A stretch of DNA of 64,000 bases. Source: Planctomycetaceae bacterium. Lineage in GTDB: Bacteria > Planctomycetota > Planctomycetia > Planctomycetales > Planctomycetaceae. The position numbers and the translations under genes are program-made. The stretch covers positions 1-64,000 of the forward strand of contig JAEUII010000392.1 of NCBI GenBank assembly GCA_016795145.1. Reading direction: 5' to 3'. The notes beneath the pieces are model-generated. The model did not search any database, had not been told where the DNA came from, and saw only the letters and a list, made by a program, of their open reading frames with translations. How positions within the stretch are numbered: the stretch's first letter is position 1; every line of letters begins with the position of its first letter. This document shows, one piece after another, positions 1 to 64,000 of the stretch.

Positions 1-14
1 TTTTCAAACGCAGA

Positions 15-226
15 AACGGCTGAGGACAGCCGTTCTACACTGGGTAGCACGCACGCAGTGCGTGTGCCGCAGGCGCCGGAAGCCGATGCCAGGCTGTCAT
101 GTTGCCAGGTTGGGCCGCGCAGAGCCCACGATGCTCTGCGCGGGGCTTCTGTGCAGAGCGATTGTCCTCAATCGCTTTGCGGTTGATGTCTTCAAACCAG
201 AAACGGCTGAGGACAGCCGTTCTACA
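15..226. repeat. IR1/IR2 intergenic repeat cluster (left edge)
   Basis: The hairpin ACGGCTG-AGGA-CAGCCGT followed by TCTACAC (IR1 half, 16-40) runs into GGGTAGCAC (IR2 start, 42-50) and a roughly 80-bp IR2 remnant that matches 1665-1745. A full IR1 inverted pair then occupies 151-226: the AGCGATTG/CAATCGCT hairpin, a spacer, then the ACGGCTG/CAGCCGT hairpin and TCTACA. The last CTA is the stop codon of the minus-strand amidohydrolase. Confidence 0.85.
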
Positions 227-1496
227 GTTTCGGACGCGACAACTGCCCAGCCTTCACAATCCCGCCTTGCAGAACAGCGATGAATCGACTGCGGTCTTCC
301 AGAATGCGAATGTCGGCCAGCGGGTCACCATCAACGATCAGCAGGTCTGCGAGCTTGCCCGTTTCGACGGTTCCGATTTCATTGAGCCGCCCGAGAATCT
401 TTGCGCCGTTCTTTGTCGCGCAGGTCAGAACTTCCGTCGGACTGAAGCCGACGAAGTTCACGAAGAACGAAAGCTCCCGCGCGTAGTCACCGTGCGGATT
501 CCATGCGAACCCATAATCGCCACCCATACCGAGGCATCCGCCAGCCTTGAGAATTCGACGAGCACTCTCGGCGCCGCCATCGAGTGTTTCCTGGTGCCCG
601 TCAATAACCGGCTGCGACATTCCAAATTCCGGGCCGCGCTGAATGCTTGCGTATTCGAAGTACAGTGCCGGAACGCACGGAACGTCCCGAGCCAGCATCA
701 GATCGAGGGCTTCATCGTTCATGAAGGTTCCATGTTCGATTGCGTCATATCCCGCCTTCAATGCATTGATGATGCCTTCTGTTGCGCGGCAATGGCCTGT
801 GACTTTGAGCCCATGATTGTGGGCTGTCCCAACCACGGCGTGCATTTCTTCGAAGGTCATGCACAATGTGTGATGGTCGTTCGTGTCCGGCGCGGCGGCG
901 TCACCAGTGGGATAAGTCTTCACCCATTCAATGCCGTCTTTAACAAGTTTACGAACAGCAGAGCGAGCTTCCACCGGGCCGTTGATCAGAAGAACCAGGC
1001 CTTCCATGCCGATCTTGCGGAAGTCAGGGTTCCAGTCCATGAGTCCGCCGACACCACAAATCTCCCGGCCGCTGGTGGCAAGGCGTGGTCCGAACGTGAT
1101 GTCGGATTCGATCGCTTTCTTCAGCCACACATCAATGTTGAACAGACTACCTCCACTGCGTGCTGCCGTGTAGCCACATTCCAGAGCCAGCTTCGCATTC
1201 GCCGCCGCCAGCAGTGTGACGTATTCGACTGGATACTTGATGTCGAGATCTTCCAGCGCCGCGACGTTGAAGTAGGTCGGATGGAAGTGAGCTTCAACGA
1301 GACCGGGAAGAATGGAGCCTCCCTTTGCATCAATTCTCCTCGCTGCCGGATCAACGACGGGAGCCTGCGATGATGGACCGGCATACGCAATCCGGCCATC
1401 CTGAACGACGACTGTTGCACTGGGAACCGGAGGTCCACCGTTTCCATCAACCAGTTGCCCGTTGGAAATCACAAGCGTGCCAGCATGCAGCTTCAT
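222..1496 (-). CDS. Amidohydrolase-family metal-dependent hydrolase
   Basis: A 424-residue protein of the amidohydrolase superfamily, imidazolonepropionase/prolidase-like branch. The N-terminal strand-rich segment leads to GLVEAHFHPT, whose HxH (H70, H72) is the first metal-binding pair. Further family signals are GLKVTGH and AIEHGT in the middle, the GGDYGF aspartate near residue 330, and the C-terminal LADLLIVDGDPLADI strand that ends these folds. The substrate cannot be told; cyclic amides or dipeptides are typical of relatives. No signal peptide is seen, so it is probably cytoplasmic. The ATG at 1496 begins MKLHAGTLVI, a normal family start. The TAG stop lies inside the IR1 repeat to its left, so the repeat forms the end of the gene. 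No operon partner is evident. Confidence 0.85.
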   Translation of the reverse strand: MKLHAGTLVISNGQLVDGNGGPPVPSATVVVQDGRIAYAGPSSQAPVVDPAARRIDAKGGSILPGLVEAHFHPTYFNVAALEDLDIKYPVEYVTLLAAANAKLALECGYTAARSGGSLFNIDVWLKKAIESDITFGPRLATSGREICGVGGLMDWNPDFRKIGMEGLVLLINGPVEARSAVRKLVKDGIEWVKTYPTGDAAAPDTNDHHTLCMTFEEMHAVVGTAHNHGLKVTGHCRATEGIINALKAGYDAIEHGTFMNDEALDLMLARDVPCVPALYFEYASIQRGPEFGMSQPVIDGHQETLDGGAESARRILKAGGCLGMGGDYGFAWNPHGDYARELSFFVNFVGFSPTEVLTCATKNGAKILGRLNEIGTVETGKLADLLIVDGDPLADIRILEDRSRFIAVLQGGIVKAGQLSRPKL

Positions 1497-1590
1497 CGGT
1501 CGAACTTTCAGCAGGTGGGAAGTAGGGGCAGGTCAGGAGTGATCGAGGACAGCGTACCGACTTTCCCGCGAGTTTGTTAGTTCGCCGTCA

Positions 1591-1663
1591 GTGTAGAGCG
1601 ATTGTCCTCAATCGCTTTGTGCAGGCGTTTCGCGGTCAACGGCTGAGGACAGCCGTTCTACAC
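1591..1663. repeat. IR1 inverted-pair repeat, 73 bp
   Basis: GTGTAGA at the left end and TCTACAC at the right end enclose two hairpins, AGCGATTG-TCCT-CAATCGCT and ACGGCTG-AGGA-CAGCCGT, separated by about 28 bp. The two hairpins are the same module in opposite orientation, giving a BIME-like arrangement. Confidence 0.9.
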
Positions 1664-1664
1664 T

Positions 1665-1809
1665 GGGTAGCACGCACGCAGTGCGTGTGCCGCAGGCGCC
1701 GGAAGCTGATGCCAGGATGTCATGTTGCCAAGTTGGGCTGCACTGTGCGCCCATTGCTTTTCCCAGGGCTTCCGGCCGCTGTGCGTCACAGGCTTTGCCT
1801 GTGCTACCC
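1665..1809. repeat. IR2 inverted-end repeat, 145 bp
   Basis: It begins GGGTAGCAC and ends GTGCTACCC, with about 40 conserved bp at each end, including the palindromic GCACGCAGTGCGTG and CAGGCTTTGCCTG segments. A copy of exactly the same length at 30136-30280 has the same ends but a different middle. Confidence 0.88.
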
Positions 1810-1814
1810 GCCAA

Positions 1815-1925
1815 TTGTAGAGCGATTGTCCTCAATCGCTTTGTGCAGGCGTTTCGCGGTTAACGGCTGAGGACAGCCGTTCTACACTGGCCGCTGCGCG
1901 TCACAGGCTTCGCCTGTGCTACCCG
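1815..1925. repeat. IR1 pair plus solo IR2 right end
   Basis: A second 73-bp IR1 pair (1815-1887) is followed directly by a lone IR2 right end finishing GTGCTACCC at about 1923. The stop codon of the TolC-like gene lies about 8 bp further on. Confidence 0.85.
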
Positions 1926-1931
1926 GGACTC

Positions 1932-3638
1932 TTAGCGGTCGATCTGATCCTGTGCCATCGCGGCTCGATAGTCGGCTTGCGATTCGAAGTACAGTTTCAA
2001 AGCATCGACATGCTTCTCTGCGGATTCTGCGGCATACTGTTCTCGCAGAGCCACCTTCAGGAGGTCCGAGGTGCCGGCCTCCTGGTTCTTTCGTTCTCGG
2101 GCCGCCAGGTCTTCGGCTTTGTCGAGGGCATCCTGAGTCTCAGCGACCTGCTCCCACGCAGATTCGAGAGCGGCATAGGCCATCTGAACGTCAACGGAGA
2201 TCTTATCCTCTGTCAAACGACGCTTTGCCGAAAGCTGAGCAATCTTCGCCTGTGTTTCTGTCATCTTGCCCTTGGCTTTGCGTCGCTGGATCGGAACATC
2301 AAGGAACACCGAAGCCTCGGTTTCGAAGGGAGACTTGTCGCGTTTCTTGCTCGTGGGTTCGCCAACATCCTGCGATCCCCAGACGACAGCATTTAGTTCC
2401 GGCTGAAGGTAGTTGGCTGCGTTGGAATAATCGATTTGAACCTGTTTTCGCATGATATCCAGCATGCGAATCTCTGGTCGTTGAGAGAGAGCCAGCTGAA
2501 TGTCCGTCGGCATCTTTGATTCGTCGATCGGTGCTGGATCCGGAAATCCTGGCAGCTGCGCTTCCGTCGGAACGATGGGCTCGCCGCGTTCGTCACGCAG
2601 AAAGATCGAGAGCTTTGCGGCGGTCTGCTGGAGCTTGCGGCGAGTATCTGCGAGCTTTGCCTGTCGAATCGAAACCAGTCGAAGGTTGTCTGTCAGCTCT
2701 GGAGGATCAACGAAGCCGGCTTTCACCTGAGTTTCGATGCGCGCGGTTCGATCTTCCGCAAGGTGAAGAATACGCTGAGCAATCTGATGGTATTCCCCCG
2801 CGGCGACCCAGTCCCAGTAGGCGTAAGAACTCTGCTGGACATAATCAATCAGCTGAGCCTGAATATCCGGTTCCGCAAGCTGTCGGTTCAGTCCGGCTTT
2901 CCACAAGTCGGCACGACGGTCATCAATATCGCGATTGCGTGCGAGCGGAACTTCGACGCCGGCTTTGAACTCGCCGCCTTCGTTCGTCTGTCGTTCCAGG
3001 TACCACGGCTGAAAGTCTCCATTACCAACGCGGTAGCCGGCAAAGACTTCGCCGCCCCAGTAAGTTGGCTGCACAATGCCGAGGGCCTGACGATAGTTTT
3101 CGTAGAACCCCATCACCCCGTTTTCACTCGCACCTTTGACTTTCATGTCGAAGGCGCCTGAGGCACCCAGAGTCTGCCCAAAGGCGACGTTGCGAGTCTG
3201 CAGGGCGGACTGAAGCATAGGATAAGAGCGGTAAACCGAAGCGACGACCGAGTCGAACGCAACAGGTGCAGGAGGAACCTCCGCGGCTGCGTTAGGAGAC
3301 TCGTCGGCCCTTGATGGCGATTCGATGGCGGTGTCGGCCGCATTGCTGACTGGCGGCACCGCGCTGGAGCCCGCGTTATCACCGGTCGTGACAGCGTCCT
3401 GCGAAACGCCAGCAGCGACATCCGCAGTTTCATAGGCCACTGTCTGAATCTTCGCCTGGTCAGGTTCAGTGACCTGTTCTGGTTTTGTCTCCGCCTGTGA
3501 GACGGTTGCAGCATCAGCAATCAGCGCGTGATGATCTTCCCTGTTGTCCTTTCGAACGAACGGATTCGAAGAACCGCATCCAGGGAATACGATCAACGAC
3601 AAAAGCAGTGGAAGAACGCACCGGCAGAATTTGCGCAT
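1932..3638 (-). CDS. TolC-family outer-membrane efflux lipoprotein
   Basis: An outer-membrane-factor-like protein of about 568 residues. From ATG 3638 it starts MRKFCRCVLPLLLSLIVFPG followed by Cys, a lipoprotein signal with lipobox FPGC; a TTG at 3659 would add seven residues. A Pro/Ala/Glu-rich linker of about 120 residues follows. The rest is typical of TolC: long helical stretches rich in Ala, Gln and Glu (for example AKLADTRRKLQQTAAKL and TETQAKIAQLSAKRRLTED) arranged as two similar halves. It should form the outer-membrane duct of a tripartite exporter. The next gene on the same strand is an ABC-2 permease, about 240 bp upstream, which suggests one export system. No membrane-fusion protein or ATPase is next to them. 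Confidence 0.82.
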   Translation of the reverse strand: MRKFCRCVLPLLLSLIVFPGCGSSNPFVRKDNREDHHALIADAATVSQAETKPEQVTEPDQAKIQTVAYETADVAAGVSQDAVTTGDNAGSSAVPPVSNAADTAIESPSRADESPNAAAEVPPAPVAFDSVVASVYRSYPMLQSALQTRNVAFGQTLGASGAFDMKVKGASENGVMGFYENYRQALGIVQPTYWGGEVFAGYRVGNGDFQPWYLERQTNEGGEFKAGVEVPLARNRDIDDRRADLWKAGLNRQLAEPDIQAQLIDYVQQSSYAYWDWVAAGEYHQIAQRILHLAEDRTARIETQVKAGFVDPPELTDNLRLVSIRQAKLADTRRKLQQTAAKLSIFLRDERGEPIVPTEAQLPGFPDPAPIDESKMPTDIQLALSQRPEIRMLDIMRKQVQIDYSNAANYLQPELNAVVWGSQDVGEPTSKKRDKSPFETEASVFLDVPIQRRKAKGKMTETQAKIAQLSAKRRLTEDKISVDVQMAYAALESAWEQVAETQDALDKAEDLAARERKNQEAGTSDLLKVALREQYAAESAEKHVDALKLYFESQADYRAAMAQDQIDR

Positions 3639-3879
3639 GGAGCAGGCCATCCGTGGCAAAAAGAATCGACACTGCTATTCGCTTCGGCGCAGGACGAGGG
3701 CGATCGTGATTCTCCGCAAACTCGTTCCGAGCAAATTAACACGACTTCAATGATCAACCCGAAAGCGCGACATAACCGGTAAGGTCTGATTGTACTTCTG
3801 CTGTTCAGGCTGACATGTTCGTGAACGTTCGAGCCCTGCTCTGCTCTTCAGTACGACAACTGTCGTTGATCGTCGCGTG

Positions 3880-5118
3880 TTAAACAGCGTCAGAACGGAA
3901 TCGATACAGTCCGATGACGAAGAAGACAGTCGCAAATGACAGCAGAGCAATGCATGACTGACCAATCACCGAGTGCGATGGGATGTCTTTCGTCAGCAGC
4001 TCTCCGTAGGCATCCAGCGCCCACGCATGTGGCGTCATCAGGCTGATCTTCTGACTGAGTGGCGGCATCCATGCGCGAGGAACCAGGCAACCGCTGATAC
4101 CAGCGCTGGACAGCAGAATCAGGTTCCCAAAACTGCTTACCTGCGATTCTGTCTTCGCGAGTGTGGAGAACATCAATCCCAGTGCTGTCGCCGCAGAAGA
4201 CGTGCAAAGCATGATGGGAATCAGCAGCCACGGCTGAGAACCCCAGGACATTCCGAACAGGATCTTTCCAGAGATCATCAGGATCATCGTCTGAATGAGT
4301 GACAGGACCAGAAAGGGAAGCGTCTTCCCGATCAGGATGGCGGAAGGACTGACCGGAGAAATTCGAAGCCGTCGAAGTGTTCCTGTATCACGTTCGCTCA
4401 GAAATGAACGACCCATGATGTTGACCAGGAAGAAGACGAACAGCACCGTGTAACTTGGAATGAAGAACTGGTAAACACGGTTACCTGCTTCAGCCGCTTT
4501 GGCGTCTGTGGTCGCCGTTTTCTCCCATGCTTCCGGGATAACAGACCGTCGCGCGGCGCCGCGAAATGACGGAACCTTCTCCGCCAGGATCGGCAGGATT
4601 GCATTCTGAAGTGACAGCTTCACCAGCAGCTTTGACAGTCCCTCCATCATCGGGTCTGCAGCGCTTTCGTTGAACACAAGGCTCATGTCCAGAGCGGACA
4701 GCCCTTTGGCTCGAGTCGTCTCGTCCGGTGAAGTGAGCTCGGTAGGAGACTTCGAGCGGACGATCGTTTCAAATTCGGGGCCGATGATCAGTCGAGCATC
4801 CGTTTCCCCCTGAGGTCGTTCGGCTTCCAGCGATTCCCGAGTCGGAGCAGACGAGGCCGCTGTGTCGACAGGACGAACGAGGACGTTTTCATAGCTGGCC
4901 AGGAATCCTGCCAGACGTTTAGAGGATTCTGTCTGAGAATAATCAGCGACCTCGATGTATAGGCCCTGGCGATTCTGTGCCCGGTTTTCACGAAGACGTC
5001 CGGTGGATGATCCGACGATGGCGATGATCACCATCGGCATGGCCACAAGAATCACGAGCGCACGGCGATCACGCGACAGCAGCCGAAGGTCCTTGAGCGT
5101 GATCCTGAGAGCGTCCAT
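3880..5118 (-). CDS. ABC-2 type transporter permease
   Basis: A 412-residue membrane protein. One transmembrane helix lies near the N-terminus (about residues 20-40, ALVILVAMPMVIIAIVG), then an ectodomain of about 170 residues, then five or six C-terminal helices starting at FFIPSYTVLFVFFLVNIMG. The cytoplasmic loop SERDTGTLRRLRISPVSP is the usual ABC-2 coupling motif (RExGTL...SP). It would export drugs, lipids or polymer precursors with a separate ATPase, which is not in the window. It lies in line with the TolC-like gene downstream. The start ATG 5118 is followed by MDALRITLKDLRLLSRDRR, a normal start for this family. Confidence 0.88.
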   Translation of the reverse strand: MDALRITLKDLRLLSRDRRALVILVAMPMVIIAIVGSSTGRLRENRAQNRQGLYIEVADYSQTESSKRLAGFLASYENVLVRPVDTAASSAPTRESLEAERPQGETDARLIIGPEFETIVRSKSPTELTSPDETTRAKGLSALDMSLVFNESAADPMMEGLSKLLVKLSLQNAILPILAEKVPSFRGAARRSVIPEAWEKTATTDAKAAEAGNRVYQFFIPSYTVLFVFFLVNIMGRSFLSERDTGTLRRLRISPVSPSAILIGKTLPFLVLSLIQTMILMISGKILFGMSWGSQPWLLIPIMLCTSSAATALGLMFSTLAKTESQVSSFGNLILLSSAGISGCLVPRAWMPPLSQKISLMTPHAWALDAYGELLTKDIPSHSVIGQSCIALLSFATVFFVIGLYRFRSDAV

Positions 5119-5498
5119 GCGTTCCTTTCAGTCGAGTCATTCGTGATTGACGGTCATCGCCGTCAAGGTGTCATCGCCAAACTGTCATCGTCAAACAGTC
5201 ACTAATCTTCGGCCGGACAGGGTATCCGACCCACAGTGGTTGTCAGGGGGACAACGAGGTAATGTGTTTAAGGGTCCGAAGGATAGGCGCTTCCGGGGTT
5301 TCAGTGAATTCCGAGCCGCGTGGAAAAAGAAATCCTGGAAATGTTCCAGGAAAAACCAGCGGGCCGTTCGTCCAAGAGGCAACCCCATTGCGGTTCAGAA
5401 CTGAATCGCACGGGGCTGGAACGAATAAAAAGACGCTTCGGAGAGTCGGGTCTTTGGCTATTCCCCTGGAACATTCTGCTTCAACACTGTTCGACCTG
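5119..5498. other. Divergent intergenic region upstream of sigma factor
   Basis: There is no convincing gene in these 380 bp, although the sigma reading frame stays open from 5262. At 5153-5205 GTCATCG recurs three times at about 15-bp spacing. At 5333-5351 there is a perfect palindrome, listed separately. Promoters for both flanking genes should be here, but none is clear enough to place. Confidence 0.6.
5333..5351. promoter_or_regulatory. Perfect palindrome upstream of ECF sigma gene
   Basis: TCCTGGAA-ATG-TTCCAGGA is a perfect 8-bp inverted repeat with a 3-bp centre, lying about 150 bp before the chosen sigma start. It could be an operator or an mRNA hairpin. Its function is an inference from position only. 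Confidence 0.35.
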
Positions 5499-6044
5499 AT
5501 GACTGACGAGGCGATGATGGCCATCGTCTGCGCACGGTCGGACCAGGAGATGTTCCATCAGCTCGTCCTGCGCTGGCAGGTGCGACTGACGGAGATGTGT
5601 CATCGACTGACGGGAAATCTGCACGACGCGGAGGATGCGGTGCAGGAGGCCTTTTCCCGAGCCTTCACGGCGCGGGAGCAGTTTCGGGGCGGATCGAAGT
5701 TCACAACATGGATGTGGCGAATCGCGGTAAATTCGGCTCATGATGTCCGCCGTCGGCAGGCTCGAAGTTATCAGTCGGATGCCTTGCCTGGCGAACTTGC
5801 GGATCACCGCGGATCGCCGGATGGTACGGAAGGTGAAGAGGTTCGGGAGCACGTGAAAGTCGCGCTGCTGGAACTTCCGGATGATCTGCGTGAGGTTCTG
5901 GTTCTGAGGCATTATCAGAATCTGAAGCTCCGTGAGATCTCCGACATTTTGAACCTGCCACTGGGAACTGTGTATTCGAGACTGGCAGACGCGTTGAGTC
6001 GGCTGGAGAAACGATTGAAGCCCCTGAATGATCACATGCCCTGA
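5499..6044 (+). CDS. ECF-type RNA polymerase sigma factor
   Basis: A 181-residue sigma-70 family factor. Region 2 covers about residues 10-85 (EMFHQLVLRWQVRLTEMCHR, then DAEDAVQEAFSRAF and FTTWMWRIAVNSAHD). Region 4 is at the C-terminus (LPDDLREVLVLRHYQNLKL, then EISDILNLPLGTVYSRLADA), the helix-turn-helix that reads the -35 element. Regions 1 and 3 are missing, as in the ECF group. The ATG at 5499 was chosen because homology starts just after it; the frame runs open to 5262 but that stretch is not protein-like. The stop codon opens a 17-bp tandem repeat. A zinc anti-sigma factor follows 95 bp downstream, so the pair should act as a switch for an envelope stimulus. Confidence 0.92.
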   Translation: MTDEAMMAIVCARSDQEMFHQLVLRWQVRLTEMCHRLTGNLHDAEDAVQEAFSRAFTAREQFRGGSKFTTWMWRIAVNSAHDVRRRQARSYQSDALPGELADHRGSPDGTEGEEVREHVKVALLELPDDLREVLVLRHYQNLKLREISDILNLPLGTVYSRLADALSRLEKRLKPLNDHMP

Positions 6045-6109
6045 ATGATCACGCGTCATGAATGATCACGCGTCATGAAAGATGTCGCGTCATGAATGAT
6101 GTCGAATTT
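6025..6109. repeat. 17-bp tandem repeat, five units
   Basis: The units start at 6025, 6042, 6059, 6076 and 6093. Units 2 and 3 are identical (TGAATGATCACGCGTCA), unit 4 differs at three bases, and units 1 and 5 are degenerate at their ends. Unit 1 lies in the last sigma codons and unit 2 begins with the sigma TGA stop. Each full unit carries an overlapping stop/start (TGAATGA). Confidence 0.9.
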
Positions 6110-6138
6110 TGAGTCACCTGTTGTGTTGATGGTGTTGT

Positions 6139-6960
6139 ATGAAAACTGAATTCGATTTCGCATCCCATCCTGACGACAGCGACTGGATGCCATTTCTGTA
6201 TGGCGAGTGTGATGAATCTCAAATGGCCATTCTGCAGGATCATTTGAAGCACTGCTCACACTGTGCGGCGAAGATTGCTGGCTGGAAGTCAGTGCAGTCG
6301 AAGCTGGACGCATGGACTCTTGGGTCGCCTGTTACGTCTGGATCGACAGCAATGGCTTCTGGCAGGCTCACCGCGTCAACGACATCGAGCATTGAGCAGC
6401 CTGTCCGACAGGCTCGCCCGGAACCTACTGCTTCGGCACGATCGCAATCGGTTCCTGGATCTGTTGGCAGATCGCGTCAGTCAGTTTTGACAGCCGCTGC
6501 AGTTCTGCTCGCACTGACGGCCGCGTTTCTTGCAGGGTGGCAGGTTTCCAATGCGAAGCAACCGGACCTCCTCGCGCTTCGCAAAGAGCTCGCCTCAGAG
6601 ATACGCGGCGAGCTGATGACGGACGTTCGAAAGGAAATGCAGAATCAGATTCAAACGCTGACCGCTGACAAGGCTCGGCTGACCCCGCTGATTGAATCCG
6701 AGTCTGAGCGAATCATTTCGGCGCGACTGGCGAACTTGCAGGCAACAACCGATCCCGCAGAGAAGCTCAAGGAACGACAGATGATCTCGGACATTCTTGA
6801 GAACCAGATCACGCTGCGAAACGACCTCGAAAAATTGGCGGTGGAAGCTGAGTCTCAAATCATCAGGACTCGTCGAGAACTTCTGCGACTGGAAGCGGTC
6901 ACGCGTACGGGCAGCTCCGAGGGCATACAGCCGCTGAATGGCAAAGCTCCTCAGTTTTAG
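6139..6960 (+). CDS. Zinc-binding transmembrane anti-sigma factor
   Basis: A 273-residue protein. Its N-terminal domain has the ZAS-type motif H35-x3-C39-x2-C42, which binds zinc and holds ECF sigma factors inactive. A Ser/Thr-rich linker follows, then one transmembrane helix at about residues 115-134 (SVLTAAAVLLALTAAFLAGW). The outer part is a long charged coiled coil with many Lys/Glu and Leu heptads. It should bind the sigma factor encoded just upstream and release it on an envelope signal. The periplasmic coiled coil is unlike short anti-sigma factors and may be the sensor. ATG 6139 has no clear ribosome site. An IR3 repeat starts directly after the TAG stop. Confidence 0.87.
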   Translation: MKTEFDFASHPDDSDWMPFLYGECDESQMAILQDHLKHCSHCAAKIAGWKSVQSKLDAWTLGSPVTSGSTAMASGRLTASTTSSIEQPVRQARPEPTASARSQSVPGSVGRSRQSVLTAAAVLLALTAAFLAGWQVSNAKQPDLLALRKELASEIRGELMTDVRKEMQNQIQTLTADKARLTPLIESESERIISARLANLQATTDPAEKLKERQMISDILENQITLRNDLEKLAVEAESQIIRTRRELLRLEAVTRTGSSEGIQPLNGKAPQF

Positions 6961-7103
6961 TGTAGGTCCTTTCTGCCGGAAAGGACTTTCGCCGGAAGGC
7001 GAACCTTGTGTGCAAGCCAGCGAGGATTGCAGGCTGCATCGAATGATCACCTGCACCGAAGTCGCGGCAAGCCGCGAAGTCCTGCCCGGCAGGCAGGACC
7101 TAC
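6961..7103. repeat. IR3 inverted-end repeat, 143 bp
   Basis: It starts TGTAGGTCC and ends GGACCTAC. The left part reads CTGCCGGAAAGGACTTTCGCC and the right end CCTGCCCGGCAGGCAGGACC. It abuts the anti-sigma stop codon. Relatives lie at 31863-32057 and 40415-40650. Confidence 0.85.
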
Positions 7104-7167
7104 TGAAACCACAAACCAAACACTTTTGATTCTGAAGCTAACTTTGATTCTCTCGAAGGGTGAAACC

Positions 7168-8406
7168 ATGCGAATGTTGAAGTGGAATGTCTGGGTACGA
7201 CTGTTGTTGCTGGGAGCCGCGGTGGGCGTGAGTTCCATCAGCGTGAACTCCAAAGCGATGGCTCAGGATGGTGAGCTGGCCGATGTTGCAACTGCTCCTG
7301 CTGCACCGGAACCTGCGGCGCCGCCTGAGCCAGCGGCATTGCCAGAGCCTGCGGTATTGCCGGAACCAAATGGACTGCCACTTGCAGAACCTGTGTCGCC
7401 GCGTTTGGACGAACTTCCAGTGCCTTCGTCCAGTGCAGCCACACTGGCTCCAGCGACATCTGGTCAGAATGGGTTGTCGACGACGGGCCGATATCAGGAT
7501 GCACAGGCTCTATTTGGGCGTGTTGCGTTTCGCAGTCCGAATACTCCTCGATCCATGCCGATCATCCTTGAAGTGACTGCGATCCCGGACGAAGAGCGTA
7601 AGGCGTTGCAGGAAGACCTCAAGATTCTGGAGAGCCTGATCAACAAGGCGATTGTCGGCAAGAATCATTCACCTGATGTCAACATCGCGCTGGGCGTACC
7701 GCTTTACCGGTCCGAACAGGAATCTCATCTGATCTGGATTCAGGATGGTGGGTTGCTGTATCGGCGCACGCTGCCGGGAATCTCGCTGGCTCCCAGAGCA
7801 TCTGGCAATGGCAAGTCCGAGGGTGCGCAGGATGCGGAGCCTGAATCCGAATGGGATGCGGCTCGACGAGAACTCATGAAGGCAGAGAATGCGGAGTCCC
7901 TGTTGACGGACCGAGTATTCACTCGATCTGGAATGCCGGGGTACGACCAGGAATACGTCGAGGCTCTGAAAGCACGAGTGTCAGCGGCATTGAAGAATGT
8001 GTCGCGCGTTCGTCTTCCCAGTTCTTCGAAACCTGCTGCCCGGATCTGTACGGTGGCTTTGACCTGCCCGGAAGATGGGTCCACTTTGACGTTCCGAATC
8101 GGAGACGATGGTACTGTCTCATCCCATCAGTACATCGATGAGAACCAAACAAACTACGACAGAATCTCATCGTGGGGCGGACCGGCTTTTGCGCCACCGC
8201 AACCGCCATCGTTTTACAATATGGAGCCGGCGGCTGTTGCTCCCGCAGCACCAGCTGATCAGGCCATCCGTAAGCCGGTGCCAGCGCAGCCCGCTCTGCC
8301 GGCGCTGCCAAGTCAGCCAGCACGTCGCAGTTCCAGTCGGGCTTCGTCGCCTGATTCTCGTCCTGCTGATGTGATTGAAACGCGACCCAGCTCTGGTGGG
8401 AGATAG
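7168..8406 (+). CDS. Secreted Pro/Ala-rich protein of unknown function
   Basis: A 412-residue protein. ATG 7168 was chosen over an open frame from 7006 because GAAGGG lies 8 bp before it and the product then starts with a clean signal peptide (MRMLKWNVWVRLLLLGAAVG...) cut near KAMAQ. A Pro-Glu-Pro-Ala repeat region follows (about residues 40-75). A central charged region has no family I recognise, and the tail is Pro/Ser/Arg-rich and low in complexity. It is probably exported and surface-associated. It lies third after the sigma/anti-sigma pair on the same strand, separated by an IR3 repeat, so it may be controlled by them; that is inference. Confidence 0.7.
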   Translation: MRMLKWNVWVRLLLLGAAVGVSSISVNSKAMAQDGELADVATAPAAPEPAAPPEPAALPEPAVLPEPNGLPLAEPVSPRLDELPVPSSSAATLAPATSGQNGLSTTGRYQDAQALFGRVAFRSPNTPRSMPIILEVTAIPDEERKALQEDLKILESLINKAIVGKNHSPDVNIALGVPLYRSEQESHLIWIQDGGLLYRRTLPGISLAPRASGNGKSEGAQDAEPESEWDAARRELMKAENAESLLTDRVFTRSGMPGYDQEYVEALKARVSAALKNVSRVRLPSSSKPAARICTVALTCPEDGSTLTFRIGDDGTVSSHQYIDENQTNYDRISSWGGPAFAPPQPPSFYNMEPAAVAPAAPADQAIRKPVPAQPALPALPSQPARRSSSRASSPDSRPADVIETRPSSGGR

Positions 8407-8410
8407 ACTT

Positions 8411-8628
8411 GGCGGAAGTGGCCCGCTAACCTGATCGAGCAACATCGGAGAAACGTCTCCGATGCGATCAGGGGATGTGTTCACTTCGCCGAATGGAGTT
8501 GTCCCATTCAACTCTTCGTAAGTCTTATGCACGCAGGGTGCGAGTCTGTTTCAGGCCAGCGAATCACGTGAGCGGAAACAGACATCGAGCCGGCGGGCAT
8601 CATCATCGCCGAGGCTTTTCGGGCCTCG
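8411..8628 (+). ncRNA. Candidate structured leader RNA of the nuclease gene
   Basis: The stretch is dense in hairpins. An outer stem pairs GGCGGAAGTG (8411-8420) with CACTTCGCC (8482-8490), one bulge. Inside it CCTGATCG (8430-8437) pairs with CGATCAGG (8465-8472), and inside that CATCGGAGA (8443-8451) pairs with TCTCCGATG (8456-8464) around AACG. Next GAGTTG (8496-8501) pairs with CAACTC (8509-8514), and the loop CCATTC can instead pair with GAATGG at 8491, a pseudoknot-like option. Then GTCTGTTTC (8544-8552) pairs with GAAACAGAC (8575-8583), and CGAGGC (8610-8615) pairs with GCCTCG (8623-8628), ending 8 bp before the nuclease ATG. It could be a leader, a riboswitch-like element, or a terminator plus leader. 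It matches no RNA class I recognise. Confidence 0.5.
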
Positions 8629-8636
8629 TCAGTTCC

Positions 8637-9287
8637 ATGACGAAACGGTCATTGCGACGTTCGCCGACTCCGGCGACAACCGCGATGATCGTTTTCGTCA
8701 TTTTTGCGTTTCTCAGGATGGCTGTGTTTAAGCCTGAAACGCCAGGGACTCAGGGCCATCGGGAGACCGCGACCGTAAAACGTGTTCTGGATGGAGACAC
8801 CTTTGATCTGACTGATGGTCGTCGCGTCCGTATGCTCGGAATCGACGCGCCGGAGGTGTCTCATGAAGATCAGCCCGCTCAGCCGTATTCGAGTGAAGCA
8901 TCAGAATGGCTGAAGTCGCGCATCGAAGGGGCATCTGTCTCCCTTCGAGTCGACTCGGCAAAGAAGGACCGCTATGGTCGAGTCCTTGCGTGGGTGTACG
9001 ACGAAAACGGGAAACTGCTAAATGAAGAAATGCTGGCGGATGGGCTCGTGAAGCTGCTTCCGGACTTTGGGCTTCCCGCAGATCTGGAGCCGCAGCTGCG
9101 TCAGGCCGAAAGCGAAGCGAGGATCCTGAAGAAAGGACTTTGGGCTCCGAAGAACGGTCGAAAGAAAACGGCCGGGATTGCTCACCCGGAATATCTGGCC
9201 ACGGCCCAAATGCACCTCGCGTACCGCGACCGGATGCCCAGCCACGGCCTCACGGAGAGTGCTCAAACTTCCCGCGATTTTCTTTGA
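8637..9287 (+). CDS. Membrane-anchored SNase-like nuclease
   Basis: A 216-residue thermonuclease-family protein. After an N-terminal membrane anchor or signal (about residues 14-30, TAMIVFVIFAFLRMAVF) come the staphylococcal-nuclease-fold motifs: VKRVLDGDTFDL, RVRMLGIDAPEV (metal and catalytic region), and KKDRYGRVLAWVY with the second catalytic Arg. It should cut DNA or RNA outside the cytoplasmic membrane with Ca2+. The ATG at 8637 was chosen because the open frame upstream (from 8475) codes a low-quality peptide and coincides with strong RNA hairpins. The C-terminus adds about 40 residues of no recognised fold. Confidence 0.87.
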   Translation: MTKRSLRRSPTPATTAMIVFVIFAFLRMAVFKPETPGTQGHRETATVKRVLDGDTFDLTDGRRVRMLGIDAPEVSHEDQPAQPYSSEASEWLKSRIEGASVSLRVDSAKKDRYGRVLAWVYDENGKLLNEEMLADGLVKLLPDFGLPADLEPQLRQAESEARILKKGLWAPKNGRKKTAGIAHPEYLATAQMHLAYRDRMPSHGLTESAQTSRDFL

Positions 9288-9461
9288 CGGCAAAACTGGC
9301 CGTTGATGAATTTGTGACGGATGGCCAGAATGCAGGTCCCCGTTTCCTGAGCGTGAACCTTTACGCCTAAGGAACCTGCCGGCTTTGCCGTCCTCCCACC
9401 TCGTTGTCCGTCTGCTTCAAACGCGACCCACTCTTCGCGCTGAAGCAGAAAGGTGCCCGCC

Positions 9462-10925
9462 ATGCTGACGATCTACGGAAATCCTCGAGCTGCGTGTGAT
9501 GGTGTTCCTCGTCGTCAGATCTTGAGCGCCGGTGGAGCTGGGTTGCTGGGATTGTCTCTGCCTCAGTTGCTTGCTGCCGAATCGAAAGCCGCTGAGTCCG
9601 AGAGTCGCCCGATTGCCAAAGCGAAGTCTGTCATCTTTCTGTTTCTGTTCGGTGGACCCAGTCAGCTTGAAACGTTTGACCTGAAGCCACATGCGCCGGA
9701 ACAGATTCGAGGCCCATACAAGCCGATCGCCAGTCGAACGCCTGGTCTGCTGATCGGCGAGCATCTTCCTCGGATGGCCGAGATTTCCGATCGCTACCAG
9801 GTGATTCGGACGATGTCGCATTCCTTCAACGATCACAGCGGCGGCGGCCATTATCTTCAGACGGGAAAACGCTGGCATGTTCCGATCGGCGGTGGCTTTT
9901 CACCAACTCCCAAAGACTGGCCGTCGATGGGTTCGATTGTGGAATATGTCGACCAGCAAAGCGCGGGTTTAAGCCGGGCGATGCCATCCTACATGGTATT
10001 GCCAAATTCGCTCGGCGCGCTGCAGGAGAAAGGCCAGTATCCTCGACCGGGAGAGCATGCGGGCTGGCTGGGGACTCGATACAACCCATTGACGACCGGC
10101 ATTCAGAAGAAGTCCGTCGACGACAATCCCTACTGGCGGGTCTGTGCGGATGAAGAACTGTCGTTTCAGATTTCGGACCTGAAAACTCCGGATGGGGTTT
10201 CCGAAAGTCGTTTGTCCCGTCGCCGCAGTCTGCTCGAACAGTTCGATTCCGAGCGACAAAGAATCGACCTTCTTGAACAGTCGTCAGCCTCTGTTGGGTT
10301 TGATGCGTTTCGCGAACGAGCGTTTTCGCTGATGACCTCGGAGAAGATTCGCAGCGCGCTGGATATTCGCAATGAAGATGCGACCGTGCGAGATCGTTAT
10401 GGGCGACATCTGTTCGGTCAGTCGACCCTGATGGCTCGAAGACTGGTTGAATCGGGCGTCCGCTACGTGACGGTGCATTATGACTGCGTCGATGGCTATA
10501 GCTGGGATTCTCATCGGAACAGCGATGATGTTCGAACCAGGCTGCTGCCAACGTTTGATCAGGCGTGTTCCGCTCTGCTGCTGGATCTGGAAGAGCGAGG
10601 ACTGTTGTCGGAGACACTGGTGATTGCCACCGGCGAAATGGGGCGAACTCCAAAGGCCAACGCCAACTGGGGTCGTGACCACTGGAGTACTCTGTTCTCA
10701 TCGGTCATCGCCGGCGCAGGGATCCCTGGCGGGACTCTGTACGGCTCATCCGACAAAGATGCGGCCTATCCGAATGAAACTCCGGTGAGACCGGAAGATC
10801 TGGCGGCGACGGTTTATCATGCACTTGGCATTGATCCGGACCTTCGTGTTCCAGATGCGCAGGGACGGCCAACGCCAATTGTTGACGGTGGCTTCCCGGT
10901 CACCGATCTCTGGACAAGGGGCTGA
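9462..10925 (+). CDS. DUF1501 exported protein
   Basis: A DUF1501 protein of about 487 residues, in the alkaline-phosphatase/sulfatase-like superfamily and abundant in planctomycetes. The N-terminus has a Tat-like signal, RRQILSAGGAGLLGLSLPQL. Family motifs are KAKSVIFLFLFGGPSQLETF, then FNDHSGGGHYLQTG, and near the end TLVIATGEMGRTPKAN and the W-G-R-D-H-W segment. These genes often sit beside DUF1549/DUF1553 cytochrome genes, but here the gene is alone. ATG 9462 has AAAGG 9 bp upstream; a GTG at 9453 is also possible. Enzyme activity of this family is not established. Confidence 0.9.
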   Translation: MLTIYGNPRAACDGVPRRQILSAGGAGLLGLSLPQLLAAESKAAESESRPIAKAKSVIFLFLFGGPSQLETFDLKPHAPEQIRGPYKPIASRTPGLLIGEHLPRMAEISDRYQVIRTMSHSFNDHSGGGHYLQTGKRWHVPIGGGFSPTPKDWPSMGSIVEYVDQQSAGLSRAMPSYMVLPNSLGALQEKGQYPRPGEHAGWLGTRYNPLTTGIQKKSVDDNPYWRVCADEELSFQISDLKTPDGVSESRLSRRRSLLEQFDSERQRIDLLEQSSASVGFDAFRERAFSLMTSEKIRSALDIRNEDATVRDRYGRHLFGQSTLMARRLVESGVRYVTVHYDCVDGYSWDSHRNSDDVRTRLLPTFDQACSALLLDLEERGLLSETLVIATGEMGRTPKANANWGRDHWSTLFSSVIAGAGIPGGTLYGSSDKDAAYPNETPVRPEDLAATVYHALGIDPDLRVPDAQGRPTPIVDGGFPVTDLWTRG

Positions 10926-11021
10926 AGAGCCCCTTGACCCCGGGGGAGCCTGCCGGCTCGTTGCCTGTTCCCGCTCACGTTGTTCGCTTGCCTGAAGACG
11001 ACGTACAGTGTGTGAGGGTGT

Positions 11022-11060
11022 TGAAGGGTTGAATGAGGGCTGAAGCCCTTTCACCCTTCA
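11022..11060 (+). terminator. Hairpin after DUF1501 gene
   Basis: TGAAGGGT (11022-11029) pairs with ACCCTTCA (11053-11060), and AGGGC/GCCCT pair inside. It lies about 100 bp after the DUF1501 stop with only a weak T tract. It may be a terminator or a degenerate repeat. Confidence 0.4.
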
Positions 11061-11096
11061 CCGGTTTGATGTTAGATGTTCGCTGGCTGCACTAAT

Positions 11097-11121
11097 CGGA
11101 GGGCTCGCGCCCTTCCGCTAC
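11097..11121. repeat. IR6 half-copy
   Basis: CGGAGGGCTCGCGCCCTTCC followed by GCTAC matches one arm of the IR6 elements at 42192-42256 and 62840-62919. It lies about 25 bp before the RraA-like start. Confidence 0.75.
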
Positions 11122-11145
11122 TAATAAAGAGGTTGAGGTTTTCGT

Positions 11146-11817
11146 ATGAGCAGTTCGGTACCTGATGTGATTACTCTGGCCATGATGCGCGAGGTGTTGT
11201 CGGTTCCGTTGTTGTGCGATTCGCTGGATGCAGCAGGTTATCGCCACCAGTCGCCTCGCCTTCCGATCGTACCGATCACGATTCCTCACGTGACGCTGAT
11301 TGGTCGCTGCAAGACGACGCTGTGGGCTGACATGGCGCATGTGGATCCAGTGCCTTACGAACTGGAACTGAAAGCCGTCGATTCCTGTCGGCCGGATGAT
11401 GTGTTGATCTGTGCTGCGGCTGGATCGAACCGGTCAGGCATCTGGGGTGAATTGCTGACGACGGCCTCTCGGAATACGGGTTGCATCGGCGTGATTGTGG
11501 ATGGTGCCGTGCGTGACATTGCAAAGATGCGAACCATGAACTTCCCCGTGTTCGCTCGCGGTGCCAATCCCTATGACAGCCGGGATCGTCAGCGCGTGAT
11601 CGATGTGGACGTGCCGGTGGAACTGGATGGAGTTGTTTTCCGGCCCGGTGATCTTGTCGCTGCGGACGAAGATGGAATCGTCGTTGTTCCACAGGAAGTC
11701 GAGCAGCAAGTTGTTCGCGCCGCATGGCAGAAGGCTCACGCGGAAAATCAGGTGCGTGATGCCATTCGACAGGGCATGTCGGCAACCAAAGCGTTTGAGA
11801 CGTTTGGTGTTTTGTGA
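11146..11817 (+). CDS. RraA-like / HMG-aldolase family protein
   Basis: A 223-residue member of the RraA/4-hydroxy-4-methyl-2-oxoglutarate aldolase family. The core motif is clear: IWGELLTTASRNTGCIGVIV, then DGAVRD and FPVFARG, the loop that binds substrate and divalent metal in aldolase members. Later VVFRPGDLVAADEDGIVVVP is the typical C-terminal strand pair. Family members are either aldolases for keto acids or inhibitors of RNase E. The conserved R-D pair and stand-alone context fit an aldolase or unknown small-molecule role better. It is cytoplasmic. The ATG at 11146 lies 25 bp after an IR6 half-copy. Confidence 0.82.
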   Translation: MSSSVPDVITLAMMREVLSVPLLCDSLDAAGYRHQSPRLPIVPITIPHVTLIGRCKTTLWADMAHVDPVPYELELKAVDSCRPDDVLICAAAGSNRSGIWGELLTTASRNTGCIGVIVDGAVRDIAKMRTMNFPVFARGANPYDSRDRQRVIDVDVPVELDGVVFRPGDLVAADEDGIVVVPQEVEQQVVRAAWQKAHAENQVRDAIRQGMSATKAFETFGVL

Positions 11818-11860
11818 ACGTGTTGATACGCGTCGCTCGCCGTTGTGTTCGTGTTGTTCC

Positions 11861-11930
11861 ATCCGCGTTGATCCGCGTTCATCTGCGGTTATGAATCGCA
11901 TGGCTGGGTTCCCGCCTGCGCGGGAATGAC
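11861..11930. repeat. R9 and IR4 half repeats
   Basis: 11861-11890 holds an R9 copy (ATCCGCGTTCATCTGCGGTT at its end). 11904-11930 is an IR4 half, CTGGGTTCCCGCCTGCGCGG followed by GAATGAC. They fill the space between the convergent RraA-like and M24-like genes. Confidence 0.75.
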
Positions 11931-11963
11931 GAGATGGCGATCTTCTGGTTCTTCAGCGAGCTG

Positions 11964-13298
11964 CTAATCGAGGACCGATTCTTCGGAGTACGAAGAATCG
12001 CTTTCGTCAAAGACCGAACGGTTGGATGTCATGTCGAGTTCCCAGATGGAATCGACTCGCGTATCGTCGGGTTCGTCGTGGAACTCAAAGCCCTGAAACA
12101 ATGAATGGACAGGCTGGTCCTGTGAGGTCTTTGCTGCGACCTTGGCATCGTGGATCAGCAGAAGTCCGGGGCAGGTCACGTCGTGGCCTTTCACCTGCAC
12201 TCGCAGGTCTGGCCATGCCGTGGAGCCTGTCAGAATCTCACAGCCACCGTTTTGAACCAGAACTGTGTCGCCCGGCATCGCGGCAGCAACACCCGGATGC
12301 CAGAACAAGGGCGTCGGAGCCTGGAGTTCAAATTCGGAACCCGGTGTCAGCTGATGTTCCGGCAGACGGTAGCCCATCACGTCGGCCTGATCGCTCAGTT
12401 GCCACTCGGAGGGCAGCCCGAATTTTTCATAGATGCGCTGCACCTTGGGCCAGACGTCTTTCAGCTGCTGGCCCGAGCGAGAAAAGAAGATGCCCGTGGC
12501 ATGCATCAGCAGAGCCTTCTGGTGGGCAGCCCAGAGATCCTGCGGAACTTCGTTCAGGCAGACCGTGCGTGACACCGCGCAGTGGAGACCCCAGCGCCGG
12601 GCGACGCAGGAGACGGTGACGTAGTTTTCGATCGGGTCTTCGCCAAAAGACCAGTGGCGATAGCGCTGATTTCTTCCATCGGCACAGACCTGAATTCGCA
12701 CGGGCGTGATAGTGCGGCGAGTCAGTCGGTGGCTAAGTTCTCCTGCGATCGCGGCTTCCGTGAGTCCTTTTCGAACATGGCTGCAGGTCACTTCGACAGA
12801 GTGAACAAGAACCTGAGCGAGCTTGCGATACCGCTCCACTTCCAGCTCTGTCAAAGGCAGCCGGAGTTTCTGAAGGCGTTTGGCGACGTTCTTTGTTCCT
12901 TCGAAGCCGGAGTCACTGACGACTCGACGACCTCGACACAGATCTTCGATCAGCGAACTATGAGGCTGATACCATTCTCGCTGCTTCAGCTGGAACCCGA
13001 GGCCAAACGCTTCCCGTTCGAACAGTTGTGATGAATCAACCGCATTCGTTGCAAACAGCCTCGCTTCTTCGGTGATGAACAGGCTGGTCTGGCAGCTGTC
13101 GGGGGAATTGCGAGTCAGATCGGCTCCGGCGGTGAACCATGCCAGGTTCGCCGGGTCCTGCAGCAGCAGTGCATCGGCGCCGCAGGAATTCAGAAACTGA
13201 CGGACTCGATCCTGTTTCTGCTCCACGTCCGCAAGGCGGCGTTTGTCCTGGATCAGGCAACGGCGGGGAGCAGATTCATCCATGGAACCGGAGTTCAT
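11964..13298 (-). CDS. M24 peptidase homologue, apparently inactive
   Basis: A 444-residue protein with the aminopeptidase-P layout: an N-terminal creatinase-like domain (LQDPANLAWFTAGADLTRN) and a C-terminal pita-bread domain from about residue 160. The metal ligands of active M24 enzymes (D, D, H, E, E) are not found. The usual DxG...D strand reads VTVSCVARRWGLHCAVSRTV, the GHG-type histidine is replaced around QADVMGYRLPEHQ, and the last glutamates are gone around VLVQNGGCEILTG. It is probably a binding or regulatory protein rather than a peptidase. The last 40 residues are very acidic. GGAGG lies 5 bp before the ATG at 13298, so the start is firm. No partner gene is adjacent. Confidence 0.75.
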   Translation of the reverse strand: MNSGSMDESAPRRCLIQDKRRLADVEQKQDRVRQFLNSCGADALLLQDPANLAWFTAGADLTRNSPDSCQTSLFITEEARLFATNAVDSSQLFEREAFGLGFQLKQREWYQPHSSLIEDLCRGRRVVSDSGFEGTKNVAKRLQKLRLPLTELEVERYRKLAQVLVHSVEVTCSHVRKGLTEAAIAGELSHRLTRRTITPVRIQVCADGRNQRYRHWSFGEDPIENYVTVSCVARRWGLHCAVSRTVCLNEVPQDLWAAHQKALLMHATGIFFSRSGQQLKDVWPKVQRIYEKFGLPSEWQLSDQADVMGYRLPEHQLTPGSEFELQAPTPLFWHPGVAAAMPGDTVLVQNGGCEILTGSTAWPDLRVQVKGHDVTCPGLLLIHDAKVAAKTSQDQPVHSLFQGFEFHDEPDDTRVDSIWELDMTSNRSVFDESDSSYSEESVLD

Positions 13299-14156
13299 TC
13301 TGCCTCCAGATTGGTCAGGATTCGGGAGAGGAAGATGGACAGCATCAATGGTCCATCATGCCGTGGCCGCCGAGGCATCAGGATCAGTGAGGCTTAGGAT
13401 TATTACGTGGAGAAACCGCGGCTTCATGCCAAATTGCAGGAAATCTGCCGTTTCGAACCCGAACATCCCGGTCAGGCGTGTGCTCTGAATGTCCTGGTAA
13501 CATGAGCGGCTTCGGTGATTGAGCAGCACTTTGGGACTGGCGGCGAATTCTTCAGAATCCCGTGTGCTGATCTTCAGGAAGATGCGTTTTGTCAACAGGC
13601 ACCAGAGAAACCTAGTTCAGCAGTCACTGCCGGACGCGAAATCCTGGTGACGCGATCCGTTGGGCGAAGGGCGTTGGCAGGAATGATTGGGTTGTTCGGA
13701 TTCGAAGGACTGATCACCTGGAGGGGAAACCCGGCTGCCTTGGGTCGGCGGTTGGTTGGGGCGTTGTGGTGCATCACAAGGCACCATTGTGGTTCGTTGG
13801 GTTGCACCGGATGCAACGTCTCTCTGAAGCGAGAGGCCGGGAACTGGATGGTGCGAAAATCGGTATTCTTGCGGAAAATCGGGCGTGTTAGAATTTTGCA
13901 ACACGGCGACCTAAAGAGCGTGTATATTCTTGAGAGTCGGTATCTGGCACGTTCGAACAGGTGCGCGCAGGCCGCCAGTTCGATGTGTCCGTGACGAAGA
14001 TCATTCGCAGCATTGATGAAGCACATTGGAACTTCGCAGATCGTCGCTGGGGAGCGAAACGATCTGCCGGGAATGTTGACGGCCCGCATTGCCGTCTGGG
14101 ACTGGGTCAATCACAGTGGGATCTGTTGGCAGCAAGTCTGCGCCGAAGGTGTGTTC
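13299..14156. other. 858-bp region without a convincing gene
   Basis: Reading frames here are open but the products have no protein character. Several short hairpins lie close together at about 13768-13835: TGGTGC/GCACCA, GTTGCA-CCGGA-TGCAAC and CTCTC-TGAAGC-GAGAG. TTGCAA about 20 bp before TGTATATT (13895-13928) could be a poor promoter. It may be a long leader of the VKOR-thioredoxin gene. Confidence 0.45.
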
Positions 14157-15710
14157 ATGGACCTCTCCTCCGGGACCATGTGCTCCGAACTATCTGGCTC
14201 ATCGGAATCCGCCGTTCTGTTTTCCGCTGGAAAAACATGGCTGATGCGTGGGCTGTGCGTCACCGCGCTGGGCATCTCGGCGTATCTCGCATGGACCGCC
14301 TTCAACATGCAGCCGGTTTATGGCTGTGGTAGCGGGACCGTGTTTGACTGCGGTCACGTACTGACCAGCAAATGGTCCAAAGTCTTTGGGCTGCCCGTCA
14401 GTGTGCCTGCCTTCGGATTGTATGCGGCCATGCTGTCGCTGCTCCTGTTTGTTCGCCGCCCTGCCCCGGCAGGTTTTCGACGACTGGTGGAAACGGGACT
14501 GTTTGCCGGATTCTTCTCCGCCGGTATGGCGGCTTTGTACTTCATCGCCCTGCAGGTCTTCGTTCTGAAGCACCTTTGCTGGTACTGTCTGACTGTTCAT
14601 TCCTGCGGCTTGATTCTTGCCGCGATGGCTGTGATGTCCCGAACGTTGCCCTCTTCACTCAAAGGGTGGATGGGAACGCTTGGCACAGCTGGTGTCGCCG
14701 GACTGATGACCATTCAGATCGTGACGCCAGAACCTGAGAACATGGAGATCATCCGCTACGACAACATGGCGGCTACGACGACGGAAGAAGGCGACGGCGA
14801 GGTCTTTGGTGCTCCTGGCGAGACCTTTGATGCCCCGGCCGAAGAGTTTGCTCCGCCGACGGAAACGTTTGAACCTCCGACCGATGCCACATCGACGTCA
14901 ACGGAATCAGACGGTGATAAGACCAACGGACAGCCAAGCGTTGCATCTTCGTCACTGCTGTTGATTCTTCCGTTCCGCACGGGCTTGACCAACATTGTCT
15001 GGCAGGAAGGAACCCCTTCTCCGACGACTGCTCAGGATGGCGCGGCGAAGGATGAAGCAGCAAAAGACGGTGAGAAGAAAGACGAAGCGAAACCGGAAGG
15101 CGAAAAGAAAGAGGAAGCTCCAAAGCCAGAACCTCGCACTGTGACCGTTGCTGGAAACCGAATTACTCTAAACGTCGAGCAGTGGCCGATTCTGGGTTCA
15201 CCCGATGCCAAGTACATCTTTGTCGAGATGTTCGATTACACGTGTCCTCACTGCCGAAACACTCATTCCGCCATCAAAGGCGCTTTTGAGCAGTTCGGTG
15301 ACGACCTGGCGATCGTGGCTCTGCCAGTGCCGCTGGAATCGTCCTGTAACCGAGCAGCGTCCGGTGGCGGGCATTACGGTGCGTGCGAACTGGGACGCAT
15401 CGCGGTCGCCGTTTGGCGTGCCGACGCATCCAAGTTCCATGAATTTCATAACTGGCTGTTTGAAGGATCACGCACGCCAGCCGCCGCGAAGGCTCAGGCC
15501 GAAAAGCTGGTTGGCGCTGACAAGCTTCGTAAGGAACTGGATTCCCAGGTTCCGTCGCAGTACATCAAGCGACACGTGGACCTGTACGTGAAAGTGGGAT
15601 CAGGTTCAGTTCCAAAACTGATGTTCCCTAATTCCACGGTGAATGGGGAGATTCAAAAATCGCGGCTCTGCACTATGATCCAGCAGGAACTGGCTCCCGC
15701 GCAAAAGTAG
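14157..15710 (+). CDS. VKOR-thioredoxin (DsbA-like) fusion protein
   Basis: A 517-residue two-enzyme protein for making disulfide bonds outside the cytoplasm. The N-terminal half is a membrane VKOR domain: helices at about residues 28-50 and 80-195, the loop cysteines C57 and C65, and the quinone-side C141-WY-C144. A Pro/Glu/Lys-rich linker (about 200-330) leads to a thioredoxin-fold domain with VEMFDYTCPHCRNTH (C363-PH-C366) that resembles DsbA/DsbG. VKOR would reoxidise the thioredoxin domain and pass electrons to quinone; the menaquinone genes mqnB and mqnD lie 600 bp downstream. ATG 14157 has GAAGGT 6 bp before it; the open frame from 14013 is not needed. Confidence 0.9.
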   Translation: MDLSSGTMCSELSGSSESAVLFSAGKTWLMRGLCVTALGISAYLAWTAFNMQPVYGCGSGTVFDCGHVLTSKWSKVFGLPVSVPAFGLYAAMLSLLLFVRRPAPAGFRRLVETGLFAGFFSAGMAALYFIALQVFVLKHLCWYCLTVHSCGLILAAMAVMSRTLPSSLKGWMGTLGTAGVAGLMTIQIVTPEPENMEIIRYDNMAATTTEEGDGEVFGAPGETFDAPAEEFAPPTETFEPPTDATSTSTESDGDKTNGQPSVASSSLLLILPFRTGLTNIVWQEGTPSPTTAQDGAAKDEAAKDGEKKDEAKPEGEKKEEAPKPEPRTVTVAGNRITLNVEQWPILGSPDAKYIFVEMFDYTCPHCRNTHSAIKGAFEQFGDDLAIVALPVPLESSCNRAASGGGHYGACELGRIAVAVWRADASKFHEFHNWLFEGSRTPAAAKAQAEKLVGADKLRKELDSQVPSQYIKRHVDLYVKVGSGSVPKLMFPNSTVNGEIQKSRLCTMIQQELAPAQK

Positions 15711-15744
15711 ACGCGGTGAGCAGGTCGCTGAATCATCGTGAACT

Positions 15745-16317
15745 ATGAACGACCGCTGGACATTAGTTCGGGCCGTACTGGCTCGCCGATTCTTCGCCGC
15801 CACCATCCTGCAGGCAGTGGCCGTGATCGCGGGTGGACTTTTGCTGGGAGCTCTGTTTGGAAGACAGACTCCCGGTGAGAAACTGCGGATTCCGTTCGCG
15901 TTTGTGGTCAGTACTCTGCTTTTGATCGCTGGAAGCACGTTCATCGAACAGGCGAAGTCCTACGTTCGTCGTGAACAGCAGGTGCCCTTTCGAAGGTCGA
16001 TGATCAAGGCACTAGCGGCCGCCATGCTGTTTGTTTCCGTCCAGGGTTATGGCCTCTGGGCGATCGACAAGGGAGTGCGAACTCCCGAACAGGCACAGAT
16101 GGGCATTTCGGCGACGGTGGTAATGTTCACCGTCCTGCATGGCATGCATTTTATCGTCGCTCAATCGGTTCTCCTTTGGGTAACCCTGTGCGCGTTTGCT
16201 GACCGCTATGACCATGAATACTCGTGGGGCGTTTCCTTCGCTGCTGGCTTCTGGCATATCCTTGGCGTTGTCTGGCTGGGGATCCTGTATATCTTCGTCG
16301 CTGCCTGGATTAACTGA
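15745..16317 (+). CDS. Short COX3-like membrane protein
   Basis: A 190-residue protein with about five transmembrane helices. The second half resembles heme-copper oxidase subunit III: a helix with VLHGMHFIVAQSVLLWVTL, a polar break (DRYDHEYSWG), then FWHILGVVWLGILYIF, matching the HG-H and WH-VD-VW patterns of COX3. It is shorter than usual subunit III and no subunit I or II gene is nearby. It follows the VKOR-thioredoxin gene by 34 bp and precedes mqnB by about 50 bp, so all may be co-transcribed in a quinone/respiratory group. The assignment rests on motif likeness; it could be another small membrane protein. Confidence 0.6.
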   Translation: MNDRWTLVRAVLARRFFAATILQAVAVIAGGLLLGALFGRQTPGEKLRIPFAFVVSTLLLIAGSTFIEQAKSYVRREQQVPFRRSMIKALAAAMLFVSVQGYGLWAIDKGVRTPEQAQMGISATVVMFTVLHGMHFIVAQSVLLWVTLCAFADRYDHEYSWGVSFAAGFWHILGVVWLGILYIFVAAWIN

Positions 16318-16364
16318 ATCACGTTTCCTCAACTGCCTCGGTGCTGCCGGGCCTGGATGTCGTC

Positions 16365-17009
16365 ATGTCGGGTCTGCTGATTCTTGTGCCAACGGAGTTT
16401 GAGCGGCAGAAGCTGGTTCCGTTGTTAGCGGAATGTTCTTCACTCGCAGGGTGTTCGGTCGAGATCTGTGGCTTCGGCCCCATTCTGGCGGGGATCCAGA
16501 CGACTCGGCTTTTGAACCACTTTCAGCCAGCGAAGGTACTGCTTCTTGGGATTGCCGGGACGTACGGGAAGGCTCTTGAAGTTGGAACGGCGGAAGAGTT
16601 TTCCGAAGTAGCGTGTTATGGAGTCGGTGCTGGCAGCGGTTCCGAATTCCAGACGGCGGAACAACTGGGATGGAGCCGATGGCTGCAGCTGGAAACTCGA
16701 TCGGGCGAACAACTGACCTTCCGTGATCGCGAAAGCCTCGGCACACAGTCCGGCTCTCTGCTTGTCACCTGCTGTGCGGCTTCGTCTTCTGTGGCAGATG
16801 TTCAGGACCGGCTTCGTCTGTTCCCGGAAGCGGAAGCAGAAGATATGGAAGCGTACGCAGTTGCAGCTTCGTGTCGACTCGCCAACATTCCGTTGCGTGT
16901 TGTTCGAGGAATTTCGAATGTCGCGGGAGACCGTGAGAAGTCTCGGTGGCAAGTCGACGCTGCATTGAAGGCGGTTGCTGAGTTGGTGAAGGCGGGAGAG
17001 TTTGTGTGA
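16365..17009 (+). CDS. mqnB: Futalosine hydrolase
   Basis: A 214-residue nucleoside-phosphorylase-fold hydrolase that cuts futalosine to dehypoxanthine futalosine plus hypoxanthine in the alternative menaquinone pathway. Signals are MSGLLILVPTEFE at the start, the glycine-rich VLLLGIAGTYG, then EAEAEDMEAYAVA (base/ribose-binding Glu-Met-Glu) and LRVVRGISNVAGDR (the catalytic Asp). The ATG at 16365 was chosen because it opens the first beta strand; GTG 16341 would add eight residues. The TGA overlaps the next gene's GTG by 4 bp, indicating translational coupling with mqnD. It is cytoplasmic. Confidence 0.88.
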   Translation: MSGLLILVPTEFERQKLVPLLAECSSLAGCSVEICGFGPILAGIQTTRLLNHFQPAKVLLLGIAGTYGKALEVGTAEEFSEVACYGVGAGSGSEFQTAEQLGWSRWLQLETRSGEQLTFRDRESLGTQSGSLLVTCCAASSSVADVQDRLRLFPEAEAEDMEAYAVAASCRLANIPLRVVRGISNVAGDREKSRWQVDAALKAVAELVKAGEFV

Positions 17010-17842
17010 CCAGGATTCATCTGGGAATTTCGACGTGCCCAAACGATACGTTCGCGTTTCACGGCCTGATGACTCGCAGCGTTGACTGGCGAGGCCTGCA
17101 GTTTGATGTGGAACTGATCGACATTCAGCAACTAAATGATCGACTGTTCGCGGGCGAGTTTGATGTGGCAAAGACCAGCTTCCATGCCGCACTGATGCTC
17201 TCACAGGACATGGTGGTTCTGCCGTCGGGTTCCGCGCTGGGATTTGGAGTCGGCCCGTTGCTCCTGAGTGCTCAGGCTGGCACAAGTCCCTCGAACGCCA
17301 GCCAGGTCACGCTGTGTCCCGGAAAGCACACAACGGCTTCACTGTTGTTCTCCCTGTTCTATCCGAAGACAACGCAGGTGAAGCATGTGGTGTTCTCGGA
17401 GATCATGCCGGACCTGAAAGCTCGCCGCGCTGATTTTGGCGTCTGCATTCATGAAGGTCGGTTCACCTGGCAGAATGAAGGGCTGGGTCTGGTCGAGGAC
17501 CTCGGAACTCGCTGGGAACGCGCAACGTCCTGCCCCCTGCCTCTCGGTGGAATCATGGCGCGACGGAAACTGGGAAGTGAAGTCCTCGGCAAGGTCCAGG
17601 CGGTCATTCATGATTCGCTGACACTGGCTCTGAAGAATCCGGACATCGCACTGCCGACGATGCGAGAATACGCTCAGGAATTTGACGACACCGTGCTGAT
17701 GAAGCACGTGGAACTTTACGTCAACGACTGGACCGTGAACCTGGGATCCGTCGGATCCAACGCTCTGAAAGAACTGGGCCGCAGGGCTCAAGGTGTCGGA
17801 CTGGTTCCGGAAGGTGTGGAGCCACTGGAAGTGCTGGGCTGA
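17006..17842 (+). CDS. mqnD: 1,4-dihydroxy-6-naphthoate synthase
   Basis: A 278-residue enzyme of the futalosine menaquinone pathway; it turns cyclic dehypoxanthine futalosine into 1,4-dihydroxy-6-naphthoate. It has the periplasmic-binding-protein fold of MqnA/MqnD. The start LGISTCPNDTFAFHGL is the MqnD signature. Later motifs are FDVAKTSFHAAL, GFGVGPLLLS and FGVCIHEGRFTW, the last with the His thought to act in catalysis. The GTG start at 17006 overlaps the mqnB stop. mqnA, mqnC and mqnE are not in the window. A strong hairpin terminator follows 7 bp after the stop. Confidence 0.93.
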   Translation: MTRIHLGISTCPNDTFAFHGLMTRSVDWRGLQFDVELIDIQQLNDRLFAGEFDVAKTSFHAALMLSQDMVVLPSGSALGFGVGPLLLSAQAGTSPSNASQVTLCPGKHTTASLLFSLFYPKTTQVKHVVFSEIMPDLKARRADFGVCIHEGRFTWQNEGLGLVEDLGTRWERATSCPLPLGGIMARRKLGSEVLGKVQAVIHDSLTLALKNPDIALPTMREYAQEFDDTVLMKHVELYVNDWTVNLGSVGSNALKELGRRAQGVGLVPEGVEPLEVLG

Positions 17843-17848
17843 AAGAAA

Positions 17849-17881
17849 ACAGGCTCCGATGTCCTTCGACATGGAGCCTGT
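17849..17881 (+). terminator. Hairpin terminator after mqnD
   Basis: ACAGGCTCC (17849-17857) pairs with GGAGCCTGT (17873-17881), and ATGTC-CTTC-GACAT pairs inside, a stem of about 14 bp with one bulged G. A T-rich stretch follows. Confidence 0.8.
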
Positions 17882-17951
17882 TGATTGCTTTGTTTCGGGA
17901 TGCGAATGCCGCCCCTGGTGGTTTGTCACATCAACAATTTTGGTCTAGCTG

Positions 17952-18079
17952 TCATTCCCGCGGAGGCGGGAACCCAGAACGTTGAAGCTGGGTTCCCGCC
18001 TGCGCGGGAATGACGAACCCTTCTTCTTTGTTGTGACGAACCCTTCTTCTTTGTTGTGGCGAACCCCTCTTCGTTTTTC
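17952..18079. repeat. IR4 inverted pair followed by a 23-bp tandem repeat
   Basis: 17952-18013 is a full IR4 element: TCATTCCCGC and GCGGGAACCCAG on the left, the mirror CTGGGTTCCCGC and GCGGGAATGA on the right. From 18011 a 23-bp unit beginning TGACGAACCCTTCTTC is repeated exactly (18011-18033, 18034-18056), then once with changes (18057-18079). Confidence 0.85.
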
Positions 18080-18129
18080 TGACGGAGCACTAGCAACTTC
18101 GACGTTTACGAAGGCGACGTCCTTTGACG

Positions 18130-18981
18130 TTATCGCCCGCCGTAGTCGATCAGGCGAGCCAGTTCGGATCGCATTTCTGATCGGTGAACAATGCGGTCGA
18201 CGAAACCGTGCTTCAGAAGGAATTCGCTGGTCTGGAAACCTTCAGGCAGGTCGATCTTGCAGGTTGCCTGAACAACTCGAGGACCTGCGAATCCGACCAG
18301 AGCCTGTGGTTCCGCGATGATGATGTCGCCCAGGGATGCGAAGCTTGCGGCCACGCCACCCATGGTTGGATTTGTCAGCACGGAGATGAACAGCCCGTGA
18401 GCACGACGGAATCGAGCCAGTGCCGCTGAGACCTTGCCCATCTGCATCAGGGAGATGATGCCTTCGTGCATACGAGCACCACCGCCGGAACCGCTGATAA
18501 TGACCAGGGGCAGTGACAGCTCGGTCGCTTTCTCCACCGCGCGGGTCAGCTTCTCACCAACCACGGAGCCCATGCTTCCCATGATGAACGCGGAGTCCGT
18601 TGTTGCGAAGACCAGCGGACGACCACGCATGTAGCCACGTCCGACGGTGCAGGCATCCTTCATGCCCGTCTTCTTCTGCTCATCAACGACACGTTCCTTG
18701 TAGCTCTTGCGGTCCGCGAACCCCAGAGGGTCGCCGGAAGACATGTCGGCCCACCACTCTTCAAAGCTGTCCGGATCAAGCAGCTGCCGGATTCGCATTG
18801 CCGTGGGAACGTAGAAATGATGGTCACACTCCGGACACACATTCTGATTCTGCTCGACCTGCTTGCGGAAGACAGTGCCACCGCAGCCGTCGCATCGAAG
18901 CCAAAGGCCTTCCGGAACTCCACGCTTTTGACGTTTCACGGTTGAAGTCTTTGCTGTTTCAGTATTTTCCACAGTACTCAT
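18130..18981 (-). CDS. accD: Acetyl-CoA carboxylase carboxyltransferase subunit beta
   Basis: A 283-residue AccD. The N-terminal zinc ribbon is complete (C30, C33, C49, C52). The crotonase-like core follows with [19 protein letters not shown], then [20 protein letters not shown] (oxyanion-hole glycines) and [11 protein letters not shown]. With AccA it moves the carboxyl group from carboxybiotin to acetyl-CoA, the first step of fatty acid synthesis. accA is not in the window. Its start overlaps the stop of the upstream histidine-phosphatase homologue by 4 bp, so the two are coupled. The operon order is rpe, phosphatase homologue, accD. Confidence 0.95.
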
Positions 18982-19628
18982 CGTCGCGAACCTTCCTGAA
19001 GCAGTGCTGAGAAATCCGTGACGGACGAATCTTCGCCCGTGTGGAAATGCGCTGCTTCGAAACAGGTTGATTCAAGAACCTGAACCAGTTCCGTTGTTTC
19101 TTCACCACACAAACAGGCTGTCACGCGGGGCTTTCGATGTTGCAGGGTGCATCGAATCACCGTTGCCAGAGGCTCCGGGGCGACGATGGCAAAGCTCGAG
19201 TACTTTTTCATCGCTTTGCTCAACGCTCGCTGCAGCCGCTGACAAGCATCGGACAGTGTCTCACCTTCCGGCGGACAAATCGCCGTCGGATCTTCCTTTC
19301 CCGACTTAAACAGGCGAGGAAATCTCTTGCGAACGTCAGACTCCGGCAATCCCTGCCATAGTCCCTGATTGACATTCTTCAGTTCATCCAGTTCCCGCAC
19401 TTTAACACCTGCGATCGCTTCGGCAATGGCATAGGCTGTGCCGTTTGCAGGGTCATCCGGGGACGTCAGGATGCACTCAGGTTTGAGGGATTTCGCCTGC
19501 AGCTGGCGAACGATTTCCCGAACCTGTTCGACGCCCCGATTATTGATAGGGACATCCAAAGTACCGAGTATTCGGTGTTGGTCGTCGTAATCAGTCGACC
19601 CGGCTCGGATCAAAACAACGGTGGACAT
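18978..19628 (-). CDS. Histidine-phosphatase homologue lacking catalytic histidines
   Basis: A 216-residue phosphoglycerate-mutase-fold protein. The family signature LxRHGxT reads [12 protein letters not shown] here, so the histidine that is phosphorylated in active enzymes is Ala. The second catalytic histidine, normally in a VxHG motif, is also missing: the matching strand reads [15 protein letters not shown]. Other fold marks remain ([18 protein letters not shown], and the [19 protein letters not shown] helix). It is probably a regulator or binding protein. It overlaps accD by 4 bp and sits just below rpe, suggesting a tie to central carbon or lipid metabolism. ATG 19628 starts [10 protein letters not shown]; an upstream ATG at 19649 would add seven residues and overlap rpe. 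Confidence 0.82.
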
Positions 19629-19642
19629 ACAGGATTCATTCC

Positions 19643-20347
19643 TCAACAAACAGCGTGCGAATCATTCGCGAGCTGTCGAAGTTCAGCGATGGCTGATTTG
19701 TAACAGGGTTGATCAAAGACGGAGCTACCGGCCACGAACACATCGCACCCAGCTTCCGCGCAAACACCGATGGTGGATTTCCCAATCCCGCCATCAACGG
19801 AAATGATGAGGTCCGAACCGCCCGAAGCTCGAGCCTCACGAATCTTGCTGACAACGTCCGGAATAAACTTCTGGCCACCGAAGCCCGGGTTGACGCTCAT
19901 GACCAGAAACAGGTCACAGAATTTCAGGAACGGCTCGGCTGCGGAGAACGGTGTGCCGGGGTTGATCGCGAGGCCAGCAACGACGTTTTTCCTGCGAATT
20001 TTCGTCAAAAGTGCTTCAGGCTGAGGAACCGCTTCCAGATGGAAGGTGATCGCTTCGCAGCCAGCACGCATGTATTCATCGAGGTATTTTTCAGGGTCCG
20101 AAATCATCAGATGCGCATCAAATGGTGATTCCGTCAGCGGTCGCATCCGCTCAATCACCATCGGACCGTAGGACAGGTTGGGCACGAAATGCCCATCCAT
20201 CACGTCCAGGTGCAGCAAGCGCGAATCCGCGGCATCCAGCATCTCCAGTTCCCGATGCAGATTGCCAAAGTCGCACTTCAGCATCGACGGAGCAATCAAA
20301 GGCCGCTGAGCCTTCAACACGCTCAACATCTCATCGCGAGTTCGCAT
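19643..20347 (-). CDS. rpe: Ribulose-phosphate 3-epimerase
   Basis: A 234-residue TIM-barrel enzyme that interconverts ribulose 5-phosphate and xylulose 5-phosphate. Conserved elements in order are IAPSMLKCDFGNL, HLDVMDGHFVPN (metal His and Asp), HLMISDPEKY, TFHLEAV, VMSVNPGFGGQKF (phosphate site) and ISVDGGI plus VAGSSVF at the C-terminus. All catalytic positions appear present. It is first in a tight minus-strand run with the phosphatase homologue and accD. It is a cytoplasmic pentose-phosphate enzyme. MRTRDEMLSVLKAQRP gives a slightly long N-terminus. Confidence 0.95.
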   Translation of the reverse strand: MRTRDEMLSVLKAQRPLIAPSMLKCDFGNLHRELEMLDAADSRLLHLDVMDGHFVPNLSYGPMVIERMRPLTESPFDAHLMISDPEKYLDEYMRAGCEAITFHLEAVPQPEALLTKIRRKNVVAGLAINPGTPFSAAEPFLKFCDLFLVMSVNPGFGGQKFIPDVVSKIREARASGGSDLIISVDGGIGKSTIGVCAEAGCDVFVAGSSVFDQPCYKSAIAELRQLANDSHAVC

Positions 20348-20423
20348 CCAGGGTCGCCGAATTCGGACAGGGAACGTCAGAAGAAAGGAAGACTACCCGG
20401 CAACACTCGCTGCCAGCTGACGT

Positions 20424-20627
20424 TCAGAAAATGTGAAGAGCATTCTCCAGTCGACCTCGGTTGATGTCCAGCGCAACCTTCCCTCCTTCGAGCAGATACT
20501 GAACATGCGCTCGCTTGTCTTGGACGGCGGCCGACTGTCGGACTTCGGACAGTGGCCAAAACTCAGCATTTGCTGGTTGGTCAGTCGGAGTGTCCGGCTT
20601 TCTTGGTGGTGACCAACACTGGGAGAT
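20424..20627 (-). CDS. Possible small gene without a standard start codon
   Basis: The frame ending with TGA at 20424-20426 reads about 67 residues that look like real protein: AEFWPLSEVRQSAAVQDKRA, then HVQYLLEGGKVALDINRGRL and ENALHIF. The frame stays open up to a stop at 20655-20657, yet it has no ATG, GTG or TTG. An ATC at 20627 or a CTG near the middle are the only near-start codons. It lies upstream of rpe on the same strand. It may be a gene with a rare start, a gene remnant, or chance. No family is recognised. Confidence 0.3.
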   Translation of the reverse strand: MSQCWSPPRKPDTPTDQPANAEFWPLSEVRQSAAVQDKRAHVQYLLEGGKVALDINRGRLENALHIF

Positions 20628-20698
20628 GTGCTCGTTTGTGCAGGTCTGTTGGCGTTAATGAACGACCCATTTTTTGAAGTACGGTGTCTCTCAGCGGG

Positions 20699-20734
20699 TA
20701 GTGGATCTTGCTAAAGATCCCCGAATCTCAGCAA
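20699..20734. repeat. R7 repeat
   Basis: TAGTGGATCTTGCTAAAGAT continues CCCCGAATCTCAGCA. It contains the hairpin GGATCTT-GCTA-AAGATCC. Inverted copies are at 34951-34985 and 42431-42467. Confidence 0.8.
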
Positions 20735-20886
20735 CTTTCTCTTGTCCACGACCCCAAATTCACGGCTTAACGAAGCACTGGTTGTTCAACCCCGTCAAAT
20801 TGGTTACCAGTACCCCTTTGAGCGTTCAGAAGGTGACCCCTGGCAGAACTCGGTTTACGGTATTTGGGTCTAAGGTCTTCAAAGGC

Positions 20887-21240
20887 ATGGCAAAGAAACA
20901 GTCCGTCAAGATGGTTCCCAAATCCGCTTTCGTAATGCCGGCTCTGCCCGCATCCCTGAAGCTGGATCCTCTGTTGCTCTCACTGTTGCACACGATGAGC
21001 TTTCTGGAGTTTTCTGACGACGACGCTGTCGATCCGGATCATGCCATCGAGGCTATGGAGTCGGTTGGAGCGTACCTTCAGAGGCTGAGTCCGGAGCAGG
21101 TTTCCGGGATCCAGAGTCAGCTGACAAAGATCGCGGCCTACGCAAGAAAGAAGAAGCTGTCGGACGAGTTCGTTGAGTTCATTGGGGACTTTCTCCAGAA
21201 CGCCGGTGTCGCACTCGAAGACGATGAATGGGACGAGTAA
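20887..21240 (+). CDS. Small hypothetical acidic protein
   Basis: A 117-residue protein of no recognised family. ATG 20887 was chosen because AAAGG lies directly ahead and the product MAKKQSVKMVPKSAF starts normally; the open frame from 20674 crosses an R7 repeat and is not protein-like. Residues 30-110 look like a helical bundle (LDPLLLSLLHTMSFLEFSDD, then VGAYLQRLSPEQVSGIQSQL, then KKLSDEFVEFIGDFLQNAGV) and the C-terminus is acidic (EDDEWDE). It has no signal peptide. It is alone between R7 and IR5 repeats. Confidence 0.6.
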   Translation: MAKKQSVKMVPKSAFVMPALPASLKLDPLLLSLLHTMSFLEFSDDDAVDPDHAIEAMESVGAYLQRLSPEQVSGIQSQLTKIAAYARKKKLSDEFVEFIGDFLQNAGVALEDDEWDE

Positions 21241-21279
21241 CAGCCATCTGTAGTCTTCGCAGCCGCTTGAAGGAATCTC

Positions 21280-21349
21280 AACCCGTCGCGTGAGCGAGGG
21301 ACCGTCGTGGGACAATCGCACCTCTGGTCCCTCACTCACGTGTCGGGTT
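21280..21349. repeat. IR5 inverted pair, 70 bp
   Basis: The left end AACCCGTCGCGTGAGCGAGG and the right end mirror it as CCTCACTCACGTGTCGGGTT. It lies 40 bp after the small hypothetical gene and may act as its terminator. Relatives are at 24094-24161 and 42292-42363. Confidence 0.85.
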
Positions 21350-21531
21350 AAGAAGATTCCTCAGTCAACGGTCGGCTGAAACGGAAGTGATGTGTTCAAG
21401 TTTGGTTCCCCGATTCGTAGCCATCTGAATTTCCGAATCCAACGAGGTTACCCATTCGTAGCGCGATCCCAACAATCTTTCGGCCAGCTGACAGCAAAGG
21501 AACCGACGCGGCTGCAGCACAGTCCTTGTCG

Positions 21532-22611
21532 ATGTCGCCTCCGCCTCGCCCGGCTTTTCCTGGACCAGTTCAGTACGGTCCGCTGACGCTGACCAGCCGT
21601 TATCTGCTGTCACCGCTCGCCGGATTTACAACTCTGCCATTTCGCCGAATCGTTCGTCGCATCGGTGGAGTCGGTCTGGCTACAACGGACCTCGTGAATG
21701 CCCGCGCTTTGCTGACTCGCAACGAGCGAACGATGCAGATGGTGGAGACTCATCCGGAAGACCGTCCGTTTGCCGTGCAGATCTTTGGCAGTGAACCGGA
21801 CGTCATGGCCGATGCTGCAAGGCTCCTGGTCGAGCTTGGCGTTGATACGATCGACATCAACATGGGATGTCCTGTGAATCGAATTGCCGGAGCCGGCGCT
21901 GGTGCGGGCATGATGTGCAACACGTCCGGAACCCTGAAGCTGGCTCAGACAGTTGTCGAAGCCGTCAAAGTGCCGGTCACGGTGAAGATGCGTCTCGGCT
22001 GGGACTCGGAGAATCTAACGGCTCCCTTCTTTGCCCGCGAGTTTGAAAAGATCGGTGTGGCGGCCGTTGCGATTCACGGACGGACTCGGGAGCAGGGCTT
22101 TAGCGGGACGGTGTCCCTGCCGGGCATTCGTGCGGTCGTTGAAGCCGTTGAAAAGATTCCGGTCGTCGGCAATGGCGATGTTCGCAGTGTGGCGGATGCG
22201 GCGAAAATGATCAGCGAGACAGGCTGCCAGGCGGTGTCTATCGGTCGAGCAGCGCTGGCGAATCCGTGGATCTTTCGTCAGCTTTGTGAATGGGAACAGA
22301 CGGGATCGTTTGCTCCTGCCGGGACGTTCGACGAACGCCTGGAACTGATGCTCCTTCAGTATTCGTTTCTGGAAGAACGCTATGGCAGTGATCGAGCCAT
22401 CATTCTGTTTCGCAAGATGGCACACTGGTATCTGAAGGGGATGCGAGTCCAGAAGAAAATGCGGGGCGACTTCCAGCAGGTTCGAACGGCCGATGAAATG
22501 CGAGCCGCCATCGCTGCATTTCGCGCTGCCGGACCGGTCGATGGCAATCGAACGGGTGTGCTGAAGGATGTGGAAATCGCGGTGCCGAAAGGCCCGGTTG
22601 ACAAGTGGTGA
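21532..22611 (+). CDS. dusB: tRNA-dihydrouridine synthase
   Basis: A flavoenzyme of about 359 residues that reduces uridine to dihydrouridine in tRNA. The N-terminal TIM barrel has LSPLAGFTTLPFRRIVRRIG, then DINMGCPVNRI with the catalytic Cys, VTVKMRLGW, AIHGRTREQG and VVGNGDVRS (FMN phosphate binding). The C-terminal helical domain follows (FRKMAHWYLKGMR). Length and motifs fit the DusB group, though sub-class cannot be fixed by eye. ATG 21532 is preferred over TTG 21526. It is cytoplasmic and monocistronic. The downstream convergent gene ends 30 bp away. Confidence 0.9.
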   Translation: MSPPPRPAFPGPVQYGPLTLTSRYLLSPLAGFTTLPFRRIVRRIGGVGLATTDLVNARALLTRNERTMQMVETHPEDRPFAVQIFGSEPDVMADAARLLVELGVDTIDINMGCPVNRIAGAGAGAGMMCNTSGTLKLAQTVVEAVKVPVTVKMRLGWDSENLTAPFFAREFEKIGVAAVAIHGRTREQGFSGTVSLPGIRAVVEAVEKIPVVGNGDVRSVADAAKMISETGCQAVSIGRAALANPWIFRQLCEWEQTGSFAPAGTFDERLELMLLQYSFLEERYGSDRAIILFRKMAHWYLKGMRVQKKMRGDFQQVRTADEMRAAIAAFRAAGPVDGNRTGVLKDVEIAVPKGPVDKW

Positions 22612-22641
22612 ATGCTGCTTGGCGTATTCGTCCGGACGTCT

Positions 22642-24027
22642 TTAACCCAGTGCCCACTTCCTCGCCGTCGTCAATGCCACGGCAAGGAACACAGCTGCCA
22701 TCGTAAGAATCACGGCAACTTCGGGCAGCACCGACAGCACGATGGAAGTGTCCGGAGTGTTGTACCAGAAGACTTTCAGAAACCCGTCCATCGACCACGA
22801 ATTGAACGCGACGGATGAGAGCTTCACAACGAAGTCCGGCATGATAAAGCGAGGCATCATGCTGCCGCCCATGGCCGACATGATCAGAATGATGATGGAC
22901 GAGAGTCCTTCAAGCTGCTTTCGTGAATGACACAGCGTCGCGATCATCATGATGAAGGCGGCTGATGCCATGGAACTGACCAGCGCCATCAACGCCGCGC
23001 CGGCGATGGTCTCCGCGTGCCACAGGTCCAGTCCAAAGACAATGGAAGCAAAGACAAACATCAGGCCGATCTGACAGACACCGAGCAGCACATAAAACGC
23101 CCAGTGAGCCAGCAGAATATGGTGGATCGTCATCTTTCCGGACAGCAGTCGTTCCAGTGTGCCTCGTTCCTGATGCTCAAGTAGACTCGATGAAGCTCCG
23201 GACATAGAGAACATGATGAACATCACGGAGATGCCGGCTGCGTAGTAGGAGATCATCTTGGCCGAAGTGATCCCGGAAGATTCACCGGATGATTGAGGAA
23301 GCAGCTCCTTCGCAGAGCTTGATTCAATCTTCACGAGCCCGTCCGTCATTGACATCCCAGCGCCGGCCAACGTCGACTTCGCAGCGTTTGCTTCATCACT
23401 GGCAGCCGTTGGAGATTCATTCTTGTCGGGCTTCAGAAGTGTCTTCATCGTTGCCACAGCGGCTTCCTGCAGCGGCGAGAATGGTCCTCCGAACTTTCGA
23501 AATTCCTCGAGACCTTTTTCCATCAGAAGATCCGGCGCGGACGTGAACGCGGAAGCCTGAAGCAGTCCCGTCAGCATTTGTTCGGCAAGTGGATTGGCCG
23601 CGTCATGAATCAGCTGCACGGCCGTGCGTTCGGTCTGGCCAAAGCTGGCAACAGAATCCTGAAGTCCTTTCGGAAAGATTACAGCTGCTGCCACCTTCCC
23701 CTTCTGGACAACGGCTGCAACGGATTTCCTGAAATCGTCGGCCGGTGCATCCTGCTTGATCGCCTTGAACGCTTCATCTGTCGATTCTGAAGCATCGATG
23801 ATCTCCAGACGATCCATCGACTTGAGGGAGTCGATCATCGCCTTTGAGGCCGCTGTCTTGTCTGCGTCAACGACCAGCACTTTCAGCTTCGAGCTGGATC
23901 CGCCGGACTGTCCGCCAAAGATGATCGCGAACACTGTGAACATGATGCAGGGCAAGGCGAACGAAAGCAGTAGCGCCATTCGATCGCGAAGAAGGGAAAT
24001 TCCCTGGGCTTTCATGAGAGCGAACAT
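22642..24027 (-). CDS. ABC-2 type transporter permease (second)
   Basis: A 461-residue membrane protein with one N-terminal helix (about residues 20-40, LLLSFALPCIMFTVFAIIFG), a large external domain of about 200 residues, and six C-terminal helices from about residue 255. The coupling loop SSLLEHQERGTLERLLSGKM matches the ABC-2 permease signature. The external domain carries KVLVVDADKTAASKAM, as in YhgE/DrrB-like exporters. The ATPase is not adjacent, so it must come from elsewhere. The layout is the same as the 3880-5118 permease but the two are clearly different in sequence. The start MFALMKAQGISLLRDRMAL is typical. Confidence 0.87.
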   Translation of the reverse strand: MFALMKAQGISLLRDRMALLLSFALPCIMFTVFAIIFGGQSGGSSSKLKVLVVDADKTAASKAMIDSLKSMDRLEIIDASESTDEAFKAIKQDAPADDFRKSVAAVVQKGKVAAAVIFPKGLQDSVASFGQTERTAVQLIHDAANPLAEQMLTGLLQASAFTSAPDLLMEKGLEEFRKFGGPFSPLQEAAVATMKTLLKPDKNESPTAASDEANAAKSTLAGAGMSMTDGLVKIESSSAKELLPQSSGESSGITSAKMISYYAAGISVMFIMFSMSGASSSLLEHQERGTLERLLSGKMTIHHILLAHWAFYVLLGVCQIGLMFVFASIVFGLDLWHAETIAGAALMALVSSMASAAFIMMIATLCHSRKQLEGLSSIIILIMSAMGGSMMPRFIMPDFVVKLSSVAFNSWSMDGFLKVFWYNTPDTSIVLSVLPEVAVILTMAAVFLAVALTTARKWALG

Positions 24028-24093
24028 GTTGATGTGCCTGCTATGCTCAGAAAAATCTGGTCACGGTTCAATATCACGCGAAGAACGCAGTGC

Positions 24094-24161
24094 AACCCGC
24101 TGCGTCGGCAAGGGATTCAGCGGATTATCGAGTGTTTTATCCCTCACTGACGTTTCGGGTT
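24094..24161. repeat. IR5 inverted pair, 68 bp
   Basis: The left end is AACCCGCTGCGTCGGCAAGG and the right end is CCTCACTGACGTTTCGGGTT, with ATCCCT shared with the 42292 copy. It lies between the divergent permease and membrane-protein genes. Confidence 0.85.
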
Positions 24162-24330
24162 GCGAAGCATCAGGTCTCAAATAACGGCTCAGGCGTGACA
24201 TTGCAGTCTAGCACGACGGAAAGTCTGTGGGCACTGCTGCCAGCCGGGATTCACTTGAAAGTACCATTAGGTTGCCGCAGAATCGCTCGTCAGGGAGTTG
24301 GTACTGTTTTGCATTCGCGGAAAGAGACGC

Positions 24331-25005
24331 ATGGCACATGCCTCCGAACAATCTGTCAGTGCTCTTTCGCCTCAGCAATTGACGGAAACGATGACGATTG
24401 CCGGCGAATCGCGAGTGAATCTGATTCGTATTCTTGCGATCGTCGTCTTCTATCTTCAGCACTGTGCGAACTTCTTTTTTCTGAATTCCGATGGTGCGTT
24501 GACGGAGCGATTTCATACTCAGGTGACACTTCTGGTGGCCGCGTGGGGAAGCGCGGCGGCACTGATTTATCACGTGCTGCGTCGAGGTTGTCTGCCGTCT
24601 CGGTTTTCGCTGCTGACCCTGCTGGTTGATCTTCTGCTGACGTTTCTGTTAGTGCACGTTGCCGGTGGCCCACAGAGCGCATTGATTCTGTTGCTTCCGA
24701 TCATTGTGTTTTCGACGGCGCTGCGGCAGGAGTTGAATCTGGTCAGGATCGCGGTTGTTGGTGCACTGCTAACGTACGGCGCATTGCTTGTGAATTTCGT
24801 GTGGCTGCAAACGGGTTCGCAAAAGTACTACGCGGAGGACGCTCTTCGAATTCCTCGGTCGGAGCAATTGATCGTTGCTGCCGTGATTCTGGTCTCCGGA
24901 CTTCTGGCCGGACAGGTCGTTCGACAGCGTCACTTCCTGTTAGCGAGCCAGGTACCTGCCATGCCGACAACCGGAGCAGTCACAGGAGAGACATCGCATG
25001 GCTGA
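24331..25005 (+). CDS. Integral membrane protein of unknown function
   Basis: A 224-residue protein with five or six transmembrane helices between about residues 30 and 210, for example LIRILAIVVFYLQHCANFFF, LLTLLVDLLLTFLLVHVAGG and LIVAAVILVSGLLAGQVV. The order of helices and the VNLIRILAI and VHVAGGPQS segments recall the membrane sensor part of some histidine kinases, but no kinase domain is present. ATG 24331 is chosen; the frame is open from 24298. Its end overlaps the next gene by 8 bp, so it is part of a three-gene operon with a zinc-ribbon protein and an Lgt-like protein. Confidence 0.68.
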   Translation: MAHASEQSVSALSPQQLTETMTIAGESRVNLIRILAIVVFYLQHCANFFFLNSDGALTERFHTQVTLLVAAWGSAAALIYHVLRRGCLPSRFSLLTLLVDLLLTFLLVHVAGGPQSALILLLPIIVFSTALRQELNLVRIAVVGALLTYGALLVNFVWLQTGSQKYYAEDALRIPRSEQLIVAAVILVSGLLAGQVVRQRHFLLASQVPAMPTTGAVTGETSHG

Positions 25006-25528
25006 GACGACTCACTGTGTTCGGTGCCAAAGGATGCTGCAGAATGAATGGAGTGTCTGTCCGTTCTGTGGCCAAAGCCGAGCTCAGGCTGCGACTCCTG
25101 TGACACTGGTGCCATCCGCCATCAGGGACACCTTCGCGAATCCTGAATCTTCGGCGGGACCTTATGACTTCGGTTCGGTGAACCAGAATGTTGCTCCTGC
25201 CCCGGAAGCAACACGTCGCGACACATCGCTTGCCGGCATCGGTTTGATTGCTGTCGGAGCCACCGGGTCCGTCGTCCTCCTGCGCACACTGGGCTCGACT
25301 CGTCTGGGGATCGATGCTGTGATGCAGATCGCCGGCCTGCTGGTCCTGATCATGATTGTTGGTGTCGTGCTGGCCGCGCGGGGAAAGTCGACTGTGGCTG
25401 CGGTTCTTTCCGGAATCGTGGGTGGAGTGATCACCGTGCTGATGGCCGCATTGATCGGAATCCTGATCTTCGTCAGCTTCGTCCTGTACCTGATTCATGA
25501 CTGTCTGCGAATCCTGGGGCAGAACTGA
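24998..25528 (+). CDS. Zinc-ribbon membrane protein
   Basis: A 176-residue protein. The N-terminal 25 residues form a zinc ribbon (C7-VR-C10 and C21-PF-C24, within THCVRCQRMLQNEWSVCPFC). A linker follows, then three transmembrane helices from about residue 78 to 170 (LAGIGLIAVGATGSVVLLR, then QIAGLLVLIMIVGVVLAARG, then the last hydrophobic stretch). No family function is recognised. It overlaps the upstream membrane protein gene and is followed 2 bp later by the Lgt-like gene, so all three should be made together. Confidence 0.72.
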   Translation: MAETTHCVRCQRMLQNEWSVCPFCGQSRAQAATPVTLVPSAIRDTFANPESSAGPYDFGSVNQNVAPAPEATRRDTSLAGIGLIAVGATGSVVLLRTLGSTRLGIDAVMQIAGLLVLIMIVGVVLAARGKSTVAAVLSGIVGGVITVLMAALIGILIFVSFVLYLIHDCLRILGQN

Positions 25529-25530
25529 CG

Positions 25531-26265
25531 ATGCTGTTCGGCGTCGTGTTCCCACAGCACTGGATGTATTCGGCGTTCATGCTGATGGCTCTGATTGCCT
25601 TTGTGCTGATTCGCCGCAGCGCGCTTGTGCGTCCTTCGGTCGATCGTCTTCGACATCCAAAGTCTCGATGGATCCCGATTGCAGCATTTGTCGGTGGAAT
25701 GTTTGGCGCGAAGCTTCCGTTCCTGTTGTTTCCCTCGGAGTTATCTTCGGCGCATAGTCCCGGGTGGTTGGCCGACGGGAAGACTGTCGTGACCGGAATC
25801 ATGGGAGCCTATGCCGCGGTCGAATTTCTGAAAGCCGTTGTTGGAATCAAAGAGCGAACGGGTGATTCCTTTGCGATCCCTCTGGCTGTCGCGATGAGCA
25901 TCGGACGACTGGGCTGTTTCTTTAACGGCTGCTGTGCCGGAAATGTCACGTCCGTCTTCTGGGCGATGGACTTCGGCGACCATCAGCTTCGGCATCCCAT
26001 TCAGCTCTACGAGAGCATGTTCCATTTGTTCATGGTCGTTGTGCTGTACATGAACCGCGACAATGCCAGACTTCGAAATCAGCAGCTGAAATTCTATCTG
26101 CTGTGCTACTGTCTGTTCCGCTTCCTGACCGAATTCATCCGCCCTGCCCCTCGCCTTTTCGGTGACCTGACGTTCTATCAGTACGCGGTGCTCGTCCTTG
26201 CCGCCGGTCTGTTGTTCCAGTGGAAGATTCACTCGAAGCCTGAGTCGTTTCAGAGCGAAGTGTAG
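25531..26265 (+). CDS. Lgt-like prolipoprotein diacylglyceryl transferase homologue
   Basis: A 244-residue protein with about seven transmembrane helices. The signature is GRLGCFFNGCCAGNVT followed by HPIQLYES and later FRFLTEFIRP, which matches the Lgt family layout (GRxGxFxNG, R-P-xQLYE, RFxxEFxR). Lgt moves diacylglycerol from phosphatidylglycerol to the cysteine of lipoproteins. The double Cys in place of the usual Glu-containing segment marks a divergent branch, so it may be a paralogue rather than the housekeeping enzyme. Its TAG stop is part of the IR1 repeat GTGTAGA that follows. It is last in the three-gene operon. Confidence 0.75.
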   Translation: MLFGVVFPQHWMYSAFMLMALIAFVLIRRSALVRPSVDRLRHPKSRWIPIAAFVGGMFGAKLPFLLFPSELSSAHSPGWLADGKTVVTGIMGAYAAVEFLKAVVGIKERTGDSFAIPLAVAMSIGRLGCFFNGCCAGNVTSVFWAMDFGDHQLRHPIQLYESMFHLFMVVVLYMNRDNARLRNQQLKFYLLCYCLFRFLTEFIRPAPRLFGDLTFYQYAVLVLAAGLLFQWKIHSKPESFQSEV

Positions 26266-26290
26266 AACGATTGTCCCCAATCGTTCCTGC
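26261..26290. repeat. IR1 half-copy supplying a stop codon
   Basis: GTGTAGAACGATTGTCCCCA, then ATCGT, forms a hairpin ACGATTG/CAATCGT, a stem variant that keeps pairing. The TAG at 26263-26265 ends the Lgt-like gene. Confidence 0.85.
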
Positions 26291-26333
26291 TTAGTTCTCT
26301 GCCTCACACCTCCCGATCACAACGCCCACCATC

Positions 26334-26400
26334 CTCCCCTCCCGTGATCGCAGCTCAACGGGAGGGGTCGAACGAGCGTCAGCAAGTTCGGGGGAGGGCG
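26334..26400. repeat. R8 repeat
   Basis: It holds GGTCGAACGAGCGTCAGCAA, then GTTCGGGGGAGGGCG, and CCTCCCCTCCCGT pairing with ACGGGAGGGG. Other copies are at 33292-33350 and 47564-47602. Confidence 0.8.
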
Positions 26401-26414
26401 CTCCTTTCGCGTTG

Positions 26415-27356
26415 TTAACCCTGCTCATTCGAAGACGGCTTCTTCCCGCCGCCCGTGAGCCGTGAAAACAGAGCCTTGATTCCCCGAGGTCGTTCCAGCT
26501 CTTCCAGTCGCGACTGGAACTGTGCGCACAGACCATGCAGCTGCGTAAGCTGACTGTCGGCACTGGTGCTTGTCTGCTGCAGCTGTTTACGAGTCTCCGT
26601 CAGTTCCTGCCGAGTCTGCTCCAGTTCCTGGTTCAGCTGCTGACGCGTTGTTTGCAGTGACGACTCAAACGTCCTACACGTCTGAGCATGCTGTTCCTGT
26701 TCATTTCGAAGGAGCGACTTCAGGTCAGACAGTTCGGCGTTGGCCGCCTGCAGTTTCTCGATCGCTTCAGCGAGCTGTCGTTCGAGTGATGCTTTCGCTT
26801 CATGCAGAATCTGAATCTCTGCCGACACCTTCTTGTAGCCATTGCGAGCCCGCACATTCAGTTCTTTGAGTTCGCGTGCGGTTGTCTCGGACGCTTCTTT
26901 TGATTCGCCGGCAACGCGGTTGACGACTTCCAGAACGGAATTGGCCTCTTCTGTGATTCTTGCGGCAAGCACCTGTGTTTGTTCGCTCGTACGATTTTCA
27001 ACGGAGCGAAGCTCATCATTTAGCTGGCGAGCTACCTGGTCGGTGATTCGCTGCGAGGTTTCTGTCGCCAGTTGTTCTACCGACTGATTCAATGCGGGCA
27101 TCGCACGCTCAACGGCTGTGTCGACCTGCTCCGCAGCATAGACGTGGATTGATGAACTGATTTCACCAACTCCGCCTCGCAGTGATCGGCGAACCAGTTC
27201 GGCCATCATCATTCCGATGGAAGTCGATGCATCACCGATCGCGGAATCCATACGTTCGACCAGCTGAGGAGTTTCCGTCAGGATCGAAGAAGACGTCTGT
27301 TCTGTGTGCTGAACAAGATCCATGGCGACCACTTTCATCGCAAGCAATTCGGCCAT
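26415..27356 (-). CDS. Coiled-coil protein of unknown function
   Basis: A 313-residue protein. Residues about 45-290 are dominated by helical coiled coil, with strong Glu/Gln/Leu heptads (for example AKASLERQLAEAIEKLQAAN and QELEQTRQELTETRKQLQQ). The first 90 residues include a GGVGEISSSIHVYAAEQV stretch; the last 30 are basic (IKALFSRLTGGGKKPSSNEQ). It has no signal peptide or membrane helix, so it is probably cytoplasmic, perhaps a scaffold. MCP-like or SMC-like tails can look similar, but no domain is recognised. The start ATG 27356 lacks a clear ribosome site. Confidence 0.68.
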   Translation of the reverse strand: MAELLAMKVVAMDLVQHTEQTSSSILTETPQLVERMDSAIGDASTSIGMMMAELVRRSLRGGVGEISSSIHVYAAEQVDTAVERAMPALNQSVEQLATETSQRITDQVARQLNDELRSVENRTSEQTQVLAARITEEANSVLEVVNRVAGESKEASETTARELKELNVRARNGYKKVSAEIQILHEAKASLERQLAEAIEKLQAANAELSDLKSLLRNEQEQHAQTCRTFESSLQTTRQQLNQELEQTRQELTETRKQLQQTSTSADSQLTQLHGLCAQFQSRLEELERPRGIKALFSRLTGGGKKPSSNEQG

Positions 27357-27540
27357 TCAATGAACAGCCGGAAATCGTGGAATTGTTTGCCGCCTGCAAA
27401 CGAAGTCCGTGCAGTCATCCCGTGCACAAAGAGACGGGAGGTTAGCATGTCGCTTGCGGAGTTTCCAGAAGGGGCCGTTTGCCGTTTGCAGTTGACCTCG
27501 ATGGGTGGTCAGCCGGTTTCGTCAACCTGAGTCAGCGACC

Positions 27541-28146
27541 TCAGTCCTTCGTCACTTCCACGATGGCTTCTTCGCTCAGGAGACACACGGCATCACTTTC
27601 GGTCACCGCGTCCATCGCATTCATATCGTGGTCGCCCAATGGGATGCCCCTCCATTCGATGGACGGGCGGTTCTCGTAGTAGAAGAGCACACGGTACTTC
27701 CCGGCTTCAAGCTGAGTCGGAAAATCGAGCCATGTTCCAAGTGATTGTGATTCCCCTGGTTTCAGAGTGAAGACCTGTTCGGCGGTGAGCGGTCCAATGT
27801 TTCCGCAACGCCCTGTTGGTCGCCTCACAGGTTTCTCCGGATGGGCTTCATGAGAATCCAGGGGCAGCACTGACCAACCGATGATGGGCGTTCTCCAGGC
27901 GCATTCACTTCCATCGCCTGGCATCACCAGGCTGACATTGGAATGACCGAGGTTCCTGATCGAGATTCTAATGTCTCCTGGAATCTCGTGTTGCTTCACC
28001 CGTGCTGGAAGTTCCACAACGAGTTCGCACTTTGGAGGATCGTGATTCACCGAGTCACTACAACCGCTGCACACGAGTGAAATCAGAACTGCGATACTTG
28101 TTGTGCGGAAAATTGCCAAGGCGACGGAAAGGATGGAGTGATTCAT
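27541..28146 (-). CDS. Hypothetical lipoprotein
   Basis: A 201-residue protein. The first 30 residues are a signal peptide with a likely lipobox, VLISLVCSGC, with Cys in an unusual place before Ser-Gly. The rest looks like a beta-sandwich of alternating strands (KCELVVELPARVKQHEIPGD, later AGKYRVLFYYENRPSIEW), a layout common in planctomycete exported proteins. No active-site motif is seen. It is transcribed in the same direction as the coiled-coil gene, with about 180 bp between them. Function unknown. Confidence 0.65.
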   Translation of the reverse strand: MNHSILSVALAIFRTTSIAVLISLVCSGCSDSVNHDPPKCELVVELPARVKQHEIPGDIRISIRNLGHSNVSLVMPGDGSECAWRTPIIGWSVLPLDSHEAHPEKPVRRPTGRCGNIGPLTAEQVFTLKPGESQSLGTWLDFPTQLEAGKYRVLFYYENRPSIEWRGIPLGDHDMNAMDAVTESDAVCLLSEEAIVEVTKD

Positions 28147-28344
28147 TGGGTGAGCCCTGCTGTTTGTTCAACTTGAACCTTCGGATCAGTTTCCCAGACG
28201 CAGGTTCCTCGACAATGATTCCTACAAAATCTGTGTCTCTGCTCAGAATCTGGAGATTCGGTGATCGTTCAAAGACTCAGCGTCAAAAGTGCTGCAGAAA
28301 CTCCGATTGTGAGTTCCCGTTTCGGCTGGAGAACCGGGACGGAC

Positions 28345-29766
28345 CTACCGTGGTGAATACGCATTGGTCGAAGGCTTCGGATCGATGATGGCATCAGCTT
28401 CCGGCAGCCCTGTCGCTCGACGATTCTCTGCGTCCCACAGGATGGTCTTCTGCATCCGCAGTGCCAGGACGCCCAGCATGCCGACTTCGGTGATGCGTGC
28501 ACCGATCTCAAATGGCGAATACGTCTTTGCATCGCCAGCACAGGCAAGCACCCATTCGAACATATGGGAGTTGTTGACTTTGCTCCAGCGAGGCCGTTCG
28601 CCTTTGGCCGCTTTGGCCGGATCCCACTTCAGAACTTCGGTGTCGATGCGAGGCTGAGTCTTTGGGATCCTGGCGATTTCCGGCTGATCCGCTCCACGGA
28701 ATTCCTTCGCGCCTTTAAGTCGCACGTTGCAGTCGGTGTTCCAGAGCCCGGCAGACAACGTTCCTTCGCTGCCAACGACCAGGCAACCTGTTGTGCCAAC
28801 GGGTCCCTGAGTCACTTCCATTGGAGGAAGATTCTGATCGCCCGAATAGAAGATCAGTTTCACCGGACCTCGCTTGCCCTTGGCAGCGAACTCGAACGTG
28901 ACCGTACAGCGCGTGGCGAAGGACTCGTGTCCCAGATCGTTCCCAGTGGCTTCAATGCGTGTCGGGGCATCCAGTTCCAACGCGCGGAAGGCCAGTTGAA
29001 AACCGTGGCAACAGAAGTCTGCCAGTGAGCCACCGCCAAAGTCATACCAGCCTCGCCACTTGCCAGGATGGTAGATGTCTTTGTTGTAAGGTCGATCAGG
29101 AGCCGTGCCGAGCCAGAAGTTCCAGTCGAGCCCTTCCGGAATGGGATCGCTCGTTGCGGGTCGATCAACACCGTTCGGCCAGCTGTGTGCCGGATGCCAC
29201 ACATGAACCTCGGTGATATTCCCGAGTAGTCCTGACTGAATCACTTCGAAGCTGCGTCGAAACCCTTCTGTGGAACAACCCTGATTTCCCGTCTGCGTTG
29301 CCAGCTTGGGATGACTGAGCGCCAGTTTCTCCAGCGTGCGGCATTCTGCGACGGAATGAGCAAGCGGCTTTTCGCAGTAGACATGTTTGCCAGCCTTCAA
29401 CGCGGCTTCGCAAATCGGCACATGCCAATGATCCGGAGTGGCAATGATAACTCCGTCGACGCCCGATTCTTTGTCGAGCAGTTCACGATAGTCACGATAT
29501 GTCTTCGCCTGCTTCAGCTCATTCACCTGCAGCACACTGTCGAGCTGTTGCTGGTCCACATCGCAAATCGCAACGACGGTCTGATCCAGTTTGTTGAGTT
29601 CCGGGATCAGGTAACCTCTCATCTGACCACCCATCCCGATGCACGCAAAGGTCAGCTTGTCATTCGGCGACTGGCCAGCGTTAAGTTCTTTCGGAAGGAT
29701 CATCGGCAGCCCAATTCCAGCAACGACAGACTGTGCGAACTTTCGGCGTGAAACAGAATGAGACAT
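28345..29766 (-). CDS. Tat-exported Gfo/Idh/MocA-family oxidoreductase
   Basis: A 473-residue NAD(P)-dependent dehydrogenase homologue. The Tat signal is at the N-terminus (VSRRKFAQSVVAGIGLPMIL). The Rossmann domain follows: LTFACIGMGGQMRGYL, VVAICDVD and GVIIATPDHWHVPI, then AGKHVYCEKPLAHS with the catalytic EKP lysine. The C-terminal GFO domain begins near GSLADFCCHGFQL. Members act on sugars or inositols; exported members of this kind are typical of planctomycetes and handle carbohydrates in the periplasm. The substrate is unknown. AAGG lies about 10 bp before the ATG. Confidence 0.93.
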   Translation of the reverse strand: MSHSVSRRKFAQSVVAGIGLPMILPKELNAGQSPNDKLTFACIGMGGQMRGYLIPELNKLDQTVVAICDVDQQQLDSVLQVNELKQAKTYRDYRELLDKESGVDGVIIATPDHWHVPICEAALKAGKHVYCEKPLAHSVAECRTLEKLALSHPKLATQTGNQGCSTEGFRRSFEVIQSGLLGNITEVHVWHPAHSWPNGVDRPATSDPIPEGLDWNFWLGTAPDRPYNKDIYHPGKWRGWYDFGGGSLADFCCHGFQLAFRALELDAPTRIEATGNDLGHESFATRCTVTFEFAAKGKRGPVKLIFYSGDQNLPPMEVTQGPVGTTGCLVVGSEGTLSAGLWNTDCNVRLKGAKEFRGADQPEIARIPKTQPRIDTEVLKWDPAKAAKGERPRWSKVNNSHMFEWVLACAGDAKTYSPFEIGARITEVGMLGVLALRMQKTILWDAENRRATGLPEADAIIDPKPSTNAYSPR

Positions 29767-29932
29767 CTCGTGGCCTTCGTGGAGAGGAGGGAAAATTCAG
29801 GGTGGGATTGCTGCTCAGGGTACTGTACGGCCCAGTGTGTTCCAAGGCCCTGGTCAATGTGCCTCGTGTCTCCGACGCGAGATCCCGCTACGGAGCGTCG
29901 GTCCACACGGGTGTCAGCCTGTCATGATTTCG

Positions 29933-29964
29933 TAACCGCAGATGAACGCAGATTAACGCAGATG
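29933..29964. repeat. R9 repeat
   Basis: ACCGCAGATGAACGCAGATT continues AACGCAGATGG, an imperfect tandem of CGCAGAT-AA. The same kind of sequence occurs inverted at 11861-11890 and, diverged, at 30534-30568. Confidence 0.75.
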
Positions 29965-30135
29965 GAAGATCCATCAGACAAAAGATGAGTAACAAGAAAC
30001 AAGGCGAGCGGGGCGACGTCAGTCCCCTGATTGCGATTTGCTGCTCTGGCAAAAAGATGTTGGACAAAAACATGGCGAGCGGTGCGGTGTCAGCCCACCG
30101 GTACCCCTGCCCGCCTGAGCATTGGCGTTGCACCC

Positions 30136-30315
30136 GGGTAGCACGTACGCAGTGCGTGTGCCGCAGGCGCCGGAAGCCGAAGTGCGAGTGTCGTAATGCC
30201 GGATGTGGGTCAACTGTGATTTGTTCGCTTTCCCTTTTGCTTCCGGCCGCTGCGCGTCACAGGCTTTGCCTGTGCTACCCAAGGGTAGGACGGCTGAGGG
30301 CAGCCATCCTACGCT
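30136..30315. repeat. IR2 (145 bp) plus IR1-like hairpin
   Basis: 30136-30280 has the GGGTAGCAC and GTGCTACCC ends and is exactly as long as the 1665 copy; the central 55 bp differ. A hairpin GTAGGACGGCTG-AGGG-CAGCCATCCTAC follows, an IR1 relative with changed but still pairing flanks. Confidence 0.87.
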
Positions 30316-30389
30316 TGTGTTTCCGTCGGTCTTGCACCGGCGGAAGCAGCAATTCGCAACGCGTTTTCTTTTTCCTTAAGAGTTCACCC

Positions 30390-30450
30390 GGCCGAAAAGA
30401 ACGAACAAAGCCAGCCTTCTTTTTGCCCCCTTTTTTCGTTTCTTTCGGCC
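30390..30450. other. Long imperfect stem-loop
   Basis: GGCCGAAAAGAACGAA (30390-30405) pairs with TTCGTTTCTTTCGGCC (30435-30450) with one or two mismatches. The loop carries T-rich and C-rich runs. It is about 290 bp before the metallophosphoesterase. Terminator, leader or repeat cannot be told apart. Confidence 0.5.
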
Positions 30451-30743
30451 AACTCCCTCGTTCCCCATCATCGCCCTTTGGTCCGCCATTCCCGCGCAGG
30501 TTGGAACCGCTGGAACCTGGCAACGTGATTTTGAAACCGCGAATGGACGCGAATTCACGCGAATCAGGCAAAGCAAATCGGGTCAACGAAGTTGTTCAGG
30601 CACTCGGTGTGAATGTCCGGCTTGAGTTCACCTATGCAAGCGACACTGAGTTGTAAAGTGGCTGCAGCGACTTGTATACGTCGGACATTCTGAGATGACT
30701 CAGCCGCTGCGTTACCAGAAGAGCTTTACTGTTGGAAGCATTC

Positions 30744-31832
30744 ATGAACAACCGGAAACCCACCCGTCGTCAGTTTCTTAAGGCAGCGACAGCAGGCTCA
30801 CTGGCGCTGGGATGGAATGGACTTGTCACAGGCGAGGCTCGTCGATCCCGTGGTCAGCCGATGGCGTCGTTTTTCGTTGCCGGCGATACGCACTTTCTGG
30901 CCGACAAGACCGCACCGGAAAACATGGATGCTCGGTCGGCGGAGATCTGTGGTCGGCTCGTGGATACGTTGAACCGTTTGCCAGGAAGTCTGATTCCGGA
31001 GGCTCTGGGAGGCGGAGTCGTTTCTGCGCCGGCGGCCCTGATTCACACGGGAGACATCATTGATACGGGCGATAAGACTGGAGCCGTTCAGGAGACAATG
31101 CAGAAGACCGAATGGAACGCGTTTGTGGCTGAGTATGGACTGAACGGTCAGGACGGACGATTGAAGTATCCGGTCTTCGAAGTGTTTGGGAACCATGATG
31201 CACCTCACGGCACCGGCCACGCTCTTGAGCAAATGAAGCTTCGAAATCAAAAGCGACCGATGGTGAAAGCCCTATCCGCGAACGGGCTTCACTATTCGTG
31301 GGACATCGGGGATGCTCACTTCATCAATCTGGGAATCGTCGTGGGTCATGAGAAGTCGGTGAACCGCAAACGACGGTATGCGGCGCTCGATAGTTACGAC
31401 TTCCTGGTCTCGGACCTGAAAGACAACGTTGGCACATCCGGCCGTCCCGTGGTGGTGACTCATCATGTCGACGTCAGCCGATACTCCACAGGCTGTGATC
31501 CCGCAGCCCCGGCGGACAGCAAAGAATGGGATCCATGTGATGTGCGAGCGTACTTCGACGCGCTGAAGGAATATCGAATTGCCGCCATCTTCTATGGGCA
31601 CACTCACGTTCGAAATGTCTTTCAGTGGGACTACGTGTCAAAGAATGCTACGACGGGCTACAACGTCTTCAACTCCGACAACAGCAGCCACTTCAGCGGC
31701 GATGCTCAGGCGTTCTTTTGTGTCGAGCTGTTTGAAGACGAAATCACTGTGCGAGAATACGCCACGAAAGACGGCTGGAAGACCGGCGAGTTTTCTCCGC
31801 AGGTGTGGAATCGGCCGCATGTGACGATGTGA
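30744..31832 (+). CDS. Tat-exported calcineurin-like metallophosphoesterase
   Basis: A 362-residue exported phosphoesterase. The Tat signal is TRRQFLKAATAGSLALGW. The two-metal centre is complete: FFVAGDTHF (D, H), LIHTGDIIDTG (D), VFEVFGNHDAP (N, H), VVVTHHVDV (H) and IFYGHTHV (H). It would cleave phosphomonoesters or diesters in the periplasm. An extra loop of about 30 residues after the first motif (PENMDARSAEI...) may shape the substrate site. ATG 30744 was chosen; TTG 30732 is in frame but less likely. No operon partner; an IR3 repeat follows 30 bp after the stop. Confidence 0.92.
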   Translation: MNNRKPTRRQFLKAATAGSLALGWNGLVTGEARRSRGQPMASFFVAGDTHFLADKTAPENMDARSAEICGRLVDTLNRLPGSLIPEALGGGVVSAPAALIHTGDIIDTGDKTGAVQETMQKTEWNAFVAEYGLNGQDGRLKYPVFEVFGNHDAPHGTGHALEQMKLRNQKRPMVKALSANGLHYSWDIGDAHFINLGIVVGHEKSVNRKRRYAALDSYDFLVSDLKDNVGTSGRPVVVTHHVDVSRYSTGCDPAAPADSKEWDPCDVRAYFDALKEYRIAAIFYGHTHVRNVFQWDYVSKNATTGYNVFNSDNSSHFSGDAQAFFCVELFEDEITVREYATKDGWKTGEFSPQVWNRPHVTM

Positions 31833-31862
31833 TCATGGAACGTCGTCGCGGATGGTTTTGAG

Positions 31863-32057
31863 GTAGGTCCTTTCTGCCGGAAAGGACTTTCGCCGCCCGG
31901 CGAACCTTGTTCTGGCCTTTTCACCATTCAATCGCTCTCGCCATGAAGCGATCTCATAGCGATGTTGTTCCCACGTTGTGCATTGGAGAACGTGGCGCCT
32001 GACGGGGTCGCTGGTCGCGGCGGGGCCGCGAAGTCCTGCCCGGCAGGCAGGACCTAC
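31863..32057. repeat. IR3 inverted-end repeat, long form
   Basis: It starts GTAGGTCCTTTCTGCCGG and ends with the mirror of it at 32057. The interior shares CCACGTT...AACGTGG and CGCTGGTCGCGG with the 40415 copy, so about 195 bp appear related between the two. Confidence 0.82.
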
Positions 32058-32203
32058 CGAATCTGCAACTGTACCTGACGACATCGCACTGGGTATGAGT
32101 TCGACGACAAACTTCGATGGGTTCGTTACGCTGCTGTGGCGTTCGCCTGCCTCCTGCGATTGATTCCTGCCCGCTGATTCTTCCAACACGGAGTTGTTTT
32201 ACG

Positions 32204-33220
32204 ATGTTCCCACGACCGACGATCAGGCTGCGTTCCTTCATTGTTGCCTTTGCTGTTCTGGCATCAATGTGTAGCTCTGTGATGTTCTGCGAGCCGTGTG
32301 CTGCCGACGAGAAGAAGGCCAATCTTCCGCCGGGTGTGAAGATGGAGCTGAATGTGCCGTACGTCGAGAACGGCGATGACGCGCAGAAGCTGGATGTCTA
32401 CTTCCCGGAGAAACCGGGCGACAAGCCGCTGCCTCTGATTGTTCATATTCATGGTGGCGGCTGGATTGGTGGCAGCAAGTTTCCGTGCCCTGTCGTCAGC
32501 ATGGTGCGCAGGGGTTATGTTGTGGCGAGCATTGAGTATCGGTTTAGCCAGAAGGCAAAGTTCCCTGCTCAGATTCAGGACTGCCAGGCGGCCATTCGAT
32601 GGCTCCGAGGTAACGCAGCGAAGTACAACATTGATGTGGATCATGTCGGAGCAGTCGGTGGATCTGCGGGCGGTCACCTGTCCGCTCTTGTCGGAACAGC
32701 TGGTGGCAAGAAGGCGTTTCCGGTCATTGGGCAGTTTGCTGATCAGTCGGACCGAGTTCAGTGCGTGTGTGACATTTATGGCCCAGCAAACTTCACCTCT
32801 GTGATGAAGCAGGCTGAGGAAGACAAGAATGTTCGCAACATATTCAAGTTCAATACTCCGAGCGATCCGTACTCAAGCCTAATTGGAGCGGCGTTGGACC
32901 GCGACAAAGAGCGAACAGACGCCGTCAGTCCGATTCATTATGTCAGCGAAGACACTCCTCCGATGCTGATCCTGCACGGAACGCACGACACTCTCGTTCC
33001 GTATGCTCAGAGCGAAGAATTCACGGCTGCTTTGAAGGCGAAGAATGTGCCTGTCTGGTTTCAGACGCTGCCTGGGTCTGGCCATGGAGGACCTGCGTTT
33101 TCCAAACCCGGAATCATGACGCTGATGCAGAATTTCTTCGACCGGCATCTGCAGAGTAAAGACGTGGCGATTGAGCTTGTGCCGGAGGCTGATGTTGCGG
33201 TACCGCCGGCGGGGAAGTGA
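32204..33220 (+). CDS. Secreted alpha/beta-hydrolase (esterase)
   Basis: A 338-residue exported hydrolase. The signal peptide RLRSFIVAFAVLASMCSS leads to a cut near CAADEKK. The catalytic set is visible: oxyanion HIHGGGWIGG, nucleophile GAVGGSAGGHLSAL (Ser), acid LHGTHDTLVPYAQ (Asp) and GSGHGGP (His). The layout matches carboxylesterase/feruloyl-esterase-like proteins. It probably releases acyl groups from polysaccharides. ATG 32204 was chosen since it starts the signal peptide; the frame is open from 32117. It lies alone behind an IR3 repeat and ahead of an R8 repeat. Confidence 0.9.
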   Translation: MFPRPTIRLRSFIVAFAVLASMCSSVMFCEPCAADEKKANLPPGVKMELNVPYVENGDDAQKLDVYFPEKPGDKPLPLIVHIHGGGWIGGSKFPCPVVSMVRRGYVVASIEYRFSQKAKFPAQIQDCQAAIRWLRGNAAKYNIDVDHVGAVGGSAGGHLSALVGTAGGKKAFPVIGQFADQSDRVQCVCDIYGPANFTSVMKQAEEDKNVRNIFKFNTPSDPYSSLIGAALDRDKERTDAVSPIHYVSEDTPPMLILHGTHDTLVPYAQSEEFTAALKAKNVPVWFQTLPGSGHGGPAFSKPGIMTLMQNFFDRHLQSKDVAIELVPEADVAVPPAGK

Positions 33221-33291
33221 CGATTTGTTCCTGGTTCCTGGTTCTTTGTTCTTGGTTTGTGGGTGATGGTCATTGCAGGTGATGCTGAAAG

Positions 33292-33350
33292 GCCCTCCCC
33301 CGAACTTGCTGGCGCTCGTTCGACCCCTCCCAAACGGGGTTTGGGAGGGG
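33292..33350. repeat. R8 repeat
   Basis: CCTCCCCCGAACTTGCTGGC continues GCTCGTTCGACCCCTCCC, followed by a CCCAAAC/GTTTGGG hairpin. It lies between the convergent esterase and Leu-repeat genes. Confidence 0.8.
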
Positions 33351-33372
33351 AGGCTTTGGTGATCGACATTGA

Positions 33373-34599
33373 TCATTTCTTCGTTGGTAGCTGGATGGCT
33401 TTGTTGCTGGCGAGGATTTCCTGGACTTCCGGAGACACGGAGGTGAGTCCTGTCAGCACGAGCCGCTTGTTGTGTTGAACCAGGATGCGGGCAACTTCCG
33501 GGGTGAGACTTCTGATGCCGGACAGATCGAGTGTTGCCTGGTGGTCGGCAAGTTCAGTGGCAAGCTCAGGTGTCAGAGACGCCAGTTTCTTCAACAGCAG
33601 CGGGCAGTTGGCGGCAACCAGTCTTCGTGCGATGTCTGGTCGAAGCGAAGTCAGATTGTTGAGTGACAGGTAGGACGGCTTGTTGGCCGCGAGTTTTTCA
33701 GCGAGCATTGGATCTTCCAGTGATGTCAGTCCGCTCATCACCAGTTTGTCTGGATGGCTGGTCAGGATTTGCGCAGACGATTCGGAGAGTACTGGAACAG
33801 AATTGAGCCACAGAGGCCCGGGATGTCGGATCAGAATCTCCGCCTGAGTCTGGGAGATGGATTTCAGGCCGATGTCCAGCGTTCCTTTCTGTGTCACCAG
33901 CACTTCGAGGCAGTGATCAGGAACCTCGAACAGGTGACGCAGGCTCAGTAGGCCGGGAGATTCTGCAAGTTTTGTGGCAAGTTCCGTTGTGTTGATCGCG
34001 GTCACTGCTTCGAGCCGGAGCTTGCCGCTGCTCGCTGCCAGAATTCGTTCAGCGAGATCACTGTCGAACGATGTCAGCTTGGGCAACACGAGGAGACCGG
34101 CGTGCTGAGACAGAATCTGCGCCTTATCCTCTGGCATCGCGAAAAGTTCACCAAGGATCAGCATTCCGGAATGATCCATCAGAGGTTTGAGGTTGTTGTT
34201 GTCCAGATGGACTCCCATCAGTGACAGCGGTGCGGAGTGTTTCGCAAGGGCCGCGGCGGTTTCTGGTGAGAGCGTATTCAGAGCATCGAGCCTGAGCATT
34301 CCCGGATGGGATGCAAGTTCTGCGGCAGTCTCTGGTGTGAGTGACTTAAGAACCGAAAACTCAAGATCTCCCTTGCAGGCCGCCAGTTCCCGAGCGACCT
34401 CGGGGCCAAGTTCTTCCATGGCTCCAAGTGTCAGGACTGATTTGGGAGACTGATAACGTGCGACCAGAACACGTGCTTCTTCCGGTTTAAGGGCCGTACA
34501 GATCCGCAGGTCCCTCATTAGCTGAGCCGGCAAGTCACTGGCTGACCCAATCAGGATGGTGAAAACGATCAGCCAGATTCGCAGCGGCTTCCGGGTCAT
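33373..34599 (-). CDS. Secreted Leu-rich solenoid repeat protein
   Basis: A 408-residue protein with signal peptide RKPLRIWLIVFTILIGSAS. From about residue 50 to the end it is built of about 15 units of 22-24 residues with the pattern LxLxxLxSLxPExAxxLA, often ending in HPG. This resembles leucine-rich repeats with a helix-rich half, so a solenoid that binds protein or sugar is likely. Units are even in length with only a few degenerate ones near the middle (NNNLKPLMDHS, CLEVLVTQKG). ATG 34599 has GAGGGA close upstream. The family is planctomycete-like; the ligand is unknown. No partner is adjacent. Confidence 0.8.
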   Translation of the reverse strand: MTRKPLRIWLIVFTILIGSASDLPAQLMRDLRICTALKPEEARVLVARYQSPKSVLTLGAMEELGPEVARELAACKGDLEFSVLKSLTPETAAELASHPGMLRLDALNTLSPETAAALAKHSAPLSLMGVHLDNNNLKPLMDHSGMLILGELFAMPEDKAQILSQHAGLLVLPKLTSFDSDLAERILAASSGKLRLEAVTAINTTELATKLAESPGLLSLRHLFEVPDHCLEVLVTQKGTLDIGLKSISQTQAEILIRHPGPLWLNSVPVLSESSAQILTSHPDKLVMSGLTSLEDPMLAEKLAANKPSYLSLNNLTSLRPDIARRLVAANCPLLLKKLASLTPELATELADHQATLDLSGIRSLTPEVARILVQHNKRLVLTGLTSVSPEVQEILASNKAIQLPTKK

Positions 34600-34639
34600 G
34601 ATTCCCTCATTAGTGCAGAGTGTGATGAACGCGAACAAC

Positions 34640-34736
34640 CTGTTGAAAAACCATCGTCATTCCCGCAAAGGCGGGAATCCATGATCAGTGAGGCTCAGGA
34701 CTGCTTGGGGCCGCCGTTCCCGTTTTCGCGGGAATG
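34640..34736. repeat. IR4 repeat, long form
   Basis: CTGTTGAAAAACCATCGTCA leads to TTCCCGC/GCGGGAA, then CCATGATCAGTGAGGCTCAG, then a second TTCCCG/CGGGAA hairpin. The 56351 copy shares this order. Confidence 0.85.
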
Positions 34737-34950
34737 CAGAACGACGAGCAGCTGTTTCTGAATGGACTGCCAGGCAGGATAATCGATGAACACGCTTGCG
34801 ACCGAACACAATCGGACGAAGACCGGTGCCTTACAATTCTTTTGCGCTTTCTTTGGGACTCATGCTGTTCAGCATGACTCGATGCAAGACGCCTGATAAT
34901 CTGAGGGTTGATGGAGCTTTGGATTTCGTGTCGCAGATCTTGCGAGAGGT

Positions 34951-34985
34951 GCTGCGATTCGGGGATCTTTAGCAAGATCCACTAC
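34951..34985. repeat. R7 repeat (inverted)
   Basis: GGGGATCTTTAGCAAGATCC is followed by ACTAC. It is the reverse of the 20699 copy and lies 27 bp before metW. Confidence 0.8.
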
Positions 34986-35011
34986 AGACAACTCAGCCTC
35001 GTTCGATCCTC

Positions 35012-35683
35012 ATGGCAGCACCCGTTCGTTATCAAATCCCGGACCCGTCGGTCAAACTGACCGACGAGTTGATCATGCAGCACATTCACCGCAGCAGTCG
35101 AGTTATCGACCTGGGATGCGGTGACGGACGTTTGATGCAGCGCCTGCACCAGGAGCTTGACTGTGACGTGATGGGCGTGGAAGTTGAACATTCGAACATC
35201 GTGTCAGTCATTCAGCGTGGATTGCCGGCGATTGAGGCTGACCTGAATGATGGTCTGGTGGACATTCCGGACGGCAGTTTTGACTACGCCGTTCTGAGTC
35301 AGACGCTTCAGCAGGTGCGAAATCCCAAGCGTCTGCTGGTCGAAATGCTTCGAGTCGCGCGACGAGCCCTTGTAGTTGTTCCGAACTTCGGACACTGGCG
35401 AGTCCGTCTGGAGGTCTTGCGTCGCGGACGAACGCCGATCACGGAAACTCTACCTTATGAATGGTACGAGACTCCCAATCTGCACTTCATGTCGATGAGG
35501 GACTTTCGAGATCTGATGGATTCGATTGGACTCCGCATTGTGAAGGAAAGCCCCATCATTCGAGGCCGTGCGGTGGACCGGCTGATGGCGGCAAATTTGA
35601 GAGCCGACAGTGCGTTCTATCTGCTGGAGCGAGACTCCAGCCGCCCTGCTGAACCGGCAAAAACTGCCGGAGGACGCAGCTAG
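35012..35683 (+). CDS. metW: MetW-like methyltransferase-fold protein
   Basis: A 223-residue protein with the class I methyltransferase core: VIDLGCGDGRLM (SAM loop), GVEVEHSNI (acidic end of strand 2) and SFDYAVLSQTLQQV (motif II region), followed by PNFGHWRVRLEVLRRGR and YEWYETPNLHFMSMRDF, which are MetW hallmarks. MetW works with homoserine acyltransferase MetX in methionine synthesis; metX is not in the window. The C-terminal 15 residues are a short basic/Pro tail. ATG 35012 was chosen (LIVDP-type start, MAAPVRYQIPDP). It is cytoplasmic. Confidence 0.9.
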   Translation: MAAPVRYQIPDPSVKLTDELIMQHIHRSSRVIDLGCGDGRLMQRLHQELDCDVMGVEVEHSNIVSVIQRGLPAIEADLNDGLVDIPDGSFDYAVLSQTLQQVRNPKRLLVEMLRVARRALVVVPNFGHWRVRLEVLRRGRTPITETLPYEWYETPNLHFMSMRDFRDLMDSIGLRIVKESPIIRGRAVDRLMAANLRADSAFYLLERDSSRPAEPAKTAGGRS

Positions 35684-35840
35684 AAGCGGAAACGCCTGTT
35701 TTTTGAAGCATTTTTGAGGGGGCTGACCCCGCATTTGAGCAGCGTGGCGGCAGAACCTATTGACCCAAAGAGAATTTCGGGCGTACGGTTCTCTGTAATC
35801 TCCAGAATTCTCTCCTCTGCTTTCCGCCGACTGCAACCAC

Positions 35841-37088
35841 ATGGATGGGCGTTGCTTCAGCATTCTGTTTGTTTCCGCGCTCCTTGCGCCGCCGTTGATG
35901 GCGATGCCGCAAAGCAGCCGCGCGGAATCCCAGCAGGCTGATCCGCTCGCAACTGAAGGCATGCAGTCGGAGCGTCAGCCTTCGCGACAGAAGGAACGGG
36001 TTCTGGTTCTTGTCGATGGCAAGGTGGTTCGATCTGCGTTTACGCCTCGACCAGATGGCTACGATGTGGTCGTTCCCGGCGGTCGACTGTTTGTGGAATC
36101 ATCGCGCGTGCGGCTTGCTGCAAAAGATATGGCAGATGCGTATCGACTGATGCGAGCTTCCTATCAGGAACTCACGCCGGAAACCCATCTTGAAATTGCT
36201 CGTTGGTGTCTGGCAAATCAGCTGCCAGCAGAAGGACAGCGTGAGCTTCTGGATGCGCTGCAGCTTGATCCCAATCGAAAAGACATCAGGCGACTGCTGG
36301 AATCAACGATGAAGTCGCAGACTGAGAAAGCCACCGAAAGTGGATCCGGTCTGACTCAGTACCCAGCTCTGCGAGCCCCTGCAGACGCCCCCGAATCGCG
36401 ATCTCTCGCCGGGTTGTCAGCGGGTGTTGCTCAGGAATTCGTGCGTCATGTTCAGCCTTTGCTGACCAATAAGTGTTCAAGCACCGGGTGTCACGGTCCT
36501 TCGACGACCTCCGAGTTCAAAGTAACGTCAGCTCGCAACGGCAGTCAGCCATTGATCGCCGAACGCAACCTTGCTGCTGTCCTGAAGTATGTGGACGCAA
36601 CGAATCCAGAAGAGAGCATTCTGCTGCAGATGCTGGATCGTCAGCATGGTGGCATGACATCGCCAATCTTTCGCGGGCGTTCCGGAACCCAGCAGCAGAA
36701 AGTCCTGCGAGACTGGGTGTTCGCTGCATCGGCAGATATTGCACCTGAAGCAGCGCGAGCAAGAACTCGCCGGAAAACAGAAATTGAACTCGTCTCACAC
36801 TCGTCTTCTGCCGAAGTCAGTCGAAAGACGGAATTGTCGGAACATGCGCACGGTCGAATCGCACAAAAAGGGGAATCTGACCAAAGTTTCCTCAAGGCCG
36901 CGAAGCGAGCCACGCAGCCCGACGCCTTTGATCCTGATGAATTCAACGAGAGATTTCATTCTTCTGCCGGCGGTTCTGCTGAAACGCCACAGACGGAGAA
37001 TGGTATCTTGAATGCTCCTGCGACAGGACCAGCTCCTGGCCAGGAATCCGGTCCCTTTGAGGATGCGGCTTTCGGAGGTTCCCCATGA
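35841..37088 (+). CDS. Secreted protein with a CX4CH motif
   Basis: A 415-residue exported protein. The signal peptide SILFVSALLAPPLMAMP is followed by a beta-rich domain (VLVLVDGKVVRSAFTPRPDG) and a helical TPR-like stretch (LEIARWCLANQLPAEGQREL). At about residue 210, VQPLLTNKCSSTGCHGPSTT carries a CX4CH motif, a variant of the c-type heme site, in a context like planctomycete cytochrome modules (VQPLLxxKCxxCHG). If it binds heme, it is a periplasmic or surface cytochrome. The tail is Pro/Gly-rich and low in complexity. Its stop overlaps the next gene by 4 bp (ATGA), so the two are coupled. Confidence 0.7.
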   Translation: MDGRCFSILFVSALLAPPLMAMPQSSRAESQQADPLATEGMQSERQPSRQKERVLVLVDGKVVRSAFTPRPDGYDVVVPGGRLFVESSRVRLAAKDMADAYRLMRASYQELTPETHLEIARWCLANQLPAEGQRELLDALQLDPNRKDIRRLLESTMKSQTEKATESGSGLTQYPALRAPADAPESRSLAGLSAGVAQEFVRHVQPLLTNKCSSTGCHGPSTTSEFKVTSARNGSQPLIAERNLAAVLKYVDATNPEESILLQMLDRQHGGMTSPIFRGRSGTQQQKVLRDWVFAASADIAPEAARARTRRKTEIELVSHSSSAEVSRKTELSEHAHGRIAQKGESDQSFLKAAKRATQPDAFDPDEFNERFHSSAGGSAETPQTENGILNAPATGPAPGQESGPFEDAAFGGSP

Positions 37089-38422
37089 ACAAGAAGTTTG
37101 TCCTGATCACCCTGGCGGGAAGTCTGCTGGTCAGCACCGGCTGCTCGAAGAGTCGCTGGTTTACCAGAAAAGACTATGCAGAATCCCAGGATCCATTCAT
37201 GGAAACCGAAGCTGTGGCTTCAACGTCAGGAGCCGACAAGGCAGGACGAGCCACGTTGGATGATTCACCAGCAAGCTCCGGTGCCGTTGCGGACACTCGC
37301 CCTCTCTCTGGCCCGAAGCCGATTCAAAGAGTTGGAAGTTTGACGGACCCGGCAAACCCTGGTCCTCCAGTCAGCCGCGCGGTGTATCCGGAATCGGAAG
37401 CGACTGCGGCTGTTCCAAAGAGTGCGACTCCAGGAGTCACTCGTTCCTATCAGGGCAGCGAGCTCTCCGGATATCTGCAGAAGCGCCGAGCAGAAGTTGA
37501 AACGAAGACGGCTGACGTGACTGCCCAGGCGGGCTCGGCCATCAACAATGAAGCGGCTGCAGCAAAGTCCACTGCCACGGCATTGACGACTCCGCGACAA
37601 TCTCCCGCTGCAAGAGCGGCAGCAATGCCAAAACTCTCCGAAGAAGCAGCAGGCTTCAACAGCTTCCTCGAACAGGGCGCGCGAACAGCTGACAGCGCAG
37701 CGTCGACCGCACGCAATGCAGCAGCAACAGTTCAGGAAACAGAAGATGCCGCTGCAGACTTTGCTGACTTCGCTGCTCAGAAGCAGGCAGAATGGTCAAC
37801 GGAAGCGAGTGACGCTCCGGCAACGATCAGGAAGACAGCAGGCAATGCCACAGCATCAGCCCGCAACTCGGCTCAGACAATGGTCGATGATTTCGTCGAA
37901 CACGTGAACTCGCCTGCCGCGTCCGGTGGCAGTGAGTTTGAGTCAGATGAGTTCGCTGCTGATGATGCTTCCGCAATGAGCGGTGAAGAGGAGGCAGAGA
38001 GTGCTCAGCCTCTGATCAGGAAGCCAGCGGCTGCGGCGTCCGAATTTGACGCAAATCCAGAAGCCAACCCATTTGACGAATTTGAAGCGCCGGCTCCGCG
38101 AGCTGCGACTCCAAAGGCTGCAAAGCCGGTTGCTGCAAAGACACCTGCCCCGAAGGCCAGTGTTTCGAAGGCACCTGCTGCGAAGCCAGCTCCAGCAGCG
38201 TCTTCCAGCAGCGAGTTCGAAGAGAACCCGTTTGAGAATCCATTTGCTGAGGCACCCGCCAAAGCAGCCTCACCAAAGCCCGCGGCATCCAAGTCTGCAG
38301 GCAGTGGTGCAAAGAGTCCTGCCGGCTCCAGTGCCCCGGCGAAGAAAACGGCTGAACCTGCGGTGGACGATTCGTTCGGTTTCGGCACAGGCTGGAAGCC
38401 CGCAAATCTCTCAACGCCATAA
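37085..38422 (+). CDS. Ala-rich lipoprotein with NPF motifs
   Basis: A 445-residue lipoprotein: MNKKFVLITLAGSLLVSTGC with lipobox STGC. The rest is low complexity, rich in Ala, Ser, Lys, Pro and Glu, with a central helical Ala/Thr region (about residues 140-280) and a Pro/Ala/Lys tail. NPF occurs several times in acidic settings (EANPFDEFEAP, EENPFENPFAEAP) near residues 320-395. It overlaps the upstream CX4CH gene by 4 bp, so both are made from one mRNA. It is probably anchored to the outer membrane. No enzyme motif is seen and no family is recognised. Confidence 0.7.
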   Translation: MNKKFVLITLAGSLLVSTGCSKSRWFTRKDYAESQDPFMETEAVASTSGADKAGRATLDDSPASSGAVADTRPLSGPKPIQRVGSLTDPANPGPPVSRAVYPESEATAAVPKSATPGVTRSYQGSELSGYLQKRRAEVETKTADVTAQAGSAINNEAAAAKSTATALTTPRQSPAARAAAMPKLSEEAAGFNSFLEQGARTADSAASTARNAAATVQETEDAAADFADFAAQKQAEWSTEASDAPATIRKTAGNATASARNSAQTMVDDFVEHVNSPAASGGSEFESDEFAADDASAMSGEEEAESAQPLIRKPAAAASEFDANPEANPFDEFEAPAPRAATPKAAKPVAAKTPAPKASVSKAPAAKPAPAASSSSEFEENPFENPFAEAPAKAASPKPAASKSAGSGAKSPAGSSAPAKKTAEPAVDDSFGFGTGWKPANLSTP

Positions 38423-38448
38423 GCGAGTTGAGTCAGGAAAGTCATTGC

Positions 38449-38482
38449 GAATTCCCAGAGGATCTTTGTCCCCTGGGAATTC
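38449..38482 (+). terminator. Hairpin terminator after lipoprotein gene
   Basis: GAATTCCCAG (38449-38458) pairs exactly with CTGGGAATTC (38473-38482) over a 14-nt loop, with T-rich sequence after it. It ends the metW/CX4CH/lipoprotein stretch. Confidence 0.75.
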
Positions 38483-38772
38483 TCGTTTCTACTCCTTGGT
38501 GGGCATTCGGATGAAATCGCGGATTCCTCTGATTATTCCGCGCGTCCGGGATTCCTGCGCCTGACACTTCGCTTTCGTGCGACGGAGAATCCGACCAATC
38601 ATTGGAGTGCCCCTGAATCGGCGATATACTAGGCCACTCGTCGCCGCAGCGAGCGGTGGAATTTCGTCGATGCACACACCGTGCATTTCACTCATTCAGT
38701 CAGTTGCTTGTCCTACAGACGCTACTGGCTGGAAGGCATCGGGGATCTTCGGATCTCTGTGAAAAACCAGGT

Positions 38773-40419
38773 ATGGACGAACTGCAACACGAATGCGGCG
38801 TAGCGGCTGTTTACCACCTGAATTCAGGGGAGATCAGCCCGCTGATTCCGCGTCTGCGTCGCAAGGACAAGACACTGATTGATCCGGCCACGGAAGATCC
38901 AGTGGTTGTCCGAAACCGTGCGTCGCGTCTCGTGCCGGGCATGCTTCTGGACATGCAGAATCGAGGACAGTTGGCGGCTGGAATTACCAGCTACAACCCG
39001 GAACGTCTGCAGCTGATTCAGACACATAAAGATGTCGGCGGCGTGGCGGAAGTTTTCCGCATGAACCACGAAGACCGCTACAAGGCTCTGATGACAGAGC
39101 ACGCTGGTCAGGCGGCGATCGGTCATGTTCGATATGCGACCTGTGGGAAAGATGATCCCACGTATGCTCAGCCTTTTGAACGCCAGCACATTGCTCGTTC
39201 CAAGTGGTTCAGCTTTGCCTTCAACGGTCAGCTTGCCAATTACATTGATCTGCGACAGGAACTGCTGCAGACAACGGACTTCCATCTGACTCGCGAGACA
39301 GACACAGAAATCCTGCACCACCTGATTGGTCATGAGCTGTCTCTGAATCCGGTCATTACGCCTGTAGAGCTGCTGCGAACTCTGGCGGCTCGCCTGGATG
39401 GATCCTGGAACATCGTCTTCCTGAATGCTCGAGGACAGATGTTTGTTTCCCGCGATCCGCTGGGAATGCGCCCGTTGTGTTACGCTCATGAAGGTTCGTT
39501 GTTCGCGGCGGCCAGTGAAAGCGTAGCACTGACGCACCTGGGATTCGCGGAAGACAGTGTTCACAATGTTCCGCCCGGTCATGTTGTGATTGTGGACGGT
39601 ACGTCAGTGAAGGTCGAGAAGTTCGCGGAGTCTCCTCGCCAGGCGCATTGCTTCTTCGAATGGATCTACTTCGCAAACGCCGGCAGTAACTTTGATAATG
39701 CCGGGGTGTACCTGTCTCGTAAGCGACTGGGCGAAGAACTGGCTCGCCGTGAAACTCTGACGATCGCGGACGACGTCATCGTTGTGCCAGTGCCTGACAC
39801 GGCCAAGGCCGCAGCGGACAGCATGGCATTCCAGCTGAAAGTTCCTTCGCTCGAAGGTCTGATCCGCAATCGCTACATCGGACGCACGTTTATCGAAGGC
39901 AATAATCGAGCTGACAAGGTTCGCATGAAGTACACGCCGCTGCCGGAAATCATGGAAGGCAAGCGCGTGCTGCTCGTGGATGATTCGATCGTTCGAGCCA
40001 CCACGCTGCGAGAACTGCTGGCACTGCTGAAGTCACGAGGGCGTGCGAAGGAGATTCATGTTCGAATCGCCTGTCCACCGATTATCGCTCCGTGTTTCTA
40101 CGGCATTGATATGTCGACAGTCAGCGAATTGTTCGCGCCGAACTTCATGAGCGGGAACGTGATTACTCCGGAAGAAGAACAGGCGATGGCCGACGCGATC
40201 GGCGCTGACAGTCTTCGATATCTCCCGATTGAATCGCTCGCTTCCTGCGTTGGGCTGCCTTCGACAACTTTGTGCCAGGCCTGCGTCAACGGCGTCTATC
40301 CAACGCTGGCCGGCGAGCAGATGTACGCGAAAGCTCAGGAGAAGGCCGCTCAGGAATGTGAGAACGGCGGCAAGTGCGGCGGCCAGGCGTGGGAAACTCG
40401 CGAACGGATTTACGTGTAG
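38773..40419 (+). CDS. purF: Amidophosphoribosyltransferase
   Basis: A 548-residue glutamine-dependent enzyme for the first step of purine synthesis (PRPP to phosphoribosylamine). From ATG 38773 it begins [13 protein letters not shown]: Cys8 would be the N-terminal nucleophile after removal of a seven-residue propeptide. Glutaminase-domain motifs are [26 protein letters not shown] and [13 protein letters not shown]. The PRTase domain has the PRPP loop [13 protein letters not shown]. It is longer than E. coli PurF and several motifs differ (ATCG for STAG), so a paralogue cannot be excluded. The TAG stop is the first TAG of an IR3 repeat. The frame upstream of 38773 is not protein-like. Confidence 0.85.
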
Positions 40420-40650
40420 GTCCTTTCTGCTGGGCGAGGCAGGCGTGACCTACTGTAGGTTCTTTCTGCCGGAAAGGACTTTCGCCGACAGGCGAACCTC
40501 GTTCTGGCCCGTTCATCATCCAAACCCTCACGAAGCAAAGGCATCACATGGTGATGTCGTTCCCACGTTGTGCTTTGAAGAACGTGGCGGCTGACAGGGG
40601 CGCTGGTCGCGGCTGGGCCGCGAAGTGCCGCTCGGCAAGCGTCACGTGTA
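40415..40650. repeat. IR3 repeat, long form, supplying purF stop
   Basis: It starts TGTAGGTCC, the TAG of which ends purF, with a second TGTAGGTTC at about 40455. The CCACGTT...AACGTGG and CGCTGGTCGCGGCTGGGCCG parts match the 31863 copy. The right end is diverged. Confidence 0.8.
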
Positions 40651-40653
40651 CAC

Positions 40654-42165
40654 TCACACCACAATGCCATCAAAGTAAAACCACGGCCACGTACGCGTCT
40701 GCAGCGTCTTCACTGTGGCCTCATCGAACTGCTGCAGCTCCTGAAGCGAAGGAGCAATCAGCGCAGCGACGGTGTCCTTGAGCTGATCGTTCAGCTGCTG
40801 AATCTCACGACCCAGCTGTTTTCCGGACTGCCCTTCTCCGCGCTGGCTCTTCATCATTGCGACTCGTTCATCGCGCTGGGCGACAAGTTGTGCGAGCCGC
40901 TGTTCATCGTCTGGGGAGAAGACCGCCTGTCCGAAGTATCGCTGAGGATTGAACTGAAGATCACGCAGCTGGGAATTGAGCGTCTGGAGTTTTTCGAAGC
41001 GCTGCCGTTGCTCTTCGAACAGGTATTGCGACGTCGTCACGACAGCCACAGGTGATGGCTGTTCCTTCCACCATGCGTGGATCAATCGGTCCGTGAATTC
41101 GTCATAGCGTCCGCCGCCGGTGCCGTGAATAAACACGTCGCTGAACAGAAGTCTCAGCGTCGCTGTAATCAACGCCCCGCGAGGAACCAGGCGAAGTCCC
41201 TGGAACAACAGAGCAGTCAGGTTTTCCATTTCCAGACCGCGGTGCATTTCAGTCAGCCGGCTTCCCCCGGCGCATAGCCATCGCTCGGAGTTGTTTGTCG
41301 TCAGAGACACAATCTCGCGAGTGCCCGACGCGGTATTCACCACCCAGAACGGCAGCTCGAACTGATCGCCCGAGTGCTTCAGGTTCGGGAACGGGTTGGC
41401 ATCGTTGCGTATGTTGTGCTCGGTTCGAAACTGGTCGAGCGACGTGTTGTAGCAGTGATGGAAGTCACTGGCTCTGTGGAGTATTGCTCCAAAAAACTGC
41501 AGCACTTCTGGCAGGCAGCAGACGGAACTGAGCGGAATCTCCAACATGTGTCCGCCGATGGCACGGGATCGACGGATCAGCGTGTTTGCAGCAATTGTCG
41601 ATGTGGTCTGCAGAGCCAGGTAGTCCTGAAAGATCTTCTCGGCACGAGTCGCTTCATCAGCGCAGCCGCAGTCTCGCAGGCCTTTCATCGCTTTGGAAAA
41701 AACGGCCTCTCGTTCGGACGCCGATCGCAGCTGTGACGAATGATAGAGTCCGTTGTTGCTGGCGATGCTGACAGTGCTGACAGATTTTTTTGTTGTGACA
41801 GAGCCGGACGTCTCGGCAGAAGGATACTGCAGTTCCCCGGCATCGCCTTCATCCGTGTCGATAATCAGAGCAATCGCGGTGGCCTGATGCTGCGACGCGA
41901 ACGATTCGGCAACAACATACTTGGCCGCAAGTCCCGGATGAAAGATCACCGGCTGATGCCCGGTCATGACGACCATCGAACGCGGACTCGTGCCGATCAG
42001 CAGATCCTCCGGAACAGACCGCTGTTCGGATTGATACAGAGCAGCGAGCCAGCGTCGCGATTCGGTGATCAGGCGATCCTGAGCCCGCTGTCGAAGCGAT
42101 GCCAGAGTCTCCGAGGCCGGCTGCCACGGTTCAGATGGCCATTGCGACAGCGGAGGCTCAATCAT
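40654..42165 (-). CDS. Conserved protein of uncertain function (BshC-like?)
   Basis: A 503-residue cytoplasmic protein. Features: VVMTGHQPVIFHPGLAAKYV near residue 70, reminiscent of the TGQQ-type nucleotide-site loop in BshC, the cysteine-adding enzyme of bacillithiol synthesis; FIHGTGGGRYDEFTDRLIHA near residue 360; and a helical coiled-coil segment (about 380-490, LNSQLRDLQ... EIQQLNDQLKDTVAAL), also placed as in BshC. The central PGE-type motif of BshC is not evident, so the assignment is tentative. No thiol-synthesis gene is adjacent. ATG 42165 is chosen because the frame above it runs into an IR6 repeat. Confidence 0.6.
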   Translation of the reverse strand: MIEPPLSQWPSEPWQPASETLASLRQRAQDRLITESRRWLAALYQSEQRSVPEDLLIGTSPRSMVVMTGHQPVIFHPGLAAKYVVAESFASQHQATAIALIIDTDEGDAGELQYPSAETSGSVTTKKSVSTVSIASNNGLYHSSQLRSASEREAVFSKAMKGLRDCGCADEATRAEKIFQDYLALQTTSTIAANTLIRRSRAIGGHMLEIPLSSVCCLPEVLQFFGAILHRASDFHHCYNTSLDQFRTEHNIRNDANPFPNLKHSGDQFELPFWVVNTASGTREIVSLTTNNSERWLCAGGSRLTEMHRGLEMENLTALLFQGLRLVPRGALITATLRLLFSDVFIHGTGGGRYDEFTDRLIHAWWKEQPSPVAVVTTSQYLFEEQRQRFEKLQTLNSQLRDLQFNPQRYFGQAVFSPDDEQRLAQLVAQRDERVAMMKSQRGEGQSGKQLGREIQQLNDQLKDTVAALIAPSLQELQQFDEATVKTLQTRTWPWFYFDGIVV

Positions 42166-42191
42166 GCTCGCATTCGATCCCGTTGAAGATT

Positions 42192-42467
42192 GCGGCAAGG
42201 CGCGCGCCTTCCGGCGACAACAGACAACAACCGGAGGGCTTGCGCCCTTCCGCTACTTGTGGAACAAGTATGGAAAGAAGTGACACTTCGTAACCCGACA
42301 CGTCAGTGAGGGATAAAAGGCCACAAAGTGATCCAGGAAGATCCCTCGCTGACGCTGCGGGTTGGGATGAATCAACAGACGGCTGGTGCTTCATCATGCT
42401 TTGAATTTTGGAGTGTGGACGATGCGAAGACTGCTGAGATTCAGGGATCTTTAGCAAGATCCACTAC
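42192..42467. repeat. Nest of IR6, IR5 and R7 repeats
   Basis: 42192-42256 is IR6 (GCGGCAAGG...CCTTCCGG, then CCGGAGGG...CCGCTAC). 42292-42363 is IR5 (AACCCGACACGTCAGTGAGG to CTCGCTGACGCTGCGGGTT). 42431-42467 is R7 inverted. They fill the gap between two minus-strand genes. Confidence 0.85.
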
Positions 42468-42525
42468 GTCCAATGCAGGATCCTCGACGTTCAACCCGAA
42501 CTGTTCGTCTTAACCACGCACCAGA

Positions 42526-44226
42526 TCAGGAGGCTTCGCCACCTGCGGCCACCTGTGTTCGTGCGCAGAAGTCTCCGAAGGACTCGGAGCCCTTTCGGCC
42601 GGACTTGTATTGCACGAGCAAAGGAGCCAGCGTCGGTACGATCTCGTTCAGTGGCACCATGTCACGGTAGATGAATCCCAGTCGAGTTCCTTCCGGATTC
42701 CCGCCGACGAACACGGTGTATTTTCCAGCCGCTTTTCCAACCAGTCCAATGTCCGGAGTGTAAGGGCGAGCACAGCCGTTCGGGCAGCCGGTCATGTGCA
42801 CGGCGATCTTGTCCGACTGAAGGCCAAGCTTTGCGATTTCCACTTCCAGTTCGTCGATGACCCCTGGAAGTGCTCGTTCGCTTTCTGTGATCGACAATCC
42901 GCAGGTGGGAAATGCCGGGCAGGCAATGGCGTAGCGTCGCAGAAGTGACAGCTCGTTTTCGCCTTTGATGCCATGCTCCGCCATGATGCGATTGATCTCG
43001 GCCTTGTCCTTTGGATCAATATCGCACAGGATGATGCTCTGAAGTGCGGTAAGCCGTACTTCCATTCCAAACTTGCGCAGAATGGCTCGCAGACCGGCTT
43101 TGATTCGCAGGCTGCCTTCATCTTTGATGCGACCGTTTTCGATGTTGATGCCAAGGAACAGTTTTCCATCGCCCTGTTCCTGCCAGCCGATGTGATCGTC
43201 CACGCCGGTGACGTCGGCAGGATGAGGATCCGGCAGTGGACGCCCAACGTATTCTTCGACCTTCGCTTTGAACTTTGGAAGGCCCCAGTCAGCGATCAGA
43301 TACTTCAGTCGAGCGCGCTTGCGGTCTTCACGATTTCCGAAGTCTCGCTGAACCTTCACAACCGCTTCACAGACTTCAATGACTTCAGCAGGCGTGACGA
43401 ACGTCAACCGCTTTGCGAGGGCAGGAAACGTCTTTTCGGCAGACGGAGTACGTCCCATGCCGCCGCCGGCCAGGACGTTGTAGCCGATGATTCGACCACC
43501 TTCGACGATGGCCAGCAGGCCAAGGTCCTGCGTGTAGAGATCGACGCAGTTGTCTTCGGGAAGGCCAATCGCCATCTTGAATTTTCGAGGCAGGTAGCGA
43601 GTTCCGTAGATCGGTTCGTCCATCGGCTTGAAGTCCGTGACTTCGGTTTCGGTTCCGTCATCATCCTTCAGCCAGATGTCAAAGTACGCTGTGGTCTTTG
43701 GCTTGAAGTGTTCTGCCATCTGCAGCGACAGCGCCTGAATTTCGTCGTAGACGGAGTTGTTGCGATAGGGAGCCGGGCAGGCCATCACGTTTCGATTGAC
43801 GTCGCCGCATGCTGCGAAGGTCGTCAGCTTGATCCGGTTGATCTCACGGATGCTCTCACGAAGATCGCTCTTCAAAACACCATGAAGCTGCAGTCCCTGG
43901 CGGCTGGTGATTCGCAAAGTTCCGTTTGCCAGTTTCTCACACAGATCCAGTTCGGCCAGCATCTGATCGGCCGTCAGCTTGCCTCCAGGAATTCGAGTCC
44001 GGACCATGCAGCTGTACTGCTTGCCTTTGGCCTTACCGTCTTCACCCTTGGCCTTGCGGGCATCGCGGTCGTCCTGAAGATAGGAACCATGATGCTTCAG
44101 CAGAGTAGCCGCGTCGTCGGAAAATTCGGGTTTGTCATTCTGCAACTCTTCCGCCAGCGTTCCTCGCAGCTGGTGGGACGCTTCTTTGAGCAATTCAACT
44201 TTGCTGAGTTTCATTTCTTCCGACAT
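42526..44226 (-). CDS. cysI: Assimilatory sulfite reductase hemoprotein
   Basis: A 566-residue siroheme/4Fe-4S enzyme that reduces sulfite to sulfide. The repeated ferredoxin-like halves are visible (YSCMVRTRIPGGKLTADQML, then RQGLQLHGV, and CPAPYRNNSVYDEIQALSLQ). The metal-centre cysteines are in CPAFPTCGLSITESERALP and MTGCPNGCARPYTPDIG: two pairs, CX5C and CX3C, that bind the cluster and siroheme. Arg/Lys residues for sulfite are in the RTRIPGG and NRNVM segments. No flavoprotein CysJ gene is near, so electrons may come from ferredoxin. The protein is cytoplasmic. Confidence 0.93.
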   Translation of the reverse strand: MSEEMKLSKVELLKEASHQLRGTLAEELQNDKPEFSDDAATLLKHHGSYLQDDRDARKAKGEDGKAKGKQYSCMVRTRIPGGKLTADQMLAELDLCEKLANGTLRITSRQGLQLHGVLKSDLRESIREINRIKLTTFAACGDVNRNVMACPAPYRNNSVYDEIQALSLQMAEHFKPKTTAYFDIWLKDDDGTETEVTDFKPMDEPIYGTRYLPRKFKMAIGLPEDNCVDLYTQDLGLLAIVEGGRIIGYNVLAGGGMGRTPSAEKTFPALAKRLTFVTPAEVIEVCEAVVKVQRDFGNREDRKRARLKYLIADWGLPKFKAKVEEYVGRPLPDPHPADVTGVDDHIGWQEQGDGKLFLGINIENGRIKDEGSLRIKAGLRAILRKFGMEVRLTALQSIILCDIDPKDKAEINRIMAEHGIKGENELSLLRRYAIACPAFPTCGLSITESERALPGVIDELEVEIAKLGLQSDKIAVHMTGCPNGCARPYTPDIGLVGKAAGKYTVFVGGNPEGTRLGFIYRDMVPLNEIVPTLAPLLVQYKSGRKGSESFGDFCARTQVAAGGEAS

Positions 44227-44518
44227 GATCGTGACTATCCAGTGGGGCTGCGTTCAGTGTTTTCCGGGCTTTCCATCGTCACCGGGATATCTCTACAGAC
44301 AAGTTGGCGAGTATAGGGATCGGGGAAAATCTTGAATAGTTGGCTCCACGCGGTCTCTGGCGAACTGCACAGAATGGAAATCTCTGAATATCCGGATCAG
44401 AATGTCACCGGTCGATCTGCGTGCCTGGTGCCGGAGAAAGGCTCAAAAGGCTTCCTTCCATCGAAGATGTATTTGCCGCAGGCAGAGAAGGGTCGGCCCC
44501 CTGACAAGGACCTATTCC

Positions 44519-45274
44519 ATGATTCGAGTTTTTTCGTTTTGCGTTCTTCTCATCGCACTTCCGGTTTTGGCCACCGCTCGCGCGGGAGTTGATGAAAAAT
44601 CCGCGGCCAAAGCTGATCCAGCCAAATCTGTTCCTGCAAAGGCGAGCGACGAAAAGAAGACACCGGACGACAAAGCAGCGACCGCCGACAAGGACGGCTG
44701 GCAGCCTTTGTTTAATGGCAAGGATCTGGAAGGCTGGAAGGTCACCAACTACGGCGGCGAAGGTGATGTGCTGGTTGAGGATGGTGAAGTGATCATTAGC
44801 CAGGGCTCAGACCTGTCCGGCATTCATACGGAAAAGAAACTGCCAAAGTCCAACTACGAAGTGCAGTACGAAGCCATGCGAGAAGCTGGCAGCGACTTCT
44901 TCGCCGGACTGACGTTCCCAATCGGCGACAATCATTGCTCGCTGATCTGCGGAGGCTGGGGCGGTGGCGTGTGTGGTATCTCAAGCCTTGACGGCATGGA
45001 TGCATCGGAAAACGAAACGACCAGCTATCAGCAGTTTGAAAAGGGCAAGTGGTACAAGTTCCGTCTTGTTGTGACGGACAACCACATCAACGCATGGATT
45101 GATGACAAGCAGATTGTTGACGTCGACACGACCGACCGAAAGATTGGCGTCCGCTTCGAAGTGGAACGTTCCAAGCCGTTCGGATTCTGCACCTATGCAA
45201 CGACAGGCCGCATTCGGAATGCTCGCATTCGCCCGCTGATGCCGGAAGCAAAGGGTGAAAAGGAAAGCAAGTAG
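44519..45274 (+). CDS. Secreted DUF1080 protein
   Basis: A 251-residue exported protein. The signal peptide is MIRVFSFCVLLIALPVLA. A Lys/Asp/Ala-rich linker of about 40 residues is followed by the DUF1080 beta-jellyroll: GWQPLFNGKDLEGWKV at the start, the acidic EVQYEAMREAGSDFFAGLTF, CSLICGGWGGGVCGIS, and ITAW-type strand INAWIDDKQIVDVD. DUF1080 includes glycoside hydrolases acting on 3-keto-glucosides and many planctomycete surface proteins. ATG 44519 has AAGGA 8 bp upstream; the frame is open from 44402. A lone IR1 hairpin follows its stop. Confidence 0.9.
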   Translation: MIRVFSFCVLLIALPVLATARAGVDEKSAAKADPAKSVPAKASDEKKTPDDKAATADKDGWQPLFNGKDLEGWKVTNYGGEGDVLVEDGEVIISQGSDLSGIHTEKKLPKSNYEVQYEAMREAGSDFFAGLTFPIGDNHCSLICGGWGGGVCGISSLDGMDASENETTSYQQFEKGKWYKFRLVVTDNHINAWIDDKQIVDVDTTDRKIGVRFEVERSKPFGFCTYATTGRIRNARIRPLMPEAKGEKESK

Positions 45275-45297
45275 TTGGTGAGACCCTGATGTGGGAA

Positions 45298-45321
45298 CGG
45301 CTGAGGACAGCCGTTTTACAC
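45298..45321. repeat. IR1 half-copy between convergent genes
   Basis: ACGGCTG-AGGA-CAGCCGT followed by TTTACAC. It could end transcription of both convergent genes (DUF1080 and M48). Confidence 0.8.
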
Positions 45322-45347
45322 TTTGGTTGAATCGCAGATTGCGATCA

Positions 45348-46229
45348 CTACTTTGGGATCTCGGCACCAAGCCCGAGCTTTTCCGGAGCGGCTTCGTACT
45401 CGGCCATTGCCTTTGGAAGCAGTTCACGTAGTGCTGAAGCACGGTGGGCATCGGATGGATGAGTCGACATGAACTCCATCGGCGCTTCGCCCTTCTTCGC
45501 GCTGGCAAATCGTTCCCAGAAGCCTGGAGCTGCGGAAGGATCGAAGCCGGCTTTGGCCATCAGCATGATTCCGATCTCATCAGCTTCCAGTTCGTGCTTT
45601 CGACTGTAAGGAAGAATGACACCGTAGTCTGATGCGGCACCGTAGGCCGTCAGGACGATCTTCTGCTTTTGTTCTTCCTGATTCTGCATCACATAGCCAA
45701 CGGCAGATTTGCCAAGGTTCTGTGCGGTCTGGTACGTCATGCGTTCGCCGCCGTGTCGAGCAATCGCGTGAGCGACTTCGTGCGACATGACGACCGCGAG
45801 CCCCGCTTCACTTTCACAGACCGGAAGGATGCCGGTATAGACAGCAACTTTTCCACCAGGCAGACAGAACGCATTCTGTGTGTCAGATTCGATGACGTTG
45901 AATTCCCACTTGAAGTCTGGTCGGTTGGCAACCTTGGCAATGCGATCACCGACGCGACGGACAACTTCCGCCCACTTCTCGTTCTGCGTCACCTTCTCGG
46001 TCTTCAGGACTTCCTGATACGCCGTCAGTCCCATTTCATTTTCTTTGGTCTCCGACGTGATCACGAGCTGGCTACGCCCCGTCATCGGGACATTCTGACA
46101 ACCAGCGATCATGAGGAAGGTGGCGGTACAGAGGCAAATCACGATTGCACAAATCGTGACGAGAGGCCTGGTGCCAGCGTTCTTCGAAGATTCCATTCGA
46201 GCCATTTTTGCGATCCATCGTTTCATCAT
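45348..46229 (-). CDS. M48-family metalloprotease lipoprotein
   Basis: A protease of about 293 residues. After an N-terminal charged stretch, the signal TICAIVICLCTATFLMIAGC carries a lipobox IAGC. The active site VVMSHEVAHAIARHGGERM is the HExxH zinc motif of M48, and the third ligand Glu is in SRKHELEADEIGIML. STHPSDAHRASALRELLP is the BepA/LoiP-like C-terminal signature. It probably sits in the outer membrane and degrades misfolded envelope proteins. ATG 46229 was chosen; TTG 46253 is in frame but weak. It is convergent with DUF1080 and divergent from yebC. Confidence 0.92.
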   Translation of the reverse strand: MMKRWIAKMARMESSKNAGTRPLVTICAIVICLCTATFLMIAGCQNVPMTGRSQLVITSETKENEMGLTAYQEVLKTEKVTQNEKWAEVVRRVGDRIAKVANRPDFKWEFNVIESDTQNAFCLPGGKVAVYTGILPVCESEAGLAVVMSHEVAHAIARHGGERMTYQTAQNLGKSAVGYVMQNQEEQKQKIVLTAYGAASDYGVILPYSRKHELEADEIGIMLMAKAGFDPSAAPGFWERFASAKKGEAPMEFMSTHPSDAHRASALRELLPKAMAEYEAAPEKLGLGAEIPK

Positions 46230-46401
46230 CAGTCCATGGAGTCCTTCAGGCAAAACTGTAATGGGCGTGGATTTTGAATCTCAAGCCCCATTCTTCCCTG
46301 GCACTGTCGCCTCTGAAACCCAAAAATCTGGCGCGAGGAAACTCCGGCAAATGAAGCCAGATTTGGAGCCTGTCTGTCCAAAATCTGCCTTGGGGCGACA
46401 G

Positions 46402-46434
46402 TGTAGAGCGACTGTCCTCAGTCGTTTGCTGACT
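46402..46434. repeat. IR1 half-copy with variant stem
   Basis: GTGTAGAGCGACTGTCCTCA, then GTCGTTTGC. The stem CGACTG/CAGTCG differs from the common CGATTG/CAATCG on both arms, a compensatory change. It lies in the 465-bp divergent region between M48 and yebC, in which no gene is seen. Confidence 0.85.
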
Positions 46435-46694
46435 TCCCGTTTCTGCATCTGCGGAATGCAAGACGGCTGCAGGAATGTGGACCGACCCCAGCCCAGGAAC
46501 CGAAATCGTATGCGGAAGAGCAGCGCCAGGTTCGGCGGAGCGAACCGCGACTTTGGAGTGTCCCGCTTCGTTTTTTGGCACGGAAGGGTGCCTCTATTTC
46601 ACGATGCGGGATCCCTGCTAGAATGTTCGCCCAGTCGTTGTTGATGCAACATTCGAAGGTCGTTTGACAGTCGTACACCTCAGGCAGAGTTTCC

Positions 46695-47417
46695 ATGGGC
46701 AGAAGTTTCGAAAACCGCAAAGCCTCCATCTTCAAGACCGCCGCACAGAAGTCCAAGCTGTATTCCAAGTATGGTAAGCAGTTGTACGTGGTGGCGAAGA
46801 ATGGTGTTCCGGATCCCGAAAACAACCCTGCTCTCCGCAACCTGATTGAACGAGCCAAGAAGGAGCAGGTTCCGGCACACGTGATCGACAAAGCGATCGA
46901 AAAGGCCAAGGGCCTTGGTGGCGAAGAATTTGCATCCTTGCGTTACGAAGGTTTTGGGCCGGGTGGATGCATGCTGCTGGTCGACTGCCTGACCGACAAC
47001 AACAACCGCACGATTACCGATGTACGCAGTGCGTTTACTCGCTGCGGAGCCAAGATGGATCCATCCGGCTCGGTCGCTCGCATGTTTGACCATGTCGCTG
47101 TGCTGTCATTCAAAGGTGACAACGGCGACGCGGTTCTGGAAGCCATGCTGAACGCGGATGTGGATGTCGAAGACGTGGAAGTGAAAGACGGCCATGTGAA
47201 TTTGTTTGCTCCGGCCAGCGAGTTCTACAAAGCCAAGACGGCCCTGCTGGAAGCGTTTCCAAAAGTCGAACTGGAAACCTCCGAAATCACCTTCATTCCT
47301 CAGATGCAAAAAGAACTCAACGCCGAAGACGCGGCAATGTTCGAGAAGTTCATCAACCTGCTGAACGACTGCGACGACGTGCAGGAAGTTTATCACAACG
47401 CCATCCTGCCCGGCTGA
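46695..47417 (+). CDS. yebC: YebC/PmpR-family protein
   Basis: A 240-residue DUF28 protein, a bacterial relative of TACO1. Family marks: MGRSFENRKASIFKTAAQKS at the start, then NPALRNLIERAKKEQVPAHV and DKAIEKAKG, YEGFGPGGCMLLVDCLTDNN, and TRCGAKMDPSGSVARMFD. YebC-like proteins ease translation of proline stretches or act on transcription. It is cytoplasmic and appears complete. The IR2 solo end and R8/IR1 repeats follow its stop. ATG 46695 is supported by the strict start motif. Confidence 0.93.
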   Translation: MGRSFENRKASIFKTAAQKSKLYSKYGKQLYVVAKNGVPDPENNPALRNLIERAKKEQVPAHVIDKAIEKAKGLGGEEFASLRYEGFGPGGCMLLVDCLTDNNNRTITDVRSAFTRCGAKMDPSGSVARMFDHVAVLSFKGDNGDAVLEAMLNADVDVEDVEVKDGHVNLFAPASEFYKAKTALLEAFPKVELETSEITFIPQMQKELNAEDAAMFEKFINLLNDCDDVQEVYHNAILPG

Positions 47418-47456
47418 TTGTCTTCAGTCTGAGGCCTATCGATCGCACGCATTCGC

Positions 47457-47677
47457 TGGGTAGCACAGGTGAAGCCTGTGACGCGCAGCGGTCGGAAGCC
47501 GAAGTGAAGGCGAGAAGGTTTCAGCGCAGGCTGATTCGGCAGTACATCCCCGCCCAAACTCGTTTAGGGGTCGAACGAGCGCCAGCAAGTTCGGGGGAGG
47601 GCGCCGCCTCTGCCTCCGCTTCAACAGCCGTTTGTGGTTACAGGCAAACACGAAGCGATTGAGGACAATCGCTCTAC
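47457..47677. repeat. IR2 solo end, R8 and IR1 half between yebC and tatC
   Basis: 47457-47503 is an IR2 end in reverse (GGGTAGCACAGGTGAAGCCT). 47564-47602 is R8. 47651-47677 is an IR1 half (GCGATTG-AGGA-CAATCGC, then TCTAC), ending 2 bp from the tatC stop codon. Confidence 0.82.
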
Positions 47678-47678
47678 T

Positions 47679-48740
47679 CTATCGAATGGGCTTTGGCGGG
47701 CTGCCAATTCGAAACTGGCACAGGTAAATGCCAAGCACGTACAGCAGCAGCAGAGGGAACATCATCAACAGCATGCTCCACGGGTCCGGTGAAGTCGTCA
47801 GAACCATGGATGCGATGGAAATAATCAGCACGGCGATGCGCCAGTTGTCTTTGTAGGTGTTGACCGTGCAGATGCCGATTCGTTCCAGGAACACCATCAC
47901 CAGAGGCAGCTGGAAGCTGACACCGAACAGGATTGGCATCAGCATCGCCATGCTGATGTATTCCGACAGACGCGGCTGCACCGTGATTCCCAGCCAGGCA
48001 TTGAAGCCGATCAGGAAGTCCAGCATCAGCGGGAACGCATAGAAGTAACCGGCGGCCGCTCCGGCCAGAAACAGCACAACGCTCATCGGAAGATAGACGT
48101 GCACGTACTTGCGTTCGTGAGGATACAAGCCTGCGGAAACAAACAGCCACAGCTGATAGAAGATCCATGGTGACGACAGCAGCAGGCCAGAGAAGAAACA
48201 CACTTTCATATAGGCCATGAAGCCTTCTTCAACCTTGAACGTCGTGATGCGCGATGTATCCTCGATCACACGCTGAAGCTGAGCAAATTCCGGTGCTGTC
48301 AGAATAATCTCCACGTAGGCTGGCTTCGCAGGATCCTGAGTGTCAGTCACAGGTGGCGGTGAAGGCGGCTGTCCCAGAGCCTTCTCCAGTTCGGTTCGGC
48401 TGATTCGAACTTTCAGCTGATCATTCTTCAGCTTCTCTTCGGCCTTCTTCTTTTCTTCTTCCGTCGGCTGAGGTGTTTCTTTGGACGTGAAGAATCCGGC
48501 GGCCCATTCATAGAAGCTCTGCTTTGGAGCATCCATCGTCACGTTTTCGATGCCGCGATCTCGAAGAGCCTTCTCAACCGGGTGACGAAGCCAGAGGAAA
48601 ATCCGGTCACCGAAAAACAAACAGACTGAAACCGCCAGGATCACACCCAGCAATGCGCGGAACACGTGAACTCGAAGAACTTCCAGGTGTTCCCCGAAGG
48701 TCATCGTTGTGTCGTCAAAGAGGTCTCGAGACTTTCGCAT
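47679..48740 (-). CDS. tatC: Twin-arginine translocase subunit TatC
   Basis: A 353-residue TatC, about 95 residues longer than E. coli TatC. The N-terminal amphipathic part and EHLEVLRVHVFRALLGVI match TatC helix 1; SPWIFYQLWLFVSAGLYPHE is the conserved segment ending helix 2, then helices at about 215-340. The extra length is an insertion of about 95 charged and Pro-rich residues in the first periplasmic loop (about 75-170, with PTEEEKKKAEEKLKNDQLKV and QPPSPPPVTDTQDPAKPAYV). It should form the Tat receptor core with TatB/TatA, which are not nearby. Several genes in the window encode Tat signals. Confidence 0.93.
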   Translation of the reverse strand: MRKSRDLFDDTTMTFGEHLEVLRVHVFRALLGVILAVSVCLFFGDRIFLWLRHPVEKALRDRGIENVTMDAPKQSFYEWAAGFFTSKETPQPTEEEKKKAEEKLKNDQLKVRISRTELEKALGQPPSPPPVTDTQDPAKPAYVEIILTAPEFAQLQRVIEDTSRITTFKVEEGFMAYMKVCFFSGLLLSSPWIFYQLWLFVSAGLYPHERKYVHVYLPMSVVLFLAGAAAGYFYAFPLMLDFLIGFNAWLGITVQPRLSEYISMAMLMPILFGVSFQLPLVMVFLERIGICTVNTYKDNWRIAVLIISIASMVLTTSPDPWSMLLMMFPLLLLYVLGIYLCQFRIGSPPKPIR

Positions 48741-48785
48741 GAGTCCAGCCGAACGTTTTCAGTAGGTGCCACGAACAATGAAAAC

Positions 48786-48810
48786 GGGCGAACGCGTCAC
48801 ACGTTCGCCC
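48786..48810 (-). terminator. Hairpin terminator after ilvE
   Basis: GGGCGAACG (48786-48794) pairs with CGTTCGCCC (48802-48810). Read on the minus strand it lies just past the ilvE stop and is followed by GTTTTC. Confidence 0.75.
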
Positions 48811-48821
48811 CTCAAACTGTA

Positions 48822-49682
48822 CTACTCACCGCGAGTCAGCTTGCGGAACAGATCCAGCAGCTTCTCGGTAATCGGCCCTGGCTTTCCAGTGCCGATCTGA
48901 CGACCATCCAGACTGGTCACAGCAATCACTTCCGCGGCCGTTCCCGTCAGGAAACACTCATCGGCTGTGAAGATGTCGTGACGAGTCATCACGCATTCTT
49001 CGACAGGGATTCCGGCTCCTCGCGCCAGTCGCATGACGGCGTTGCGAGTGATGCCTTCCAGAAGGCCGGCTTCAGGCGGAGGAGTCTTCAGGACGCCTCG
49101 CTTGATGATGAAAATATTGTCGCCCGTGCATTCTGCGACTTCACCATTATGATTCAGCATCAGAGCTTCGACCGTGCCCGCATCGGTGCCTTCGATCTTC
49201 GCCATGATGTTGTTCAGGTAGTTCAGCGACTTGACTCGAGGGCTCAAAGCACCCGGATGATTCTTGATGGTGGCTGCCGTCACCAGCTTCATGCCCGTGC
49301 GGTACATTTCTTCCGGATACATCGTGATCGTATCGGCGATAACGATCACCTGAGGATTCGACGTCCTTCGAATGTCCAGTCCCAGCGCTCCTGCGCCACG
49401 AGTCACCACGAGGCGAACGTAGCCGTCGATGATGTTGTTGGCCTTCACAGTGTCTTCCACGGCCTTCACCATTTCCGGGTTGGAAATGGGGATCACAAGG
49501 CGAATGGCGAGAGCGCTTTCGTAAAGGCGATCAATGTGTTCCTGCAACAGGAAGACTCGACCGCCGTAGACGCGAATACCTTCGAAGACACCGTCACCAT
49601 AAAGCAGACCGTGATCAAAAACGCTGACGGACGCCTGCTCGGCAGGAACGAGTTTTCCGGCGACATAGACGAGACGCGACAT
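48822..49682 (-). CDS. ilvE: Branched-chain-amino-acid aminotransferase
   Basis: A 286-residue fold-type IV PLP enzyme that converts branched-chain keto acids and glutamate to Val, Ile, Leu. Family marks are VSVFDHGLLYGDGVFEGIRV near the start, YVRLVVTRGAGALG, SLNYLNNIMAK (the PLP Lys is in the preceding RVKSLNYL, K near 160), GEVAECTGDNIFI, and ECFLTGTAAEVIAV. Length and motifs fit IlvE, though D-amino-acid transaminases share the fold. ATG 49682 is chosen because MSRLVYVAGKLV is a normal start; the open frame above it is not. It lies ahead of tatC on the same strand but behind its own terminator. Confidence 0.9.
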   Translation of the reverse strand: MSRLVYVAGKLVPAEQASVSVFDHGLLYGDGVFEGIRVYGGRVFLLQEHIDRLYESALAIRLVIPISNPEMVKAVEDTVKANNIIDGYVRLVVTRGAGALGLDIRRTSNPQVIVIADTITMYPEEMYRTGMKLVTAATIKNHPGALSPRVKSLNYLNNIMAKIEGTDAGTVEALMLNHNGEVAECTGDNIFIIKRGVLKTPPPEAGLLEGITRNAVMRLARGAGIPVEECVMTRHDIFTADECFLTGTAAEVIAVTSLDGRQIGTGKPGPITEKLLDLFRKLTRGE

Positions 49683-50126
49683 GGGACTCACTTCAATGAG
49701 CACTTGGAGGAGGGAACAGCCAACGAGCACAGCGGTGAACGGGACGTGCGAAAATCACGAACTCGTCCGGAACGAGGCTGTGCCTGTCGATGTCTGATAC
49801 ACCTGATACAGCAGGAACGTCTCGATCGTCGCCGATGTGCACGGCAAAGCCAGCGACACCACAGAATTTCCTGTGTTCGCCTGGAAACCGCGAATCTTAT
49901 CGGGTTCGCCAGTCGGTCTCCACTAAACTCCCGGGAAGGCACGCAAGCGAGAACTGTTGAGCATTAAGGCCCCGGAAAACTCGCCAAAATCCCCTGTCCG
50001 GCTGTAACGGACAAAACCTCAAAAAGGCATCACCAAACCTCGAAATCCCGTGTCATCAACTTGCGAAGCCCCCTTTGAGCGGTATGCTTCCAACCCTTGA
50101 CGGCACCCCCGTCAAAGCCACCACAA
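49683..50126. other. 444-bp region between ilvE and tRNA-Leu
   Basis: I see no gene. Short hairpins occur, for example GTCCG/CGGAC at about 49998-50015 and TTGACGG/CCGTCAA at about 50096-50115, just ahead of the tRNA. No clear promoter can be placed. Confidence 0.5.
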
Positions 50127-50211
50127 GCCGGAGTGGCGAAATGGCAGACGCGTCGGATTCAAAATCCGATAAGGGTAAAACCTTGTGTGGGTTCGAGTCC
50201 CACCTCCGGTA
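50127..50211 (+). tRNA. tRNA-Leu (anticodon CAA)
   Basis: The 85-nt sequence folds as a class II tRNA. The acceptor stem is GCCGGAG/CTCCGGT with discriminator A at 50211. The anticodon loop TTCAAAA gives CAA (50160-50162), reading UUG. There is a variable arm of the leucine type and a T arm ending GTTCGAGTCCCAC. CCA is not encoded. A rho-independent terminator follows 26 bp later. Class II tRNAs are common integration sites, and the accessory cassette lies just beyond. Confidence 0.95.
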
Positions 50212-50237
50212 CTTGAATGATCACGAACTGATACGAA

Positions 50238-50272
50238 CGGGTCGGAATTCGATGGAATTTCGACCCGTTTTT
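50238..50272 (+). terminator. Rho-independent terminator after tRNA-Leu
   Basis: CGGGTCGGAATTC (50238-50250) pairs with GAATTTCGACCCG (50255-50267), one G-T pair, over a GATG loop, then TTTTT. Confidence 0.9.
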
Positions 50273-50477
50273 CGTTGGTGCTCTGCAACCTGACGACACC
50301 AGTTCGGTCGATGGACGGGTACGGTACGTCACTCGGGGCGGAATTCCGACGGCACCTCTGGCTCTATTAGCGTTCCTTCCCGTTCAAATCGTGCTGCGGT
50401 TGTTTAGAACAGTGACCAAGGTCGGACTTTTCTGTCGGTTCTATACAATTACAAGTCTTTTCATGGCATGGGTTTAC

Positions 50478-50549
50478 GGAAGATTCGTCTTCCGGAAATT
50501 GTCTAAAAGATGGTCTAGACGGAATCTTCCGATGCTGGTTTAGACAATT
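50478..50549 (-). terminator. Overlapping inverted repeats at end of AlbA_2 gene
   Basis: AATTGTCTAAA (50497-50507) pairs with TTTAGACAATT (50539-50549), and GGAAGATTC (50478-50486) pairs with GAATCTTCC (50522-50530). The two pairs overlap, so only one can form at a time. The stop codon lies in the middle, inside GTCTAGAC. Confidence 0.55.
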
Positions 50550-52221
50550 CCCACATGGCACCTCTACCGCGTTTGTTATCAACAGGCTGGATCAATCCCA
50601 ATCGACGCATCTCCTGCATCAGATTCGTAATGAAATTGGATTTTTGATCCTCTGACAGTGCATCGGAAATCTTGTCACGCAATAGTTTGTCTACATCCAG
50701 GCGACTCACATTCCCCTGCTTTGTCAGCAGGTCAATCACCATCTTCTTGCCATACTCTTTGTCGATCCCTCGTTTCTTCAGATAGTCGACCATCGTATCC
50801 GTCGCAGCAGCGACCTCCGCTGACACAAAAAGACTTGGTCGTCTGCCCTCGACCAGTTTTTGTGACTTAAGGCTGCGAAACTCATCATCTGACAGCGGCT
50901 TGCCCTTCTGCACTTTGTCCAGGGCAATGACATCCATCAAATCTAGATCCGTTCTATCCGCCAGCATCCACGTGTATTTTTCGTCGATCACCTTTCCAAT
51001 CAGCCGAACCCTGACACGACCGGGTTCGTGCAGTTCGTAGTCCGGCATTGGGAAATTTCGCTGACGCTGCGTCGTAAACATGCGACGGATACCACTGCCA
51101 ACAGTGTCGATCATGCCAAAGTTCACCATAGCAGCTGCGAGGCACGCATTGCGATAATGCTCGGTCGGCTGGTCTCGACGAATCACCTCCTCCACGGTGC
51201 CGGGAAGAAACTCGCCGAGGTTTGTGAACAGCAACCGTTCTGGCTCCTCGATCACATTGATTCGGCCAGACCGCGTGTAGTCCTGATGAGCAATACAATT
51301 GTGAATGGTTTCTCGAACGACCCAGGAGTCGTACTGAGTCACTTCGACCGGGAACAAACTGGCCCGGGGCATGTAACGGTAAGTCAGATTTCGGATCTTT
51401 GCGAAGACTTCGTTCACAGCCAGAATCAGCGGAGTTCCAAAGTGCTGATAGTCTTTTTCGATGCCATCTTCGCCTTTCAGAATCCATGTGATGCGTGCAA
51501 TGGCTGGTGACAGGTAATGATCCGACTCCGGCCTGCCCAGCAGGATGATAGCCGTGCGAGTGAGCTTACCGTCGATACTGACTTTGGTTTTGTTCAGAAA
51601 CGTTTCATCGCCCCATGTATCGACTTCAGCGGCCAGATTCGGATTCTTCTTCTTGAATTCCTGCCGAGCAAAGGCAATCGCCGCTGGGTCAAGGTCCCTG
51701 AGCGTCGCTCCATCGCAGATCACAGCCGACCAGTCAGTGCCTTGCTGACTCAACACCTTCCAGAGTTCTCTTTCCTTTTCTGCATAGTCGGCCAACTTCT
51801 TCTTCAGGCTGCCCACCCGGATGTACTCGGTGCCGTAGAATCGAATCGGCGAGTGCGTGGCTGGTCCAACTTCGAACAGCACAAAATGCTGGCCATTCAG
51901 ATCAGCTTCATGGATCTTGAACGAGATTTGCGGATCGAGTGAACGAGTCAGCCAGTGCTCAAGTTCTTCATTGCCGTGTTTGGCAAGGCGAGGCCTGAAA
52001 TCCGTGCCCCGCAATTCATGAGTTCTATCGTCGATCCCCCAGGCGATGTAGCCCCGGTCCTTGCGAAGCAACGCCAGGGAGTTGGCAATTGCTGAAAGGT
52101 ACTCACCAATCTCTGGATATTTTTCGGAGCCGTGATCGTTGAGTTTGAACTCGACCCATTCCGTTTCGCCAGGCAGTGATTTCAGTTCATCCAGTTTCGA
52201 TTGAAGTTCTGCGGGAGTCAT
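50515..52221 (-). CDS. AlbA_2/Schlafen-type protein with GHKL-like ATPase domain
   Basis: A 568-residue protein. Residues 1-150 match the AlbA_2 (Schlafen-like, COG2865-type) domain: GETEWVEFKLNDHG, then EYLSAIANSLALL and DRGYIAWGIDDRTHELRGT. A C-terminal part from about 270 resembles the HATPase_c_4 domain that usually follows: VRETIHNCIAHQDYTRSGRI (N-box-like), IEEPERLLFTNLGEFLPG and IDTVGSGIRRMF. The last 170 residues look like winged-helix repeats (NVSRLDVDKLLRDKISDALS). The family is known as a transcriptional regulator or in defence loci. It overlaps the partner gene by 4 bp and lies 300 bp after tRNA-Leu, in reverse orientation. GC appears a little lower than its neighbours. Confidence 0.82.
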   Translation of the reverse strand: MTPAELQSKLDELKSLPGETEWVEFKLNDHGSEKYPEIGEYLSAIANSLALLRKDRGYIAWGIDDRTHELRGTDFRPRLAKHGNEELEHWLTRSLDPQISFKIHEADLNGQHFVLFEVGPATHSPIRFYGTEYIRVGSLKKKLADYAEKERELWKVLSQQGTDWSAVICDGATLRDLDPAAIAFARQEFKKKNPNLAAEVDTWGDETFLNKTKVSIDGKLTRTAIILLGRPESDHYLSPAIARITWILKGEDGIEKDYQHFGTPLILAVNEVFAKIRNLTYRYMPRASLFPVEVTQYDSWVVRETIHNCIAHQDYTRSGRINVIEEPERLLFTNLGEFLPGTVEEVIRRDQPTEHYRNACLAAAMVNFGMIDTVGSGIRRMFTTQRQRNFPMPDYELHEPGRVRVRLIGKVIDEKYTWMLADRTDLDLMDVIALDKVQKGKPLSDDEFRSLKSQKLVEGRRPSLFVSAEVAAATDTMVDYLKKRGIDKEYGKKMVIDLLTKQGNVSRLDVDKLLRDKISDALSEDQKSNFITNLMQEMRRLGLIQPVDNKRGRGAMWELSKPASEDSV

Positions 52222-52784
52222 GGCGTGATCTTCTCGGTGTTGGTCTTTAGATTGAAGAGCCTGGCGACCAGTTCAGTGGTTGTATTGACGCGGTGAAAGC
52301 GAGTCTTTGGAACAACTCTGATCAACGGTCGTACTGCCTTCACGCCGTCTTTGTTCCCCTTGGTGTGCTTGCCCACTTTGAGGTCGTCTGGCAATAACAA
52401 CGGTTGCCCGGCGTCGGCTCCGAAGAACAAGTAGCTCAGCGTCATTCGATGGTTCTCTTCGTGTCGCTGAATCCAGACGACGCATCCGCTGGGCTTTGTT
52501 GCCAGTGCCACATTGATTTTATGCCCCGCCGTTCTCGCTCCTGCTGCGGATGTTTTCAACTGGACATGTCTCAGGATTCCATTGCATTCAAGCACTACAT
52601 CATAGCCCGATGCGTCCACTTCAGACCGGAGCACTTCGACCGTCTGCCCGAAACGGAACCAGACTTCCTGGAGGACTTCGGAAATGAAGACATGCTCGAC
52701 AAGTTGTTCGTAGAACGAAGACTTGCGATAGGTGTCTTCGTGAGAAATCAAAACTTTGGTGTACGGTTCCGATGGTTCTGTCAT
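52218..52784 (-). CDS. PD-(D/E)XK-nuclease-like protein
   Basis: A 188-residue protein. The segment EVDASGYDVVLECNGILRHV followed by QLKTS has the pattern of the PD-(D/E)XK nuclease fold: D62 at the end of a strand, then Q75-x-K77 on the next strand, with Glu residues on the preceding helix (E30, E36, E40). The rest alternates strands and helices, and there is no signal peptide. It would cleave DNA or RNA, but activity is not proven. It is the first gene of the cassette, overlapping the AlbA_2 gene by 4 bp (ATGA), so the two are co-translated. Confidence 0.7.
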   Translation of the reverse strand: MTEPSEPYTKVLISHEDTYRKSSFYEQLVEHVFISEVLQEVWFRFGQTVEVLRSEVDASGYDVVLECNGILRHVQLKTSAAGARTAGHKINVALATKPSGCVVWIQRHEENHRMTLSYLFFGADAGQPLLLPDDLKVGKHTKGNKDGVKAVRPLIRVVPKTRFHRVNTTTELVARLFNLKTNTEKITP

Positions 52785-53525
52785 CGGCTGGCCCTCAATT
52801 CATCCGCCGGAAGTGCAAATGACCGAATAGCGAGGTCTATCGTTAGTGCCTCTCCGTCGCGGCCTCCATTACACCTGGCGGAAAGTCTTGTGGCTCTTAA
52901 TCCGGAAACTTCGCCTCGAACCTGTCCAACCTGTCCGCTGGGGCTACTCATTGCTCTTCTCCATCAGCCCAGACGTCGATGGGTTGACCTGGGACGTCTT
53001 CCATTGCCACCATACAGAAGTGCGCCACAATGGACAATGATTGCTGCCTCAGCGGTAATTCTGTGCAGTTTGAGGCCCATCGGGCAATAAGCTGGGTTGA
53101 TTTTGTGTCTTGATCCCGTCGTACCCTCGCGCGGAAACGAGCTGAATGAGTTGACTCCCCGACCCCGGCCGGCCCGACTGCATGGGCGGCCTATACGGTC
53201 TTTTCCTAGATCGCGCTCAGGCACTCCCGGATTGTCAATTCTGCTTACGGGCAAGCCCGACGAATTCTGGATTTGCCACTGGAATCGCTGCCGATTCGCT
53301 GTTCAGTGCGGCTTTTTTCGGCCGCAACATACCATTCTTTCGCATTCTGCCACGGATGCGGTTCGTTGGCTTCTGTGGTGTGAGTTTTCGAAAATCGCCC
53401 CCGGTTTGGTGCTGAAAAGCCGTACAAGGTTGAGCACCATATGTGGATTCCGGGCTGGGCTGGCTGTTTGGCTGCGGCTCGGTGCGTTGATGCTGACGAA
53501 TCCCTGTGTAATCGAGAGGTCTTCT
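52785..53525. other. 741-bp region after accessory cassette
   Basis: No convincing gene is seen; the frame open from 53097 is not protein-like until the lipoprotein start at 53526. No copy of the tRNA-Leu 3' end that would mark an integration boundary could be found. A small direct repeat, CCTGTCCAA-CCTGTCCG, lies at about 52920. Confidence 0.5.
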
Positions 53526-55250
53526 GTGATTCCCTGGTCTTTGAACCGAATCCCTGTGCTTGCTGTGCTGTTTCCAGTCTTGGGCCTGATGGCTGGCTGC
53601 ACGTCACAGACGGAAAAACCCGCAGCGAAAAGCACAGCCGACACGACGGCTTCCGCGGAAGACGAATGTCAGTCACGACTGGCGACTGCTGTGAAGCGAG
53701 TGGCTCCGGAATCACTTGCCACTCAGTCACGCCGTGAACCAGTCGTCAATGCAATGAATGCGTGGATGGCGGCGTGCGGCGAAACCGACGTGCGGGCTCT
53801 GAAGATCAGCGATGCCAATCTTGCCTATCTCTCTGACGCGAACAAACGCACGGCGTCGACCATTCGCTTCTCTGAAAACGACATTCTGTATGTTCGCGAT
53901 GCAATGATCCTGAAGGGACTCACCGAATCTGTCTGGAAGCAGGCGGATGCGGCGGCCAATGGTAGTGCGACGGACAAGGCGCGAGTCGTCGGGTTGTTTC
54001 AGCACCTGATTCGAAATATCTCCCTGATCCCGGCTTCCGAATCACGAGTCCCTTCGGGGCTCTATGAAGTCATGATGACCGGTCGAGGCACGGTGGATGA
54101 TCGCATCTGGGCCTTTGCTGAAGCTCTTCGTCAGCGACAGCTGGATATGGTTCTGTTGAAGGCAGCTTCTCCGTCAACCGGTGCGGGCTCCATTCCGGAT
54201 TCCGCAGATCTGCTGGTTGGTGTGTTCGTCGACAAGACCTGTCTACTGTTTGATCCACTCCGAGGAACTGCGGTACCAAAGGCGGAGGATCCATCGGCTC
54301 TTGTGACTGACCCGGCAACGCACGAAATCCTGGCGGGTCATGATCGATGGAAGAATGGTGAGATTCTTGCGGTGTGTCATCCGTCTGCCGCGGCTCCTCG
54401 AATGCTGGTGCTGCAAAATCGAATGAGCGCGGCTGACACGGTTGTGCTTTACGAAGAGCTGGCAGGAGGCACCAGTGAGATTCGACCATTGAAAGATCGT
54501 GTGTCTGAAGTCACGGGAAACGTCTGGCCGGCTGAGAAGCTGAAGCTGTGGGAAGTTCCGGAACAGCGAGTTTCTGCGGCGGCGACGCTGACAGAACAGC
54601 AAAAGCAGGAATACACAATGCTGATGCGTCCGTTCGACAGCCCGTTCGAACGTGAATCTCTGGAGATCGAAAAGCTGATCACAGATCCTAACGTTGACGA
54701 ATCAAAGATGTCCGATGAGGAGAAGCTCGCTCTGCGTTCCGAGGCACTCGAGAAAGTGCTCGAACGAGCTGACTCGCTCTTTGGTCGGCCATCACGACGC
54801 TTGTTGAAGGCCCGTGTCTCGCAAATTTCCGGTGACTTCGAACTGGGCGTGATTCAGGACCTGCAGCAGATTCGTATTGCCTGCCTGCAGGAGAAAGTTG
54901 AACTCGATATTCCTCTGGATCAGAAGCGTGCGGCCGTGATTCCGTTCGCGCTGCCCAAGAGCATCCTGGATGTTCAGAAGAGCGCTGTCAGTGACACGCT
55001 CTACTGGACGGCGCTCAGCCAGATTTCTCGTCGGGATATCGGAACGGCGATCGCGACGCTGCGAAACTATCGTCGGCAGTATCCGAATGAAAAGATGACG
55101 TATCCTTCGATGCTGAATGAATGCGAAGCGCTCGTTGAGCTGGGCGATAAAGCAACCGCTGTGAAGGTCGCTCAGGAAGCTGTGAACGACGCTAATCCGG
55201 AACGAGCCCGAGCTGAATGGCTCGCTTCTCGTCTTGCAGCGGCGCCGTAG
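53526..55250 (+). CDS. Large lipoprotein with helical repeats, unknown function
   Basis: A 574-residue exported lipoprotein. A GTG at 53526, 6 bp after GAGAGG, starts IPWSLNRIPVLAVLFPVLGL leading to lipobox LMAGC; an in-frame ATG at 53490 is possible. The region after the linker has helical units (for example AMNAWMAACGETDVRALKIS, then the AEALRQRQLDMVLLKAA stretch), and the last 250 residues look like TPR-like repeats (TAIATLRNYRRQYPNEKMTY and NECEALVELGDKATAVKVAQ). It has no known enzyme motif. It stands upstream of the ars genes in the same direction but with its own long gap, so it is probably separate. Confidence 0.72.
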   Translation: MIPWSLNRIPVLAVLFPVLGLMAGCTSQTEKPAAKSTADTTASAEDECQSRLATAVKRVAPESLATQSRREPVVNAMNAWMAACGETDVRALKISDANLAYLSDANKRTASTIRFSENDILYVRDAMILKGLTESVWKQADAAANGSATDKARVVGLFQHLIRNISLIPASESRVPSGLYEVMMTGRGTVDDRIWAFAEALRQRQLDMVLLKAASPSTGAGSIPDSADLLVGVFVDKTCLLFDPLRGTAVPKAEDPSALVTDPATHEILAGHDRWKNGEILAVCHPSAAAPRMLVLQNRMSAADTVVLYEELAGGTSEIRPLKDRVSEVTGNVWPAEKLKLWEVPEQRVSAAATLTEQQKQEYTMLMRPFDSPFERESLEIEKLITDPNVDESKMSDEEKLALRSEALEKVLERADSLFGRPSRRLLKARVSQISGDFELGVIQDLQQIRIACLQEKVELDIPLDQKRAAVIPFALPKSILDVQKSAVSDTLYWTALSQISRRDIGTAIATLRNYRRQYPNEKMTYPSMLNECEALVELGDKATAVKVAQEAVNDANPERARAEWLASRLAAAP

Positions 55251-55365
55251 TAAAGCGCTCACGTCTGAATGTTGGTGAAGAGGAAGCCAGGCTGTTCGGC
55301 GATGTAGCACCGTCCGGTCGTTCGTTCTGCAGCTTCTGAGAAATCCGCAAGATCTCTGTTGTCCT

Positions 55366-55404
55366 TTATCGTTGATCGACGATATTATCGTTCATCAACG
55401 ATAA
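55366..55404. promoter_or_regulatory. ArsR operator-like inverted repeat
   Basis: TTATCGTTGAT (55366-55376) and ATCAACGATAA (55394-55404) are an exact 11-bp inverted repeat, with ACGATA-T-TATCGT nested inside. It lies about 50 bp before the arsR start, where ArsR repressors bind. An AT-rich promoter probably overlaps it. Confidence 0.7.
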
Positions 55405-55454
55405 GAGGCGTTTTGGCCTGTTCCGTTAAGGTCAGTTCGCAGGAGATTACAGCT

Positions 55455-55790
55455 ATGGCCAAACGTCGTTCAGCCAGCGCAAAGTGCTGCGATGACGCGT
55501 CGCCGTGCGTGTTGCCATCGGATCAATCGGCCGAGCAATTTGCTTCGCTGGCCTGGGCACTGGCTCACCCGGCGCGGGTGCGAATTGTTCGACTGCTGAT
55601 TTCGCGCGACACGTGTGTCTGCGGCGAGATCGTTGATGAGATGCCGCTGGCTCAGTCGACGGTCTCCCAGCACCTGAAGATCCTGAAAGAATCGGGTCTG
55701 GTGCAGGGAGAAGTTGATGGTCCCAAAGTCTGCTACTGCATCAATCCGGAAAAACTCGCCATGCTGAAGTCGCTGGTCGCTTCGCTTTAG
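55455..55790 (+). CDS. arsR: ArsR-family metalloid-responsive repressor
   Basis: A 111-residue winged-helix regulator. The helix-turn-helix is [20 protein letters not shown], followed by the wing [15 protein letters not shown]. The metal site [10 protein letters not shown] (C54, C56) matches the ELCVCDL-type arsenite motif of ArsR. Extra cysteines in the N-terminal tail (C11, C12, C18) and CYC near the C-terminus may join in binding. It should repress the ars genes until As(III) binds. ATG 55455 has AGGAG 9 bp upstream; the frame from 55359 crosses the operator. It is first in the group arsR-arsD-arsA-arsC-like. Confidence 0.93.
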
Positions 55791-55938
55791 TGCATGCTGC
55801 GGGATCCTCCCTTTTGAAATCACGAACCCACCCAGAACTCGCGAATTTGTAATCGCCTTTCGACGATGAACGATCGAGCGGCAATCAGCGACCTTTCGAA
55901 GACACCCGAAACCCATACCAATCTGACAGGAATTATCC

Positions 55939-56346
55939 ATGACCACCACTCTACAGATCTATGACCGTCCGATGTGTTGTTCGACTGGCATTTGCGGGCC
56001 GAGTGTTGATCCTGTACTGCCTCGGTTTGCTGCGGACCTTGACGTGCTGCGAAAGGCTGGCGTTATCGTTGACCGTTACAATCTTGCCCAGCAGCCACAG
56101 GCCTTCGTTGAAAACGCGGAGATCCAGACGCTGATGGCTTCGGCCGGAGTTGACGTTCTGCCGGTCACCGTCGTCAACGGACGCGTCGTGAGCCGTGGGC
56201 TGTATCCATCGCTGGAGTTATTGCAGCAATGGACGGGCGTTGCGGGAAACACAGTTCCCGCTGCCGTTGCTTCGCCGGCGAAGTCACTGCTCTCATTGCC
56301 TGTGATGGATCAGGGGTGCTGCAGTGAATCATCGGGCTGCTGCTAA
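55939..56346 (+). CDS. arsD: Arsenite metallochaperone ArsD
   Basis: A 135-residue ArsD with a thioredoxin-like fold. It has the defining YDRPMCCSTGICGPSVDP motif: C13, C14 and C19 bind As(III) and pass it to ArsA. VDVLPVTVVNGRVVSRGLYP is the core strand-turn. The C-terminus carries two cysteine pairs (QGCC and GCC, C127-C128, C134-C135) that also occur in some ArsD and add binding sites. It lies 150 bp after arsR. An IR4 repeat separates it from arsA. Confidence 0.94.
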   Translation: MTTTLQIYDRPMCCSTGICGPSVDPVLPRFAADLDVLRKAGVIVDRYNLAQQPQAFVENAEIQTLMASAGVDVLPVTVVNGRVVSRGLYPSLELLQQWTGVAGNTVPAAVASPAKSLLSLPVMDQGCCSESSGCC

Positions 56347-56350
56347 AGGC

Positions 56351-56442
56351 CTGTTGAAAAAGCCATCGTTATTCCCTCGCAGGCGGGAATCCATGATCGG
56401 TGAGACTCAGGAATACTGGGTTCCCGCCTGCGCGGGAATGAC
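56351..56442. repeat. IR4 repeat between arsD and arsA
   Basis: CTGTTGAAAAAGCCATCGTT leads to a CCC...GGCGGGAA hairpin, CCATGATCGGTGAGACTCAG, then TTCCCGC/GCGGGAA. It matches the 34640 copy in order and in about 85 percent of positions by eye. It sits inside the ars operon. Confidence 0.83.
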
Positions 56443-56547
56443 GGGATAGCATGGCAGACTTTGCCCGTAAGTTGCTAACGATGGTACTGCAGGGGTCACA
56501 ACGAATGCGAACGATCTGGCACGCAGCATCATGAACCGAGGTTAATC

Positions 56548-58377
56548 ATGGATTTCCTGACACATCCGACTCGCAATCTGTTTTTCACCGGAAAAGGCGG
56601 CGTCGGCAAGACGTCTGTTGCCTGTGCGATTGCTGTGAAACTTGCAGACCAGGGAAAGCACGTCCTTCTGGTTTCGACAGATCCGGCATCGAATTTGGAT
56701 GAGGTGCTTGGGACTTCGCTCCTTCGTCAGCCGACGCCGATTCCTTCGATTCCCAATCTCTTCGCCCTGAACCTGGACCCGGAGCAGGCTGCGGCGGACT
56801 ATCGGGAAAAGATGGTTGGACCTTATCGGGCCTTGTTGCCCGCCGCGGCCATCGCGAGCATGGAAGAACAGTTCTCCGGATCGTGCACGCTGGAGATTGC
56901 GGCGTTCGATGAGTTCTCCAGGTTGCTCGGAGATGTCTCTGCAACGAACCAGTTTGATCACGTCATTTTCGACACGGCTCCGACCGGGCATACTCTTCGA
57001 TTGCTGACACTGCCGTCTGCATGGGTCGGGTTTCTGGAGAAGAACTCCACCGGCACTTCCTGTCTTGGCCCTCTGGCCGGCCTTCAGACTCAGCAGGCAC
57101 TGTACCAGCAGACGGTCGCAGCTCTGAGTGATGTCAACACAACGACTCTGGTCCTCGTCACTCGCGCGGAGGCGACTGCGTTTCGTGAAGCGGCGAGAAC
57201 CAGCGGTGAACTTCGTGCACTGGGTGTTTCGAATCAGCATCTTGTTGTGAATGCGGTGTTCAGAGCCACGGACGTAACGGATGCGGTGGCAGTGGCGATG
57301 CAGCGGCGAGGCGACAAGGCACTGGCCGAAATGCCTGCAGCGTTGAGCGGTCTTCCGAGAACCATTCTTCCGATGACAAGTGGTGGTCTCCTGGGTGCTG
57401 CCGCTCTCCGACAGCTTGTGTCGACGGCCACAGCCACACACTCTGGTGCGACGAGCCATGACATCGCTGCGAAAAAAGATCATCCATCACTCACCATTCT
57501 TGCGTCGCTCTCATCGCTGATGGATGAGCTTGCAGCACCGGGCCATGGCGTGATCCTGACCATGGGCAAAGGAGGCGTCGGAAAGACAACGATTGCCGCT
57601 GCCATCGCGGTTGCACTTGCGGATCGCGGCCTCGACGTCTTGTTGTCCACCACTGATCCCGCGGCTCATATCGCGGCCGCAGTCTCAGGTGATCAGCATC
57701 CCAATCTGAAGGTGACGCGCATTGATCCGGTCGCGGAAACAGCCCGCTATTCTCAGGAAGTGCTCAACACAGCCGGAGCGGGGCTCGACGCTGCCGGGCT
57801 CGCTCTGCTTGAAGAAGATCTTCGTTCCCCCTGCACCGAAGAGATTGCGGTCTTTCGAGCGTTCGCGAAAGCTGTCGCCGAGGGGACTCGGCGCTTTGTT
57901 GTGCTCGACACCGCACCAACAGGTCATACCGTCCTGCTGCTGGACTCTGCACTCGCCTATCATCGCGAAGTGACTCGCCAGGCAAGTGGCATGCCGGAGT
58001 CAGTTGAACAGTTGCTCCCGCGCCTGCGGGATCCGGAGATGACGCGAGTGATGATCGTTGCCCTTCCGGAAGCGACGCCTGTTCACGAGGCGGCTCAGCT
58101 TCAGCGTGACTTGAGAAGGGCTCAAATTGAACCCTTCGCCTGGGTCCTCAATCAGTGCCTTGCTCCGCTAACGGTCTCGGATCCTCTGCTTGTCCATCGG
58201 CAGGCTCATGAGACAAGATTTGTCGACGAGGTCACCCGCGAACATGCTCGCAGGGCTGCCATGGTCGCCTGGCAATCGGAAGCTCCTGTCGGCCCGGACG
58301 CCTTGAGAAAGCTCATGAACTTTGGCGGCCAGGATTCTGCCGCTGCGAATAACACCAATACCAACCGTAACCTGTGA
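56548..58377 (+). CDS. arsA: Arsenite-stimulated ATPase ArsA
   Basis: A 609-residue tandem ATPase. Each half has a deviant Walker A (FFTGKGGVGKTSVACAIAV near residue 15; ILTMGKGGVGKTTIAAAIAV near 345) and a DTAPTGHTLRLL / DTAPTGHTVLLL switch II signature. Cysteines in GSCTLEIAAFDEF, GTSCLGPLAG and SPCTEEIAVFRAF would hold As(III). It powers an ArsB or Acr3 arsenite pump and takes arsenite from ArsD. No pump gene is seen in the window, so it must be elsewhere or ArsA has another partner. The ATG at 56548 is supported by the start MDFLTHPTRNLFF. Confidence 0.95.
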   Translation: MDFLTHPTRNLFFTGKGGVGKTSVACAIAVKLADQGKHVLLVSTDPASNLDEVLGTSLLRQPTPIPSIPNLFALNLDPEQAAADYREKMVGPYRALLPAAAIASMEEQFSGSCTLEIAAFDEFSRLLGDVSATNQFDHVIFDTAPTGHTLRLLTLPSAWVGFLEKNSTGTSCLGPLAGLQTQQALYQQTVAALSDVNTTTLVLVTRAEATAFREAARTSGELRALGVSNQHLVVNAVFRATDVTDAVAVAMQRRGDKALAEMPAALSGLPRTILPMTSGGLLGAAALRQLVSTATATHSGATSHDIAAKKDHPSLTILASLSSLMDELAAPGHGVILTMGKGGVGKTTIAAAIAVALADRGLDVLLSTTDPAAHIAAAVSGDQHPNLKVTRIDPVAETARYSQEVLNTAGAGLDAAGLALLEEDLRSPCTEEIAVFRAFAKAVAEGTRRFVVLDTAPTGHTVLLLDSALAYHREVTRQASGMPESVEQLLPRLRDPEMTRVMIVALPEATPVHEAAQLQRDLRRAQIEPFAWVLNQCLAPLTVSDPLLVHRQAHETRFVDEVTREHARRAAMVAWQSEAPVGPDALRKLMNFGGQDSAAANNTNTNRNL

Positions 58378-58386
58378 GAACCGAAG

Positions 58387-59022
58387 ATGACAACCAGCCA
58401 CCTTTACCCTGAACTCAGTGCTTACGTGGCCGATCGGCTGCGGGAATTTGAACTCATCAGTGTTGAGCGAAAAGCCGAACTGCAGCAGCTGTCGGATTAT
58501 GTTACGCGTTGTCGTCAGCAGGGGAAGCCTTCGCGACTGACCTTCGTGTGTACTCATAATTCGCGTCGTAGCCACCTGACACAGGTCTGGGCTCAGATCG
58601 CGGCGGCCTGCTGTGGCGTCGAGGGAGTTCAGACATTTTCCGGCGGCACGGAAGTCACCGCCTGCAATCCTCGCACAGTAGCCGCGCTCAAGCGAGCCGG
58701 TCTGCACATTGTTGCTGACGATCCGGCGAAGGCGAATCCTCGATACTCAGTGTCATGGTCCGACCAGAGCACGCCATTGATTTGTTATTCCAAGGTGTTT
58801 AACGAATCCCCCAATCCCACTTCCGATTATTGCGCGATCATGACGTGCTCACACGCCGACCAGAATTGTCCGATCGCGATCGGCTGTGACCTTCGACTGG
58901 CGATTCGATACGAAGATCCGAAAGTCTCGGATGACACGCCTGCGGAGTCATCCGTATACGATGAGCGGTGTCGTCAGGTTGCACGGGAGATGCTGTTCGC
59001 GATGTCTCACGCAGGCAATTAG
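58387..59022 (+). CDS. arsC: Low-MW-phosphatase-type arsenate reductase
   Basis: A 211-residue protein of the thioredoxin-coupled arsenate reductase / low-molecular-weight phosphatase fold. The P-loop is VCTHNSRRSHLTQ (C55-x5-R61), preceded by a leader helix of about 50 residues that the short ArsC lacks. IMTCSHADQNCPIA carries a cysteine pair placed like C82/C89 of S. aureus ArsC. DPKVSDDTPAESSVYDERC is the usual C-terminal motif. It should reduce arsenate to arsenite. It starts 9 bp after arsA and so belongs to the same mRNA. The N-terminal extension is unusual. Confidence 0.85.
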   Translation: MTTSHLYPELSAYVADRLREFELISVERKAELQQLSDYVTRCRQQGKPSRLTFVCTHNSRRSHLTQVWAQIAAACCGVEGVQTFSGGTEVTACNPRTVAALKRAGLHIVADDPAKANPRYSVSWSDQSTPLICYSKVFNESPNPTSDYCAIMTCSHADQNCPIAIGCDLRLAIRYEDPKVSDDTPAESSVYDERCRQVAREMLFAMSHAGN

Positions 59023-59201
59023 CTGAGAACAATAAGTCTTCCGGGCTGGGAATTCGCATGGGTCATTCGTGGCCCGGCTTCCTGCAATCTCTGAATCTTC
59101 ACAGGAAATAAACGCGACCTTCACAATTGCTTCCGAGACTGGTTATGGACAGCCAGGAGCAGACTCATGCTCCGCTGTTGAAACCCAGGGGGAGCTTGTT
59201 G

Positions 59202-60317
59202 ATGGCAAACGTTTGGCGTTATTCGCTGTTTGGGGAATCGTTCGGACCTGTGAACGAAGCAGATCTTTGCAGGCTGATCCAGTCCGGGACACTAGGTGCA
59301 GAAGACGAAATCACTTCGGCCTGCGGCGACACTGTAAAGCTTGGCGAACATGCGTTCTTTGCCCGTCTGTTTGAAGATGCAGATCTTGAATACGCCACGG
59401 ATCTCGATGAATTTTCGCTGGAAGACGAGGCATCCTCAGATGATGTCGCTGCCGTCCGAACGTCGCAGGAAGTTGCTGCTTCGACCCAGGTGATTGTTTC
59501 CAGCAATGCTGCCACTGCTGTTCCCAAAGCGAGGTCAAAGCCCGCCGAAGAGTCATCGCGACGCGAAAGGCGATCTGTTGTCGGCTCTTCACAAAAGCCA
59601 GCTGCACCACGGAAAAAACGTAGAGTTCGCAGGGAACCTCACGATCCGTTGTTGATGGAGATCTTTGCGGAACTTGAAGCAAGAAAACACTCTGGAGCCG
59701 CTTCGCCAACGGCCCCTAATTCCGATGTCTCACCGAGAGCATTGTCGAATTCCTCAGCGGCAACACCAGTGCAAACGCCGTCACCTACCACCACTGTGAC
59801 AAGTCCGCAGTTGTCAACAAGAACGGTTGAGTCGCCTGTTCAGCGTCCCGCGACGCAGTCCTACTCTTCTTCGGCTTCTGCTTCCGGAAACTCATGGAAG
59901 CCTTCGAAGAAGTCGTCGGCTCCTTCATTCACGATGCCGGAACCTCGCACGCTGGGGATTGTCGGCGGAGCTGTTGTCGCTGTCGGACTGGTCGGTTCAT
60001 TCCTGATGGGATGGATCTCGCTGCCAGGGGGATCTGGCGGTGAATTGGCTGGTGCGTCTGGTGCAGTTGTTTCGTGCTATCTGGAATTCCAGTCGCTAGG
60101 CGGAGTTCCCGAAAAGCAGGAATGGGCAGGCTTTCAGAGTTCCGTGAAGACGCGTCTTGCTCCAGTGCTTGAGAGTGGTGACGCAGATGATGTCGTCAAA
60201 GAAGCAGGAAAGCTGCTTGCAGACGTGGCAACTTGTGATCCTCGCAAAGATGCAGACAAACTGCGTGCTACTGCAGAGAAGCTTGTTCCGTTGATGAGCA
60301 AGATCACGGGCTCATGA
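59202..60317 (+). CDS. GYF-like domain membrane protein
   Basis: A 371-residue protein. The N-terminal domain starts WRYSLFGESFGPVNEADLCR, then SGTLGAEDEITSACGD, a GYF_2-like fold (W-x-GP ... GxL..) that binds Pro-rich peptides. A Ser/Thr/Pro-rich and basic middle (about 100-255) leads to one transmembrane helix, LGIVGGAVVAVGLVGSFLMG, and a small helical C-terminal domain with two Cys. GYF_2 domains are frequent in planctomycete membrane proteins. ATG 59202 has GGGAG about 10 bp upstream. It lies 190 bp before a DUF1559 gene in the same direction. Confidence 0.75.
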   Translation: MANVWRYSLFGESFGPVNEADLCRLIQSGTLGAEDEITSACGDTVKLGEHAFFARLFEDADLEYATDLDEFSLEDEASSDDVAAVRTSQEVAASTQVIVSSNAATAVPKARSKPAEESSRRERRSVVGSSQKPAAPRKKRRVRREPHDPLLMEIFAELEARKHSGAASPTAPNSDVSPRALSNSSAATPVQTPSPTTTVTSPQLSTRTVESPVQRPATQSYSSSASASGNSWKPSKKSSAPSFTMPEPRTLGIVGGAVVAVGLVGSFLMGWISLPGGSGGELAGASGAVVSCYLEFQSLGGVPEKQEWAGFQSSVKTRLAPVLESGDADDVVKEAGKLLADVATCDPRKDADKLRATAEKLVPLMSKITGS

Positions 60318-60507
60318 AGTTCTCTTCATTTGCTATAGAGAAAATCAACGAAAATTTCTCCAACGCTCACAGACTTCACGGTTCCTTCACAATTTGCCAG
60401 TTGAATAGCCTAAGAAGAAAGCGTGGCAGGACGCTGAGCGATCTTTTAAGTGAATCTCTGTTTACGGCATTAATGACAGTGTTTGTGCCAGTTTAGAAAG
60501 GTCAATT

Positions 60508-61554
60508 ATGGTTAGTTTCGGTTCCCACTCACGTCGGCGTCCTCGCGGATTTACGCTGATTGAGCTGCTGGTCGTGATTGCGATCATTGCTATTCTCGTG
60601 GCGCTGCTGCTTCCAGCGGTTCAGCAGGCTCGCGAAGCTGCTCGACGAACACAATGTAAGAACAATCTGAAGCAGATCGGTCTGGCTGTACACAACTACG
60701 AAGGTACCTACGGACGAGCTCCAACCAGCGGTGAATACACGATTTACCCAGCTGGCAAGCCAGGCACTCGAGTCTTCGCACCAGTGTCATTCTTCACGTC
60801 GGTTCTGCCATTCATTGAACAGGCAAACCTCTATAATCAGTGGAACTTTGCGTATCCATACAACGTGAATCCAGCCTCTTATGCTGGCGTCATCAATGAC
60901 TCTCTGGCTCGCACCAGCATTCCGGCGTTCCTGTGCCCAAGTAACGGATTCTTCAAAGTCGACGGTGGTGACGGCTATGGTCAGACCGACTACATGCCAA
61001 TCGCCTATATTGACCTCGATCCTATTACAGGGTTGAAGAACTCCCTGGCAATCAAAGACGGGATGCTCGCTGGTCCAGGCAGCGCGAAGTTCCGTGATGT
61101 GACCGACGGTCTGAGCACGACGATCTGTATCGTTGAAGACTCAGGCCGACCAGGCAACATCGTTGGCAAGTACGATGACCCATCAGTCGTTCAGTACGGT
61201 GTTCCAGTTGCGTTCTCGATCAATAAGGTTGGCGCATGTGCTCAGGCTGGCAAGCGATGTCCAAATCGCTGGGCCGACGGTGACACAGGCAACGGCGTTT
61301 CTGGCCCACCAAATCTGGGAAGCGGCGAAAACAAGGTCATCAACAACAATGCAACTCCAAAGGGTGGCCCAGCTGGATGTCCATGGACAACCAACAACTG
61401 TGGTCCAAACGACGAGCCATTCAGCACACACACTGGCGGTGTTCAGTGCGTACTCGGCGACGGCTCAGCTCACTTCCTGTCCGAAAACATGGACCGACAG
61501 ATCTTCCGTCGTCTGTGTGACCCATCAGACGGCGAAGTTGTTGGTGAGTTCTAA
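60508..61554 (+). CDS. DUF1559 prepilin-like protein
   Basis: A 348-residue protein of the planctomycete DUF1559 (SBP_bac_10) family. The N-terminus [21 protein letters not shown] is a type II/IV prepilin cleavage and methylation signal; the first helix then anchors the pilin-like body. [20 protein letters not shown] and CPSNG, then the C-terminal [20 protein letters not shown] match the family. It is thought to be part of type II secretion-like pili or surface fibres. AAAGG stands 9 bp before ATG 60508. A good terminator follows. Codon use is even and it seems complete. Confidence 0.95.
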
Positions 61555-61589
61555 TCACTGACAGTAGTCATTGCGTTGAATCGCTACGA

Positions 61590-61619
61590 CACCCTGAGGC
61601 AACTCAGGGTGTTTTTTTT
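61590..61619 (+). terminator. Rho-independent terminator of DUF1559 gene
   Basis: CACCCTGAG-GCAA-CTCAGGGTG followed by TTTTTTTT. Confidence 0.95.
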
Positions 61620-61624
61620 GCCCA

Positions 61625-62653
61625 TCACTTCTTGCGGCGGCAGGTTCGGTCCATATTGGTTCCTGCAATGGGTTCTCTGTTGCGTGCCCGCATTTCACGG
61701 ATCTTGCCCGCGATCTTGCCAAGCACTCGCTGTGCCCGCTGAGTACCATTCTGTGAAGCGGACTGCAGCGTGACTGTCATTGAACGCTGCAGCGACGCCA
61801 TGTCTTTTCGATACTTTTCGAATTCTCGTCGAAGTGCAAAGAGATCGGCGTTGGCCTTTCGTTGCTCAATCTGGTTCATGAACGACTGTTCGAGCGAATT
61901 GCGGACACCTGCGCCGCTGGTCATGCCCACGTCGAATGTTTTGATTTCTCTGTGGCATTTTGTCTGAAGGTCCCGAAGCCAGCGTCTGACATCGTTCCAC
62001 TCATCTCGATCTTCGCGATCTGACGCGACACGCTCATCGGCCGTGAGTTCACGGTCCATTTTCCCGAGGGACGTCTGAATCGAGCTGAGCTTTTGTCGGA
62101 GCCCCGTCAGCTGGCGTTCAATCTGCAGTGCGGATTTCCATGCCGCTTCGATTCGCTGGACCATCAGGCTGTCAGTCAAAGGCTCGGTTTCGGATTCCAG
62201 ATCCGTTTCGAACGGGTCATCAGCAACCTCAGCCTCGGGCTCAAATTCAGGCTGAGAATCCACTGCCGCTGGCGCTGTTAGTGGATACGGGAATGCAGAC
62301 GCAACAGGCTCGTGGATGAGCACCGAGATTTCCGCTTTCATCTCTGCGGTTGGTGTCGGCAGCGGGTTCCCCAGCGCGGGAAGGCATTCGGCTGCGGCAT
62401 ACCAGTTTTGACCGTAGAAGGACACAGCGCTAAGCGCCTGCGGCGGAATGGCAAGATGGCCGAGAATGTCGGCCAGAGAAAAAGGCAGCAGCTTAGGAAA
62501 GGCAACGCTCATTGAAGCCGGTATCACCACATGAAAGCCACTGCTAAGTGCTGAAGGCCGGCACCAGATCCAAAGCGGGATCTGTGGAATCTGCGACAGC
62601 CAGAGGGGTTCCCACTGCGATGACGGATGGCGAGAAAAATACGGTAGGTTCAT
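61625..62653 (-). CDS. Coiled-coil protein of unknown function
   Basis: A 342-residue protein. The first 150 residues look globular with strands and aromatic residues (FSRHPSSQWEPLWLSQIPQI, then YGQNWYAAAECLPAL). An acidic linker (about 155-185, EPEAEVADDPFETDLESET) is followed by a long coiled coil from about 190 to 330 with basic/acidic heptads (ALQIERQLTGLRQKLSSIQT, then RREFEKYRKDMASLQRSMTV). The end is basic. There is no signal peptide. ATG 62653 was chosen because GAGGAC is 5-6 bp upstream. It lies on the opposite strand between two DUF1559 genes. No family is recognised. Confidence 0.62.
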   Translation of the reverse strand: MNLPYFSRHPSSQWEPLWLSQIPQIPLWIWCRPSALSSGFHVVIPASMSVAFPKLLPFSLADILGHLAIPPQALSAVSFYGQNWYAAAECLPALGNPLPTPTAEMKAEISVLIHEPVASAFPYPLTAPAAVDSQPEFEPEAEVADDPFETDLESETEPLTDSLMVQRIEAAWKSALQIERQLTGLRQKLSSIQTSLGKMDRELTADERVASDREDRDEWNDVRRWLRDLQTKCHREIKTFDVGMTSGAGVRNSLEQSFMNQIEQRKANADLFALRREFEKYRKDMASLQRSMTVTLQSASQNGTQRAQRVLGKIAGKIREMRARNREPIAGTNMDRTCRRKK

Positions 62654-63482
62654 GATGTCCTCAGACAACATCAAAATGGCCTGTGCCTCTGGCACGGTAA
62701 CACAGAGTACGCGGAACCTCACCGCAGTCTGATTTCTTCAACAGAATTTCACGGATGCTTCACAAACGCGGCTGCGCGAGTGAAGGAATCGACCTGAATG
62801 GCAGCCATCGGCTAATGGCCCTGCAGTTGTCGTAGATTTGTAGCGGAAGGGCGCAGGCCTTCCGGTGAAATGCTGGAGCGTATTTTTTCGACACCGGACG
62901 GCTCGCGCCGTGCCGCTACTACTAAAGCTTCGGGTCCATTGAGCCACTGCCGCGATCAGCATTCGATATTCTCTCGCCAACGGAACGCAGTTTTCACATC
63001 AAGAGTCCGTCGTGCACAGGTCTCTGATGCAACTGCCTTCACGGTGGATTCACCATGGGTTCACAACATTCATCAGTTCTTCATTTCCACGAGACTCGTT
63101 CGATCGAAGCTCTGATCGCTGATCTCCAGTGTTTTTTCTTCTGAAGAACACTGCGGCATTCAAATCGTTCATGCCTGATCAGAAGCCGCGGAAAGTTTTT
63201 CTGCAGACACCTGATTTCATATTCACTTCGCAACCGTTTCACACGCCTCCAGAGAATGAGTGTTGTGGCGAGTTGAGTCAGCCACAGTGAACACCGCAGT
63301 CGGCCGATGCGGTGAATTGAAGCAAGTGCTTCCCTCGCAAAGGGAGTTCTGAATGACAGCCATCCGGAGGAGAGATGGCCACATCAGAAGTCTGAGTTGA
63401 ACGGTGTTGAATGCGATTTTTTGCAGCCGTGGTGGCTGCGTGTTGTCAGGCGATTGAGAGTACGATTTGAAAGGATGATGTT
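62654..63482. other. 829-bp region with an IR6 repeat
   Basis: No gene is seen. An IR6 inverted pair is at 62840-62919. The rest (62920-63470) is the leader of the following DUF1559 gene; no promoter stands out. Confidence 0.5.
62840..62919. repeat. IR6 inverted pair, 80 bp
   Basis: GTAGCGGAAGGGCGCAGGCC and TTCCGG on the left, with the mirror CCGGACGGCTCGCGCCGTGC and CGCTAC on the right. It is related to the 42192 and 11097 copies. Confidence 0.85.
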
Positions 63483-64000
63483 GTGAAAAGTACGTACAAG
63501 GGTTCTTTGGTTCAGGAAGCTCGCCGACGCGGCTTCACGCTGATCGAACTGCTGGTCGTGATCGCGATCATCGCGATTCTGATGGCACTGATTCTGCCAG
63601 CGATTCAGTCAGCACGCGAGGCAGCTCGCAGCACTCAGTGTAAGAACAACCTGCGACAGATCGGCATTGCGTTGTACTCATGGAGTGATAGCGATCCGGC
63701 AAAGCGAATCTGCTCCGGTGCTTACGACTTCATGCGAGATGGCGACCCGTTCATCTATAGCTGGGTTGGCAATGTAATGGATGTCAACGGCGGTCTTCCA
63801 GGAAAGATGCTGTGCCCATCGAATGAATCAAAGGGATATGAGAAGCTGAATGACATGACTGGTCGAGCGATCACGTCGTCTACCTCATTTCCTCCTCTGA
63901 ATCAGCGATCAGGATCGCTCTTCGCGTCTATTGTTGACCCAGTAACAGGGGTAGATGTCCTTGCAGCTTCAGCAGCACGCGACACGCTGGTTGCAGAAGC
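63483..64000 (+). CDS. DUF1559 prepilin-like protein (cut by window end)
   Basis: The first 172 residues of a second DUF1559 protein; the gene runs off the window. A GTG at 63483, 7 bp after AAGGA, starts [15 protein letters not shown], then [17 protein letters not shown] with the prepilin cleavage site at [20 protein letters not shown] follows as in the 60508 protein, but the next part ([19 protein letters not shown]) differs, so it is a divergent paralogue. It is expected to be exported into a pilus-like fibre. Confidence 0.92.

What the first reader, a model, noticed from the sequence alone, without database searches (positions are those of the whole stretch)
50515..52784. Co-translated AlbA_2/GHKL protein and PD-(D/E)XK-like nuclease beside tRNA-Leu
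Two genes overlap by 4 bp on the minus strand right after tRNA-Leu(CAA). One couples a Schlafen/AlbA_2 domain to a GHKL-like ATPase fold and winged-helix-like tail; the partner carries a D...QxK nuclease pattern (D62, Q75, K77). A sensor/ATPase plus nuclease next to a class II tRNA is the layout of anti-phage or mobile-element systems. AlbA_2 and nuclease families are known separately; this pairing as a stand-alone cassette I do not recognise as a named system.
Basis: partly seen in the sequence, partly recalled or inferred. Interest (0 to 1): 0.72.

Follow-up and report, generated by a model that had tools for sequence, protein, structure and literature searches.

The report
RM-type Schlafen sensor with portable nuclease
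Two overlapping genes in this Planctomycetota genome encode a Schlafen/GHKL protein of the kind found inside restriction-modification operons and a small unnamed PD-(D/E)XK nuclease that turns up beside many unrelated defence genes; both parts are real defence-type proteins, but their pairing is not a conserved system.

Summary
A 568-aa gene (SLFN_AlbA_2 + HATPase_c_4) overlaps a 188-aa gene by 4 bp on the minus strand, about 300 bp from tRNA-Leu(CAA). The small protein is very probably a PD-(D/E)XK nuclease: E26, D62, Q75 and K77 are invariant in 24 relatives, 21 of 24 touch Pfam PDDEXK_5, and the AlphaFold model matches Hjc, I-Ssp6803I, SPARDA and HincII. The interpretation needs changing. 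No nuclease relative lies near any of 23 relatives of the large gene; 1 of 30 nuclease loci has a (distant) Schlafen/GHKL neighbour. That one (L006) is telling: hsdM-hsdS-nuclease-Schlafen/GHKL-hsdR, same order as the window. Many close relatives of the large protein sit in type I or type III restriction operons; no restriction gene was found in the window. The nuclease is a roaming gene, often directly upstream of defence genes (Shedu SduA, HsdM, KAP, NucS-like). One 53%-identical relative of the large protein carries TIR in place of AlbA_2, so AlbA_2 is probably the effector and GHKL-wHTH the trigger. Best reading: an orphaned restriction-accessory module, RNase-type effector plus DNase, acting in phage defence. 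The tRNA link has no support. Function is inferred, not tested.

The parts
50515..52221 (-). 568-aa SLFN_AlbA_2 / HATPase_c_4 (GHKL) protein, RM-accessory type
   Evidence: ORF; Pfam; relatives inside type I/III RM operons; Foldseek best match 3LMM, E 4.6e-11 (on a low-confidence model)
51793..52167 (-). AlbA_2/Schlafen domain, residues 19-143; E19, E24 and D65 match the E-x4-E...D carboxylate triad of SLFN13
   Evidence: SLFN13 triad from PMC5862951. E19/E24 invariant in A3 and A4; D65 is D or N in the RM-linked set
51004..51261 (-). HATPase_c_4 (GHKL-like) domain, residues 321-406 (Pfam span), with the conserved E304xxxN308xxAH312 box just upstream and GxG375-377 inside
50542..50820 (-). helical C-terminal tail, residues about 468-560, possible winged helix
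   Evidence: model secondary structure, moderate confidence; architecture as in PMC12839542
52218..52784 (-). 188-aa PD-(D/E)XK nuclease-like protein; first gene of the pair, overlaps the large gene by 4 bp
52455..52709 (-). nuclease core, residues 26-110, with invariant E26, D62, Q75, K77
52317..52367 (-). second conserved basic motif H140-x-K142...G147-x-K149...R152...R156, a loop after the core, probably nucleic-acid binding (inference)
50127..50212 (+). tRNA-Leu(CAA); neighbour only, no evidence that it belongs to the module

Best explanation
The two genes are accessory genes of the restriction-modification (RM) kind, here standing alone without methylase, specificity or restriction subunits. 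The large protein is a Schlafen-type effector (probably an RNase acting on tRNA-like RNA) carried on a GHKL ATP-binding plus winged-helix trigger. The small protein is a PD-(D/E)XK DNase that travels between defence systems. The 4-bp overlap suggests co-translation. Most likely mechanism: the GHKL/wHTH part senses an infection cue (for example inhibited restriction or foreign nucleic acid) and unleashes the Schlafen domain to stop translation, while the nuclease cuts invading DNA. Shown: gene structure, families, invariant catalytic-type residues, predicted nuclease fold, RM linkage of relatives, domain swap with TIR. Inferred: activities, the trigger, cooperation between the two proteins, and present function in this host.
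For: RM linkage of the large protein: 42-55% identical full-length relatives lie between HsdM/HsdS and HsdR (L056, L061, L063) or between Mod and Res (L047, L048, L057, L060) (Pfam-confirmed for L056, L057, L047). The window's own genome holds a complete hsdM-hsdS-AlbA_2/GHKL-hsdR operon on another contig. One nuclease locus, L006, reads hsdM-hsdS-nuclease-AlbA_2/GHKL-hsdR, the same gene order as the window. No match of 27 RM/defence reference proteins is found in the window. Effector logic: L064 carries TIR_2 (4.8e-24) where AlbA_2 should be, on a chassis 53% identical to the window protein. Nuclease: invariant E26/D62/Q75/K77, PDDEXK_5 in 21 of 24, model pLDDT 82.8 with matches to Hjc Z 8.6, SPARDA 8.2, I-Ssp6803I 6.9 and HincII 6.4.
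Against: The AlbA_2 protein in L006 is only a distant relative (17% identity to the window protein), so the window pair is not a simple deletion product of that operon. Some close relatives of the large protein (L055, L065) have no recognised RM gene nearby, so it can stand alone. Position 65 is N in several RM-linked relatives, so RNase activity is not certain. No experiment or expression data.
Confidence: 0.6

Rival explanations
1. A genuine stand-alone two-gene defence system: the GHKL-Schlafen protein senses and the co-translated PD-(D/E)XK protein is its dedicated effector nuclease.
For: 4-bp overlap, both genes intact with catalytic-type residues kept; the same gene order in L006; the nuclease is tightly coupled to other defence genes elsewhere.
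Against: No nuclease relative near any of 23 loci with relatives of the large gene and an AlbA_2 gene in only 1 of 30 nuclease loci; both families are patchy and found apart.
Confidence: 0.2
2. Two unrelated mobile defence genes that came to lie together by chance in a tolerant intergenic spot, each working (or decaying) on its own.
For: The nuclease is mobile: it occurs on plasmids (37 records, 21 conjugative) and viral contigs and next to many different genes; the flanking gene order is not conserved in relatives.
Against: The 4-bp overlap and the shared order in an RM operon (L006) suggest joint acquisition; both reading frames are intact.
Confidence: 0.17
3. A mobile-element cargo inserted at the tRNA-Leu(CAA) gene.
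For: Position about 300 bp from the tRNA 3' end.
Against: No duplicate of the tRNA 3' end within the window at up to 3 mismatches, no integrase seen, no marked compositional jump.
Confidence: 0.03

Closest known systems
AlbA_2/HATPase_c_4 ('RecG-like', RNA-binding domain-containing) genes inside type I and type III RM operons; also Schlafen-mini-histidine kinase-wHTH proteins of BREX systems (PMC12839542)
   Same: Same domain order; close relatives sit between HsdS and HsdR or Mod and Res
   Different: In the window no RM gene was found; the partner is a PD-(D/E)XK protein
3LMM (DIP2311, C. diphtheriae) and SLFN11/SLFN13 N-terminal domains
   Same: 3LMM and SLFN11 are the best structural matches of the large protein; E-x4-E...D triad matches SLFN13
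   Different: Low sequence identity; RNase activity not tested; D65 not fully conserved in relatives
PDDEXK_5 / I-Ssp6803I-type PD-(D/E)XK nucleases, archaeal Hjc, SPARDA nuclease subunit
   Same: Fold and D...QxK active site
   Different: Window protein is below the Pfam cut-off, has an extra conserved HxKGN...GxK..R motif, and has no significant match in NCBIfam, PHROGs or PADLOC
L006 type I RM operon (Planctomycetaceae MAG DNWZ01000546)
   Same: Nuclease followed by AlbA_2/GHKL gene; nuclease about 65% identical
   Different: Embedded between hsdS and hsdR; its AlbA_2 protein belongs to another subfamily; 133 bp gap instead of overlap

Membership tests
PD-(D/E)XK nuclease superfamily | Conserved acidic and QxK/ExK catalytic residues | tested here: met
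   E26, D62, Q75, K77 invariant in 24 sequences
PD-(D/E)XK nuclease superfamily | alpha-beta core fold | tested here: met
   AlphaFold pLDDT 82.8; top structural matches are nearly all PD-(D/E)XK nucleases, best Z 8.6, Foldseek best E 1.7e-3. Z values are modest
Pfam PDDEXK_5 (PF11645) | Score over the curated cut-off (26.1 bits) | tested here: not met
   Window 14.7 bits; 21 of 24 relatives match at E <= 0.1, best 1.9e-7
SLFN_AlbA_2 (PF04326) | Score over the curated cut-off | tested here: met
   59.6 against 25.3 bits
HATPase_c_4 (PF13749) | Score over the curated cut-off | tested here: met
   45.3 against 26 bits
Schlafen RNase (SLFN13-like) | Three-carboxylate active site | tested here: inconclusive
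   E19, E24, D65 present and aligned, but position 65 is N in several relatives
Schlafen RNase (SLFN13-like) | RNA cleavage activity | not testable with these tools
   needs assay
Type I / III RM system | Methylase, specificity and restriction subunits encoded together | tested here: not met
   No match of 27 RM/defence reference proteins in the window at E <= 0.01
Conserved two-gene system (nuclease + AlbA_2/GHKL) | Recurrent adjacency in other genomes | tested here: not met
   0 of 23 and 1 of 30 loci
Known defence system in PADLOC | Significant match to a catalogued system | tested here: not met
   Only partial hits: Aga_SIR2 profiles over residues 278-388 of the large protein (4.7e-8), HEase 0.015 for the nuclease

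The most novel reading that the evidence does not exclude
The small protein founds an unnamed family of portable PD-(D/E)XK nucleases that plug in, by translational coupling as the upstream gene, to many unrelated defence effectors (type I RM, Shedu SduA, KAP ATPase, NucS-like, and here a Schlafen/GHKL protein), so that the window pair is a dual DNase-RNase module free of any methylase.
Probability: 0.2. Interest if true: 0.6.

Novelty: new member of a known kind. Interest (0 to 1): 0.38.

Why it matters
It replaces a proposed new system by a better supported picture: a restriction-accessory Schlafen/GHKL protein with an exchangeable effector (AlbA_2 or TIR), and an uncatalogued, widely mobile PD-(D/E)XK family coupled to many defence genes. 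The TIR/AlbA_2 swap gives a direct test of whether RM-linked AlbA_2 genes are back-up suicide effectors. The nuclease family could serve as a marker for finding defence genes.

Tried and rejected
Conserved cassette: rejected by neighbour counts. tRNA-borne integration: no att duplication (my first pattern was mistyped and is void), no compositional shift. Empty-site comparison: the flanking genes are not syntenic in 12 related genomes, so no empty site could be defined. RM remnants in the flanks: only chance-level matches. Phage records: no nuclease match in INPHARED, though six IMG/VR contigs carry it. The profile search of viral contigs with the large protein gave nothing; the single-sequence search gave five distant relatives. 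The AlphaFold model of the large protein is poor outside the N-terminal domain, probably because only five sequences were used; its GHKL region was judged by Pfam instead. Promoter/terminator scan: at chance level.

Full report
What is there. The window (a Planctomycetota genome, judging from its relatives; assembly of 8.1 Mb in 473 contigs) holds two minus-strand genes: a 188-aa gene at 52218-52784 followed by a 568-aa gene at 50515-52221, overlapping by 4 bp. tRNA-Leu(CAA) lies at 50127-50212 on the other strand. Neighbours are ordinary chromosomal genes by inspection: TatC, an aminotransferase, a TPR-like lipoprotein and an arsenic cluster.

The large protein. Pfam gives SLFN_AlbA_2 (59.6 bits, cut-off 25.3) and HATPase_c_4 (45.3 bits, cut-off 26). 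In 12 full-length relatives E19, E21, E24, K26, the E304-N308-H312 box and G375-x-G377 are invariant. SLFN13's catalytic carboxylates are Glu205, Glu210 and Asp248 (PMC5862951); E19 and E24 have the same spacing and D65 is the natural third, invariant in the A4 set but N in several RM-linked relatives. The model is poor (pLDDT 51.6) except for the N-terminal domain; its best PDB matches are 3LMM and SLFN11.

Where its relatives live. In 294 sampled genomes of the phylum 28 have a match at 1e-20 or better. Many of the closest relatives sit in RM operons: HsdM...AlbA-HsdR in L056, HsdM...HsdS...AlbA...HsdR in L061 and L063, Mod-AlbA-Res in L057 and L060 (Pfam), and Mod-AlbA-Res on alphaproteobacterial plasmids, one of them cut at the record start. 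A more distant one (L070) is in HsdM-HsdS-AlbA-HsdR. Some (L055, L065) have no recognised RM gene nearby. The window's own genome has a complete hsdM-hsdS-AlbA-hsdR operon on contig 272 with another subfamily member. The same architecture, Schlafen RNase with minimal histidine kinase and wHTH, is reported next to BREX loci in at least 1017 taxa, among the back-up suicidal effectors (PMC12839542).

An effector swap. L064 is 53% identical to the window protein from about residue 160 on but begins with a TIR domain (TIR_2, 4.8e-24; ThsB_TIR 7.9e-6) instead of AlbA_2. TIR domains are common defence effectors (established knowledge). The simplest reading is that AlbA_2 and TIR are alternative effectors on a shared GHKL-based trigger. 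This is inference from one clear case.

The small protein. Twenty-four sequences from Planctomycetota, Proteobacteria and a viral contig keep E26, D62, Q75 and K77, plus a later basic motif (H140, G147, K149, R152). PDDEXK_5 is touched by 21 of 24 (best 1.9e-7), though the window member alone is below cut-off. A profile search of the PDB finds I-Ssp6803I at E 0.01 over the D...QxK segment. The AlphaFold model (pLDDT 82.8, pTM 0.78) matches SPARDA, I-Ssp6803I and HincII by Foldseek (best E 1.7e-3) and Hjc (Z 8.6), SPARDA (8.2), I-Ssp6803I (6.9), HincII (6.4) by VIA-align. These scores are modest but agree with the motif.

Where the nuclease lives. It is rare and scattered: 2 of 294 phylum genomes, 37 plasmids, 21 of them conjugative, six viral contigs, no INPHARED phage. 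It often abuts defence genes, mostly as the upstream gene: HsdM (L014, gap 0), Shedu SduA (L013, -4), KAP NTPase (L007, 0), a NucS-like/DUF7669 protein (L008, L009, L011, 76-77 bp), after HsdS (L006, -8), just after an MmeI-type enzyme (L068) and downstream of HsdMSR (L054). Only selected neighbours were scanned with Pfam, so no enrichment statistic is claimed. Other copies sit in plasmid and prophage cargo with no defence gene recognised.

Do the two belong together? HMMs of each family were run over the loci of the other: 0 of 23 large-gene loci have the nuclease and 1 of 30 nuclease loci has an AlbA_2/GHKL gene. That one, L006, is an HsdM-HsdS-nuclease-AlbA_2/GHKL-HsdR operon (HsdM and HsdR cut by the contig ends), with the same order but a distantly related AlbA_2 protein (17% identity). 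No RM protein matches the window. So the pair looks like an RM-accessory module detached from RM, assembled or captured once, rather than a recurrent system.

tRNA. No second copy of the 22-nt tRNA 3' end is in the window, GC is unremarkable, and 12 family genomes lack a leucine tRNA at the aminotransferase locus. The adjacency is not evidence of a mobile element.

Conclusion. Observation confirmed; interpretation partly supported. Activities and joint action remain untested.

Noticed in passing
L064:8310-9944: TIR_2 domain replaces AlbA_2 on a GHKL chassis 53% identical to the window protein: an effector swap in an RM-accessory family.
   Followed up: partly
L008, L009, L011 (nuclease followed at 76-77 bp by a 314-aa gene): A recurrent planctomycete pair: the PD-(D/E)XK protein with a DUF7669/NucS_C-like protein; a better candidate for a conserved cassette than the window pair.
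   Followed up: partly
L013:5947-7796: The nuclease overlaps a Shedu SduA gene by 4 bp in Arsukibacterium.
   Followed up: no
L012:6010-6888 and L050:8695-9534: The nuclease is fused to an integrase SAM-like domain, at the C-terminus in one and the N-terminus in the other (Pfam hint only in L050, 0.0041; L012 by inspection).
   Followed up: partly
L047:3158-13801 (also L048): Plasmid operon helicase-DUF4391-Mod-AlbA_2/GHKL-Res: type III RM with extra helicase and DUF4391; only one paper in the held library mentions DUF4391.
   Followed up: no
window 55359-59022: Arsenic cluster: ArsR-like, ArsD-like, a double ArsA-like ATPase and an arsenate-reductase-like protein (by inspection).
   Followed up: no
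G000:C272 (L162:5515-13690): Complete type I RM operon hsdM-hsdS-AlbA_2/GHKL-hsdR in the same genome.
   Followed up: partly
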